A stretch of DNA of 64,000 nucleotides, from NCBI RefSeq assembly GCF_000004825.1, contig NW_008805069.1, positions 62,001 to 126,000 on the forward strand, in the 5' to 3' direction. Made by a program: the position numbers and the translations under genes. The notes under the pieces are model-generated. The model worked only from the letters and a program-made list of their open reading frames with translations, ran no database searches and was not told the origin of the DNA. The stretch comes from Heterostelium album PN500 (Eukaryota; Evosea; Eumycetozoa; Acytosteliales; Acytosteliaceae). Shown piece after piece: positions 1-64,000 of the stretch (its first letter is position 1; every line of letters begins with the position of its first letter).

Positions 1-1968
1 TTTTTTTACAAAAATTAGTTAACAACACAAAAACTATAAAAATATTTCAACAAAAAAAATAAAATAAAATAAAAAACATATTGCACAGTTATTTTGAATG
101 ATTTTCTTTGTCAGTTATGATAAGTCGATTGAACCACCATTTTTTGATGGTTTTTTTTTTTTGATATTTTTAGGCTTTTTGCAAATATTTTATTTTTTGA
201 TCATAATCTACGAACTCAGGAAGGACTTGTAATATTAATAAACTGAATCCAAAGTTTGCATATGCAACAACATCTATAGATGTATTTTATAAGACAATAA
301 TGATGAAATTATAACCGTGACTGGGAATGATAAGTGAATGTATGAATTGTTAAAAAGTGACTCTAACCTACAGTCTATTACTATTATTTTTAAAGAAAAT
401 TCTTTAAAGAGACCGATTTTCTTTTCGAACTGACTAAATAATCTAAAAGGTCCTACTAATAGTATATTATCTTTATTTCTAAATATTATTAATTAATTTT
501 AGTGATTATTTTGTTTTTATTTAAACAAATTGATAATATTATTCTTTAATTATTATATTTTATTTTTTAGATAGGACAAGAATAAAAAACAAAAGAATAG
601 TCATTATTATTTGTCGATATTGATGGATTAAACAATTTTTTGTTTTTTTATTATTCAAATAATTAAATGATTTGATTTGTGGGGTATTCATTAATTATCC
701 ATTCATATACTCATTTTGACCATGTTCATTTTAAAGGTTGTGTGAGTAGGTAGAGTAAGTGCAGTTTGTGGTAAATGAGGTTAACCTCATCAGTTCACAA
801 AAAACAGATTTTTTTTATTTTATTTTATTTTTTTAGGTGTGTTGGTAACTCTGTGGAGTGTAAAATTTGAAAATGAGAAGGTGTTGTTTAATCACGATGT
901 TGTTTGTTATGATGAGATTGATTTGTTTGATCAATAATGATGATTATTTTTTAAAAACTAAAACAAGTGATGGTGAATATAATAGAAATTCTATTACACT
1001 GAAATCAAATGAGTGGTTCTGGTTTGAGATTAATTATGTCTTTATATATTAGTATGGTTTGGATGAATTTATTGATTGTTGATTTTTGATTAATTGTGAT
1101 TGTTGTTTCTATCAGATTTCATTAGACATGATATACCTGATGGATGAAAAACAAATATGTCATTTTATTTTAGTATTTTGAAATGAGTAATATGGGTGTC
1201 TGATGATTGGGGTAATTATTTTATACAATCTTCTCCTCAATCCTCATCAACTGTCAAAAAAAAAAACACACAATATTATAATATGTAAGTAGCTGGTTTT
1301 TGTACTATTTTTTATAGATTTGATAAATCAAATAGTTTTTGGTGAAGTTACTTACAGACAGACTGGAATTGATGGAAATGAATCTTTTGATAGTAGTTTT
1401 ATGTGTGATCGTAATCATTAGAGAATCAAAACTGTTTTGTAATGTAAATTTTTTATTTGTAAGATATACACAATCCCAAAAACAATAATCACCACCAATA
1501 ACAACAACAATTTAACACAATCAAATTATTTGAGTGATTGTATGTGCGCTACATCCTCAATCCAATATTAATAGTTAAATAGCTATTAAATACAACACAA
1601 AAACAAGTGAACAGTAACCACATCTTTCAGTAAAGCTAGTTATGTTTACTGTTCTTTAGATACAGAATCATGATATCTAAAGAAATGAGAAGAAGGAATA
1701 AATAAATAAATTGTGTTTATTCCTACAGAATGTAAATAGACAGAATACTGTTAATTTGTCTTTTGTTAAAATTGTTTATATTTATTTTTATTAATTTGAA
1801 ATTTATATTCTATGTAATATTTTATTTTTTAAATCGATTCTGTTTCAGATCTATCATTATCAAAAGTTAGTATTATAATTATAATTTAAAGATTTGATTA
1901 AAAAGACCATTTTAATATTATTATGTACAAATTGATTTTATTAATATTTTTGATTGAATATTTTTGAT
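1..1968. other. AT-rich intergenic region, no supported gene
   Basis: This stretch lies downstream of the leftward GST gene. It holds poly-A/T runs and only short open frames; one of 61 codons near 867-1052 is low-complexity and matches nothing I recognise. I see no tRNA-like arms and no spliced frame with conserved motifs. Confidence 0.5.
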
Positions 1969-2571
1969 TTAAAGTCTTGTTTTTGGTCTTGTTTGTAAAT
2001 GTTCAGCAATCTCTGGTATAGATGCAATCTTATTGTAAAAGCTCTCTAATAAAGTGAATGGTGCTAAAACTTCAGGTAGGTTGTTGTGTGTTTGTTGATG
2101 AAAGTAATCGAGCAGTGCAAAAACAGAGATATCGGCATGTGTCAGTCTGCCGCCAACAAAATGTTCACCCCCGGCTGCTTTCAGGTGTTGTTGGAAGCGA
2201 GTCAAGAATTTTGGAGCTATTTCATCTCTGAATTTAGTGTTACTGGCTTCGTCGTTCGCTCTGAAATATGGATTATATACGTCTTGAGTGGCATGAACAA
2301 ACTGACTGATCAAGGCACGCTCTACCGTGGTGTAACCTGCCAGTCCATGAATCTCGGATAAATACGACTCTATTGAGAGTGATTGTGATAGACTGATATC
2401 TTTGTCCTCGTAGAATGGAACCTGTCCGAAACTGGTTCTTGCTTTCAAGTCGGCTGGAATCTCTTTGAGTCTTACATCATTGAATTTTACACCCTTTAAT
2501 TTAAGAATGAAACGAATTGTTTCAGCACGTGCTCTAGCATCTAAGTAATATAAAGTTGGTTTTAATGACAT
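1969..2571 (-). CDS. Glutathione S-transferase (sigma/alpha-like), 200 aa
   Basis: A single-exon gene of 200 residues, the usual length of a cytosolic GST. The N-terminal thioredoxin-like half begins MSLKPTLYYLDARARAETIRF, with the early Tyr in the position used to activate glutathione in sigma/alpha/mu-type GSTs and the Arg-Ala-Glu-x-Ile-Arg helix typical of the sigma class. FGQVPFYEDKD carries the cis-Pro before strand 3, and LSQSLSIESYLSE gives the Gln-Ser glutathione-binding pair. The C-terminal helical half contains GGRLTHADISVFALLDYF, close to the GST N-capping box (S/T-x-x-D). The expected role is conjugation of glutathione to electrophiles in the cytosol. The ATG at 2571 follows an AT-rich leader, and the gene points away from the SET-domain gene to its right. 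The exact GST class is inferred by eye. Confidence 0.9.
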   Translation of the reverse strand: MSLKPTLYYLDARARAETIRFILKLKGVKFNDVRLKEIPADLKARTSFGQVPFYEDKDISLSQSLSIESYLSEIHGLAGYTTVERALISQFVHATQDVYNPYFRANDEASNTKFRDEIAPKFLTRFQQHLKAAGGEHFVGGRLTHADISVFALLDYFHQQTHNNLPEVLAPFTLLESFYNKIASIPEIAEHLQTRPKTRL

Positions 2572-2751
2572 TTTTATTTTTGTTTATAAATATATATATA
2601 TCTAGGTTTAATTTAGTTTTATTTAATATTTTTCAAGTTATTTTGAATGAATTAAAATTTACATTTTCTGATCATATTTATAGTTTAAATTGATTCATAA
2701 TTCAAAGTTAATTATAAATTAATTCTACAAAAACATTCCAAAGATTTGTTA

Positions 2752-2959
2752 TGTCATCGAAGAGTAAAAAAGAACATTTTTGGGGGTGTTACTTCTGTTT
2801 TCATTTTTTATTTTTATTTTTTTATTTTCTTTTTATTTTTTACCACATTCTGTGATGGTTTTTTTTTGTATTCGATGACACTATTGTTAAAGAAGAGTTT
2901 CTTTAAGATGGAGACCCGAGTGGAATCAAACTTCCAGAGTGATATTTAATGTTATCACT
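2752..2959. repeat. Cluster of perfect hairpins inside an intergenic region
   Basis: A 10-bp perfect inverted repeat (TGTCATCGAA at 2752-2761, TTCGATGACA at 2871-2880) is followed by three consecutive hairpins: an 8-bp stem with a 4-nt loop at 2887-2906, a 5-bp stem with a 6-nt loop at 2921-2936 and a 7-bp stem with an 8-nt loop at 2938-2959. All stems are perfectly complementary. The interval is richer in G+C than its flanks. An open frame of 67 codons overlaps it, but its translation is mostly Phe/Tyr from T tracts. It could be a structured non-coding RNA or the end of a mobile element. Confidence 0.5.
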
Positions 2960-3452
2960 TTATTATCTATCTTTTTTTACTAATTTTTTGTTTTGACCAT
3001 CTTTTTCCATTGACCCAAAAAAATAAGCATCGGAGAAATCGTATACCAAATTTATTACCAACAAATTTAAATTTACTGAAAAAATAAAAGGAATTATAGT
3101 TTTAGAAATATATATATTGCTTCAAATGATATCTATTGGTAACATCTCAACAAAAATGAGAAATTCTTCTTAAATATATGTGATTTTTTTTTTTAGAAAA
3201 ACGAATAAAAAAAAAAATTACATAAAAAGATAAAAATAATAAGTTCAATTTTTTTAATATTATTATTATTTATTTTTGTTTTATTAAATTAATATTTATA
3301 AATGTTTAGAGTGAATTAAAGGAAGAAATTAAAAAAAAAAAAAAACAGAGAGAGAAATAGATAGATAGAAAGAATTATCTAGATATTTATTTTATATTTA
3401 TTTAATTTATTTATTATTTGATTATTTTTTTTTTATTTTTCTTTTTTTTTAA
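2960..3452. other. AT-rich upstream region of the SET-domain gene
   Basis: Poly-A and poly-T tracts only. The 5' exon of the SET-domain gene should lie here or further left, because that gene has no in-frame ATG in its first visible exon, but I could not fix it. Confidence 0.4.
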
Positions 3453-5037
3453 TTGATAAAACAAAGAAGACAATCAAAGTCACGTGCTTTGAAGGCACTA
3501 GAATCATACTATAGCAATGGCGAAGCTGGTGGTGCTACAGCTTATCAACAGCAACATCTATTGGTCGACGGTGAACATGAGATTTATGAAAATTTGAATA
3601 GTCTATTCGATATTTCAAATGGATTCTCCATCGATCATCATAGTAATAAACAACCTTCCGTTGCTACTAGACTATCAATTAGTAATGTAAAAAAGAAATG
3701 TATGTAAATACAAATAATATGTAATTGTTTGCTTTTAGTTTATCTAATTTTATTTGTTTTATTATTATTATTATTATTAATTGTTAATAGTTATTGTAGA
3801 ACAATATCAAAAAGATATATTTGTACCAACAGAGATTATCATGTCAAAGGGTAAAGGAAATGGTGTTAAAGTACTCGATGATGTTGAGTCTGGTGTCCTG
3901 GTGGTTGAGTATAAAGGCGAGTTGATTGGTAAGCAAGAAGCTGAGAGAAGAGAGCGATTGTATGCTCGCAACAGTACAACACTTCGTATGGATTGTTATT
4001 TATTCTTTTTTGAACATAAAGGAAAGGTTATGTGGTATGTTTATTGTAATAATTATTAGTTAATCGAATTGGTGTTAATAAGCAATAAACCTTAACTGAT
4101 TTCTCTTTTACAATACAATGTATACATATATATATATATAAATAGTGTCGATCCAACTATACCATCGGTTGACTTGGGTCATGGTAGATATATAAATCAC
4201 AAGGTAGACGGTAACTTGGATCCAATAAAGATACAGGTCAATGGTGTACCAAAGATCGTTTTGATATCGAATCGTGCAATAAAACGAGGTGAAGAGTTAT
4301 TTTTCGATTACGGAGATCGCTCTAGTGTGTCGCTCACCTACTTTCCTTGGCTGCGAAATGACTACAAACCATTGTCTGACGATGAAGATGAAGATATCCA
4401 CGATGAACAAGTAGTTGCTACAACTAAAATAACATCATCATCATCAACAACATCAGACAGTAACAACAAAATCAACAAACCACCTCTAAAACTAATTTTA
4501 AAACGTAAGGATCCATACACAACCATCATAGTTGCATCTTCAATTTCACCACAGACAACCAATCATAATAATAACGATATTAGCAGCAGCAGCAACAGTA
4601 GTAATAATGAAAACAAAGAAATAATAACTGAAAAGAAACAACCTATAAATATAAATAATAATAGTAGTAATAATAATATAAATGTAAATAGTATTTTTGA
4701 AAATGAAGTGATTCTGGAACCATCACTTATTTCTCATGGCTATGATAGTGAGTCACCAGGAGAGATGAGTGATTTGGACTTGGGCTCAAATGGTTATGAT
4801 GAAACTAAGTACGATATCAACAGCGAGAAATGGAGGACCAATATCTACGAGTTGAATATACCGGTTGGCATCGTTGAAGGAGCAGATGGTGATATTTCAT
4901 CAGGTGAAAACAATATATCTAATTCTACAGCAACAACTACAACAACATCAACTATAACCACAACATTTCACAACATCAAGAGAATCAAACTAAAGTATAA
5001 AGAGAAACAAGATGGTTTATCACATACTCCACAGTAA
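3453..5037 (+). CDS. SET8/PR-Set7-like histone H4K20 methyltransferase (5' end unresolved)
   Basis: Three exons can be read: about 3453-3699, 3791-4034 and 4146-5037, with introns 3700-3790 and 4035-4145 (donors GTATGT, acceptors AATAG). The SET domain spans the last two exons. It shows GKGNGVKVLDDV, VVEYKGELIG, the spliced segment reading CVDPTIPSVDLGHGRYINH (the N-H pair of the SET pseudoknot) and GEELFFDYGDRS (catalytic Tyr). This order, and the immediate PWLRNDY ending without a post-SET Cys cluster, match the SETD8/KMT5A family, whose members monomethylate histone H4 Lys20. The C-terminal 230 residues are Ser/Asn/Thr-rich and probably disordered. The first visible exon is open from 3453 but starts after a stop and has no usable ATG, so an upstream exon is missing from this model. 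Family assignment is strong; H4K20 specificity is inferred. Confidence 0.85.
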
Positions 5038-5628
5038 TAACAATAATCATAATGATAGCTAACTATAGTAACACATTTATCAGAACTTCATATTTTATTA
5101 TTGCTCTACCATATAAATATATATTTATTCTTATTACAAACAAATCTGTGATAATAATAGTAATAACAATAAGAGTAATAGTGATATGAACATGGAGATA
5201 TTTTTTCAACCCGCACCTTTTTTTTTTTTTTTAAATAAAACAAATCAATAGCTGACTTGTTAAAATTAGTGGTTATTATTAATTTCTTTATAAATCTGGC
5301 TCAACATTTTTTTAAATTTTATTACTTGTTGTAATAATTTAATTATTTATGCATCGCGGTAATAAAAATAGTTATCTCTTTTAATCACAGAATGTTAAAG
5401 GTATGAATCTTGAAATTTGTTTTCAACAAATGATATCTAAAGATGAACAAATGCCAACTAAATTTTATCGATAAAACTCTATCTACACTTAAATTGGTAG
5501 ATATTCACCAATACATTCAAAGTTTTTCATTTAATACTAACTGGTAAGATAATATTTTAAAAAGGATTTTCTTTCTACTTCAAAAAATTTTTTTTATATA
5601 AAGTTTTCAAATTAATTCTAGAAACAAC
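5038..5628. other. Intergenic region, nothing recognised
   Basis: AT-rich spacer between the SET-domain gene and the first RTA1-like gene. It contains a T11 tract near 5217-5231 and no supported coding frame. Confidence 0.5.
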
Positions 5629-6582
5629 ATGAAAGAAGAAATTCTACTTTCAAACTCAACTTTTCACTCCACCACCATTAATTATTATGGATATCAACCT
5701 AGCATACCCTTGGCAGCTATTGCCCTTGCATCTTATGTCATTTTTTCTTTAATTATCCTATTTCAAATCATATATTTTAAAAGATATTTTTTCTTTGAAT
5801 TGGTATTAGCTGGATTTTGTAAGAATCTTATTTTATTGAAAAAGATGATCACTTTTAATCCTAACTATTAAAATTACAAAAGCTGAAAGTGTAGGATACT
5901 CACTTAGACTTGTATCAGCTACTCATACTGAAGATTACCGACTGTTCATATCTTCTAGAATCTTTTTATTCTTTCCCATTACGATGGCTCATCTTGGATG
6001 GTATTCAATTTTGCTTAGAGTGTAGCGTATTTTATTTTATAAAATATTCTCATTTTTTTTAATTAATTGTTTTTTATTTATAGAATGGACAGTATTAAAA
6101 TGAAATTTAAAGTTGATGTAGGAATTGTTCGATTATTTTTGTTATTAGCTTCAATATTTCAAACAATTGCTACTTGTCAACTTGGAAAAAATCCAACATT
6201 ACATTCCGCAACTAAACTATTACAATTTGGTTTTATTTTACAATTAGTAATATTTATTTTATCCTTTTTCTATTGTATTTATGTGTATAGAAAATTTGTT
6301 GAATTCATATCTAAAGAATATATTGAACAAATAGTATGGAGACATGTTTTTGTCGGGCTCTTTGTGTCTTCTATTTTTATGCTAATGAGGAGTATATTTC
6401 GTTTGATTTCTTTCCAACAATCCATCACAACAGAATCATCATTCTATGGTTTAGATGTACTTTTTACAATAATAATATTTATAGCTTGGGTAATCTTCCA
6501 CCCTTGTAGATATAACCCAACTTCAATCGACAAAGAGCATACAAAAGGAGAAGATATCGAAATGAATAATAATAAAGAATAA
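5629..6582 (+). CDS. RTA1-like seven-transmembrane protein, copy 1 (275 aa)
   Basis: Three exons, 5629-5818, 5883-6021 and 6084-6582, give a continuous 275-residue protein. Intron phases are 1 and 2. The sequence starts with a glycosylatable Asn-Ser-Thr N-terminus and NYYGYQPSIPLAA, the Y-x-Y/G-Y-x-PS opening typical of RTA1-like (lipid-translocating exporter) proteins. Hydrophobic segments follow throughout, with family landmarks: ESVGYSLRL after helix 2, a Q-x-x-A-T loop with LGKNP, FMLMRSIFRLISF in helix 6, and IFHPCRYNP after helix 7. Fungal members (Rta1, Rsb1, Pug1) act in sphingoid-base or sterol/porphyrin traffic and drug resistance at the plasma membrane. The acidic C-terminal tail (KGEDIEMNNN) is cytosolic in that topology. 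The specific substrate here is unknown. A paralog with the same intron positions lies 550 bp downstream. Confidence 0.8.
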
Positions 6583-7132
6583 AATCACTTGATATTTAAA
6601 TATTCAACTTTTTTTAATTTTAAAAAAACACAAGTAACAAAATCTGTAGAATTAATAAAAATTATTAGTTATTAGTTATAAATATAAGGAAAAAGGATAA
6701 TAAAGATTAAATCACAGTTTATAAAATTTTAAAAAATCAAAAATTTGTTAATTTAAATAAATCTTTGAGTAAAAATAAATTTATATTATATATCTGGAAT
6801 GATTAATTAAAAAAATCTAATACACGAACTTCGTTTACCTTTAATAACTGAGAAAAAAATTAATATAAAATACAGTGTGTTAAATTATTTTACCTATTTA
6901 ATTATATTAATTAATCGTAGGAGTTCAAGAGAAAGACTGAACACTTTTGATCAAGCTTAAAATTTTAGACTTGTCAAAATTTCATTTTCACACCACTTTA
7001 AAAAAGTTTTATTACTGTGATTTTTTTAATATAAATAGATATTTCTTAAAATGAAAATGTATAAAACAATAATTTATATTTCTTTTACTAAAAAAAACAA
7101 TACTATTATAGCATTATTAAACCTTATTCAGT
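6583..7132. other. Spacer between the RTA1-like paralogs
   Basis: AT-rich DNA with no open frame of note. It presumably holds the terminator of copy 1 and the promoter of copy 2. Confidence 0.5.
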
Positions 7133-8071
7133 ATGGAATCAAACTCAACAGCACATGTTTTAATTAATTATTATGGATATAATCCAAGTATAGCTTTGGC
7201 TGCAATTGCCATTGCTATTTATTTTGTATTATCAGTTTTAATTATAGTACAATGTTTATATTATAAACAATTTTATTTTATGGAAATTGTAATGGCAGGA
7301 ATATGTTTGTATCTTTATAATAAATAAAACTTTCTCTCTTTATAATTTTCTAACAGATTAATTAAATTTATAGTGGAATGTGCAGGATATGGAGTTAGAA
7401 TAGCATCAGCTAAACAAACAGATAACCTATCACTTTTCATGGCAGCAAGAATAATTATTTTGATTCCTATTACTTTATTACATCTTGGTTGGTTCTCTAT
7501 TTTAACAAAAGTGTAAATTTCAAAATTATTGATAATAATTTTATTCATTAATAATTTATTTCTTTATTTACCAAATAATAGGATGGAAAGAATTAAAATG
7601 AATTTTAGAATAAGAACAATGCATATTCGACTTGCTCTGATTGTAACTTCCGTTTTACAGGTAGTTGGCTCAATCCGACTGGGAAATGATCCAACCTCAC
7701 ACTCTGCCAAAAATCTAATTGTTATTGGTTTAGCATTATCATTGGTTGTTTATGTAATATCTTTGCTTTATAGTATGTTTGTCTATAAAAACTATATGGG
7801 ATACAGAACCAACTGCACAAACGACGATTTGTCATGGAGATATATTTTCATTGGATTGTTCGTATCAGTTATACTCCTTACTATTAGAAGTGTATATCGT
7901 ATCGTCGCATTCGAGAGATCAGTTACAAATGAAGCTGTTTTCTATTGTTTGGAAACATTGTTGGCATTGTTAATTCTATTGACCTGGGCAATTTTCCATC
8001 CAGGTAGATATAACCCAATCACTTACGAACATGGAAATACACCAAAAGATAATGATGTTGAAATGAAATAA
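7133..8071 (+). CDS. RTA1-like seven-transmembrane protein, copy 2 (266 aa)
   Basis: Exons 7133-7304, 7374-7512 and 7582-8071 give 266 residues. The middle exon is 139 bp, as in copy 1, and the intron phases (1, then 2) are the same, so the pair arose by tandem duplication. Conserved landmarks are NYYGYNPSIALAA, ECAGYGVRIASA, ITLLHLGWFSILTKV, SIRLGNDPTSHSA, IRSVYRIVAFERS and AIFHPGRYNP, where the helix-7 HPG motif is canonical (copy 1 has HPC). The product should be a multi-pass membrane protein of the RTA1/lipid-translocating exporter-like family. The C-terminal tail ends in a short acidic stretch (DNDVEMK), like that of copy 1. Function is inferred from family only. Confidence 0.82.
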
Positions 8072-8152
8072 ATCATCATCATTAATAAATAATTAAAATA
8101 AATAAAAAATAAATCTATCTATTTATTTATAATTATTATTATTTATATAATG

Positions 8153-9114
8153 TTAATACATGATTATTGATGATGCACAACCTGTTCTCTTTGATTGCTC
8201 TTGAAATATCGATTCCCAAATGTCACTCTCTATTGAATAGATATAGTTATGAGTGTTTCCTTGTAAGAGATAGATGTGTGACTTTCCATCGGGTCCTGGT
8301 TCACGATGGTAGAGCAGACGGTTATCTGTACTCTGATGATTGTTTGCAGTCAGTTGTCTTATCTCATTGGTGACAATATTGTATACGGTGAACTTGGGAG
8401 ATGACAATAGGTAGATATTACCTTGACCGTCGGTACACATCGAACATCGGTATCTGTTGTACTTTGAGAGATCCACCGGTAGCTCTACAGTTGTTTTCGT
8501 AGCAGGATTGAACTTGATAATACGATTCTTAAGTGAACTGACGGAATAGAGATGTTGATCATAGAAGAACGACAGTTCAACGACGTAGTTCTTTATGATT
8601 GAGTATCTCTCGAATGTCTGTGATACTATATTGTAGCGGTAGACTATGGTGTCTTCACGGTCGTCGCCATCGAGTATATAGATCAGATCAGCACCGTCGT
8701 GAGCAACCGAAACAAAACGACAAGGATCAACACCATCCATGTCTCTCTCGATATCTATTGATCTGCTGGCCATCGAGAATCTCTGGAATATCTTTGATTG
8801 AAGGAATCCACCACCGAAGCTATAGATATACTCGCCAACCGTGATCGTAGAGTTGTAAGACCAGCAAGCACTCAACTCGACATCCAAATTCTCTACTTTG
8901 TAATCGTCGTATTCATCGTCATCGCAATTGATTGGCAGTGTTATTAGCGTTGCCTTTCTATTATCGTCGGTAGTGAATATATAGGTCGACTTTGTCTTTT
9001 GTAGATATTGGTGTACCAACTTGAATGAAGATCTAATATCTTTTTTATAGCTATCTATCGACTTGTTATTAACATGTAAATTATAAAGATATTGTTGTTG
9101 TAATTTCTCTAATA

Positions 9115-9145
<31 letters not shown>

Positions 9146-9859
9146 TGTATCATTATTATTATTACTATTTGTATAATCATATTTAAAATTACTATTATGA
9201 TTAATAATTAAATGTAATATAATGTTATCATCATTTATATCTGATTGTTTGTTGGTGTTAATATCATGACTATAGAATAGCGTATCAATGTTATTCTTTA
9301 TGAATTCATTGATATTATTCGATTGTTTTATTGATTCAATGATTGCACGTATTGTATAACTCTCTTTTATATCTTCACTTATTATATTATCTGTTAACTT
9401 TTCCTCCACTTCTTTATCTAATTCTTCTTTGCCTTTAGTAGATACTACTAATGAATTTATAATGGAATTCAACGATTTCATGTTGTTGATATCATTGGTG
9501 ATGAGTTGTTCCAATTCATCTTTGTGTGAGACTATCGGTTTCTTTAGACGATGCTCTTCAACACGAAGATGTTCATGTAGCTCGTTGAATTTGTTGGAGA
9601 TATCAGTCTCTGTATGTTCTAGTTGCTCGTAGATCGATATCTTTGTTTTGACGGTTGACCACAGCTTCTCGATAGACTCTCCAAGTTTATCAATGCTAAA
9701 GTGACAACTATTATTAGATTTAATATTCTTTATGTGTTCGAATGAATGTTGTGAGTGTTGTGGTGAACATTGTGAGCACAATGCTATATTACAATCAAAA
9801 CATATCAATTCTAATCGATTATTATGAAAATTACATTCATCGTAACTATCCATCATCAT
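8153..9859 (-). CDS. B-box zinc-finger protein with a Kelch-like C-terminus (568 aa)
   Basis: A single open frame. The open frame extends left of 9859 only through a non-ATG codon, so I start at the MMMDSYDE cluster. Residues about 9-42 form a B-box-type zinc site: C-x2-H, then CFDC, CSQC and HSQHSFEH, a pattern common to a large dictyostelid family. A long helical, probably coiled-coil region follows, broken by an Asn tract around 9120-9180 on the plus strand. The C-terminal third repeats motifs such as GEYIYSFGGG, LIYILDGDD, HLYSVSSL, NIYLLSSP and HIYLLQG about every 45 residues, which suggests a Kelch-like beta-propeller. By analogy with TRIM-type proteins it may bind proteins or RNA. No RING finger is visible, so ubiquitin ligase activity should not be assumed. 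Confidence 0.8.
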
Positions 9860-10027
9860 TATTATTATTAATTTTTTAACAAGTAAATGAATTGTTAATT
9901 TTTCATTTTCAAAGTTTGAAATCAAAATAATAAAAAAAAATATTAAAAAATATTAATAAATATTGAAAATAAAATATATATATATATAATATATAAATTA
10001 AAGTACAAAATCAATTATTTTATTTAT

Positions 10028-10471
10028 TTAAAAGAACTCTTCTTTTACAACTAAACCATTGTTATTCCATTGTTGAATAGCCCATTGAGTCTTCTTGACA
10101 TTGTGACCACCATAAGTGAAATCCATATACATTTCATAAGCAGTGTTGTTTCCATCTACCAAAACTTTGAGAACTAAAGAATATTTAATTTAAATATTTA
10201 AATACAATTTTAATATTAATATTAATATTAATAATTAAATCAATTATTTAAATATTCGATCCAACATACGTTTTGCTTCATGGATGGTTGCATTATTGAC
10301 AAAAGATTCTTCAGCTTTTCTGTTTTGATCTTTTCCAACTCTGTTTGTTGAATCACCTTTCTCATACATCACAACATCATCAGCATAGTATTTTTCGAAA
10401 ATCTCCAAGATCTTATTTTCTTGGATACCTTTGATGATTGCATTAATGTTTTCTCTGATATTGACTGACAT
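10028..10471 (-). CDS. SnoaL/NTF2-like small protein, copy A (115 aa)
   Basis: Two exons, 10270-10471 and 10028-10173, with a phase-1 intron (donor GTATGT, acceptor TTTAG), give 115 residues. The N-terminal half (helices, then YYADDVVMYEKGD) and the C-terminal half (beta-rich, MYMDFTYGG, then WAIQQWNNNGLVVKEEFF) match the NTF2-like/SnoaL fold of small cone-shaped alpha+beta proteins; such proteins bind or isomerise small hydrophobic ligands, and many have no known function. Three nearly identical copies lie at 13.4, 29.1 and 32.6 kb. This one has Ser where the other three have Ala in KAEESFVNN. The upstream region, including two palindromes, is shared by all four. Fold is inferred from sequence character; the function is unknown. 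Confidence 0.8.
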
Positions 10472-10830
10472 TTCTTTTGATATTTTTATTTTTTTAATTT
10501 ATTAATAATTAATAATAATGTTAAGTTTTGATATTTATTTGTATTTATATATTTGATTTGAAGATGGAATGAAATTTCATAATGAATTGATTCAATTTAT
10601 ATCTTTTAAAATGGAAGATTCAAGTAAAACAATCGCCAAACAAAAAATAAAAACAACATTCTTGAAGGTGTGGTGTTCCGGAATGAAATGTGTTTTTTTC
10701 ACACAAAAAACACCCAAAACTGAAAAATATCATAGAAGTGTGCTTGATTTCGATTCTTATCATTCTATTACTTCAACTTCTATTACTTTACCAAAAATGG
10801 TAGTTATAATTTTTAAATTATTGTATTATT
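10472..10830 (-). promoter_or_regulatory. Conserved upstream region of SnoaL-like copy A
   Basis: This interval aligns by eye with the regions upstream of the three other copies. It holds the palindrome TGAAATTTCA at 10570-10579 (99 bp before the ATG), TTCCGGAA at 10676-10683 (205 bp before the ATG) and a conserved block near 10746-10775 (GATTTCGATTCTTATC...). Both palindromes contain GAAnnTTC or TTCnnGAA, the half-site pair of heat-shock factors. An open frame of 91 codons on the plus strand overlaps the block and may be accidental. Confidence 0.55.
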
Positions 10831-11276
10831 TTTATTTTTTATAAAAAAATAAGTTATTATATTCAAAATTTCCTTAGAGATCTCGACAACTGTATCAAGA
10901 TTTTGTTCAAATATTGAACTCAACTTCAACAATTCATGATTGGTAGTATTCCTGTTATCTTATTTGTTATTTTAACTTTAAAATTTAATTCCATTGAAAA
11001 ACAGAAGCAAATTAAAAAAATTTGACTGGTTGACCCCCTAATTTTAATTTTTTCCATCTGTCATTGAATGGAATTACACAAATTCTTTCTTCATTTTTAA
11101 AATTAAACACCAAAACTTGAAAGTCAAAATTAACCACTTGTGTTTTAAACATGTTTTAATTTTTAAGCACTTATTTTTTCATTCTTTTTTTTTTAATACA
11201 AAGAACCAGTACTACAGAACAGATTTATACACAATTTGTATTTATTTTTAATTGTTTCTTTTTGTCAAAAGTTAAA
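10831..11276. other. AT-rich region before the piggyBac-derived gene
   Basis: No gene is visible. I looked for terminal inverted repeats next to TTAA target sites around the transposase-derived gene and found none that I can defend by eye. Confidence 0.4.
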
Positions 11277-12699
11277 ATGTCATCAATATCAATCGAAGAT
11301 GACTTAAAGGTGAGAGAAGAGGATACTGATGATGAAAATGAAATCCAACAACATTTATTCTATAGTTATTCGGATGATCAAGGTAAATATATTCTGTATT
11401 TTAGTTTTCCAACAGAATTGATTCTAAATTTTACTCTAGATTTTAAAGAAAAATATAAATATAATATGTAATAATGATAGAGTTTTGAAAGAAATCTGTA
11501 AATCTAATGGGTGGGACTTCAATCAATCCGATCCAGACTTAATTTGTGAATTTTTAAGTGGTTTAGAAATAAACCAACGAGGTCGCACAGATTCGAATGT
11601 TGGCTCAGTAGAAATCAAAGAGCCCAAACAGAGTGATAATTGCCCTCAAAATCTTGGTAATTTGACTCCATTTCAAATCTTTACTCTATTCTTTGATTTT
11701 AGTATCATTGAACTCATAACGACAGAGACCAACTTATATATGGATCAAAAGGGTATAAATCTAGAGTTTGAACAAAATTTCCAATCAAAGTGTACTTATG
11801 AGATCTTAATTGCTTTTATTGGTGTTTTACTATGCATGGGAATCTGTAAAATGCCATCTTTTTCTAGTTATTGGAGAGGAAATGGTGAAGGATTCACTCC
11901 AGTTCGAAACCTAATGTCTAGAAATCAATTCACCAGTATTTATTCAACTATTCATTTTGCAAATAACAACCAAAAAGATCCAAACGATATCTTTTACAAG
12001 ATTAGACCATTGATTCGACACTTGGAAAGCAAGTTCATGTTTTATTGGAAACCAACAACTATTTTATCAATTGGTGAAGATTTAATTGATTGTCGTCAGA
12101 ATCATCCTCACCTTCAGTATATGTTTGATCAACCAACTAAATGGGGATTTAAGATGTTCAAGCAAGTTGATAGTAAAGGCTACCTCTTTTCGTTTAAGAT
12201 CCACCAAGGGAAAATCGGTCAAGATAAATCTACACCTACGGAAAGAGGATGTACCGAAAATCACATTCTATATCTTCTGAATCATTTGCCAAAAGATCAG
12301 AAATATCACATTTGTATTGACAACTATTCTGCCCGCATAGATACTGTCGAAGATTGTAAAGAAAATTGTAAAGGTGAAACAATTACTAAGGAATATCCAC
12401 AAGAGTTGAAGTTTTATCGAATTTACTCTGGACATGTAGATAGAAACAATGAAAATACATCTCAACACCAGATTGTTTTGGAATCTCGTAAATGGTGGTT
12501 CAATATATTCAAATACCTTCTTTCCCTCTCCATTGTAAACTCATGGGCTATTTACAAAGAATGGCATACGATATCACTTCCTGATTTCATTAAGGATATT
12601 ACCCGTCATATTTCCAAAAACTATAGCACTCTTATCTTGTCAAAAAAGAACTCTAATCCAAAATCAGTCAGTAAAACTAAATTTCAAAAATCAAAATAA
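11277..12699 (+). CDS. PiggyBac transposase-derived protein, catalytically degenerate (440 aa)
   Basis: Exons 11277-11382 and 11483-12699 give 440 residues. The start is the ATG of MSSISIEDDLK; an acidic N-terminus follows. Family landmarks of the DDE_Tnp_1_7 (piggyBac) fold appear in order: TPFQIFTLFFDFSIIELI, FIGVLLCMGICKMPSFSSYW, LMSRNQFTSIYSTIHFAN, QPTKWGFKMFKQVDSKGYLFSF, HICIDNYSARID and RKWWFNIFKYLLSLSIVNSW. The first catalytic Asp (usually SxDE) reads SIGED near residue 232, so the acid is displaced or lost. The second (CIDN, about 314) is kept, and GHVD at about 354 stands for the third. The spacing between the second and third is about 40 residues against about 100 in active piggyBac, which implies an internal deletion. 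No Cys-rich C-terminal domain is seen. It is either a decaying element or a domesticated PGBD-like gene; the long intact frame fits either. Confidence 0.82.
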
Positions 12700-13117
12700 A
12701 TTTAATATTCAAGGGTTTAAAACAAAATTAACTAAATAAGAATTTTTTTATTATTGCGATATTGATATTATGTATCTTTTTAGATATTAACAAAATTTGA
12801 ACAATTAGGAAAATATTATCACTTTTTTATTTAAAACAATGTTATTAAAAAAATAAAAAATTTACTACAATTAATAAACATTAAAAATTCCCAATTAAAA
12901 ATAAAATAGTATCAATTTATTAGTTTTATAATTAATTTTTATAGTTAAACAAAAACAATTGTAGATATTTCCTGAATTAGAAAAACAAAAATTTTTAAAC
13001 TTTAATATAATTACCAAAAATTTGTGAAAGTATGTTTTTCATCAATCAAAATAAAAATAAAAAATAATATTAAGGTGATAAAAATATATAAATAGATCAA
13101 CACTTTGATTTAAACAA
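12700..13117. other. AT-rich spacer with U2 upstream elements at its right end
   Basis: No coding sequence is visible. The right end carries AGGTGA at 13073-13078, at about the same distance (45 bp) from the U2 start as in the other two U2 copies, and a TATATAAATA stretch at about 13085-13095. Confidence 0.5.
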
Positions 13118-13322
13118 ATCACTTCTCAAAGCAATTTGCTTTGATCATGTGTAGTATCTGTTCTAGAAAGCTTAATCTCTTTCTGCGGTCACACGTTAAC
13201 CGCATAATTGATTAAACTAATTTATCTAGAGGGACCGAAACATTATGATATGGGCTTGCTCATATCGCTTCAGTCATGTATTTGCTTTGTATTGCACAAA
13301 ATCAGAGATTCAAAGGTACACC
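13118..13322 (+). ncRNA. U2 spliceosomal snRNA, copy 1
   Basis: The segment begins ATCACTTCTCAAAG and contains GTGTAGTATCTGTTCT, the near-invariant U2 region whose GUAGUA pairs with the intron branch site. Stem-loops follow in the U2 order: IIa (AGAAAG/CTTTCT), IIb (GCGGT/ACCGC), III (GATATG, GGCTTGCT, CATATC) and IV (TTTGT ATTGC ACAAA), ending GGTACACC. The length of about 205 nt suits a U2. The ends are set by comparison with the family and the other two copies. The Sm-like site between IIb and III is unusual (AATTTATCTAG rather than AUUUUUGG). It differs from the other copies at one IIb loop base (CACACG instead of TACACG). Confidence 0.92.
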
Positions 13323-13425
13323 TCATCATCAAAATAAAAATTAAAGATAAAAAACAATAATTATTTTGATAAAATAAAGTTAAATAGAATTTATTCTAAT
13401 GTACATGATAGATAAGTTTAATTTT

Positions 13426-13838
13426 TTAAAAGAACTCTTCTTTTACAACTAAACCATTGTTATTCCATTGTTGGATTGCCCATTGAGTCTTCTTGATGTT
13501 GTGACCACCATAAGTGAAATCCATATACATTTCATAAGCAGTGTTGTTTCCATCAACCAAAACTTTGAGAACTAAATAATAGTTAAATACAGATTTAAAT
13601 ACAATTTTAATATTAATATTAATAGATGAAACATACGTTTTGCTTCATGGATGGTTGCATTATTGACAAAAGCTTCTTCAGCTTTTCTGTTTTGATCTTT
13701 TCCAACTCTGTTTGTTGAATCACCTTTCTCATACATCACAACATCATCAGCATAGTATTTTTCGAAAATCTCCAAGATCTTATTTTCTTGGATACCTTTG
13801 ATGATTGCATTAATGTTTTCTCTGATATTGACTGACAT
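13426..13838 (-). CDS. SnoaL/NTF2-like small protein, copy B (115 aa)
   Basis: Exons 13637-13838 and 13426-13571 give 115 residues, with the same exon sizes (202 and 146 bp) and the same phase-1 intron as the other copies. The coding sequence is almost identical to copies A, C and D, while the short intron differs, which suggests recent duplication or gene conversion. The protein shows YYADDVVMYEKGD and the Trp-containing C-terminal strands of an NTF2-like fold. It converges on U2 copy 1, with 103 bp between them, an arrangement repeated in inverted form at 32.6-33.35 kb. Cellular role unknown. Confidence 0.8.
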
Positions 13839-14655
13839 TTCTTTTGATTAATTTTATTTTTTAATAATGTTTAGTTTAGATATTTTAATTGTATTTAATA
13901 TATATTTTTATTTGATTTGATGTTTGAATGAAATTTCATAATGAAATGATTCAATTTATATCTTTTTAATTCGAAGATTCCAATATAAAAATTGTAAAAA
14001 CATTCTTGAAGTCATGGTTTTTACAACTTTTGATTCGGGAACACACAAAATTGAAAAAAAAGGTTAATGGTGTGCTTGATTTCGATTCTTATCGTTCTAT
14101 TACTTTTTCTACACTTTATCCAAAAAGGTAGTTATAATCTTTAAATTATTTGTTTTTTTTAAGACTTTAGCTTGTATATCTAAAACCTTAACACCAGCTG
14201 TTATGTTTTGAACTAATAATATTAAATTAATTAATTAATTTGAAATAATAATAATTATCAAAACAAATTTTAACCTCAAAGCTATGAAATAGTATACAAA
14301 AATAAATAAGTGAAAAAAAAAGATGATATTTGTTCAAAAAATGGAAATAATGACCAGAGCAAAAGTGTTTCAATTAAACAGTAATTCTGGTGATAAAATT
14401 ATTAGATAAATAAATCATTTGTTATTGCTCTATTTTTAACGGATTAAAAAGATTGTAATGTTCATTGACAATGCATCTTGTTTATTTGTGCGTATTCTAA
14501 CTTAAAATATTCAATATGCAGAGAGATGATTCATATCTCAATGATAAAATAAATCAATTTAAGAGAAAGAAATAATTCAATTAAATTTATACATAGTGTT
14601 ATATTTATATGATGAATATAAATATTTGATAATTTATTTATATTGATTGGTAGGT
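13839..14655 (-). promoter_or_regulatory. Upstream region of SnoaL-like copy B and spacer to eEF1B-gamma
   Basis: The first 310 bp contain the conserved upstream elements: TGAAATTTCA at 13929-13938 (91 bp from the ATG), TTCGGGAA at 14034-14041 (196 bp; the other copies have TTCCGGAA) and the GATTTCGATTCTTATC block at about 14078. From 14160 to 14655 I see only AT-rich spacer, presumably with the eEF1B-gamma 3' end. Confidence 0.5.
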
Positions 14656-15975
14656 TTACTTGTAGAGTTTACCTTGGATGAACTTTCTTCCACCGAGAGC
14701 ACCGTCCCAGGCGAAGTAGTCGTCAATCAAAGTCTTGGTGGCTGGGTCCTTAACGTCCAAGAGCTTCCAGTCATAGACAATGCTGTCATCACATTCCTTC
14801 AAATCTTCTGGCAAATCAGCACCACGGAAGATCCAGATACCAGTAACTTCTTGGTTGTTGATCTTTCCTTCAACATCTTCTCCAGTAATCAAAACTGAAG
14901 CGAAAGCCCACTTGTGAAGTGTCTCCAAACGTTGGAACATACCTATTTTGATGAAAGTGTGTTAAAAAAACAAATTTGAATGAAATTAAAAAAACAAATA
15001 AATATAAATTAATAACTTACCTCCGATCAAATTGGAAGTCATGAATTGAGCACCCAATTCAGAGTTGTACTTGTAGGTGGCAAAGTAAACAGAGAAACCT
15101 TCAGCATCGTAGTTCTCCCAGAACCATGGAAGGGCAACAGAACGGGTATCGTTGTTAGAGTACATTCTCTTCCATTCTTCCAAGTTGAACTTGGATGGTG
15201 GGAGCAATGAGAGTGGGTGAACCTTCTTTGGCTTGTCATCAGCCTCTTCGTCAGCGGCAGCTGGAGCTGGGGCTGGCTTCTCTTCCTTCTTTGGTGGAGC
15301 TGGCTTCTCTTCCTTTGGCTTCTTCTCTTCCTTCTTTGGCTCCATCATGACGGCGGTGAGGACGACCTCTCCCAAGACGGACTTGAAGTTTGGTTGGTTA
15401 ACACAGGTGACGAACCAACGGTTGACATTTGGGAAGGTTGAACGGAAGGATGGGTCGAAGACCATGGTGTAGAATGACTTCAATGAACAGGCGAGGACGA
15501 TATCAGCCAATGAGACACGTGGACCAACCAAGAAAGATCTGGATTGGAGGTGAGTGTTCAAGGTGGTCAAAGTCTTCTTGAGGTTTTCCTTGGCCTTTTG
15601 GGTGTCCTTGGCGTTGAATGGAACGAATCCCATGATTGGGTACAACCAGGCGGCGGCGGCACTCTCGACTTCGTTGGTGGCGAAATCCAACCATTGGTCA
15701 ATGACGGAGGCTTCGTAGGCATCGGAACCGTAGATCTTGCTACCGGCGGCACGAGCAACGTAACGGGCGATCGAGTTGGACTCGAACAATGGACCTTGTG
15801 GGGTCATGGCAGCTGGAACCTTACCGAATGGGTTAGCATTCAATAATTCGACTGGCTTGTTGACTGGTGAGAATTCGAAAGCTGGGACATCGATGGTGAC
15901 ACCGGTGTACTTGGCAGCAATCAAAGCCTTGGCGGCACGTGGGTTTTGTGGGTAGGTATAGATAGTGGTAGACAT
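14656..15975 (-). CDS. EEF1G: Elongation factor 1B gamma subunit (413 aa)
   Basis: Exons 15021-15975 and 14656-14942 give 413 residues, close to the family length. The start is the ATG of MSTTIYTYPQNPRAAKALIA; upstream in-frame codons are ruled out by the fit to family starts. Residues 1 to about 210 form a GST-like domain (N-terminal part with NPFGKVPAAMTPQGPLFESNSIARYVA, C-terminal part with LVGPRVSLADIVLA). A Lys/Glu/Pro/Ala linker follows, then the EF1G C-terminal domain (FNLEEWKRMYSN, LPWFWENYDAEGFSVYF, MFQRLETLHKWAFASV, VTGIWIFRGADLP). It anchors the eEF1B nucleotide-exchange complex that recharges eEF1A with GTP. Codon use is strongly biased to GCC/ACC/AAG, as expected of a very highly expressed gene. 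A decayed copy of the second exon lies at 31.9-32.1 kb. Confidence 0.95.
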
Positions 15976-16504
15976 GTCTATTAGTATATGAAGTCGAGTT
16001 GAAAACACAAAAAATTGTTTTTAAATATTTTCAACAGTTTTGTTGTGAGAAAGATTTTGCCAAAAAAAAAAATTGAAAAAAAATAATTAAAAATAAAAAT
16101 ATGAGAAATTTTTTTAAAAAAAACTCACACATTAAAAATGAAATGGTGAAAGAGGTGTGTTTTGCATAATTTAAAACGTTACTAAAAAAGTCATGCCAAA
16201 TCAACTTATCGGAGTTGTGATTAGATTCAAAAAGTGATAATTGATTGTTTGATTGTCCGATCAAAAAGATTTGTTGGAAAATGTAAATTATATAAATAAT
16301 CTGAGAATAGTATATGAATGAATGAAAAATGTTAGTAAATTTAGTGGAATGAATAAAAATTGATGGAAATCAACAGTTTAAGAATGATGATTAGAGGGAG
16401 TGGAGTTTTATTATTAACAAAAAAGACTATATTATTATAGTTGAGAATGAGTTGTTATTGATAGTGCATCTATTTCTATTTCTATATCTATAAAAATGAT
16501 AGTA
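15976..16504. other. Spacer between eEF1B-gamma and atg12
   Basis: AT-rich DNA that should hold the promoter of the leftward eEF1B-gamma gene and the 3' end of atg12. No gene is supported; the open frame at 16031-16264 translates to low-complexity Phe/Leu sequence. Confidence 0.5.
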
Positions 16505-17142
16505 CTATCCCCATGCAGGTGCATTCGAATAGTTTATCACTAATTGATCGTTATAACTAAAACACTGTAATAAAGTAAATGAAATGATTGATCGATTGGT
16601 TAGAACAACAATATATTTTATATTTTAATAATAATTCACTTACTTTAAATAGTTCACCTAAACATTCATCAGGAGATGGTTGAAATACTTGATTTACAAA
16701 TAAAAACTATTATATATTATAATAATGATGATGATGAGTTTGGATTTGAATTAGTAAGGTCGATCTATGAATTGAATTGATTGTTTATATTGACATACTA
16801 ATGGTTCGTTTGGTTTCATTTTCAATTGCTTTCGAAGATTATCAATGACAGCTTGGAAGTTAATAGTAGACTGAAGTTTGAATTTCTTTTGTTTTAACGC
16901 CGGTGCACTACCTGCATTCTTAAAATATATAATAACTATTGATAGATAAATCGGATAGGTATTAGCATTTATGATCATGAATGAAATAGTTGCAAAGCAT
17001 GTAGTGTTTTATGGTAATATATATATATACCTGAATCTTTTACTGCTGTTGTTGATGTAGATTGTGTTGGTGATGTTGGTACGCCTGTTGATTGTGGTGT
17101 CGATTGATCACCTGCAACATCATCTTCGATTGTATCTGACAT
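16505..17142 (-). CDS. atg12: Ubiquitin-like autophagy protein Atg12 (123 aa, four exons)
   Basis: Exons 17031-17142, 16799-16935, 16644-16706 and 16505-16564 join in frame to 123 residues. After a Ser/Thr/Pro-rich N-terminus come NAGSAPALKQKKFKLQ, FQAVIDNLRKQLK, LFLFVNQVFQPSPDECLGELFK and CFSYNDQLVINYSNAPAWG, the Atg12 ubiquitin-fold signature in order. The chain ends exactly at Trp-Gly; that terminal Gly is activated by Atg7, passed to Atg10 and joined to a Lys of Atg5, and the conjugate then promotes Atg8 lipidation during autophagosome growth. No protease-removed tail is present, as expected for Atg12. The third exon is only 63 bp, so a simple open-frame search would miss the C-terminal half and call a truncated protein. 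Confidence 0.93.
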
Positions 17143-18014
17143 CTTTTGAAAGATACTATATTCTCTCACTCGATATATATATATAAATTATACAAATATA
17201 ATTGTTCAAACAAAACTAGTTTTGTTTTTAGTTCTTTGTTAATCTGAATGACTTTACTATATAGTTAATTAATTAATGTTCAATGATAAATAGCAATTTA
17301 ATTTTGAATATAAAAAAGATAAATTGTTTTAATAAAAAATAAAAATAAAACTAATTAATTAAGATTTGTTTGATTTTTTTTATTTTTTTATTTTTATTTT
17401 TTTTATTGCCTTGAGTAATTTTGAGTTTACAAGATCATTTTATATCAATTCTTTGTTTGTGCTGGTATTCATATCAATAAAATAATTCATTAATTAATAT
17501 TTAGTTTTAACTAAATTGTTTTTTTTTTTCTTAAAAAAAATTTAATATTTATTTTATTAAATATTAAATTGAAAGAATATGAAATTCAAGTGCACACCTG
17601 AGAATATATATAATAAGAGTGTGGTATTATATTGAATCCATAAAAATATGGTGGTGAAATAAAGAGGGAGAAAAACAGATAATATATTTTTATATATTAT
17701 TCAATTTCACATTTTTTTATTTGATTTTTTTTTTGTTCATATCTTTAAGATATCTATCTATTATCTATTATATATCTAAATAATAATTAGTAAATTGCTT
17801 GTAAATAGATATTTTTTTTAATATTTTTTTTTAAATTGGGAACTTTCCCAAACGTAGATTTTTTTGGTTTATTTTTTTTTTGGACAAGATTAAGATAAGA
17901 TAGGATACCATAGCATAGGGAATAAGAAGAATCATATAAAATAATTAATAATTTATAACTATAAAGATAATAATAATAACAAAAAAAGAGTATAGATAAT
18001 CTTCTCAAATAATA
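17143..18014. other. Divergent promoter region between atg12 and the SIS-domain gene
   Basis: About 870 bp of AT-rich DNA with many T tracts. It separates two divergent genes, so it should contain both promoters. No motif or gene can be assigned. Confidence 0.5.
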
Positions 18015-19964
18015 ATGAATAAACAATCAATTACAGAGACACCTAATGAATTGACAGGTGAATTAGATTCTCTTTCATCTATTGAGATGTTAAGATTGTT
18101 TAGACAAACAGATGCACAGATATTCTCTGGCTATAAAGAGTACCCTGGAATCAACGATACTCTTATTATAGATCATATGGTGGAGCTGATACATTGCATA
18201 CAATCGCTTACAGTGAGTCGTGAAGTCGACTTTGTAGTGAGTGGTGCCGGTACGAGTGGACGTCTAGCATACTTCTTGGCACGTTCTTTTGCCAAGTGGA
18301 CATCGCTACCAAACGCACGATATCACTATCTCATTGCAGGAGGTGACCGCGCGCTAACTGTAGGTGTCGAGGGTGCTGAGGACGATATCGAGCAGGCACG
18401 TGCCGACATCAACTCTATCATGCGACCAAACGCAATCGTCGTCTACTTTGGTGTGACATGCGGATTGTCAGCGCCTTATGTTGCGTCGCAAATCGCAAGA
18501 CTTCTCGATTGCAAATCCGACCATATCATCAACGTCGTCGGTTTCAATCCGTTGGAACGCGCCAGAACTAATATCATTGAAAAGTGGGACAAGTCATTCG
18601 CCGATGTCATCAACCAGTTGGATTTCAAGAGTGGAAAACACTTCTTGGTCAACCCGATTGTTGGACCGGAACCTCTAACCGGATCCACCAGAATGAAGTC
18701 CGGAACCGCCACAAAGATTCTCCTTGAGATAATATTATCGTTGGGACTCAAGGGTGTGATGGAACGCACCGATATAAAGTCGATGATCTATCAACGACTG
18801 AGTCAATATGAAATGGTGTATCGCGCGACTTACCGGTGTGTTGAGGGTGTCGCGCGCATAGTAGACGATGCCGGCAGCTCGTTGTCGAACCACGGACATC
18901 TCTACTATCTGGGTAGCAAGAGTCTTGGTATTGTTGGCTTTATCGATGCATCAGAGACAGTGCCGACATTCGGTGCAGGACACTTGGATGTTCGTGGATT
19001 CATTATGGACGACGAGGAGAAACAAGGTTGGATGGTAATGGACAACAAAGACGGTGATCAAGCTCATCTCTGTGAACAATATCGTATCTCACAATCACAT
19101 TTCATCAGCATGATTCCCAGCATGGAATCAAACGATACCGTCGTCATCTCGATATCATCCGACGACTCCATAGAACTATATCAACCGATTCTAGACTCAC
19201 TATCAGCAAAGAACGACAAACGACCAAGAGTAAACATAATTTATTTCAATCATGAGAGTAATTCGATAAACAATAACAATTGTATTAATATAAGTGGTAG
19301 TATCAATAACAACAATAACAATAATCAAAATAATAACAACAACAACAACAACAACAACAATAGTAGTAATAATAATTGTCATAGCAATGGAAATAGTCAA
19401 GTAAATTCATTAAAGAATAGTAGTTGTGTTGGATCAGGTCTATCAATGTTGAATCTCTCTCAGAATGTATACACATTAACAGTTACCCTACCGTTTAAAA
19501 CCATAGATAGAGTACCGTCGTTCTATGAGCTATCGCTAAAGTGGATATTGAATGCTTTGACGACCGGTGGTTTCGTACTGGCCGGCAAAGTCTATGGTAA
19601 TAGAATGATCGATCTCGGACTGACCAACAATAAGTTATTCCATCGTTCGTGCGGTATCATTGAGAAGCTGTTTGGTGTTAGTGCACTCGAAGCCAGAGAC
19701 TCGTTGCTCCGTTCGATCTACAGTCTCGAGAAGAACGACCAAATACCAGAGGCAGTCAGTACTGCACCAATCTACCAACACATCGACTACGCCAACCAAA
19801 ATACAATCACACATATCATTCCAGTGGCACTCCTCATGGCATCGGGTCGGTTCGACTCTCCACTGAAAGCACGTGAAACCATAAAGAATACTCCTGTCAT
19901 TAGAAAACTATTACAACAACATCAAAATAATAATAATATTCAACCATCTTTATATTCTAATTAA
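18015..19964 (+). CDS. Glucokinase regulatory protein-like double SIS protein (649 aa)
   Basis: An intronless frame. The first SIS domain carries VVSGAGTSGRLAYFLA (near residue 75-90), the phosphosugar-binding loop, and VGPEPLTGSTRMKSGTATK (about residues 216-235), the signature shared by glucokinase regulatory protein (GKRP) and bacterial MurQ (N-acetylmuramate-6-phosphate etherase). The Glu in GPE lies where MurQ places its catalytic acid. A second SIS-like half follows (ETVPTFGAGHLDVRGF, then LTVTLPFKTIDRVPSFYELSLKW), interrupted by an Asn-rich insertion around 19260-19400. Length and the two-SIS layout favour GKRP over the 300-residue MurQ. In animals GKRP binds glucokinase under fructose-6-phosphate control; in an amoeba that eats bacteria a MurQ-like breakdown of peptidoglycan sugars is also possible. 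Which applies cannot be decided from sequence. Confidence 0.82.
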   Translation: MNKQSITETPNELTGELDSLSSIEMLRLFRQTDAQIFSGYKEYPGINDTLIIDHMVELIHCIQSLTVSREVDFVVSGAGTSGRLAYFLARSFAKWTSLPNARYHYLIAGGDRALTVGVEGAEDDIEQARADINSIMRPNAIVVYFGVTCGLSAPYVASQIARLLDCKSDHIINVVGFNPLERARTNIIEKWDKSFADVINQLDFKSGKHFLVNPIVGPEPLTGSTRMKSGTATKILLEIILSLGLKGVMERTDIKSMIYQRLSQYEMVYRATYRCVEGVARIVDDAGSSLSNHGHLYYLGSKSLGIVGFIDASETVPTFGAGHLDVRGFIMDDEEKQGWMVMDNKDGDQAHLCEQYRISQSHFISMIPSMESNDTVVISISSDDSIELYQPILDSLSAKNDKRPRVNIIYFNHESNSINNNNCINISGSINNNNNNNQNNNNNNNNNNNSSNNNCHSNGNSQVNSLKNSSCVGSGLSMLNLSQNVYTLTVTLPFKTIDRVPSFYELSLKWILNALTTGGFVLAGKVYGNRMIDLGLTNNKLFHRSCGIIEKLFGVSALEARDSLLRSIYSLEKNDQIPEAVSTAPIYQHIDYANQNTITHIIPVALLMASGRFDSPLKARETIKNTPVIRKLLQQHQNNNNIQPSLYSN

Positions 19965-20182
19965 ATAATAATAGCAACAACACAATAGTAATAACAAATT
20001 AAATACACTGATTGGATTTTCCAATCGCTGAAAACTTAACTTTATTTTTATTTCCAATGTTTTTTTCTTTTTCTTTTTTTTAATCTATCTGTTGTTATTG
20101 TTGTGGATATAATATTATATTCTCTATATTATTATTATTATTTACTTATATAAAAGAGAAAAAGATAAATTAATTTATTTAA

Positions 20183-21633
20183 TTAAAATATCTTTACTTT
20201 CTTTTTAAATTCTTTTGTTTCTGCCTCGATGAAACTACGTCCGATTGCATCGATTTGCTTTTCAAATATAATTTTAGCTTGTTCATACAAGAAAATATCT
20301 GCTTGATTTCTCTGTATAATCTCTTTGATAATATCTTCCGGCACTTCATTTACAGTGACTCTTTGTGTACCTGAATTGATCTTTGTAAATCTAATCGCTT
20401 GGAATCCACCATAATGTGTTAATAATACTAAACTTTCTGAAAACTTTTCTGTAATTCCAACAAATTTATATGTACTAAAATATGATGTTAGTTAAAATCT
20501 TAAATAATAATAATAACAATAGCTTTTTGACTTACTATTGTAAATGATGAATTGCACATGCTTCAGTTGTGTTTTCAACACCTGGATAATCGTATGGGGC
20601 AACACCACACAGCATACGAGCTTGCTCGTTGTTGGCGGCAGGCGATTTCTCTAACCATTCTTTGAATGTGTTTCTCATGGCCAATTGATGTCCTGGATCA
20701 CGCTTGTTTTGACGGTGATAGTAATAGTGAGAGATGACACGATCCACTGGTTCACGTAACATTGTCATGTAGGAATATGGATTCAATCCATCTTGTCTGG
20801 GTGTAAGTTGTCCAGGTCTGTATTGTTCATAGTAGAAATGTAAACCATAGCGAACGTGTCCGAAAATCGTTGTCAACTTGGTGGCCATATGCTCCAACTC
20901 ATGCTTACCTGGATGTGCCCAGAAATGATTGAATTGATCACGACGTTCGTTACGCTTGAAAATGTTACCGAGTGAAGAACCACCGGTCTTTGGGACGTGC
21001 ACAAAGATATGGGGTTTCGGCAGCAAGAATGGATTCTTTTGAGCGATCTAACTTCCATGTCGTTTCGAACATCAGCTTTTTGTCCTCCACTGGATCGGGC
21101 TTGACATAGTCAACCAGTGCCGAAGCGGGTGGCAACGCCACGCAGTCGGGACGGTCGGGAACAGGCATCGCTTGCAACATCTTGGCTTCACGCTCGTACT
21201 CGTCGAACACCATCTTTAGCAGGATGGGACGCTCCTCGTCGTTGGCCTTGGAGCGCAGTGCCTTCAATCGATTGGCTTCGTATTGCTCCTGCTCGGTCAT
21301 CGGCTTGGGTTGCGAACGGAACGGTAATTCGTATTTATTGAAAAAGTTTGGTGAATCGTTCGCTTCTTTCTTCTTGGTGATGTGTATATCTTTTGAGTTT
21401 GTATTGCTGTTGCTATTATCGGTGTTGTCATATTCACGGTCAGATGGAGTGGTTACATCGATCGGATCACCCAATCCATCTTCATTCTTATTATTTGTTC
21501 CTACTGTATTTTGGATATTGACATTGGTTGTTATCATTCTCATCGATATGAATGTCGTTGCGATGACGGCAACCAAACAAAACAACAATATCTTTCTAGA
21601 AGATAAAAATGATACTTTTGGTCGTTTCATCAT
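20183..21633 (-). CDS. Type II membrane sulfotransferase, interrupted by a one-base frameshift
   Basis: The N-terminal part (from the ATG at 21633) has a cytosolic basic start, one membrane anchor (ILLFCLVAVIATTFISMRMI), a Ser/Asn-rich stem and a luminal region. The reading frame then shifts by +1 at a run of four A residues (plus-strand TTTT at 21037-21040). Past it, the frame gives HIFVHVPKTGGSSLGN (5'-phosphosulfate loop of PAPS binding) and MLREPVDRVISHYYYH (3'-phosphate site), the marks of Golgi carbohydrate sulfotransferases of the 2-O-sulfotransferase type. A last exon, 20183-20474, joins from 20536 and ends KEFKKKVKIF. The Golgi enzyme would transfer sulfate from PAPS to a glycan. Removing one base of the homopolymer restores one continuous chain, so a sequencing error is the simplest cause; a true null allele or programmed shift is less likely. 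Confidence 0.78.
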
Positions 21634-22726
21634 TTTTATTTTATATTTACTTTACAAATATTATTATTATTTTCTACAACTACTATATATGTATATATAT
21701 TCTTTTAATAATAACATTTAACGATTGCTATATAATATAATATTATAATTTGAATTGATTGAGTAATAACCTCAACCTGATAAAGCAAAAACAATAAATT
21801 TACAAAAAACAAAGGACAAATACATGAAACAGAATTATTGGTTATTGTTAACAGCTCATAAAAACAAAAAAAAAATTGCAAAAAACCGTCAAAATTTCAG
21901 AAAATATCTTACGTCGTGTTTCAAAACGGAATGATATGGACTCGAAAGTTTTGAGAAAAATAAGATGATGTTTCGTAATACAATTACTAATCTAAAATCA
22001 TCTTAATAATTTACATTAATATTATTTTATAAAGATAGGGATTGAACTGAATGAAATTTTAAATAAAACAACTAGTAAAGAAAATAAAAAATATTATTGT
22101 TTTTATATACCTAAATAAATTTATTAATAGATTTATTGGTTAAAGTTAACCATTTCCATCATCAGATTAGAATAGAATCAATAAATGATAAATGATTTAA
22201 AGGATCTATATAAATTAGGTATAAAAATATGTTGTAGTTTCCTATACTATTAATAAAATGTTTGTCACTCTAATATTTAATCTTAAATTAAAATCTTTCA
22301 TTTAAATCGTCTAAACTTTATTTTTAAAGTATATTTGATTAAAATCATCACCAGGATAGACTTATATAATTTAATTTAACTTTTAATCAATCACAGAAAC
22401 ATTAAAGTTTATCTGTTGCAAGTTTTTTAGTGGTGTTTTCTAATAACGTGGTTGATTTCCCAATGAATCGAAAATAGTCAAAAAAAGCTCTGCTTCATTT
22501 TTGCACAAATTTATTGAAATTTTCAAAGATTTTGTGTCAAAAAACAAAAATCAAATTTAAAAACAGAAAGTTTTTGAAAGGGGTTTAAAAATGGAATTAA
22601 TTATAAATGTACCTCGATCTAAGCTTTTTGATTTACAGAAATTAACAACATTTTAGTTTAGATCACACAAGCAAGCATTAATAATCAATACATAATAATA
22701 AATAACTATACAAAGTAAAAATAAAT
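21634..22726. other. Long AT-rich divergent intergenic region
   Basis: This lies between the leftward sulfotransferase and a rightward multi-exon gene. It contains poly-T/A tracts and some less AT-rich patches (21880-21960, 22430-22500), for which I find neither a coding frame nor a convincing RNA fold. Confidence 0.45.
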
Positions 22727-24670
22727 ATGGACATAGGTAAATAGAAATAAAATTTTAAAAATATTTTTTAATTTTATTTTATTAATTTAATTAACAACCA
22801 TTTTAAATAAAGATTTAATTGAAAAATATAATAAGATTAAAGATATTTTCGAAAGTGGATTCATCACTGAACATGAGTTTACGAATAGAAAAAAAGAGTT
22901 ATTGGGAGATCAGTTGGAGTCATTCGAAAAGAATTATAAAAATGTGAGTGGTAACAACAGCGATGAGAATAACATTCCAGTTTTCGATTACAGCAGCAAT
23001 GCTGGTGGTAATAGTGATTCATTCAATAACAATAATTATAGTTATAATGAAAACAATTATAATAGCTATAATGATAGTAGTAATTACAACAACCAATATA
23101 ATAATTATTCAACAGCAACATCTTATGACTACAATAGTACCAACAGCAACAATGATTATAATTCAAATAATTACGATTCATCAAATAATTATAATTCATC
23201 ATATGATTACAATAGTGTTACACCAGTTAAATACACTTCCAATAATTTGTTTGGTGATGACGAAACTGAAGTAGTGTATCCTATTAAAGTTGAGAAAAAA
23301 GTGAACAATCTTTTTGATGATGATGATGATGAATCACCTGCCATCGTCGAGAAGTCACAACCAGCAAAGTATGCCAAGTCAGCTTTTTCTTTGTTTGATA
23401 ATGATAGTGATGAAGAGTCACTTCCAGCTCCAATCCCAGTTACTCCAGCACCACCAGTTCCAAAGATTTCACGTGTTATTCAAGATAGATTAACTGAGAA
23501 ATCCAAAGCCAAAGTTGAAATTACCTATCCTCACCAAGTTAAAGGTTCATATAAGATGTACAAAGAACCAGTATGTATTTTTTTTATACAAATCGATTTT
23601 TCAAAACAACAAAACTAATAATACTATAATTTTTAGATTGATGGTGTTATTGCATATTATAGAACAAAGGAATTCTTATATCAATCGAAATTAACTAGTT
23701 TGGATAACCTATCTCAGTTGGATATGGAAATCAGTTCAAAATTCTTTTCAAAGTATTCATTGCAAGAGATCGTATTGCAACACCACGAGCCAGGCGATAA
23801 CAATTGGTTAACAGACTCTAACAGTTGTAAATATGTGTTTGGTGGAAAGATCTACAATATTTTCGATAAAAATATTAAGCCCGGTCACTATAAAATCGTT
23901 CCAGATTCATTCCTTATGTATAGAAGAAATGGTCCAAAGATTTTTGGGTAAATAAGATATAATGATTTTATTCTAAAGATGTCAAATATTAATAATTATT
24001 AATCAATTAATTAATTTAGTGAATTCGAATATGGTTACTCGAAAGATTTCCCAATGCCTCCACAACATTTCATTACTCATAGACCGTTTAGTCATGATAC
24101 CTACCTTGGATTGTCACAACCTAATTTTGTACTTAAATCCATTGCCAACTATGACAATTTAAATCAATTCAACAAGAAATTATTGTTTATAAATCATTTA
24201 AGGTAAATATATATTAATATATACAAAATAGTAATTGATTGTTTTTTTTGGTTATTATAGAATGCTTCAATTTAAAGGATGTAATATGTTTAATGCTGAT
24301 AGAATTAACTTACCGACAGAGTCAGTCAAACTCTCTCAACTTATCAAGAATTGTATAGATAAGAAAGAATGTTTCTTTTGTAAATCATCTACCTATAGTG
24401 AATTCCTTTGTTATCAACATTTTGATGATGTAAGTAACTTTATTAAAGAAGTATTGAAACAATTATTTAATTCTATCTAAATTTTAGAAACTTTTGGAGA
24501 AATATTATGCAGTTCAAAAGGAAATGGTTCCTTCAAATAGCGATGAGGTTGATGCAGAGATTAAATCCGATGATGTTAGAGATTATAGTAAAGAACCAAA
24601 GTTTTGTTATGCACTTCCAGAGGATTTATTCGGTTCGAAAGCTTTTAGAATGAATAACAAATATTTGTAG
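22727..24670 (+). CDS. Unidentified dictyostelid protein with Asn/Tyr-rich linker (537 aa, six exons)
   Basis: Exons 22727-22736, 22813-23570, 23637-23947, 24020-24202, 24261-24429 and 24488-24670 join in frame to 537 residues; the first exon encodes only MDI plus one base. The N-terminal 30 residues (LIEKYNKIKDIFESGFITEHEFTNRKKELL cut across two helices) look like a SHOCT-type short helical hairpin. Residues about 60-135 are an Asn/Tyr/Ser tract with many YN steps, probably disordered. Acidic LFDDDD and LFDNDSDEE motifs follow, then a conserved-looking C-terminal 300 residues with Cys pairs (CFFCKSSTYSEFLCYQHF, possibly metal-binding). I do not recognise the family. Consistent splice phases and even composition show it is a real gene. 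Confidence 0.75.
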
Positions 24671-24928
24671 ATAGACATAACTTTAAAAAAATAAAATAAA
24701 AAAATGGATAATATTTGTATATTGTATATTATAATATTGTAACGTTCCAAATACGATGTGGTGTATTAATATATATCTAATACAAAAAAATTCAATTAAT
24801 ATACAAAAAAATTCTTTAATCTAAACAAAATGTTAATATCTTATTAACTTTGATGTTTTTAGCTTAGATTTATGTATATATATTTAAGCTTATTGATTTC
24901 TTTATTTAATGTAATTAAAGTTATTTAT
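24671..24928. other. Convergent 3' region
   Basis: Short AT-rich spacer between the converging 3' ends of the unidentified gene and the p24 gene. Confidence 0.5.
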
Positions 24929-26021
24929 TTATACTAATTTCTTTGCCTTGAAGAAAGATTTCAAATGTCTCATTTGCCACATTCCTGTCAAACAGAGAAC
25001 AACAACTTGAAGAATGGCCCACCACATAACACGGGAGTTGGTACTCTCTGATGTGTTACGGAAAGTGATTTCACGTGCCTTTTGATAGCTTTGTTCCTTT
25101 CTAACTTGTGTAACTCTGTCATTCAATCTCTTTACTGAAATTTCTAAATCTATATTGTTATGATTTATTATGATTGTTTTTTAATGAATAAAGATAATAT
25201 ATTAGTAAAAAAACTCTTTAAATGAATGAATAGTGAATGAATGAATGATTGATTGACTATCTATTATAAACTATCATTATCTCATATAATATTCTTGTTA
25301 TGAATCCTAATTGTTTATCTTTTCTATCTTTTAAGATATTTGCTAACTACAAGTATTATTCCTACTCTTATTCTTATGCTAAAGTTTTATGGTGATGATT
25401 ATAATAAATATTAAATTAAATGAAAACCTACTATTCAATTGTTCAACCTTGGCAATTTCTTCGTAGTCATTAGCGTTGGCACCAACCTGAATATCCAAAT
25501 GTAATCTCTAAAGTAATATGAATAAAAATAATGTTAATGATTGCTGTTGATTATGAATTGATTTGATATTGATTAACACATACAGTCTTAATGGTTGGAC
25601 CGAACCACTTTGAAGAGTTTGTAGAAATGCAGATCTTGTATTCACCACCAATAAGTGTTTGGAATGCGAATCTACCGCTTGCTCCCATTTGTTTAGAGAG
25701 AACTTCGTGATTCTCTGGGTCTGTTACAATAACAGAGAGTGCTATAAAAATAATAATAATAACGATTATACCATTATTATTAATATATAAAGAAATCTAA
25801 ACTAAACTAATCAAAATATATGTACCTAATGGAGTTGAGATACCAGCTTGTGGGTTAAGATCTTCCAATACGTAGTTTCCTACTAACAATGTATCTTTTG
25901 GATTCTCTTCGATGAAACACTTAGTGGTTCCACCGTTCAACTCAAAATAGAGTGCACTACATGATTGCACCAATAATAAAGTTGATAAGACAACCAACAA
26001 TGAAATTGACTTTATATTCAT
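24929..26021 (-). CDS. p24/emp24 family cargo receptor (216 aa, four exons)
   Basis: Exons 25826-26021, 25584-25741, 25432-25507 and 24929-25149 join in frame to 216 residues. A signal peptide ([23 protein letters not shown]) precedes a GOLD domain: [27 protein letters not shown] contains one of the family Cys residues, and [17 protein letters not shown] the second, the usual disulfide pair. A coiled coil with KVEQLN and [20 protein letters not shown] follows, then one membrane helix ([20 protein letters not shown]) and a short cytosolic tail [13 protein letters not shown] with basic residues and an FF pair for COPI/COPII contact. Such proteins cycle between ER and Golgi and select cargo for COPII vesicles. 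The Arg-Glu-Thr/Thr-Ser-Glu-Ser-Thr-Asn-x-Arg-Val segment before the helix is typical of the beta/delta-type members. Confidence 0.9.
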
Positions 26022-26637
26022 TCTCTACTCTATCTTTATCTTTTGTTAATTTTAAATTACAATTTAATACTTGACTGAAAAAAATAAAAATAAAGTCTTG
26101 TTTTTGTTTTTAAAAAATTTTTTATTTTTTTCTAAGTTCACATGACTCACAACATCAAAAAAAAAAAAAAAAAATAAAAACAAAATTTTTTTGTATTTAA
26201 CTAAATTGAAATTATTTATTTATTTGTTTAAAGAAATTGTTGTTTTAGTTTTTATTTTATTAGATTAACAAAAAAAAAAATATAAAGTTACTTTTTTTTT
26301 TTGAAAAACTAATAACTTTTTAAATTTTATTCTTTTTTTTTCATATGGTGTGTTCTTTTTTAAAAGAATTGGTTTAATATATATCTTTATAATATAGATA
26401 TAGTAATATATTGATATATCTTTGCAAAAATAATAAAATATGTAGTTTTTTCAATCAAATACATCTTTAATACTTTTTTTAGTAATAAATGATTTAATTG
26501 TAGAAAAGTTTATAATAACTATAAATAATGATGACTATTTAATTGTTAGTTTAGTTTTAAAGAAAAAGCATACAAATATTATACTTTTAAACTTATAAAT
26601 ACTTTTTTTCTCACAAAAACAACAAATAATAATAATA
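26022..26637. other. Divergent promoter region of p24 and peroxiredoxin-like genes
   Basis: Very AT-rich with long A and T tracts (for example A17 near 26157-26174). No gene is supported. Confidence 0.5.
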
Positions 26638-27381
26638 ATGGAACCACAAACATCATCTTCTTGTCATTTGGTACTTGGTGACGTCTGTCCAAACTTTAAT
26701 GGTGAATCCACTATGGGAAAGTTTGGATTGAAGCAATACATGGGCGATAGCAACTATTGTTTGATCTTCTCGCAACCCAAGGCAAAGACACCAGTTGGAA
26801 CCTCGGAGCTCGGTCGCATCTGCACTATGCAACAGGAGTTGGAGAAGCGTGGCTGTAAGGTGGTGGTGTTGACCACCGACAACTTGAACCTCTGCGAAGA
26901 GTGGACCAAAGACATCAACGAGATCCACGGCTGTCGAGTTGTATTCCCTATCGTCAGTGATTCCGATCGCAAGATTTGCAAGTCGTTCGGAATGATCTCT
27001 GTCTCAAACCCAAACGATGTGCAAAGTGTCCGTAACGTCTACGTCGTCGGATCGGACCACAAGATCAAAGCATTCTTTGCCTATCCTCTGTGTTGTGGTG
27101 TCAACTTTGTTGAGATAGTTCGTGTACTCGACTCTCTCACCATCAACACCAAGACCAATGTCTGTACTCCTGCTGATTGGAGAGTTGGTGAAGGTAAATA
27201 TATCTTAATTTTTAAGAATATTAATTAAAATATAATATTAATATTTATTTTTGTAAATCTAATTATTGAAGATGTATTTATTGATGAAAAGGTCAGTGAC
27301 GATCATGCCAAGAAGAACTTCCAAAATTGGAAATCAGTAAAGCCATACATCAGAGTTGTTCCTCAACCCAAATGTAACTAA
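26638..27381 (+). CDS. Peroxiredoxin-6-like protein lacking the peroxidatic cysteine (221 aa)
   Basis: Exons 26638-27193 and 27272-27381 give 221 residues, the size of 1-Cys peroxiredoxins. Overall fold marks are present: LVLGDVCPNFNGEST at the N-terminus, SELGRICTMQQELEKRGCKVV, VVFPIVSDSDRKICKSFGM, VRNVYVVGSDHKIKAFFAYP and the long C-terminal arm TPADWRVGE...VKPYIRVVPQP. The active-site motif, PVCTTEL in the family, reads PVGTSEL, so the peroxidatic Cys is Gly54. The preceding Thr and the distant Arg are kept. It cannot reduce peroxides by the normal 1-Cys chemistry, though several other Cys residues are present. The tandem neighbour at 27.8 kb keeps Cys48. Possible roles are regulation, chaperone activity or the lipid-binding side activity of Prdx6; none is shown. 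Confidence 0.88.
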
Positions 27382-27812
27382 ATTGCTTTGAATCCAATTT
27401 CCAAGGAAAATAATTTTTTCTTTATATCAACAACCAATTGATCAATTAAATAATTAAATAAAAAAGATTATTCTATTTTAAAATTGTTATAAAAATATTT
27501 TAATTAAAGGTTAATTTATTTTAGTTTGTCAAAAAATCACCTTTTCTTTGAAGGCGAGAAAAAGTCAAATTATTTTTCTATAATTTTAAATACCCCCTAA
27601 AACACTCTATTTTGATGATCAAAACAATCTAATGACCACAAAAGAACCTTTTTTACCCCAAATCTGTGAACAACAAAAAAATAAATTGTTTTTTTTTATT
27701 CTTTAAAATAATATCTTTAATTTTTTTTTCTGATGATTTAATGTGATAGTGAAGTTTTTAATTGGTCATTAATTTACTCATTCAAACTTTAATACAAATA
27801 TACATATAAATC
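27382..27812. other. Spacer between the two peroxiredoxin-like genes
   Basis: AT-rich DNA, with a small patch of lower A+T at 27540-27670 that has no coding meaning I can see. Confidence 0.5.
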
Positions 27813-28562
27813 ATGACTCAAACATATCTTAGACTTGGTGATGTCTGCCCAGATTTCCAACAAGAGAGTTCTCAAGGTCCAATTAGCTTATATGAATATT
27901 TAGGTGACAACTATGGTATTCTTTTCTCACATCCAAAAGGTAAGTTTAAATAAATATTGTTAAGAGTTAGGATGGATGATCATTAATCAATAAATAATTA
28001 ATCAATCAATCTTTATTTAATAATAATCTTATTAATAGATAAGACACCAATCTGTACTACTGAACTTGGAAAGGTTGCCAAGTTGTTGCCAGAGTTTGCC
28101 AAGAGAAATGTAAAGGTTTTGGCACTGAGCGTCGATAGCGTTAGTGACCATTTGGCATGGATTTCGGATATCAATGAGACCCAACAATGTCAAGTTCAAT
28201 ACCCAATCCTTGCCGATGCCGACCGTAAGGTTGCCAACCTCTACGGTATGATTCATCCAAACGCTGACAATGTCTACACTGTGCGTTCTGTTTACTTTAT
28301 CGGTTTGGATCGTAAGCTCAAGGCCGTAATAACCTACCCAGCTTCCACCGGTCGTAATTTCGATGAGGTCTTGCGTGTCGTCGACTCTATCCAACTCACT
28401 GACAAATTCAAGGTTGGAACTCCAGCTGACTGGAAGGTTGGTGGTGAATGTGTCATCGTACCATCCGTTAATGATGAAGCTGCCAAGCAATTATTCCCCA
28501 ACGGTTGGAATACTGTCCGTCCATATCTCAGATTGGTTCCACAACCAACCACCCCACAATAA
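27813..28562 (+). CDS. 1-Cys peroxiredoxin (Prdx6 type), 216 aa
   Basis: Exons 27813-27939 and 28039-28562 give 216 residues. The active site reads DKTPICTTELGK with peroxidatic Cys48, the Thr three residues before it, and Arg in TVRSVYFIG. YPILADADRKVANLYGM and the C-terminal dimerisation arm (TPADWKVGGECVIVPSVND, then TVRPYLRLVPQP) are typical of the Prdx6 group. The enzyme reduces hydrogen peroxide and lipid hydroperoxides and takes electrons from glutathione with GST help in animals. It is the intact partner of the Cys-less paralog 430 bp upstream. The intron sits just before the active-site motif (phase 1), a position the upstream copy lacks. Confidence 0.93.
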
Positions 28563-29095
28563 ATAAATTAATCAACCTTGTAACTTTTTAACGTTTTATT
28601 TTTTTTTATTAACTCTATTTTCTATAACTCGAGTCTTATCTATGTCTATCAATTGATCAAAAGAGGTGTCAATAAAAACAATAACCTCCAATGTACTCAA
28701 AATATGATAAATTTGATATTTTTTAAGAAAGATATAATTCATTGAAAATTGTTTATTTTTAAAGATTATAACTACTTTTTTTTGGATAGTAATAGAATCT
28801 AAAGTAATAGAATGATAAGAATCGAAATCAACCCCATCAATACATTTTGCAAACTTCAATGATTTTTGATGTTTTTTGTGCTGAAAATATGATTTTTGAT
28901 TCCGGAACACTTACTCGAATTTTTTTACAGTGTTCAGGAATTTTTTAAATTTTTCCAACCAAAAGGATATAAATTGATTTAGTTAATATGAAATTTCATT
29001 CAGTCATCAAATCAAATATATAAATAATATATATAAATACAAATAAAATAAATATTTAAACTAAAATTTTCATTAAAAAAAAAACAAATCAAAAT
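28563..29095 (+). promoter_or_regulatory. Conserved upstream region of SnoaL-like copy C
   Basis: From about 28750 this matches the upstream regions of the other copies: the reversed GATTTCGATTCTTATC block at 28803-28829, TTCCGGAA at 28900-28907 (189 bp before the ATG) and TGAAATTTCA at 28989-28998 (98 bp before the ATG). The first 180 bp hold the 3' end of the peroxiredoxin gene and nothing else recognised. Confidence 0.55.
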
Positions 29096-29506
29096 ATGTC
29101 AGTCAAAATCAGAGAAAACATTAATGCAATCATCAAAGGTATCCAAGAAAATAAGATCTTGGAGATTTTCGAAAAATACTATGCTGATGATGTTGTGATG
29201 TATGAGAAAGGTGATTCAACAAACAGAGTTGGAAAAGATCAAAACAGAAAAGCTGAGGAAGCTTTTGTCAATAATGCAACCATCCATGAAGCAAAACGTA
29301 TGTTGGATTGTCGATGGATTTAATTAATAATATTAATATTAATATTTAAATATTGATTAGTTCTCAAAGTTTTGGTTGATGGAAACAACACTGCTTATGA
29401 AATGTATATGGATTTCACTTATGGTGGTCACAATGTCAAGAAGACTCAATGGGCTATCCAACAATGGAACAACAATGGTTTAGTTGTAAAAGAAGAGTTC
29501 TTTTAA
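29096..29506 (+). CDS. SnoaL/NTF2-like small protein, copy C (115 aa)
   Basis: Exons 29096-29297 and 29361-29506 (202 and 146 bp) join at a phase-1 intron to 115 residues. It differs from the others by Lys for Asn at position 4 (MSVKIREN). The exons are nearly identical to copies A, B and D at the DNA level, including silent sites, while the 63-bp intron differs. NTF2-like fold is inferred from YYADDVVMYEKGD and the C-terminal MYMDFTYGG and WAIQQWNNNG segments. No catalytic residue can be named and the function is unknown. Confidence 0.8.
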
Positions 29507-30186
29507 ATAAATAAAATAGTTAATTATGTACATTGAATATCAAATTAAATAAATCTAAACCACATTTTTTTTTTATATAAATCTAAAAACAAACAGTTTT
29601 ATTTTTTGTAGCATTTGTTCAGTAAGTAAAATGGCTTTGAAATACGTTCAAGTGATGTATTGGTAAGATGTGATATAGTAAAAATCGAAAATAATATAAA
29701 TATGTTTAATATTTACTATTTGTCAATCTTTGTCATTGGGTTTAGACAATTCAAAAATTATATTTTAACAAGTAGGTGGTATTTATAGAATATATAAACA
29801 TTTAACACTGAACAACAAACTAGGGTCACGTCTTGAAACCTTGGTAGTCAATATGAAAAGGAAGCCACTAAAAGGTTAAGATAGAGGCTGAATGGAGCAG
29901 AAACAACTACATTTTGTACCATTGCAGTGATTTTTGTTCCTTTTTATTAAAAATATAATCAATAATCATACACACAACAAAATCTTGATGAGTTAAAACA
30001 CCCCATAGCAATTTAATCTTATTCATTTTTTTAGAGTGGGATTTACAATCACCAAAAAAATCATACCATCAAAAAATACTTTAGTCATCACAGAATTAAT
30101 AAAACCAATAATTGTTAGTTTATTTTAAATAATTTAGTTAAAAAGATAAAAAGTAGATAAATATTATTGTTAATATTAATTATTTT
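29507..30186. other. Intergenic region with a possible very small gene
   Basis: Mostly AT-rich. It contains a possible three-exon microgene at 29631-29879, listed separately, and a patch of lower A+T at 29820-29940 that the microgene only partly explains. Confidence 0.4.
29631..29879 (+). CDS. Tentative three-exon small basic protein (35 aa)
   Basis: Starting at ATG 29631, segments 29631-29656, 29746-29771 and 29824-29879 join across GT..AG boundaries (acceptors TTTAG and ACTAG) to one frame of 35 residues, beginning MALKYVQVIQFKNY and ending NMKRKPLKG. The spliced peptide has balanced, non-repetitive composition unlike translated AT-rich spacer, and is strongly basic. The first donor (GTATTG) is weak and I recognise no family. 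It may be a real micro-protein, the N-terminus of a longer gene, or chance. Confidence 0.25.
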
Positions 30187-31329
30187 TTATAATTTAGTAA
30201 ATTTATAAGCACCAGCAGAATGACGAAGAGTTGGTATCTTCTTTTTCTTCCAATTATTACCAACTGCAAACTCTGACATCACATAGATATCACCATGATT
30301 AAGCATCTCTTCAAATTTATTACCAATACTCTTAGAGTTAATAAACCAATTGAAACAGATTCTCATTGATTTGCCAGTTCTAATTGCAATCACTTTGGAT
30401 CTCTCAGCGTCACCATGCCAACCAATACCAGTAATACTACTATTATAATAATAATTACCTTCTGCAACAAGATTATCACATTTATTTATCGCCTTTTTCT
30501 CATTATTATTATTATTATTAACATCATTATCACTATCATTATCACTATCATTATCACTATCATTATCTTTATCATTATCTTTATTATCAACATCAAATAT
30601 TGATTTAAATGTTTGTCTTGTCTTGTTTAACAACGGACAGTCATTGAATGATATTAATCTACCCATTCCTTTCTCATAGTTTGGTTCACGAGAAGGTGCA
30701 TCTGAGAAACAAAGATTATGTCTTGCAGTCTTATTAACGACTCTTCCATACATAAATGCTTTCTTATCCTTCTCCAAGTTTGATTGTTCTTTATGAAATT
30801 CATTTACATCACAAATTGCTGATAATCCATTTCTAATAATCAATAAATATGCTTCATTATATTTAATATCTTCATTATCATCATCATCATCATTTTCCTT
30901 CTTACTCTTACTCTTATTCTTACTTTTACTCTTACTTTTATCTTTACTACTACTACTATTATTATTATTATAATTACTATTTACTTTTACTTTTTTATTT
31001 GATTTACTACTCTTTCCAGAACTATCTTTTGTTGATTTTCTCTTCTTTGATGATTCATTTTCATCTACTTCTTCTTCATCTTCTTCTTCACCATCATCTT
31101 CATTCTCTTCTTCATCATCTTGAACTTCTTCTTTTTTCTTTTTCTTTACAATTAAATCTCTAAAATCAATTAGCTTTGTAGTCAATCCTTTCTTTTCAAA
31201 GAACTCTTTAAATCTATTTAAATCAGCCAATGTGAAACCCTCTGATGACATCACACCTAACTTCTCCATGTTAACATGATTCTCTGCAACATCTCCAAAT
31301 GTAATTGTATATGTTTCTTGAAATGACAT
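30187..31329 (-). CDS. 2OG-Fe(II) oxygenase-like (AlkB-type) protein with low-complexity linkers (380 aa)
   Basis: A single frame. The N-terminal 60 residues include GFTLADLNRFKEFFEKKGLTT, followed by a Lys/Glu and Ser/Asn low-complexity linker to about residue 150. The conserved part resumes with EAYLLIIRNG, KAFMYGRVVNKTARHNLCFSD and, after a second Asp/Asn insert, SSITGIGWHGDAERSKVIAI, ICFNWFINS, GDIYVMSEFAVGNNWKK and LRHSAGAYKF. WHGD supplies a His-x-Asp metal pair and LRH the distal His, in the order and spacing of 2-oxoglutarate/Fe(II) dioxygenases; YGR and NLCFSD resemble the nucleotide-handling region of AlkB-like enzymes. Possible substrates are alkylated nucleic acids or proteins. 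Superfamily assignment is by motif only; the substrate is unknown. Confidence 0.65.
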   Translation of the reverse strand: MSFQETYTITFGDVAENHVNMEKLGVMSSEGFTLADLNRFKEFFEKKGLTTKLIDFRDLIVKKKKKEEVQDDEEENEDDGEEEDEEEVDENESSKKRKSTKDSSGKSSKSNKKVKVNSNYNNNNSSSSKDKSKSKSKNKSKSKKENDDDDDNEDIKYNEAYLLIIRNGLSAICDVNEFHKEQSNLEKDKKAFMYGRVVNKTARHNLCFSDAPSREPNYEKGMGRLISFNDCPLLNKTRQTFKSIFDVDNKDNDKDNDSDNDSDNDSDNDVNNNNNNEKKAINKCDNLVAEGNYYYNSSITGIGWHGDAERSKVIAIRTGKSMRICFNWFINSKSIGNKFEEMLNHGDIYVMSEFAVGNNWKKKKIPTLRHSAGAYKFTKL

Positions 31330-31861
31330 TATTAATTTATTTATTTAATTATTAATATTAATGAATTATTTAATTTAGTTGATTTAATTGTTTTTAGTTT
31401 TAATTCGTAATGATATAAATGGTCAATTTGAATACTTTATATATGTTCTTTGACCGAAAAATAATGATTTTGATGATCATTTCCAAGAAATTATTCTTCC
31501 GATTTTCTCTTCAACAAATAATCGTGTGTTTTATAAAAAAAAATTTCTTAGAAAATGATCATGCAAAATTATATCTATTTTTTTATCACTAAACAATTAT
31601 TCTTTGATTCAAGATTTAATCTTTAAACTATTGTTGGTAAATTTATTTTAAAATTTAAATTTGAATCTTGTAATTATACTGGTTACAAATAGCTTTCATT
31701 ACTTATTTTGTCTTATTATTTTGATCATTATTGTTGAATTAAATGTCTATTGTTAGATAAAAGATATAAGTAATGATTTTTATTATAAAACAATGAATGA
31801 ATATCTTTATTTAATTAAATTGATTTTATTTTTGACGCCACGATTTCAAATTTTTTTTCAT
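31330..31861. other. Intergenic region with an inverted repeat
   Basis: AT-rich. It contains an imperfect inverted repeat with arms at 31474-31492 (TGATCATTTCCAAGAAATT) and 31542-31561, extendable outward to about 31461-31575, with a loop of about 50 nt. No gene is seen. Confidence 0.5.
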
Positions 31862-32110
31862 TTTCAACGTTTGGACACTTCACTTAATTTTTCTTTTTCC
31901 TTCAGTTTTTATTACAGGAGAAGATCTTGAACGAAAGATTAATAACCAAGAAGTTATTGGTATCTGGATCTTCATTGGTGTTGATTTGCCAGAATATTTG
32001 AAGGAATGACAGCATTGTCTATGACTGGAAGTTCATCGATCAAAGACATGAATACTTTGATTGACTACTTCTCCTAGGACTGTGGTCTTGGTAGTAAAGT
32101 CTACAAGTAT
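31862..32110 (+). pseudogene. Decayed copy of the last eEF1B-gamma exon
   Basis: Starting at TTTCAACGTTTGGACACTTCAC the sequence follows the second exon of the eEF1B-gamma gene (14656-14942) to its end. The best frame gives GEDLERKINNQEVIGIWIF and VDLPEYLKE before a stop, where the intact gene has GEDVEGKINNQEVTGIWIF and ADLPEDLKE; later parts carry frameshifts and stops. There is no first exon nearby. It lies upstream of SnoaL-like copy D in the same relative order and orientation as the real gene to copy B, so it is the end of an inverted segmental duplication. Confidence 0.88.
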
Positions 32111-32616
32111 ACCAATATTTATAAATTATTATTTTTTATAATTTCATTGCATTTTATTTATCCAATTCATGATGCAGAAGTTTTAGATTATAATTAAAAA
32201 ATCTTGGATTAGTTATTAATGTACAATCCAATTATTTTTTTTAAAAAAAAAAATTAATATATAATATATAGATTATAACTACCTTTTTTGGTAAAGTAAT
32301 AGAATCTAAAGTAATAGAATGATAAGAATCGAAATCAAGCACACCATTAACCTTTTTTTTCAATTTTGTGCGTTTTTTGTGTGAAAAAATGATATTTCAT
32401 TCCGGAACACCACACCTTCAAGAATGTTGTTTTTATTTTTTTGTTTGGCGTTTGTTTTACTTGAATCTTCCAATTTAAAAGATATAAATTGAATCAATTC
32501 AATATGAAATTTCATTCAAACATCTAATCAAATATAAATATATATAATATAATACAATTAAAAAATATCTAAACTAAATATTATTATTAAAAATTAAATT
32601 AAATTAATTTAAAGAA
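32111..32616 (+). promoter_or_regulatory. Conserved upstream region of SnoaL-like copy D
   Basis: The block from about 32270 matches copy B upstream DNA: reversed GATTTCGATTCTTATC block at about 32310-32337, TTCCGGAA at 32400-32407 (210 bp before the ATG) and TGAAATTTCA at 32505-32514 (103 bp before the ATG). The spacer back to the eEF1B-gamma pseudogene is about 300 bp shorter than at the source locus. Confidence 0.55.
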
Positions 32617-33041
32617 ATGTCAGTCAATATCAGAGAAAACATTAATGCAATCATCAAAGGTATCCAAGAAAATAAGATCTTGGAGATTTTCGAAAAATAC
32701 TATGCTGATGATGTTGTGATGTATGAGAAAGGTGATTCAACAAACAGAGTTGGAAAAGATCAAAACAGAAAAGCTGAGGAAGCTTTTGTCAATAATGCAA
32801 CCATCCATGAAGCAAAACGTATGTTTCATCTATTAGTTAAATAATTGATACTTAAATTAATATTAATTTTAAATCTGTATTTAAATATGATTTAGTTCTC
32901 AAAGTTTTGGTTGATGGAAACAACACTGCTTATGAAATGTATATGGATTTCACTTATGGTGGTCACAATGTCAAGAAGACTCAATGGGCTATCCAACAAT
33001 GGAACAACAATGGTTTAGTTGTAAAAGAAGAGTTCTTTTAA
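32617..33041 (+). CDS. SnoaL/NTF2-like small protein, copy D (115 aa)
   Basis: Exons 32617-32818 and 32896-33041 give 115 residues with the family-standard 202/146-bp exons. The protein appears identical to copy B. The first intron bases (GTATGTTTCATCTATTA) resemble the copy-B intron more than those of A or C, which supports B and D as the closest pair. It converges on U2 copy 2 with 104 bp between them, the mirror image of the copy B / U2 copy 1 arrangement. NTF2/SnoaL-like fold inferred; function unknown. Confidence 0.8.
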
Positions 33042-33145
33042 AAAATTAAACTTATTTATCATGTACATTAGAATAAATTCTATTTAACTTTATTTTATCT
33101 AAATAATTATTGTTTTTTATTCTTTAATTTTTATTTTGAAGATGA

Positions 33146-33350
33146 GGTGTACCTTTGAATCTCTGATTTTGGGCAATACAGAGCAAATACATGACTGAAA
33201 CGATATGAGCATGCTCACATCATAATGTTTCGGTCCCTCTAGATAAATTAGTTTAATCAATTATGCGGTTAACGTGTAACCGCAGAAAGAGATTAAGCTT
33301 TCTAGAACAGATACTACACATGATCAAAGCAAATTGCTTTGAGAAGTGAT
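33146..33350 (-). ncRNA. U2 spliceosomal snRNA, copy 2
   Basis: The reverse strand reads ATCACTTCTCAAAG, then GTGTAGTATCTGTTCT, stems IIa and IIb, III, and the GGTACACC end, about 205 nt. In stem III the sequence is GATGTGAGCATGCTCATATC against GATATGGGCTTGCTCATATC in copies 1 and 3: the paired changes make an almost perfect hairpin. The IV loop region has GGGCAATAC on the plus strand where the others have TGTGCAATAC. The 5' flank carries the shared upstream element at 33392-33408. Confidence 0.92.
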
Positions 33351-33391
33351 TTGTTTAAATCAAAGTATTACTTTATTTATCTATTATTTTA

Positions 33392-33408
33392 TCACCTGAG
33401 TTTTATGG
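33392..33408 (-). promoter_or_regulatory. U2 upstream element, copy 2
   Basis: Reverse strand CCATAAAACTCAGGTGA, 42-58 bp upstream of the U2 start. It is identical to the element upstream of U2 copy 3 at the same distance. CCATAA resembles the DUSE (ACCCATAA-type) element known upstream of Dictyostelium small RNA genes. A TAAATAAAG TATA-like stretch lies between it and the RNA. Confidence 0.6.
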
Positions 33409-34990
33409 TTTTTTGTTTTTAGTTCTTATTGAAGATAATACTTGAGACAACCAATGTTTTTGTTGAAACATCTACAAATAAATGAAATTTCGAAAATTAA
33501 CTTGATTTTTTTTTAATTTTTAATTTTGGCCAAACCATTTATTCCTAAAAAGGAACATAAATTTTAAACTTTTAAATATTAATTAAAAAAACTTGGTAGA
33601 GTAAATATAGTTAATTTCTATTAAAAAAATTTTTTTAATTATATAATTTGTTTTTTATTTTTTATTTTATTTACAAGTTTGTTCGTATGACTATGAAGTC
33701 ATATATGTGAAAAGAATGATAAAATTATTTAGTTGTTTAAAATTTATCTTAATATAGAACCAGATTCTTGTTTGTTTGGAAATCCAATATCATTAATTAG
33801 ATCTGCTGTATTGTAGAATGATTTAATTGATGGTGGACTGTACTTGATTGATTCAGTGGTTGGCTTCTTGGATTCCTTTGGCCAAAACAATTCGTCATTT
33901 TTAGAGTTTTTTAAAAGTTTAGAGTAAATTAAATATTCCATTGTATGATTATATGATATTTATTATTTATATTAGTTAAAAATATAGAAATAATTTGAAT
34001 TTATAAGATATATAAATTTTAATTTTTTTATTTAGATGAATGATTCAATTTCAATTCAAAAAGTTTACTATTTATAGTTATAGATAATTTAATACCAACA
34101 TAAATGATTTTGAGCAACTTCCAAGAATTGTTTCTTAAAAAAGGAACTTTAATATATTTGATCTACTTGCATCATTCTTTTGATTTTCAATATATAGTAT
34201 CAAATTAAAAAGTGGGGTTACAAATTCTTTGACTCTTCATTTTAAACCACATTCTATCGCGGAGAATTCAGTTGGACTATGATTTAAATTTTTATTAAAA
34301 ATCCTTAAACAAAAAAAAAAAAAAAAATAAAAAAATAAAAAAATAAAAAAAATAAAAAAAAAAAAAAATAAAAAAACCTTGTGGAGCTTCAATTTAAATT
34401 TAATTTGTTTAACTTCTCCACTCTATTAATTTTCTTTTGTTTTAATTGGTTGATTTCTTATACCAATGTAATAAAACTTTAAAAGTTAGTTGTGAACATG
34501 TTATAACATGAGTTGCAAAGAATAAACTAGTCTAGTTAATTAGTAATTTCAGTTTGATATGAACTTCAATTTCAATGCTCCACTTAATTTATTGATACTC
34601 ACTTAATAATGCCACTCTTTTATTTACTGTTAAAGTTTAGTTATGAAAACACATATATAAAATACAGTTTTTTTTTTATCAAACCTTCTTTATCATTTTT
34701 CGTTTCATTATATTATTATTTTTTTTTTTTTTTTTGTTTTTTTTTTTTGTCTTCTACTGACCTTTTAAATGCAAAATGCAATTGCAAGAAGGAGTAACAT
34801 TCTTAAGGGAAGTGTAAACCAGAAATGATGAAGTTGATACAAGTTTTGTAACCTTAAAGATTGTGTTATATAAATAAATATAAACAACAAATAAATTATA
34901 ATTGGTTGTTTGTGGCGCTCAAGTTATTATTATTTTTTTTGGCCAAATATTATTTGCAAAAAAAAAAAAAATATTGTCACATGTAATTTC
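33409..34990. other. Spacer between two inverted U2 genes
   Basis: About 1.5 kb of AT-rich DNA, with one small open frame (listed at 33744-33941) and long A/T tracts (34313-34376, 34710-34750). The ends of the spacer are themselves complementary for about 70 bp as extensions of the U2 inverted repeat. Confidence 0.5.
33744..33941 (-). CDS. Small hypothetical protein (65 aa)
   Basis: ATG-started frame of 65 residues with balanced composition: Lys/Ser/Pro-rich, FWPKESKKPTTESIKYSPPS in the middle, ending NKQESGSILR. It has no signal peptide or membrane segment. I recognise no family. It sits alone in the spacer between two U2 genes. Real-gene status rests only on its composition, which is less repetitive than the surrounding translated DNA. 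Confidence 0.4.
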   Translation of the reverse strand: MEYLIYSKLLKNSKNDELFWPKESKKPTTESIKYSPPSIKSFYNTADLINDIGFPNKQESGSILR

Positions 34991-35019
34991 GTCAATAAGA
35001 ACTAAAAAAAATTAAAAAA

Positions 35020-35036
35020 CCATAAAACTCAGGTGA
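35020..35036 (+). promoter_or_regulatory. U2 upstream element, copy 3
   Basis: CCATAAAACTCAGGTGA, 42-58 bp upstream of U2 copy 3, identical in sequence and position to that of copy 2. Copy 1 keeps only the AGGTGA part. It may be a DUSE-like small-RNA promoter element. Confidence 0.6.
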
Positions 35037-35077
35037 CAGAGTAATAGATAAATAAAGTAATACTTTGATTTAAACAA

Positions 35078-35282
35078 ATCACTTCTCAAAGCAATTTGCT
35101 TTGATCATGTGTAGTATCTGTTCTAGAAAGCTTAATCTCTTTCTGCGGTTACACGTTAACCGCATAATTGATTAAACTAATTTATCTAGAGGGACCGAAA
35201 CATTATGATATGGGCTTGCTCATATCGTTTCAGTCATGTATTTGCTCTGTATTGCACAAAATCAGAGATTCAAAGGTACACC
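35078..35282 (+). ncRNA. U2 spliceosomal snRNA, copy 3
   Basis: The sequence begins ATCACTTCTC and ends GGTACACC and keeps the branch-site recognition region GTGTAGTATCTGTTCT and stems IIa, IIb, III and IV. It equals copy 1 in stem III (GATATGGGCTTGCTCATATC) and copy 2 in the IIb loop (TTACACGTTA). It is divergent (head to head) with copy 2 across a 1.7-kb spacer. Confidence 0.92.
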
Positions 35283-35550
35283 TCATCATCTATATTTAAA
35301 TAAAAGATAAAAAAAAAACTCAAAGAAATATGATTTTATTCTTTTTTTCATTTCATATCAACTTTTGTCTTATAAAAGTGATGCATCTAAACTATAGAAT
35401 GTTGATTTGAATTCAACAAATTATCTATAGATACATTGAAAGAAGAGAATAAATAATAGAAAATTAATAAAATATAAAAATTTTTCTTTTTTCTTTTTTT
35501 CTTTTTTTTTTCAGACATTGTTTCACTTCCACAAACTGTAGATAGATAAG

Positions 35551-35868
35551 ATGGTTGAATATATTTTAGTTATATTTATACCTAGCGAAGCATTAGAAAA
35601 GGTAAAGAATGCACTTTTCGATGCAGGTGGAGGAAAGGTTGGTAACTACGATCGTTGTTGCTGGCAAGTTAAAGGAGCAGGACAATTCAGACCATTAGGT
35701 GGTGCCAACCCGCACATAGGACAAATAGATAAGATAGAACAAGTCGAAGAGTGGAGAGTGGAAATGATGATAGAAGAACAATACATCAAACAGTGTATCA
35801 AAGCAATGAGAGAAGCACACCCTTACGAGACACCTGTATATTATATTCAAACTCATGTAGAATTATAA
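35551..35868 (+). CDS. YqfO/Nif3 C-terminal-like (CutA-fold) small protein (105 aa)
   Basis: A single short exon. The sequence VIFIPSEALEKVKNALFDAG, GGKVGNYDRCCWQVKGAGQF, RPLGGANPHIGQ, VEEWRVEMMI and MREAHPYETPVYYIQ is the pattern of the ferredoxin-like YqfO domain, which in bacteria is either inserted in Nif3-type proteins (YqfO) or stands alone. Conserved features are the GNYxxCxW and HPYExP motifs. No metal-binding Nif3 domain accompanies it. Standalone versions are common in bacteria, so transfer into the amoeba is possible but not shown. Function is uncertain (PII/CutA-like trimeric fold). A T-rich stretch ending CAG at about 35512 suggests a 5'-UTR intron. Confidence 0.85.
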   Translation: MVEYILVIFIPSEALEKVKNALFDAGGGKVGNYDRCCWQVKGAGQFRPLGGANPHIGQIDKIEQVEEWRVEMMIEEQYIKQCIKAMREAHPYETPVYYIQTHVEL

Positions 35869-37800
35869 TAATATAGTCACCAATTATATAAAACGTTCAA
35901 TCGATCAGCAAAGCAAGCAATCCAATCATTAACACTACAAATATCTAGTGCATAACAAGAAAATGGTAAGAATCTAGCACAATATAGAGTAGAGTTTAAA
36001 TGATAATAGAAGAACAATATAACAAACAATGCACATAAACAATGATACAATACATTTAAATATATGCTTTTCTAATTAAAACTATCAAAGTTTCGACAAA
36101 ACAATATGTATTTATTCTAATAGTAAAACAACTCTTTTGTTATACATGGTTCTAATTTTAATTTTACACAATTTAATATTATATTCGAATCTATTTTTTG
36201 AATAAACGCATTTCTTAATTAAATTTGGAGTTTTGTGTGTTCAATCAATCTCTATGCATATCACCCCAATTACTTTAAGTTTTTAAACATATTAGGTATT
36301 TTTGTGGTTTTTTTTGTGAAGATGGTGGTCCCAAAAAATATCCTTTTAGTGTTTCAAACAAACAACCTGCTTGTTCTTTTTAAATTAAATTAACTATCAA
36401 TTTTTTTTAGTCACAAATTAAACACAACCTTTCTGAAAAAAGATAACAAACTGCCCATTATCAACAGAATTGCCCACTGTTACATTTATTGTTTTGATCA
36501 CTGTGTTTCATTGTGATGGTAACCTTTTGGTTTGGTTTTTCTTATTATTTTTTCATTAATTAAACCAATAAAAAGAAAATAGGAAATGAGGAAACATGCA
36601 AAAGGGTATGACCACACTAACAGATGTGTTTTAAGAATAATAATATCCAAATATAAATTAACAAACACACTCAGCAAGTTAAGAGCAAGTTTCAACATTG
36701 CCCAATAATAATTTTAATGTGCTTTTCTGTTTTTAACCATTAAATAAGGTAATCATATTTATTATTGCTGTTGATGTTGTTGTGGGAGCGAGAATTATTA
36801 TAATAGTAGTTAATATTAGCTATCACATATTAATAGTTGATTTATAAAAATGATGAGTAATAATATTAATGATAGTTCTATTGATAAATAGTAAGGGTTA
36901 AATTTGCATTTAAACAATATTTGGTCATTCAATTTGCTAAACATTTAAATTTCAACAATATAATATACAACTACACTCTATTTATCATTACTACAGCTAT
37001 TCAATTTCAATATTGAATTTGTTACATATTACTGTTTTATATGTTTTGTTAAAAGGTAACATCAGATGAATATTTGTTGTTTTTTATATCTCCAATCATA
37101 AATTTCAACTCTCTCGAAATTGAATCATATTAAATCACTCTTAAATACATTTCTTTTCTATTTCCCACTACCCACAAATTATGACAATGATGACAATACT
37201 TTTTCCATATTAAATTAATAATTCATTCACTCACAATCATACAAAAATCAATACAGTTTAAAAATTTTATATTATCACCATACAGTTTATATTAATTCAT
37301 ATAGTGTCAGTGTTGATATAAAGAATAATAAATAATAAAGTGTAGAACTATGTACTAACTATTTATATCATTTCATCCTGATATACATCCAATTTAGGTA
37401 TAAAATATTCCATTCTAACCCAACAACAAATCATAAACAAAGAAAAAAACGACAAAACAACACAACCACATCTTTTATCTTCCAACAACATCAAATTTTA
37501 ATTAAATAATACCACTTTCATTCCCCTCATATTTATTTAGTATATCTATCAGCTATACACTTATATCTCACACTCTAATTTATTTGTTTGATTTAAAATT
37601 ATAACAAAACACACAATCAAACAAAATTGTATTTTTAATTATTATTTATTTTTTAAATTAATTGTTTAAATATTATTTATGTGGAAATATATATATTGTA
37701 ATTAATACATTTCGTTTATTATCTAACTACAAATAATAAAAAAAAACAAAACTATTAAAAAACTTTGGTAAAATCGATTCCATATTAATTTTATAAAAGA
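35869..37800. other. Long intergenic region with a decayed YqfO-like fragment
   Basis: Nearly 2 kb without a supported gene. Bases 35985-36044 are a degraded copy of 35750-35809 within the neighbouring gene. The rest is AT-rich; the promoter of the CBM20 gene should lie near 37600-37800. Confidence 0.5.
35985..36044 (+). pseudogene. Degenerate fragment of the YqfO-like gene 3' end
   Basis: AGAGTAGAGTTTAAATGATAATAGAAGAACAATA-type sequence aligns with 35750-35809 over about 60 bp with scattered substitutions and small gaps; the stretch ATAGAAGAACAATA is identical. It contains in-frame stops and no conserved HPYE motif, so it is a relic of a tandem duplication. Confidence 0.65.
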
Positions 37801-38651
37801 ATGTTTCGATGTTCATCTTCATCACTGCTGGTTGGTAATAATGTTACATTTTCAATAATCTATAATACCCAACCAGGTGAAAACCTATTTGTAATCGGAT
37901 CACATTCACATCTTGGAGCATGGGATATCTCCAGAGCTAAAAGAATGACTTGGAATAATGGTAAAATATTAATTCCTGAAAAAATAAATTAAATTAATTT
38001 AATGTTTGATTATTAAAAAATTAATTTAATATAGGATCGATATGGGATGTAAAAGTAGGATTTCCAGTGGATGTGTTTGTCCAATATAAATACTTTGTTT
38101 ACAATGAATACACAAAAACTCACCGTTGGGAAGATATAGAGAATCGACACATCATGATCAATGAAATAGAGATGTTGGTTCAAGATGATTGGGGAGTTCG
38201 TCGAGTCGAGGTTGATACTACCGCCACCGAAGAGGTTTCCAACAATAGGGACTATAAAACCTTGCCCAATGATACCATCGAAGTGGATCCACTTCCCATT
38301 TCCGTTTCAAGTCTATATACTTCATCGTCTTCAACATTATCAGCTGTACCTATATTCCCATCGACCTCATCAGCAATCCCTAGTTTTAATCCACCAGCAG
38401 TCTCTGTTTTCAATTCGAATCCATTGAAATCATTAACTACCGTTGCTCCAACATCCAGTGTTACATCTAAACCATTTGCTATTTCTTCGTTTTATCCACC
38501 AGCTCAACATACAACAGTTTCGTCAACACAACCACCCACCACATCTTTTATAAATACTCACCACCATCATCAATTCCAACAAAACAAAGAGATTTCACCC
38601 ATTTTGACAACTCCAACATTAAGAGGAGCATCTTTATATGCCGATGCTTAA
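37801..38651 (+). CDS. CBM20 starch/glycogen-binding domain protein (258 aa)
   Basis: Exons 37801-37960 and 38035-38651 join at a phase-1 intron to 258 residues. The N-terminal 115 residues are a CBM20 domain: VTFSIIYNTQPGENLFVIGSHSHLGAWD with the family's G-x-x-x-x-LG-x-W core, then SIWDVKVGFPVDVFVQYKYFVYN and RWEDIENRH, which supply the aromatic residues that stack on alpha-glucan chains. The remaining half is Ser/Thr/Pro-rich and likely disordered. No catalytic domain is present, so it may target partners to glycogen or be a laforin/Stbd1-like binder; which one is unknown. No signal peptide is visible, so it should be cytosolic. Confidence 0.85.
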
Positions 38652-40876
38652 AAAGAATGTAAAGAAAGGTATAATTGTTTGTATTGTTTATTAGTTTACA
38701 TTAACCAAAACATAACAAAACAAAACAAAACAAAACAATACCGAAATTTATAATACTACAAAATGTATACATATTCAAAACAAACGAACCCTATCCTAAC
38801 CTAATATTTATTTATTACATTCATTTTTTAATTAAATAAATAAAATTTAAATCAGATCGATTTTTTTTTTCAACTTTATATTCTTTGCATAATTATTGAT
38901 TTATAAAACCTGCATCTTTAATTAATTAAGTGTTGATCATCTAATCAATTGAATTATTCAATCTAAATATTTATTATTTAATCTATTTTTGAGTCGAAAA
39001 TTATAATTAAAAAAAAAAATAACTAAATAATAGATCTGATTTTAGATGCTAGGATCCCAACCAATGAGGATAACGATGAACATCACTTAAGCATTTAAAA
39101 CCACTTTTTTTATCACCTGTTTTTAGTGTTTTTTTACAACGCGGTATAAAATCTTAAGTTCAATAATATCTTAGGTTGGTGATTGTTTGTTTTTTTTTTT
39201 TTTTTTGTTTTTGAACCACACAGTAAAAAAAAATAATAATTAACAAAATTTTGTAACAGATGAATTCAAAAAAGGCGCCGACTTCAACTGCTCATTCATT
39301 TTTGGAAAGGATAAAAAAAAAAGCTTTGAAACAAAAAAAAAAAAAAACAAAATCAGTTATTTTTGTTAAATTGATTTGGTTGGCACATTAACTGTGAATG
39401 AAATATATATAGCTATTAGCAACCATCAGCAACAGCAACAACAAACAAAAATATTAATCAATAATAAATTAAAAAAAGTAAACCTTTTTTTTTTAAAATC
39501 AACAACATTGTAATAGTATATATATCTTTATATTTATTTATTTATTTATTTTTAGAAAAAGAAGTTTCATACAATTTTCTAGATTAGATTCAATTCAATA
39601 TAGTTGTAGTAGAGTATCATTCTATCAAAAAAAACAAAACTAAAAATCTAGATCACAACCAAATTAATAATACTCAATTATAATATATTTGATCAAATTT
39701 ACAATTTTATACACTTTCAATCGTATACAAACACAAACACACAACACCCCAACACTTTCAGCACCTGTCAAACTAATCAAACTCCTGCACAGTACAATTC
39801 AACATATAAAATCAAATAATTTTGTTTTTTTTTTTTTCAATTTATGTGTTTTTTTTTTTCAATAAATCTGGCGCGCTCGGATTCAAGACCTCTTTAACAG
39901 CTAAAATATAATTGTATAACAATAATGGTTATATGTGTTATATAGATATGCATACACCACACAACCGTCAAATAATATAACCATTCTAGTTTTAGTGTAG
40001 AGTAAAGCAATCATGATTTGAATAACAATAATTATTATAACCATCAACAACAACAACGCTCTATTTGGAGTAATAACTAGTAAATATACTATTCTACTCA
40101 ATATTATTGGATTAAAGAAAAGACCAAATACATCAAATCAACAAACAAACAAATATTAATTTTTGTTATTTTAAATTAATAATATTAATTATATGTTTTT
40201 TTTTGGTTAATATAATTGATGATGTTTACTGATGATTATAGTGGCTGAGATAAAAGATTGATATAAAACATCAGATAATATTACCATCTTTCATCTTTTT
40301 GATTTACAATTTTAATTTCTGTCATTTATTTTTAGTTTTGTTTTGTTTAATTAATTAGTTATTGTCTTTTTTTTCATTTGTCATTATTTTTGTCTAAATA
40401 ATCTATAATCCAATAATAACCTATCAAAACATCAACCAACAAACATTTTTATCAATATCCTTATTGTTTCATTAATTTCTGATTCTAATACCAAATTTTC
40501 ATTCAACTTTTTAGGATTAGTGTCGAGTGGCGATCATCAATCAAATCAAATATAGATAGTTTAGATTACATCCGAATTTAGGATAAGCCATGAATTATAA
40601 TCAACAACAATAACAGCAGCAATAATAATAATCTAAACTTCACACTCACACACCATATCAATCATTTGTAAATTTAAATATAAATAGAATCGTTCAACAT
40701 CTTAATAATTAAGATTTAAAATAATAATAATAGTAATAATAATAATTATACATATATAAAAGTAAATTGCATCGTAGTACAGATACAAATACAATACATT
40801 ACATTAGATTTATTATTTATTTTAGAGTTGTGGAAACAATAGTAAATAATAATAGTAGTAGTAATAATATAAAAAC
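38652..40876. other. Long upstream region of the Roco gene
   Basis: About 2.2 kb of AT-rich DNA with short tandem repeats (AAAAC at 38706-38738) and many T tracts. A small GC patch at 39868-39880 (CTGGCGCGCTCGG) stands out but fits no RNA gene I can fold. No coding exon found. Confidence 0.5.
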
Positions 40877-43800
40877 ATGTCAACATTTAATTTATTCAGT
40901 AATAACAATGGAATTGGCGATGGAATGACCAAAAAAGATAAGGACAAGGAAAAGAAGGATAAAAAAGAGAAAAAGGACAGGGAAAAGTCAGAGAAGAAAT
41001 TAAAGCGTGAACCTTCGAAACCCACCATGTTTCCAAGATTTTTTTCATCGAAATCCAACAATTCCGGCAACAACAACAATATCCAACAGTCACCTGCAAT
41101 TAACAGTACCGCAATGAATCACTCTCAATCCTATGAAGAGATGTCAATTACCAACTCTGCATCAAATTCAAACACTGATCTTTCAGAGTCATCAACCAAC
41201 AATACCAACATTAACAATCCAACAACATCAACAACAACAAATTCTGAAAGTTATCCAATTCAAAATGATAATAATAATAATATTAATAATAATGGTGATT
41301 TAAATTATAATAATAACAATACCAATAATAATAATACTAATAACAATAACAATAATAACAATGTTAGTTATTCTCTGAGTGGAATAACAAGTGTTGGTGG
41401 TGGAAGATTGAATCATGTTGCAACGATAACCAATGGAACAGTCTCTGCAACCTACATGAATAATACATATAAATTGCAATCGACCATAACGGAATCCGAC
41501 AATTCCATTGACTCTGTCAATCAAACACCACAATCATCAATATCGACATCATCGTCATCGTCATCGCTACGCTCCAGCAGCGCCAACAGTCTCAACCAAC
41601 GATCATCTTCATTCTCCTCACAGCAATCCAACACCTTTGCAATACCATTCACAAAGTTGACTCAATCCACTGATATGCCAACAAATAACAACAACAACAA
41701 CAAAAATGTAATATTAAACTCATCTAATGATTCATCTAACAACAACAGTAGTAGTAGTAATAACAATAGTAATAGATCGACTCTCAAAAAATCATCAAAT
41801 AAAATCAAAAAGATATATAATTCACTGCGCTTTACGTTGAGAGGTGGTGAGAAGTCGAGCAGTCATCCCTACCAGTCGAGCGGTGTCAACGATTTGTCGT
41901 CGAGTTCAGGCAGCATCGGTCACATGACTAAATCATCGTCACAATTCGACTTTGCAGTGCCACTGCCGCTCTTTGACCAGCAATTCCCATCGATCATACA
42001 GTTTATCAACTCACAGAACAGCAGCAGTAGCAGTAACAATAACAACAGCAACGACAATCTCTACTTTGGTGTACCACTGGCGCATCTCTCGAAACGACAA
42101 GACAACGGAACAGGTCTACCTATTCTAGTTGAGAAATGTATATCTTTCCTTGAAGGTTATGGTATGTAACTATTTTAACTAACTATCTTATTAAACATTA
42201 ATATTAACAAACTACTATTTTTTATATAATATAGTTAATGTTGAAGCATTATTCAAGAATAAGTTTGATATGCAAAAAGTACAGTCATTGAAACATCAAT
42301 TTGATACGGTCGGTGATGCCAATTTCTTCTACCCAGAACACCAAGATCCAAACGATGTAGCGGCATTGTTAATAGAATTCATCAGTTCATTACCAGATGA
42401 ATTGTTAAACATTGAGTTGTATCAAGCTGTTATAAGTCATACAAATGCTTGTAAGTAATGATGATAATAATAATATTTAAATACTTTAATAAGCTAAACA
42501 ATAGTAATTAACTTTACACTTTGTTATATTCTTTTAGTGAAATCTGAATATGGTGGATATTGGGATATACAGTACATGGTTAGTAAACTGCAAAGAGAGG
42601 CTAGAGAGACAGTTCAGAGATTGTTAGCATTCCTCAAGCAATTGGTATCACACTCACCATCGCCACAGACATGTTTAGATCAACTGTCTGCTTTATTCAC
42701 ACCGCTACTCGTCAATCACAAGTCACATCTAATCTTACAGCCTGCAACCAATATATTAATTGAAAGATTCGAAGATCTATTCATAGATGTAAGTTATTCT
42801 TAACTATATTTATTATTATAACATATTTATTAGTATTTAGTTTATTAATCAATAGCTAACTATTTTATTATTTATTTCTTATTATTTAGAATGATAATAG
42901 ACCAACGACATTGGCAAGTGAATTTATAATGTTACAAATAGAGAAAGTACTGATACCTTCGAACAACTTGAGAATCGTAAATGATCAAAAGTCAAGTCTC
43001 GAGGTTACAGGCTGGGAAACTGGTACACTCTATGTCACCAACTACAGATTGATGTGGATAAAGACAGAGGATGATAGCGGACACTATCTACTGCCTGAAG
43101 ACTACGATCGTAACAAACAGGAGATGCATATCAAACCCTATCAAATAGAGATTGTACTTACATCCTCTATCAAATGGGAACACGTTGGAAAGTCATCGTC
43201 ATCATCATCGTCGTCATCGAAATCATCAAAATCAAACAAGTAAGTTTAATCACTAATCATTCAATCAATTAAGAAATGTAAATAATCTAACTAAATATAT
43301 ATTATTATTATTCTTTTTCAAAGGATTCAATCTTTTATCTATTTATTATATTGTAAAGATATGAGATTCCAATACTTTGCATTCCCAGATGATTTCAATA
43401 TGGATAGATTCAATTTGATATTGGCATACTATATGAATCCAGTCAGTGACTTTGGTAGATTCTTTGCGTTTGTCAATCAAGAGATACTCACCACCGAAGA
43501 GAATCAAGAAGGCTGGGAAATCTACTGTCCAACCAAAGAAGCTGCAAGACAAAAGATTGATTTAACAAAAGAATGGAAGATATTTAATGTATGTTATTAG
43601 TTAATGATAACTAATTAATCATTTACTTACTTACCGTTTTGTCTAGTTTACAAATAAAGAAAGTATATCACCAAAGAGAGTTGTATTACCGAATAGAGTA
43701 GGTGAGGAACTGCTGCAATCGTATGCCAAGAAGAAGATTCCGGTGTTCAGTTGGATACATCCTTATAGACGATCAATGTTGTTCCGACCGAGTGTTCAGA

Positions 43801-46800
43801 GTGGTGCACCACCACCTTCGATCGGCGGTAGTTTGACTTCGTCCGGTGGTATCTCGATGAGTACAACCAATGCCAGTGTGCAATCGTTGCAAGGATCGAC
43901 ACAAGGCGTCAGTTCTCTAGGTGGCAGTCTCAGTTCATCCACCGAGGAAGGTTCACTCCAACAATCGCCACACAAGAAGCGTTCCGCTCTCGACAAAACA
44001 TTCTCACCGCGAACACTCAACAAATCACTGTCGTCCAAGAACAAAAAGGATATTTCATTCACGAAACTACCGACTTCAACAACAATACTAACTGATTCCG
44101 TAGATATTATGTTGTATCAACAATTTGTAAATAGTGATAACGTTGGCAGTAGTAATAATAATGGAGGAGGATCACCTTCTTTACTTTCACAATCTGGAAA
44201 TAATTCACCGGTATTTGGATCAGCACAAAGTGGAAATAGTAGTAGTATGCATACTCCACCTTCGCCAGGTGGAAAACGTAGAGTCGAAGCATCGATTGTC
44301 TTTACCAACAAGTTGGATATCAATTTCGTGTCGGTCTACGATCAGTTCAAGTTGAATTCAAACATTGTGTTCTTGGGTGTGGCGCCACGCGAAGAGGTCG
44401 AACAACACTGGTTCGAACTGTACCGTTCGATCAATATGTTTGATGGCAGTTCAGAGGCATGGCGATCCATTGAGGAGTCGGGCTGGGTAGAGTCGGTGCG
44501 TCAGTTGATCGAGGGCAGTGCGCGAATCAGCACGATCCTCGAGGAGGGAACATCGGTCCTTGTGAAACCATCGATCGAATCGAACCTGCATACATTCGAC
44601 GTGGCACGTCTCACTTCGATCGTCCAAGTGATGTTGGATCCCTACTACAGAACTCTCAACGGTTTCATGACGTTGATCGAGAAGGAATGGGTTCAATACA
44701 ACTTCCCGTTCCTCAACAACCAGAGTCAGGCGAATGGCAGCGGTGGCAGCGGCAACAGCTCCTCACCAAATACAACACCGAGTTTGAGTGGAAGTATCAG
44801 TGGTAGCGGTAGCTCCAGTAGTAAGAAAGGATATGGATCGATTTCCAAGGGTGGAGGTGGAGGTGCACATGGATTCTCAATTGACGATAAACTCAATGTT
44901 GATCTCTTTGATTCCGCGTGTAGAAAGTCTCCGGCTTTGTTTGGTGACAGTCATCCTGATTCTGCGGGATGGGTCAACCGTTCGATTGCACCGACGTTCG
45001 TTCAGTTTATCGATGCCATCTGGCAGATTCAACGTCAATTCCCATTCCATTTCGAATTCAATGAGTCGTTCCTGCTGTTTGTTGTCAACGAAGCGTTCAC
45101 CGGTCGTTTCGGAACGTTCCTCACGTCGGAGGTCTGGCGTGAATCCGAGAGGAATGTGTTGCGCCGAACACCATCGGCGTGGGCATACGTCATGCAAAAC
45201 AATGCACTCTACAAGAATCATCTCTACAAGTACGGATCGAATACACTCTCGCCAAGCGAAAAGCGTGAAGACTATGAGTTTATCAAACCGTCGTACGACG
45301 CTAGCCAAGTCGTACTGTGGGCGTCGCTCTTCACCGCCAACATCAATTCGCGTGACTCCCATCATCAACTCTCAAAGAAACTGATTGGAAAGATGAAGGT
45401 TGATCTTTCACTGAGCAAACTAACATTCTTCAAGATGCAACACTCGCATCTGGTGTTCTGCGCGTCACTCACCTCGATTGACCTCTCGCGTAACTACTTC
45501 AATTCGTTCCCCTCGGAGCTGATTCTCCTCACCAATCTCGTCACTATCAATCTGAGTGATAATCGTATCAAATCGATTCCCTCCGCTCTACTCAAGCTGA
45601 TTGGCAGCAAGTTGAAGTTGATCGAGCTCAATCTCTCTGGCAATCTACTGGAGTCGATTCACAAGTCGATATGCACCATGTCAACACTGCAGAAGCTGCT
45701 ATTGGATAGCAATCGTCTCATTATCATTCCAGAGTCGATCAGCAAGATGTCCTCGCTCCGTGTGCTCTCTGTCAACAACAACAAACTCTCGTCGTTCCCG
45801 CAAGCCATCTCCCTGATGACCGGACTCGAGGAGTTGTACATCGCCAACAACCACATTCGTGATCTCCCACTCGGTTTCTTCAAGTTGCGCTCACTGCGAA
45901 TTCTCAATTTGAATTGCAATCTGATTGCCAAGTTGAAGTCACACAAGCTCGACGACAAACTCTTCCTCATGAACTCGATTGAGACATTCAAATGTGGCAT
46001 GAATCCACTCATCAAGATATCGAATATGCTCTACGAGATGAAAACTCTTACGCACTTGGAGCTGACCGGTTGCAACATCAATGTTGTTCCACCACGTCTA
46101 CTCGATCTCGTCCAACTGGAAACACTGCTACTCAACCAAAACAAGCTGACAGAGATTCCTGCGGACTTTGCCAAACTTACCAGACTATCATTCTTGGATC
46201 TCTCTGACAATCAATTCGCTACGGTTCCGTCCAACGGATTGTTACCGTCACTCAAGCGGTTGTACCTCTATAACAACTCTATCTACTCATTCACATTCGG
46301 TCCACATGTCCTTCCAAGCATTGAAGATCTCCGTCTGGATGGCAACAGAATCAGCTATGTTTCACCGTCGATCGGACGTCTCACTTCGTTGATCTCACTC
46401 AACCTTTCGCGTAACAACATACTTGTTCTCCCACATACAATCGGACAGTTGGAGAAACTACGTAATCTAACAGTGACAAACTCAACGATGGTCGCGCCAT
46501 TCAAGGATCTCGACAGCACTGATTCCATCATCCGGTATCTCCGTCAACAAATGACGGCGTCATTCTACAGTCCGCGTGGCAAACTCGTGGTGATCTCCGA
46601 TCCCAGTATAACCTCAAAGAATGAGATCATCCGTACAATCACAGCAAGCAATAACAAGCAGCGACGAAAGGCAGTCGAGCAACAAAAGAAAGTTCCCAAG
46701 TGGGAGATTGAGTTGACCGACTCGGAACCGACCACTCCCGGCGGTGGTTCCAGCTCGATCACCCAGCGCAAACGCAACATGAAAGTATACATTCGTGATA

Positions 46801-49683
46801 TCTCCAGTGTCATCAGTACGTGCTCCCAACATCTGTACACGCGTAGAGCGATCTACCTGGTGCTCTGGACCGTCCAGGAATCAGAGGAACCTCACAAGCT
46901 GTTCCGTTCGCTAGAGTTGATCAAAGATCGTTGCACCTCTGCCAGCGTCTACGTCGTTGGTGTCTTCAACGAGAAGGAGAACCTTGTCACCCGTGACTAC
47001 TTCTTTTACATCTATCAAAAGGTGGAGCAACGCTGTCAGATGATGTTCTCCAGCTTCACTTTCAGCTTCCATTTGCTCAGTAGCAGCAACAGCTCGTCGG
47101 ACGGACTCCTCAGACTTCGCGAGGAAATCAAGTCAACCTTCTTGAAGCAACGACAATACGGAAGTAAAGTATCGAGTTCACAGCGACTGTTTGAGCGACA
47201 TCTCAAGACATTGCAATCTCCCTTCATTTCAAAGCGTGACATCCACGCCATCGGTGAGATGTGCGGTCTCGATAAGATCGGTACGAAAAACGCATGTGAT
47301 CTACTCACTGAATTTGGACTACTCCTTTGGCTTGATGATTATGAATGGGTCGTCCTCGATCCAATTTGGTTAACAACAGCATTCAGTTCTCTATTAACAG
47401 TTAAAACAAGTAATAATAATAATAATAATAATAACAATAACAACAATAATAACAACAGTTCCAGTTCTTCAACTTCATCGAAGCGTGAAATTATTTTGAT
47501 GAGTGGATTGGAAACTATTTGGAATGATATTCCCAATAGGCTATATCCATTCCTTCTAACACTTGCCAAACGTTACAATGTTGCTTTCATCATTGATACA
47601 CTCTATGATCCATCTACCTGGGGATACACCTATGTCAGTCCACTGCAATCGATGAACAGCGGTTCTTCGCTGTCCAACTCACAACTCCGCTCGCTAACTT
47701 CCTCGGGAAGAGGTTCTCCCTCAAAGGCACTCTCACCCAACGGCAAATTCGGTATGCTCTCTCCGAACCGTCTCAGTATCACTCCAGGCCAGAACTTGAA
47801 GCTCCTCACTGAGAAAGTGATATTCCTCCCACTGGAACTACCGGATTCCCCACCGAAACCGATCGACCAGATGTTCCCCATACAGGAACCAAGAAGTGTT
47901 GGTCGTATCTATGTTTTCGAGAGTAAGATACCTACGAGCTTCTTCCACAGGTTGCTCAGCCAGCTCTACATGTTCTGCTCGATCAAGTGCGCTTGGAAGA
48001 GTGGAGTCGTTCTGGACAACTGTTATTTGTCGTTCCCCATTGCCCGGAGATACGGTGATTCCCCAAACAAAGCGTACCGACGTAGTAGCACTTTCAGTGT
48101 CTTGACATCCGACGATTTGGTAATCATCCAACTCTCAGAGGCAACACAAACCATTGAGATTAGCTCCACCAAGATGTGCAGACACATTCTCCAAACGTTT
48201 GAGAGTATCCTCGAATCCTATCCGGACATCCAATACAAAGCATTCGTACCATGTTCACACTGTATCGATTCGAAACGTCCTGAAAACCATCTCTTCCCAC
48301 TGGAACAAGTGGAATCTGCAGTGGTCAAAGGTAAATCCTATCTCTCATGTCCAACCACTGGTTCCGTACCCATTAAACTCAATCAATTAGTACCTGATTT
48401 AACAATGTCTGATCTTAGAGTAAGTGGCAACAATATACAATGATCATGATTTTTGAAATTGAATCACAATTTGTAATTAACAATTTGCGCGTTTATTATT
48501 ATTATTACAGCATAAATTAATTGATTTTAATGAAGTACAATTGGAAAGTGAACCAATTGGAGAAGGTGGAAATTCAACAGTCTACAAGGGCGTTTGGAGA
48601 AATAATATTGTTGCCGTAAAGATGCTTCAGACCGATAATATTGGTAGTAGTTTTACAAAGGTATTCTCTGAATTCAGAAGGGAGATTTTCATTATGAGTT
48701 CTTTCTATCATCCGAATATTCTGGATCTCAAAGGATTCTGTTTGGAACCGCTCTGTATTATCACAGAGTTTATGAGTGGTGGTAATCTCTACGATTATCT
48801 TCACAATCTCAACTACCCACTCGATTGGAAACTAAAGATAAAGATGGCCAAAGAGATTGCCGGCTCGCTACAGACACTCCACGATTGCAAACCCTCGGTT
48901 ATCCATCGTGATTTGAAGAGTCCGAATATCCTGTTGTCTTCGCGCGACCCCGACAACATGTCGTGCCAACTCTGTGACTTCTCACTCACTGGATTCTCTA
49001 CGAGTTTGTCGTCGCGTGCCGTCGAGAATCCCGTGTGGCTGGCACCAGAGGTGATCGCCAAGGAGAGTTGCACCGACAAGAGCGACGTCTACTCGTACGG
49101 TGTCATCTTGTTTGAGTTGCTTTCGCGTCAACACTTTTTCGAGGGAATCAGCTTCATGAGCAATCTCGAGCAAATGATCTGCGATGGCATTCGTCCGCAG
49201 CTCCCGACCCACTCGATCCCCGAGTACGACTCACTCCTGAACGCCTGTTGGAATCAAGATCCTTCGCAACGTCCGAGTTTCGCAGAGATTCAGAAACGTT
49301 TGGATTTGATAGAGACAATCATTGAGATGAGTAATCCAGATCCTCCAATTCCATATAATTCAACAGGAATTAAAACAACAACTACTACGACAACTACTAC
49401 CACCACCTCGTGTGTATCACAAACACCAACACCAATGCAAACACCAAGAGCAATAACCACCTCAAATGACGTACAAACAACACCATACAAAGCACCACCA
49501 CAACAAACATCGAAATCCAACAATCAAATCACAATAACAATCTCACAAACCGGTAGCAGTTACCCAACAACACCGAGCCAAAACAGCTCAGTCGTCTCTA
49601 CACCAACTATAATTATGACTCCTGTACAAATGGAAACAAACAGTAATAGTAGCAGTAGTAGCGAAGAAGAAATACATTTATAA
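40877..49683 (+). CDS. Roco family kinase with RhoGAP-like, myotubularin-like, LRR, ROC-COR and kinase modules (2770 aa)
   Basis: Exons 40877-42161, 42235-42450, 42538-42788, 42890-43239, 43324-43588, 43647-48419 and 48511-49683 join in frame to 2770 residues. After a basic, Ser/Asn-rich N-terminus comes a RhoGAP-like domain (FGVPLAHL near residue 396 to about 560), a GRAM/PH-like segment (GTLYVTNYRLMWIK, about 590-780), a myotubularin-like domain (TSIVQVMLDPYYRTLNGFM, IEKEW, FVQFIDAIWQIQRQFPFHFEF, FGTFLTSE), about 14 leucine-rich repeats (1400-1735), a ROC-like domain (1763-1957), COR (to 2380) and a TKL kinase (2390-2645). The kinase keeps GEGGNSTVYKG, VAVK and HRDLKSPN; DFG reads DFS. The first three enzyme-like modules lack key catalytic residues (see findings). 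The layout recalls Dictyostelium Pats1/Roco9, which act in cytokinesis and signalling; orthology is not proven. Confidence 0.9.
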
Positions 49684-50387
49684 ATAATTTAATTTAATTT
49701 AAAAAAATAACATTTATTAATTATTAATTAAAAAAGAATAATTACACAAAAAAAAAAACATTAAACAAACAACTCTCTATTTATAAGTTATATATAGTAA
49801 CAAATTTAATGTTTGCTTGACTATTTTGAATGATTTTAAATATTAGTACAGATATATATATAACTTTGTTATAATTCCAAGTTGTATTTATTTAATGCAG
49901 GACTGTTTTAAAGCATCACTTCAAACTGAAATAACTGTTATAAGTTTAGTTGTTCTCATAAGTGTGTATATATACTTATTGATTTTGATCAAAACAACAT
50001 GTAGTTAATCATTTGTTTTAAACTAAAACAAACTTGGCATTTTATTTCAAATATTGTTACTAATCTCTCTTGTTTGTTTGCAATACTTGAATAATATGAT
50101 ATTGACTAAACACACATTAATTTATTTTAAAAAACTAAAAAAGTCATTGGAAAAATCAACTCATTTTTGATTGCATAATGAAGGAATGAATGCAAAAAGA
50201 ATTGATTTTTTTATTATTTTAGAAATATCTGTGTTATTTTACCTTTCCTTTTTTTATTATTTATTTTATATATATATATGTATATAATTTTGTATTTTTA
50301 TAGTTTTATTTATTGATTAGATTTTTATATATTTATTGCAAAAAAAAAAAGTAGAAAAAAGATAATCATCGAAAAAGATAAGATAAG
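49684..50387. other. Intergenic region, nothing recognised
   Basis: AT-rich spacer between the Roco gene and the HPS6-like gene. No open frame of note. Confidence 0.5.
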
Positions 50388-51524
50388 ATGGTTGTAGATT
50401 TCCAATTTTCAACGTTTGATTCTAGGAGATGGGGTTATATTCGTGGTCGATCTATACTCTATAGTTTGTTGCAGTCGCGTGAGTTGACCGGTGACTATGG
50501 TGTCGATGCCATTCAGATTGTCAGTGGTCACGTTGCCGTTCGATACCAACAGTCTCGCTCACTGGTGCTGTTCGACGCTGTCGTTGCCGCCAAGCAGATG
50601 TCAGAGATGCAAAACTCCAACACCGAATCGATACTCAACTCCAAGACACTGTTACCGCCAGCACCCACCAATCATCACGCTGAGCAATTCCCTCTGTTGG
50701 CATGTTCATTCTCTTCACCTATAGTAAAGTTTTACTTTGAGAAATCTGCTACCAATATAATACCATCGTCAACATCGTCAACATCAGCATCAACAGGAAA
50801 GACAAAAGTAATTGAAAATAGTCCATTAAGATTGTTTGTATTCGAAGAGGATGCGCTACTACATGTGTTTGAGTGGTCGGCTTCGGAGTACAGATGGAGC
50901 TACATTGTAAAGTTGTATCTGCCATCGATTTCACTGACGGAACCCAGTGGAACACCGCAACTTCCACACACTGGACACGGCCAGCTTGTACATGCATCGA
51001 TATTCTCTACGAATCAAGGTATTCAGGTGATTTGGATGATGGCGAATTCATCATCACTTCAAATGCGACAGTTTAACTTTGACAATAATAAGACGGCGGC
51101 ACAACCGGTTGCGGGTGCCAACACTGCCAAGAAAGAGAATAACAACGTAATTATCAAGCAGTATGCTCGTGGACTTGAAGAGATACTATGTAACAACCTA
51201 AAGGTTACACCAACAGAGAACTACGATATAAAGAAAGAATGGTTTGAAACTATAAATAACAACAACAACACACGTATTCTAACGAGTAAACTTGGAATAT
51301 GGTTTATCACTAAATCATTTATACTACTCTATTCAATACGTAGTCGTGTTTGGTTCATTTCCTATTATAAAGATAAAGCACCATCACATGTTAAATCATC
51401 AACAACAACAACAACACAATTTAATAGTAATAGTAACAGTCAATCACATTGTGATTTACATGATTTAGATAGTAATAATAATGATATTGTTAATAACGAT
51501 AATAATGAAGTTAAAGATAATCAA

Positions 51525-51569
<45 letters not shown>

Positions 51570-53812
51570 ACAAATAGTTATAGTAGGAATCAAATTATTG
51601 TTGATGTACTAGATGTTTGTATACATCCTCAAACACAACAGTTGATCGTTCTAGAGAGATCCGGTAGAGTGTTTACATGTGATACCGGCGATCGTGAGAC
51701 ACTTAGATTGACGCTGTTGGCTGTGTTGGATCCATGGAAATCGATAGACGATCCTACAAAGACAATCAGGTTGACTCTACATCAGAATGCACTCGTAGTA
51801 ATCAACGGAACCAATACCAACTTTTACGATTTCAAGTGTGGCAAGTTGCTTACCACCCTACAAGCACCGGTTGATCTCCAACAAGTGAAAACCGGTGGTA
51901 TCTGGGAGCAAACACCCATTGGAATAGTCTGGGGAACCGGTATATGGGCACGTCAAGAAGGTCTCTGGGAGATCAAGGCTGGACCACCACTTCATCTAAT
52001 TGAAAATCACCTAGTAAAACATAAAATAGTACAAAATCAACAACAACATCGACAACAAAGTGGTAAACTTAATAGTAATGGTAATAAGAATCAAAGTATT
52101 GGATGTGCACCAACTACTTGTAGACAGTGGGATATGAAACGACTTGAAGCAAAGTATCTACTGGATATGGCACTGGCCGAGCAGGATGAAGAGATGAAAA
52201 TACAGATTTGTCGTGCACTGCTACCGAAGCTTGAGAATCCGTCGTTGGTCATTGTGTTGCTATCGTCGATGCAGTCAGAGTCTAGCTCGAAATTCATTCA
52301 AGAGGAACTTGCCAACTTCCTCGATGCTTATAACTACCAACCTGACAGCCATAACAGTAACAACAGCAGCAACATAAATAACTCATCTGTGGAATCGGAG
52401 GAAGATAACCAAGCTAAACAACGTCAATCACTCTACCTACATACACCACTCAACCGTATAATGGTACCATTGTTAACGGATTATCATAATCTACAGAGAT
52501 CTATCAAAGAGGAACAACAACAACAACAAGCTATACAAATAGTTGAAAATGATGCTTCTTCTTCCTCTTCATCTTCAAATAATGGACAGATTCCATTTAT
52601 TGGTGAGGATGACCATTCTCTGCAATCGATTGACGATTCCAAGTTGTTGGAATTCTCAAATGAATTCTTGGAGTTGTTCAAGCGCAAGAATCCATTGCTT
52701 CTTCTAAACAAATTCGAAAGACTGTTGGGACTGGATCGTATCGATTTCGAAAAGTATTCGGATCTCAACGGTGAGATGATTCCTTTCCCTGCGATAAACG
52801 AACTGCTGCTCCAACAAGAAGAGATGTTAAAGAAGAAGAGTGTCAACAAAAATAGTAGTAGCAGCAGCAGTAGTAATAGTAGCAATCTTCATCATCACCA
52901 TAATCATAATATTCTTTCAAATGGTCATCTGCATTATGATGATTCCAATATGTCTTTATCACCAACATCACCACCAACAACAGGTAATAGCAGTATTCTA
53001 AATCACAGTAATAATATGATGGTATATCCTGTTTATCCGTTGTACGAGACACTGTGTCAACTTTACTACAAAGAGAAACCGGAACGATTAATTCCATTCA
53101 TTCGTATCGTTTATAATGCTGCCACCACCAGAATGTTGGAACAACAGGCCAATACAACATTCACATCGTCGGCATCGACCGCCATGGAAGTCACCAAGTT
53201 CATCCCTCAGAACGACCACTTTACACGTGCACTCATCTCACTACCAACACTTATCCCCACCGACGATGCCAAGATCGATGCCAAATTCAAGTTGCTCTGT
53301 GCCATCGGTCATAAATCCAACGCACTTCGCTGGCTACTCACAGCCGGTAAATGGGATAAAGCCATTCAAATGGTAAAGAACAGTACTTATAATGATAAAG
53401 AACATTTTGTATTATTTGAAGTATGTATACAAATCAATCAACAATTTCAATATTTACTAACTATTAATTGATTGATTGATTCAAACATAATTATTTGAAA
53501 TAGATATTATTCTGTCATTGTATAGAAAAGAAAGATAGTGTTAAACTTAAACAATGTTGGTCAGTCATTCCCAAGAACTACTCGGTATTCAATTTATTCT
53601 CGATATTGAAACCAAATCAATCGACCAGTGGTACCTCTGGTGATAAATCATCGAGTGCAAGTAACAGTGGATTCTACAGTGAAGGTAGCTCCAGTATCGG
53701 TAGTCTACTCAACAAAGAGAGTAGCAGTCACACCAAGATCGTATCTGTCAACCCCTCTGAAGATCTTACCATCGATATGTTTAGAGCACAACTCTTAAAA
53801 TTATTAAATTAA
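50388..53812 (+). CDS. hps6: HPS6-like BLOC-2 subunit (1113 aa)
   Basis: Exons 50388-53420 and 53504-53812 join in phase 0 to 1113 residues. The N-terminal half looks like a beta-propeller. Several segments match the pattern I know of animal HPS6: TQQLIVLERSGRVFTC, NGTNTNFYDFKCGKLLTTLQ, then in the helical half LYETLCQLYYKEKPERLIPFIRI and WDKAIQMVKNSTYNDKEHFVLFEILFCHCIEKKD cut across the intron. HPS6, with HPS3 and HPS5, forms BLOC-2, which directs vesicles to lysosome-related organelles. Poly-Q (51525-51570), poly-Ser and Asn tracts explain the extra length over the animal protein (about 775 residues). The match is by eye and weak outside those blocks, so a different trafficking propeller/solenoid protein cannot be excluded. 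Confidence 0.6.
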
Positions 53813-53911
53813 CAAAATAAATACAAATAAATCAATAGATAATTAATAACAATAATATTCATTCATTCATTCTTTGATTGTTAGTTAGCTAGTTAGTTAG
53901 CTAATGATATT

Positions 53912-55852
53912 TTAATTATCATTGGTATTGAAATATTTATTTTTTTTAATGTATTCAATAAACGCTTGCATTTCGTGATCTTTAATCTTCAATTTGTTGG
54001 AAAGCTCTTCTAAATCTCTAAGACGAAGATGTTCATGGATATATTTGAGGAATGGAAGTGATCTCTCTGCCATGATATGTGTTAATAGTGTTTTAGGACG
54101 TTCGGCCAATGTAAATAGAAGATGACATATCTCCAGTTGATTATTGGCAATCGATTTCATGAAAGTGTTTCGGGTGAGATGATGCTCCAAAATAGCTAGG
54201 TTTTCTCGAGCCATTTTAAATTTCCTAATGAAATACTCGAAGGATTTCCATTGAAACCTCTCGAAATAATGATTGAACACATACTTTGTTAGCTCCTTGA
54301 CGAATGGAACGTCATCCAACAAACTGGCGTTGTCGCCATAAGCTAGAATTTGCTCGATCAACTCGAATCTAAAGAAAACCAAACAATAAACAAATGCAAT
54401 AGCGAGATCCATTGAATAGATAGTCATTCCCACCTCCATATAGATCATTAGCAGATTGAAATACGGTTCGGGATTGTAGGGATTCGGTTCGATAATCGAC
54501 GGGAATTCCATACCGAAGCAGTTGTCGTTCAGCCATCGAGCGATATGAGTGTGATGGAGCTTCACCGCTGTCCTCATGCAAACTATTTCCGGACGAATCA
54601 CTGTATGGTCATAGAGGAACAGAATAGTTTCGAATTGATTGTTGACCACTGCATTTTCAAAGGCAAGCGGGGATGGCACCACTTTCAATGTCAAAACAAG
54701 GTGTGACAGTTCATCCATAAAACGATCACCGATTGCCGCCAGTCTGTCGAGTAGTTTCCTATTGAAAATCGAGGGCTGACGCTCCAGAAGGAATCGATAG
54801 ACATCGGTATGTCCTCTTTCTATCACTTTCAAGAGTGAACTCGGTAGACAATGAATTCTACTGTCTTTTCCGTTGATATACTCCAAGATGTGCATATGGT
54901 TGTTTTCCGCTGCACTGGAGAACGCCAACTTTCCACAGAACTGTTGTTTAGCGCCACCCAGCTCTTTCAACATCTCCAAGTCACCGTTGGCAGCAATAAG
55001 TTGAAACGTGTGCTTTCCATAGCGTATTCTCTTCTCCCTGATCAAATAGTAGAACGTTTCTTTTTGGTTGGCTTCCAACGCTGCGTCAACAACCGATGAA
55101 TTCAAACATCGTTTGTTTCGCTTGTAGAGATGTTCCAGGATTTCGATATTTCCTAGTCGGGCAGCGATTCGTGCAAACGATGCCGGTATATGGGTGTTAC
55201 GTATTGATATTTTCTCAAGCAACTGAAAGTCATTCAATTTGATGGCTGCCTCAACCATCTCCGCTCTTATAGGCGGTCTAAGATTCTGGAAGATCCACAT
55301 ACCAAGTTCTTTGTGTCCGTTTTCCAATGCGACTTGACATATCGATATAAAATTACTAGGCGCTGACAATCCTTGCAGTTTGAGTATCCTGATGAATAGC
55401 TTAGAATATCCAAACTGTGAACACATCCAAAGTGATCGCAACCACTTATGTTTACAAACCGATGGATCCAGCTGCAAGAGATATTCGACAATGTGAAAAT
55501 GTCCGTGTTCCACTGCGAAACTAAGTTCATTTCCATCGAGAAACTCTCCACGCTCCACAAGATATTGAAGAAACTCCAAATTACCTCTAATAACAACAGC
55601 TTTTGTTAAAACATTTAAATAGTTTGATATTGCAGAACTATTACTGCTATTCTTCTTATTCTCCTCTTTTAATTGTCTAAGTATATCGAAATAACCATGA
55701 TATGCAAGTTGATATTCATCAGTGATTAACTCTTTCCAAACAAAAGTTCTGCATTGTAATCCAAACATACGCCGATGAATCAATTTTATTTGGCTATATA
55801 TAATTGATCTTATATATTGATTTTTAATAATAGATTTAAAAAGGTCATCCAT
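53912..55852 (-). CDS. Ankyrin-like repeat protein, dictyostelid family (646 aa)
   Basis: A single ATG-started frame. The N-terminus (MDDLFKSIIKNQYIRSIIYSQIKLIHR) resembles the F-box-like start of a large dictyostelid family. The body is made of degenerate ankyrin-type helix pairs, for example NLEFLQYLVERGEFLDGNELSFAVEHGHFHIVEYLLQ (cut across two repeats), GNIEILEHLYKRN and GDLEMLKELGG, spaced about 30-35 residues apart, and NNHMHILEYING. Ankyrin stacks bind proteins; no catalytic domain is present. The gene converges on the HPS6-like gene with about 100 bp between the ends. Function unknown. Confidence 0.75.
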   Translation of the reverse strand: MDDLFKSIIKNQYIRSIIYSQIKLIHRRMFGLQCRTFVWKELITDEYQLAYHGYFDILRQLKEENKKNSSNSSAISNYLNVLTKAVVIRGNLEFLQYLVERGEFLDGNELSFAVEHGHFHIVEYLLQLDPSVCKHKWLRSLWMCSQFGYSKLFIRILKLQGLSAPSNFISICQVALENGHKELGMWIFQNLRPPIRAEMVEAAIKLNDFQLLEKISIRNTHIPASFARIAARLGNIEILEHLYKRNKRCLNSSVVDAALEANQKETFYYLIREKRIRYGKHTFQLIAANGDLEMLKELGGAKQQFCGKLAFSSAAENNHMHILEYINGKDSRIHCLPSSLLKVIERGHTDVYRFLLERQPSIFNRKLLDRLAAIGDRFMDELSHLVLTLKVVPSPLAFENAVVNNQFETILFLYDHTVIRPEIVCMRTAVKLHHTHIARWLNDNCFGMEFPSIIEPNPYNPEPYFNLLMIYMEVGMTIYSMDLAIAFVYCLVFFRFELIEQILAYGDNASLLDDVPFVKELTKYVFNHYFERFQWKSFEYFIRKFKMARENLAILEHHLTRNTFMKSIANNQLEICHLLFTLAERPKTLLTHIMAERSLPFLKYIHEHLRLRDLEELSNKLKIKDHEMQAFIEYIKKNKYFNTNDN

Positions 55853-56380
55853 TTTCTTTTTTAAATTATTATTGTATCATTCAATTAAGTGATTTCACTT
55901 TGAAAAGTTGATCTTTTGAAGTCTCACCAATCAAAAAAACACCAAATTAAATTAAATTTCAAATAAAATGAAAATTTAATTCTTCATAACCACCCACAAT
56001 CAAACATTGAGATTTGTTTTAAATTGATTATTACAATGATAATTTATTTTTATTTTTTGGTTTTAATACCAATATTGTCGGAACAAACTTAAAATTTCTC
56101 AGGTATTTCAGTTTATAATTATAAATAATTGTGAAATTGGTTATAGCTTGATCTGGAATTAAATATTTATTTTTTTATATCTAATTTTTATGAAGCCAAA
56201 AACGATGAATCTAGATTCATTCTCCAAAAATTCTCGTAGAATAAATTTGAACAAACAAGTTTTGATTTGCTTTGTTTTTTATATTACAAAAGGCGTAACA
56301 ATGTTCAACAATTAATTGTTTTGACAGACTCAATCTCCAATTCAAATTTTAACATATTACATTCTTTGTTGGTTACTATA
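55853..56380. other. Divergent promoter region
   Basis: AT-rich region between the leftward ankyrin-like gene and the rightward HDAC-family gene. The open frame can be extended left to 56267 through a non-ATG codon, but the first ATG is at 56381. Confidence 0.5.
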
Positions 56381-57415
56381 ATGTATTTTGCACCAAGACC
56401 TAATGGTGCTTCTGCAACGGCAATGATTGCTCATTGTTTAAGTGAAGGTCATATAGAATCTCCTGCTCGTTTGGAATCTGCCCTCGAATCAATCACTAAA
56501 GTGCAACCAGATCTCAGAGATTCAAACGATATACCTTTATTATCGGATTTCGTAAACGATAGACTTGCCTCAGATCAAGATATTCTATTGGCACACTCGG
56601 CAGAGTTCCTAGCGGAATTTAAAAGACTGGAGAATGGCGAAAAGATTGCTGAACCAAAACATTTCCCAAATTGTGGAGTCAACCCTGTGACAACAACATA
56701 TGCAGCTCGTGCAGCAGCTGGTTCTCTATTGGAATTACTTTCAATGGTTGGAGGGCAAAACGATAACTCCACTACTCAAAGTTTATTACTTAGAGGTTTG
56801 GCAGTTGTTAGACCACCAGGACATCATTGTACCAGAGAGAAATCAAGTGGCAATGGAATACTGAATAACGTTGCAATCGCTGCATTAACTGCATCGAAGA
56901 AACTCAATAAGCGAGTGTTGATTGTAGATTTGGATATTCATCTGAGTGGTGGAACCAGCGATTGCATTAAAGGCGACGATAATATATTGCTTGTGGACGT
57001 CTATGGTGCCAGAGGACAAGAGATTAGAACGATGGCAAGACTACAAGGAAGAAGCTGGCAGGTTAGAGAGTCATTCGATAATACTGTGGCAATCAATGTA
57101 TCGTTGATCGATTCGTCAGCCGGTGACCACGTCTATCTAGGTGATCAGGTATTGGGTGAAGTACTGTCAGCCGTCAACTCACATCAACCGAATCTTATAT
57201 TATTCAGCATTGGATTCGATTCGTGTGCTGGCGATGATGAAGGATTTGAATTCACCGCCAATGGATATGGTCAATTCATTCAAACAGTATGTGAATCAGC
57301 TGCCACCAACGGTATACCGGTGATTGGTGTACTCGAAGGTGGATACAAACCACAAATAGTAGAAAAAGGTGTCAGACAAGTTTCATTAGCAATGGCATCA
57401 ACTATTACACTATAG
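56381..57415 (+). CDS. Histone deacetylase / acetylpolyamine amidohydrolase family protein (344 aa)
   Basis: Intronless, 344 residues from the ATG of MYFAPRPNG. Family marks are in order: HIESPARLESAL (the HPE-x-PxR region), LLAHSAEFLAEF, VVRPPGHHC with the catalytic His pair, VLIVDLDIHLSGGT with the Asp-x-His zinc ligands, ILFSIGFDSCAGDDEG with the third zinc ligand Asp, and GVLEGGY with the transition-state Tyr. The loop after the zinc Asp-x-His is unusual (HLSGGT in place of HHGNGT). Such enzymes remove acetyl groups from lysines or polyamines. The short length without N-terminal extension and the GFDSCAGDD loop resemble acetylpolyamine amidohydrolase and class II-type HDACs; substrate cannot be told. 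Confidence 0.87.
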   Translation: MYFAPRPNGASATAMIAHCLSEGHIESPARLESALESITKVQPDLRDSNDIPLLSDFVNDRLASDQDILLAHSAEFLAEFKRLENGEKIAEPKHFPNCGVNPVTTTYAARAAAGSLLELLSMVGGQNDNSTTQSLLLRGLAVVRPPGHHCTREKSSGNGILNNVAIAALTASKKLNKRVLIVDLDIHLSGGTSDCIKGDDNILLVDVYGARGQEIRTMARLQGRSWQVRESFDNTVAINVSLIDSSAGDHVYLGDQVLGEVLSAVNSHQPNLILFSIGFDSCAGDDEGFEFTANGYGQFIQTVCESAATNGIPVIGVLEGGYKPQIVEKGVRQVSLAMASTITL

Positions 57416-58418
57416 TTTTACAAATATAATTATAATTATCCGATCCGATTCCAAATCAAAACGAAACGAAACGAAACGAAACAATAATAAAAAAAACATG
57501 TAAATATAAATGTAATTGCACACTTATTTTAAAATAGATTAAGTGATTGCAATGCAATGACTTTGAAAACCAAACCAACAGTCAAAAACTACAACGAGAT
57601 TTGATTTTTCATTTTATTTTTAAATAAGTTTTTTTTTTTTTTTTTTTTTTTTTTTGATTTCTTTGCACCAACAAAGGGAGAGGTGTGTGAATAATGGGGT
57701 AGATTTATATATAAAAAAACAAAAATTTTGTATTCCACAAACTTTTTCTTTTACATTATTTATTTATATGTATTTATTCACACATAAATCTCTCTTTCAT
57801 TTTTTTTTACAATCAAGAAAAGTGTTAGTTGTGGTTTGTTTTGTTTGATAAACGATAACGATAACGATAAGGTTTAGGTACCAAAACAGAACAGATAATC
57901 ATAGATAAAACATTTGGTACAGATTTTTTAAAAGTAGTAATTACAAAAAGAAAAAAAGATCCTTTTTTTTCATATACTATTATTCATTACAATTAAACTT
58001 TTAAAAAAGAACTTTTGATTATTAAACATTAAATTTATCTATCTCTTCTTATCTCTTTTTTTTTATTTTCCCTGATTATTTGTTTTATTCTTTCTTTTTT
58101 TTTTTTTTTCTTCTTTTTTTTTATCTCTTCTTCTCTTTTCTCTTCTTATCTTCTCTTATCTTCTCTTTTTTTTTATTATCTCGTCTCGTTCATTCATTCT
58201 TTTTTTGTTATTTTCGTTTATTATCATCATTCTCCGGATCAATAGGTAGTTTAATTATACTACCTATATATATATATATATATAAATAAGCAGCAGTAGC
58301 AATAGCAACAGCGATATCAACAACAAAACACAACACCATTGTTAAAGATAACAAAAACTATTGTGTTGAGAATAAAGAAAGAAAGAAAAGAAAAAAAAAA
58401 ACAGACAAAGACTAAATT
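57416..58418. other. Upstream region of the potassium channel gene with pyrimidine tract
   Basis: AT-rich. It contains an AACGA short tandem repeat at about 57461-57482 (AAACGAAACGAAACG), a GATAAC repeat at about 57850-57872, a T32 run at about 57630-57655 and a strong T/C-only stretch at 58035-58210. No gene is supported. Confidence 0.5.
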
Positions 58419-61400
58419 ATGACTGGACCGTTAGGACCAAAGTTAATTTGGAACAATGTCTTGAGGCTTGGTATTACTTTGCTGGCGTTCCTCTTTGTGA
58501 TGTCGCTGATCATCGTTGTTCTGCGTATCTTTAACCGACGACGTGATGCACATCGCAAGAAACTCAAGGTGTCGCTTCGTGCGAAAGCAGAGATCTACCT
58601 GGCGTACACACATCTCGGTGAATTCATTGAATTCGCACAGGTATTCTTCTCGGTGTTCTCGATCGGTTTGTTCATCTTTGGAACGTACATCGACACCGAA
58701 GATCCGCGAAACTGGTACATAGGTTTGGAAATATCGCTCATGATATTCTTTTCGTTACATTGGATATTAGATTTCTTTATTACCAAAGACAAGTAAACTA
58801 TCTATCTATCTTGACATTCATTCAAATTGAACCAAATCATCAATAATACTTACTCACTCATTCAATTCATTCATATCAACACCCACAGATTAAGATATTT
58901 ATATTCATTTTTCTCATTGGTCGATTTAGTTACTATATTACCATTGTTTATCGATATTGCAACAGGACATCTACATGAGATACTTCAATCATTTCAATTC
59001 CTACGTGTATTACGTGTTATTCGTATTTTGAGATTATCAAGAGTGTTACATTATTTCAAAAATGGTATGAATACAATACAATACAATAGTTGAATACATT
59101 ACTTAGATTAACTTAACTTTACTAATCTTGTTTTTCTATAGAGGTGACAAAATACACATTTAAAGCATTCATTGTTGTATTTACATTTATTATTGTATTA
59201 GCAGGTTTCTATATGAATATTGAGAGTATGTTTCTTGGAGAAAAGACAGATAGATTAGATAGATTAGATTAGATAGATAGTTTTAGATGATGAAAAAACT
59301 AACATTTTTGTTGTTGAAATTGATAACAATAACTGTTTTATAGCTAATCCAAGTTCAGTACCAAGTGGTAAACCATTAAAGTTTCATCAAACTGTTTACT
59401 TTTTAGTGGTGACATTGGCAACTGTAGGTTATGGTGATATCTATCCATCTACTGCACTCGGTCAAGTCACCATCACATTGGCACTCTCAATTGGTGCAGG
59501 TGTATTGATTCCCTATCACGTTTCAAAACTAATGGAAAAGTTACAACAAGATTCACGTATGTTTCGATTGACATTTAATATCAAGTAATTACATAGTTAG
59601 TACATGTATTAACTAAATATCACTATACTATTATATAGCGTTCTTAAGAAACTTATCGTCAACAGGTGTTACAGGACATGTTTTCTATTGTGGTGAATTC
59701 TCATTTTCACATTTCATGGATTTTCTCTCGGAGTTCTATCATGAGCGACACGGTCGTCTGAAGAAGGAGGTCGTTCTACTATGTCCGAATCCACCCGACG
59801 ATAAATTGAAATCGTTGCTACTACATCCTTTCTATAAGAAGCGTATTATCTATCTGCAGGGATCACCGCTATTCGAACAGGATCTCGAGAGAACCAAGTT
59901 GATGAAAGCCGATGCCTGTTTCATTGCTATGCCACCCTCGTGGAACCGCGGTGACACTGACAACGTGCTGTGTTCGTACGCTGTGAAATCGATGAACAAG
60001 AATCTCAATGTATTCTCGAATCTTGTGTCTTCCAAAAACAAAAACAAAGCACCGTTCCTCAAAGGTACCATTTGTATGGAGGAATTCAGAGGTGCCATCC
60101 TAGCACAATCCATCATCTGTCCGGGTTACAACGTTTTCTTCTCCAATCTTTTCACCTCTAGAAATATTCCAAATATCGTTCAAGTTAAATGGTTAACTGA
60201 ATATTGTAAGTGACAACTAATGAGCCAAACAAATAATTTTAAATTACTTACAAATCAATCGATTTTATAAATATGTCTTTTAGATTATGGATGTAATAAT
60301 TCAATTTTCGTATTAAAAGTACCAGATTTCTTGGTTGGTGAAACATTGACAGATGTAATCTTATCTATGTATTATGGAAATGGAAGTTTACTGATTGGTT
60401 TGTTCATTCCAACGGAAGGTGTTGCAGGTCGTGGAAAATTCTATCTCAATCCATCGGGCGCCACTGTTATCACCAAGAATATGAGTATGGCTGTCATTTC
60501 ACATACCTATTTCAAGTCGAGCACCACCTCTAAAGACATGTTGGCGGATCAATCCGATCGACGTAGTACCTTCACCTACAAGATTGCGAAATTCTTTAAC
60601 AAGCTGACCGTACCCGATCTGCATTTGCTCAACAATCACGACGACCAGCACGTCCAACAAGAGAATCAGTTGGTCATCAACGAATCGCTGTCCACTTTCA
60701 TCAGAGGAACTGCAAGCTCAAAGACTGCCAACCAACAGACCAAACAACGTTATGTGACGAACCAGCTGAGCGCTCAACATAAGAAGCCAATCACCGAGCT
60801 TGCCGACCAGGAGTTGTTCGAGTTGAAAGAGGAAGTCGAAGAGTTCACACAGAAGGATCTAGTCAAGAATTTGTGTCTCACCGAGTACGGAGGTGACTGG
60901 ATTGCGCTACTCTCTGACGTCTCGCAACAAAAGACAAACGATCCAAAGATCGATAAGATCCAAGAGAGAATCAAGTTTATCATTGACAAGCATTCGCTAC
61001 TCACCTTTACACTCCACGGTAAATACAACCAGACCAAAGACGGATCGCGTGAGATGAAGAAACACATGTTGATCGTCACCAAGTCAATGAAAGGTTTGGA
61101 GTTGCTCTTGCATCACATTAGACTGCCCTATGTCACTTCAATCAAAGCATCCAACTCCTACAGCGGAAGAGTACAACCGATTGTCGTACTCTACAAAGAG
61201 GAACCGGAAGACGAGTCGTGGTACGACACCGTCAAGACACTCCCACTGATTGCATTCATCAAGGGATCGGCATCGAATCAGAACGATCTCAACAAATGTA
61301 GTGCAAGAAGCGCCGAAACTATCATTATCACCTCCAATCCATACGACCAATGTGACACCACACAAATCGATTCCTTCACGCTGATGTCGTACGTCGATAT

Positions 61401-62056
61401 CGTCAAGGTGAACAACACCGCCAAGATCATCACCGAGCTGATACACGAACCCAACATCCGTTTCCTCGAGAAGAACATGAAGAACTTGGGTGGTTCCAAG
61501 CTGCAATCCTACTTGCAGACCAACAAGAACCGTGATATCAAACCCGAGTTCTTCTACACGCCACACTACGCCAGCGGACGTGTCAACACGTACACCGTGC
61601 TCGACAGTCTCATGGTGCAGGCGCACTACAACGACGACATCACAACGATCGCCAAGGAATTGGCATTCGGAGTCAACGGACTCTACCAGAATCACCATAG
61701 TCTCGGTCTGAGCAACCAAATGACCAACGAAGACTCCAAGTGCTACTCGCGCATGCTCAAGATTCCCTCGATGTACCACGGCCGAACCTACGGTGAACTA
61801 ATGAAAAACTTTTTGCAACAAAAGAACATCCTGGTGGTCGGACTATTCAGATCCAAAGACCCTATGGGTGCTCCACTCCCCTATATTTTTACATGTCCAC
61901 ATCCAACCACAATTTTACATGAAAATGATAAAGTATTTGTATTCTCAAGTAAGTAGTAGTATACTAATAATGATAGTCAATGATATCACAAATGAGTACA
62001 ATTAGTCTAACAAACTATTTCTATTTCATTAATGAATTTCAGATGTACCATTATAA
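58419..62056 (+). CDS. Slo/BK-type potassium channel alpha subunit (1030 aa)
   Basis: Exons 58419-58792, 58889-59064, 59142-59225, 59344-59556, 59639-60205, 60284-61948 and 62043-62056 join in frame to 1030 residues. An extra N-terminal helix (S0-like, LGITLLAFLFVMSLIIVVL) precedes S1-S3; S4 carries Arg every third residue (LRVLRVIRILRLSRVL); the pore has TLATVGYGD. Two RCK-like cytosolic domains follow (TGHVFYCGEFSFSHFM, VVLLCPNPPDD and SIICPGYNVFFSNLFTS in the first; HMLIVTKSMKGLELLLHHIRLPY and YASGRVNTYTVLDSLM in the second). These place it with large-conductance K+ channels gated by voltage and cytosolic ligands. The Asp-rich calcium bowl of animal Slo1 is not seen before QAHYNDDITTIAKEL. 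The last exon adds only four residues. Confidence 0.9.
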
Positions 62057-62331
62057 TAATATTTTTATTACAATTACAACAAACAACAAACAACAACAAC
62101 ACAACATTTGGGATTGTCGAACAACAACAAATCATCAGTTTCAAAAATCCACCCTCTTCCACGATTTTCTTTTTCTTTTTCTCTTATGCCCGATTAATAT
62201 TACAACACAACTGAAATAACTCAACCTATTACTTAGATCAATAAATTTAGGTTTATAAATATTATAACAATTGTTTAACAAACAAAAATCAATCATTGTA
62301 TTTAAATATTTTTATTTTATTTTATTTTATT
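62057..62331. other. Convergent 3' spacer
   Basis: AT-rich spacer between the converging channel and G-patch genes, with a TTTTA tandem repeat at about 62308-62332. Confidence 0.5.
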
Positions 62332-63565
62332 TTATTCATCAAAGTACATTGTAGATGATTTAGTAAAACCTGGTTTCTTATTGTTGTTATTATCTTTAGA
62401 AACTGATTTTTGTTTAGGCTTTTCATCTTCACTGCTGCTACTGTCATCGTCGCTGCTTTCTACTTTCTTTTTCTCTACAACACCTCTCTTATCTTGGTTT
62501 GGTCTGTAACCCAAGATCGCTCTTAAATCCTCTTCACTATAGTTTGAAACTGACTTTGCTTTAATTAATTTATGATATCTAAACATCGTAGATTAATTAG
62601 AATTAGTAAAAATTTAGTTTGTTGTTTTTTTTTATCATAATTAATTACCTTGTTTGTGCAACCCATGTAGTTGGTTTCTTCTTGGGTGCTTCATCTTCAC
62701 TTTCACTCTCACTGCTATCAGAGTCTGAACTGCTATCGCTACTGCTACTGCTACTGCTACTGCTGTCAGAATCTGAGCTACTACTATCGCTATCACTACT
62801 GCTACTATCTGAGTCTGAGCTACTACTTTTACTGCTCTTACTACTATCACTATCACTATCTGATTCCGAATCACCTTTATCTGAATCAGATTTAACTTTT
62901 TTAGTTTTGGTTTTGGCCGAATCATCACTCTCGCTTTCACTGCTGTCTGATGAACTACTACTTTTGCTGCTGCTATCTGAATCGGAGCTTGAATCAGAGC
63001 TATCTTTCTTCTTTTTCTTATTGTTGTCATTATCACTGTCACTGTCACTGCTACTACTATCAGAGTCAGAATCACTAGCTTTATCTCTCTTATTTTCACT
63101 GTCGGATATCTCCAACTTCTCTTCGGTCGATGACTTTACAAACATCGATTGTCTATTCTTCTTTGCGATCTGCTCTGTTTCGGCTTCGGATTCATCGTCA
63201 CTGTTTGACTTGGTGCTCTTTCTCTTCTTTGATTCTTTCTTTTCAGTCTTTGATGATTTAGATTTGTTTTTGTCTTTCTTGTTGTTGTTGCTGTTGTTGG
63301 CTGCCTCCATTCTCTCACGGTTGAGTCGTTCCAATATATTATCAAAGTCTTCGTTGGTTCTCTCCCAGTTTCTAGTGTATGAGACACCGAGTTCTCTACC
63401 GATACCTCTGTTGTCGGCCTTCTTCTTCACTTTGATGTTCTCGACGTTTCCCTCTTCGTTGGCACCGAGACCTTTACCGGACCAACCCATTCTCAACATC
63501 ATCTTGACGGCGGCAGAGGCAGTCGACCTCTCACCTACATTCGCACCAGAGTTTACACCATCCAT
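62332..63565 (-). CDS. PINX1-like G-patch protein with a Ser/Asp-rich tail (387 aa)
   Basis: Exons 62649-63565 and 62332-62578 join at a phase-2 intron to 387 residues. The start is the ATG of MDGVNSGANVGERST. The G-patch follows at once: AVKMMLRMGWSGKGLGANEEGNVENIKVKKKADNRGIG (read in two parts), with the order seen in PINX1/GPATCH4-type proteins, in which this motif stimulates a DEAH helicase during rRNA processing. A nearly pure Ser/Asp stretch (about 62700-63110) follows, likely phosphorylated and nucleolar. The C-terminal exon has YHKLIKAKSVSNYSEEDLRAILGY, resembling the conserved C-terminal motif of this group, then another acidic tract. The nucleolar role is inferred from the family. 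Confidence 0.82.
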
Positions 63566-64000
63566 ATCCTAATACTAATAGTAATTATATATCTAATAAT
63601 ATAACAAAAATAATAAAGAATAATAAAAAAACAAAATAATTATAGGTGGGTCAAAAAAATAAAATAAAATAAATTTCTTAATTTTAAAAAAAAAAAAAAC
63701 GAAACGAATCTGAAAATTTTGATCAATTTTTGTGATTTTTTTAAATATTAAAAAAGTAGGCAGACCGTACAACCTTTGCCTTTGCGCCTCTTAACGGATT
63801 AGTTAAATGACTGGCCGTCATCGATATACCTAAAGCGTCGGAAATCTCAAAGATGAAAGGTTATTCTACAAAATTTATAGGACTCTTTTAAATTCATGTT
63901 CTTATTCACATCAACCTCAACTAAAATGATCTTATTCATTTTAGCAATAGCCTATCTGCAAACAATAGATTAATCAATCTAATGAATGTATGTAATTTTT
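63566..64000. other. Right-edge region with a possible last exon
   Basis: AT-rich up to 63740. Then a less AT-rich patch, which on the minus strand contains a possible terminal exon listed separately. The rest to the window edge shows no clear frame. Confidence 0.4.
63741..63845 (-). CDS. Possible last exon of a gene continuing past the right edge
   Basis: On the minus strand, an acceptor TTTGAG at 63846 would open ISDALGISMTASHLTNPLRG, then AKAKVVRSAYFFNI and a stop (34 residues). Composition is protein-like and GC content is clearly above the flanks. The upstream frame is interrupted, so at least one more exon would be needed. I do not recognise the protein. Alternatively the patch is a pseudogene remnant. 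Confidence 0.3.
   Translation of the reverse strand: MSDALGISMTASHLTNPLRGAKAKVVRSAYFFNI

Follow-up and report, generated by a model that had tools for sequence, protein, structure and literature searches.

A 2,770-residue protein of Heterostelium album PN500 lacks, as judged by alignment, the residues needed for catalysis in its RhoGAP, myotubularin and Roc modules, and keeps its COR domain and the catalytic set of its kinase. The kinase carries DFS in place of DFG. Our preferred, though tentative, reading is that this is a roco9-type protein of the 'IMLRK' plan that has discarded its GTP switch, and that its kinase would be uncoupled from GTP and biased towards the active state by the serine of DFS. 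All positions refer to the window, that is, the whole stretch of 64,000 nucleotides that was analysed.

Results

The gene consists of seven exons in a single open frame of 2,770 codons plus one stop, which ends at position 49683; all joins are GT-AG and the introns contain 13–25% GC (Table 1). From the N to the C terminus the domains are RhoGAP, PH-GRAM/myotubularin, leucine-rich repeats, a degenerate Roc, COR and kinase. Membership of the Roco family follows by homology from the Roc-COR tandem, in which the Roc part is recognised by profile only.

Table 1 Features of the Roco gene, in window positions.
Feature	Position	Strand	Evidence
Whole gene, 2770 aa	40877..49683	+	GT-AG joins, single open frame
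Exons 1-4	40877-42161, 42235-42450, 42538-42788, 42890-43239	+	
Exons 5-7	43324-43588, 43647-48419, 48511-49683	+	
N-terminal low-complexity region, about aa 1-395	40877..42061	+	translation, in-frame codon score
RhoGAP, aa 415-562, split by two introns	42119..42722	+	Pfam RhoGAP 75.1 bits; p50RhoGAP E 2.8e-11
FKNK, with Lys436 where the GAP arginine finger would be	42252..42263	+	p50RhoGAP alignment
PH-GRAM-like part and start of phosphatase fold, aa 585-789, one intron	42890..43588	+	MTMR2, Pfam
Myotubularin phosphatase domain, inactive, containing low-complexity inserts, aa 790 to about 1375	43647..45404	+	
KPSIESNLHTF, catalytic loop site (HCSDGWDR lost)	44565..44597	+	alignments
Leucine-rich repeats, about aa 1376-1740	45405..46499	+	Pfam LRR_8 107.8 bits, 7 stretches
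Degenerate Roc (pseudo-GTPase), about aa 1745-1975	46512..47204	+	hhalign, in-genome HMM
SDPSITSKN at the P-loop (G1) position, for GxxxxGK[ST]	46596..46622	+	alignment
VGVFNEK, G4 position; relatives read VGTHLD	46956..46976	+	alignment
COR-A and COR-B, about aa 1973-2373	47196..48398	+	Pfam 39.7 and 54.6 bits
Protein kinase domain, about aa 2389-2658	48535..49344	+	Pfam PK_Tyr_Ser-Thr 179 bits; best PDB match 4f1m (Roco4)
FRREIF: R2437 (= Roco4 Arg1077) and alpha-C Glu E2438	48673..48690	+	alignments
CDFSLTG: D2536, F2537, S2538; Ser replaces the DFG glycine (LRRK2 G2019, Roco4 G1179)	48973..48993	+	
C-terminal low-complexity tail, without WD40	49345..49680	+	translation, Pfam

An arginine finger and two further residues have functional roles in RhoGAP domains. 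Aligned to p50RhoGAP, the finger position is occupied by K436, so that the arginine finger of an active RhoGAP is missing, and the other two positions by Ile and Gln. An in-genome RhoGAP alignment (5 of the 17 intended rows) was set aside as biased, because its paralogues had been picked by an Arg-finger-like pattern. A RhoGAP-like stretch suspected by eye in a sister Roco gene, C37, was found neither by Pfam (E up to 0.1) nor by a PDB search (E up to 10). Residues 585–789 match MTMR2 (E 4e-11) in two stretches, one of 8.2 bits at the start of the PH-GRAM part and one of 35.9 bits, and cover positions 2–101 of Pfam Myotub-related at 31.6 bits. The myotubularin part in exon 6 reaches 154.7 bits with Pfam Myotub-related and E 4e-32 with MTMR2, and the HCSDGWDR loop of an active myotubularin is missing. 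That loop is present in 4 of the genome's 12 myotubularin loci; four Rocos are without it, and the remaining four (L021, L022, L025 and L026) fall outside the pattern.

No Pfam Roc match was obtained at E up to 1. Kinship is indicated by an hhalign probability of 96.6%, by a score of 52.0 bits against an HMM built on 8 of the genome's 10 other Rocos, two being left out (none of 200 shuffles scored above 4.6 bits), and by a weak match to LRRK1 (E 0.007). The G1, G3 and G4 motifs of a functional Roc GTPase (GxxxxGK[ST], DxxG and [NT][KH]xD) are all lost: the first has become SDPSITSKN, the second is absent and the THLD of relatives reads VFNE. Allowing one extra residue in the P-loop alignment places a Lys at the P-loop Lys position, with both Gly and the Ser/Thr missing, so residual nucleotide binding by Roc is possible. 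The coding signal continues in frame through Roc (0.324 vs -0.146 and -0.086), which disfavours decay or frame errors there. In C37 the Roc is also worn (26.2 bits, cut-off 27). The sequence-only reading, made before this analysis, had proposed that the GAP, phosphatase and GTPase modules all lack catalytic residues and that the kinase is intact, citing its Lys, HRDLKSPN and the Asp of DFS; the alignments bear out both proposals. It did not take up the Ser of DFS.

As far as sequence can tell, the kinase has what an active kinase needs, namely the VAIK Lys (K2417), the alpha-C Glu (E2438), the HRD Asp within HRDLKSPN (2512–2519) and the DFG Asp (D2536), and the Gly loop and APE are likewise intact. 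S2538 falls opposite a Ser in Roco4 chain 4f1m, which we take to be the structure of the G1179S mutant, where 4f0f has Gly; R2437 is aligned with the Roco4 Arg that precedes the alpha-C Glu in 4f1m. The kinase scores 165.1 bits with 4f1m (Ser) and 163.3 bits with 4f0f (Gly), a ranking that we rejected as independent evidence, as it is a product of the query's own Ser. Single-sequence AlphaFold models, one for the kinase and one for the Roc region, were both poor (mean pLDDT 43.1 and 47.1).

Ser at this site together with an intact HRD is found in none of the genome's 10 other Rocos; seven have DFG and one each DYG, DLG and DLS, the last with HRD lost. All eight of the other PF07714 kinases examined have DFG. 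The Roco with DLS, C4, reads ITNL for HRD and is by these motifs a predicted pseudokinase, and C37, with DLG, reads HND. Among the genome's Rocos, the present gene is the only one to combine Ser with a worn Roc. The partner Arg is nothing special among them (6 Arg, 3 His and 1 Lys in the 10 others).

This architecture has been described before, for amoebozoans, as 'IMLRK' by Kerk and Moorhead 2010 (PMC2927912), and the protein has it in the RhoGAP-first version of Dictyostelium discoideum roco9. Judged against the published description, the protein has both the N-terminal RhoGAP and the IMLRK plan, and it has RhoGAP, inactive myotubularin, LRR, Roc-COR and kinase in common with roco9 (DDB0191512) as described there. 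The same source describes an inactive myotubularin in Pats1 and roco9 and poor Roc residues in Entamoeba relatives (PMC2927912). D. discoideum Roco9 is tabulated with 'No development defect' (PMC6397043), so function may be subtle.

Pats1 and its likely counterpart in this genome, at C11:36-46 kb, share the inactive myotubularin, LRR, Roc-COR and kinase. The C11 kinase is the closest among the 10 other Rocos (47% identity); the C11 gene differs in having an intact P-loop (GQENVGKT) and WD40, whereas this gene has neither. No RhoGAP is found among 25 of the 30 Pfam families listed for the main ORF of the C11 gene, the part that this comparison covers. Here no WD40 follows the kinase: the tail is of low complexity and the next ORF gives no Pfam match at E up to 0.1. 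The lack of WD40, by which the protein had earlier been set apart from Pats1, thus stands, but Pats1 is not the closest comparison, the RhoGAP-first plan being that of roco9. An in-genome kinase tree supports only the C11a/C10a pair and leaves this gene unplaced. When bacterial and archaeal genomes were scanned once for relatives, nine pattern matches came up, none of them confirmed. The support described here comes from one gene in one genome.

Discussion

On the reading that we prefer, the pseudo-RhoGAP would bind Rho/Rac GTPases, the PH-GRAM/pseudo-myotubularin part would bind membrane or partner lipids, and together they would bring the protein to the cortex. Roc-COR would act as a dimerising scaffold independent of nucleotide. 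The kinase would then not wait for GTP loading, S2538 would hold it nearer the active state, possibly through a hydrogen bond to R2437 as in Roco4 G1179S, and output would be set by location and dimerisation instead of the Roc GTPase cycle. TbDYRK of Trypanosoma brucei, which belongs to another kinase group (DYRK) and is not known to have Roc-COR, offers a comparison for such a kinase. It is a natural DFS kinase described as active and pre-activated, in which Ser to Gly leaves about 13% of activity and Ser to Ala about 70%, so the bond is not decisive in TbDYRK (PMC7136023). The proposal of the sequence-only reading, that the dead modules would give the kinase a platform for binding or regulation, is reasonable and was already published for the IMLRK architecture, with a possible membrane-localising role proposed for the PH-GRAM part (PMC2927912); the dead RhoGAP of OCRL1 is reported still to bind Rac1 and Cdc42 (PMC6563779).

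Raised, G2019S-like activity is a candidate consequence of the Ser, suggested by the residue and its partner Arg. In both LRRK2 G2019S and Roco4 G1179S a Roco kinase likewise has Ser for its DFG/DYG glycine, and kinase activity is reported as raised; the partner Arg of the present protein is as in Roco4. In Roco4 Ser1179 bonds Arg1077, and the double mutant with Arg1077Ala is normal again (PMC4017136). Those are a disease and an engineered mutation with a normal Roc, whereas here the Ser is natural and Roc is without its GTP motifs. D. discoideum cells with Roco4 G1179S are described as developing poorly, much like the knockout (PMC8455996), and a primed Roco kinase would therefore need some other restraint. 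We regard as doubtful the bolder proposal of a natural, retained G2019S equivalent with a Roc past GTP binding, that is, a GTP-independent, constitutively primed kinase steered by pseudo-enzyme modules.

The protein could instead be an ordinary roco9-type scaffold of dead GAP, myotubularin and Roc modules whose kinase is controlled through dimerisation and phosphorylation of the activation loop, the Ser being near-neutral drift, and this has a real chance of being correct. Its architecture and inactive myotubularin are already known from roco9 and Pats1 (PMC2927912), and C37 has a worn Roc yet DLG, so Roc loss and DFS need not coincide. Against drift, Ser is rare at this site, being found in 0.4% of kinases in human and 2.5% in T. 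brucei (PMC7136023), and it is the activating residue in Roco4 and LRRK2 (PMC4017136).

The erosion of C4 and C37, and the fact that one of the two Ser-bearing kinases seen is a predicted pseudokinase, would fit a kinase that is itself decaying, with DFS as the beginning of a fourth loss and the protein as a whole serving as a scaffold. We consider this improbable: Gly loop, Lys, alpha-C Glu, HRDLKSPN, Asp and APE are all intact, and the Pfam score is high. It is very improbable that active modules only look dead through recent decay, assembly error or wrong splicing. That the losses are seen in a single gene of one genome leaves some room for such an error, but a single exon of 1591 codons, with its coding signal in frame, contains both Roc and the myotubularin loop, and the changes are scattered across several motifs and involve more than one base.

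On paper, three of four enzyme activities are lost, and the sole intact kinase naturally bears the residue that over-activates LRRK2. If the Ser is inert, the gene merely adds one more ordinary example of the known IMLRK plan. How Roc GTPase controls the kinase is a central open question for LRRK2. If our reading is true, nature would have supplied, in a Roco that joins a dead Roc to a G2019S-like kinase, a way to test whether the kinase can run without its GTP switch, and also how cells tolerate a permanently primed Roco kinase.

Results

Ser2538 stands in place of the DFG glycine in the kinase of the roco9-type Roco gene of the window, and it aligns with Gly1179 of Roco4 (chains 4f1m and 4f0f), the counterpart of LRRK2 Gly2019 (PMC4017136). 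The kinase keeps the VAVK Lys, the alpha-C Glu, HRDLKSPN and the DFG Asp. Arg2437, the equivalent of Roco4 Arg1077, is shared with 6 of 10 other Rocos of the genome (32.9 Mb in 39 contigs), with His in three and Lys in one. The DFG site in the ten other Rocos examined reads DFG (7), DYG (1), DLG (1) and DLS (1), and DFG was found in all eight other kinases read there, a small, non-random sample chosen among the highest-scoring of 156 PF07714 matches.

The gene encodes 2,770 aa from seven exons, with all joins GT-AG. In each of the nine segments tested, the Roc included (0.324 versus -0.146 and -0.086), the codon score is above zero in the reading frame and below zero in both other frames; this in-frame signal argues for a maintained gene and against a recent pseudogene. 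The stretch 5' of exon 6 resembles MTMR2 (E 4e-11) over its PH-GRAM and the beginning of its phosphatase, with only a weak match at the PH-GRAM start.

Features of the window and of other Rocos of the genome
Feature	Location	Evidence or remark
RhoGAP	window gene	Pfam, 75.1 bits
Myotubularin domain	exon 6 of window gene	Pfam, 154.7 bits
LRRs	window gene	Pfam
COR-A, COR-B	window gene	Pfam, 39.7 and 54.6 bits
Kinase	window gene	Pfam, 179 bits
Transposase ORF	window 11440-12699	DDE_Tnp_1_7, E 1e-62
ORF	window 18000-19964	matches three glucokinase regulatory protein (GKRP) domains in Pfam
1029-aa ORF	window 50382-53471	0.7 kb downstream of window gene; no Pfam match, E up to 0.1
C37 Roco (L055, L056)	G000:C37:21-28 kb	P-loop GSNRGGRSS
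C4 Roco (L057)	G000:C4:590-597 kb	RhoGAP match upstream, Kelch and RGS domains; P-loop intact; kinase with ITNL at HRD, and DLS
C10 Roco (L053)	G000:C10:300-306 kb	Pats1-like; kinase-tree sister of C11 gene (support 96/94); no WD40 match in 1751-aa ORF

A genome-wide COR search, in which all 12 candidates were scored, gave 11 matches, this gene among them. For P. pallidum, the number of Roco GTPases given in a 2021 survey is 10 (PMC8923023). Pfam found no Roc in the gene at E up to 1, and it is absent from the 137 matches listed in a genome-wide Roc search (150 of 170 candidates scored). Despite this, the LRR-COR interval is, judged by profile comparison, a Roc: when eight of the 10 other Rocos were aligned, hhalign matched the interval to them with a probability of 96.6%, and the HMM built from these eight gave it 52.0 bits, whereas 200 shuffles reached no more than 4.6 bits. 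A single-sequence PDB search with the Roc region matched LRRK1 (E 0.007); its top line, a kinesin, was rejected, as that match rests on an asparagine run.

The sequence-only reading of three degenerate modules beside an intact kinase was borne out. The Roc reads SDPSITSKN at G1, has lost the G3 DxxG and has VFNE where the G4 THLD is expected. Nucleotide binding is very unlikely, and we word this no more strongly because one inserted residue in the alignment places a Lys at the P-loop Lys position. In the RhoGAP domain, Lys436 aligns with the Arg finger of p50RhoGAP, whose Lys122 and Asn194 align with Ile and Gln. The myotubularin carries KPSIESNLHTF in place of HCSDGWDR, a loop missing in all four Roco-linked myotubularins found in the genome and seen at 4 of 8 other loci. 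Two Rocos with inactive myotubularins are reported in D. discoideum (PMC2927912), compared with four here.

Roc erosion is graded across the genome, from intact domains in C11a (84.5 bits) and C10a (70.5 bits), through C37 (26.2 bits), to the undetected Roc of the window gene. In C37 the myotubularin is dead and the Roc worn (P-loop Lys to Arg), with HND for HRD and DLG for DFG, and therefore a worn Roc and a DFG-site Ser with intact HRD coincide in one gene only among the genome's Rocos. The DLS-bearing Roco, C4, is a partial mirror image, with its P-loop intact and its HRD lost.

Discussion

That the dead modules serve as platforms for the kinase, as the earlier reading proposed, is plausible and largely anticipated in print. 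The name IMLRK comes from Kerk and Moorhead (2010), who described the RhoGAP-first version of this plan in roco9, suggested PH-GRAM as a membrane localiser and judged several Entamoeba Rocs improbable GTPases (PMC2927912). The D. discoideum kinome paper gives roco10 as the sole apparently inert ROCO-family member (PMC1420674), and Roco9 is tabulated among chemotaxis phosphoproteins with the remark 'No development defect' (PMC6397043).

What is new is a Roco without GTP motifs that naturally carries Ser at the position of G2019; we found no report of this in the small part of the literature sampled. The frequency of DFS is put at 0.4% among human kinases and 2.5% among those of T. brucei (PMC7136023). 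The natural DFS of TbDYRK matters for activity: Ser to Gly leaves about 13%, and Ser to Ala retains about 70% (PMC7136023), so stiffness, not a bond, counts in that kinase. Beyond the residues themselves, the mechanism here is one that we infer, and we advance as a hypothesis a link between the worn Roc and the Ser. D. discoideum cells with Roco4 G1179S develop poorly (PMC8455996); a primed Roco kinase must therefore have another restraint.
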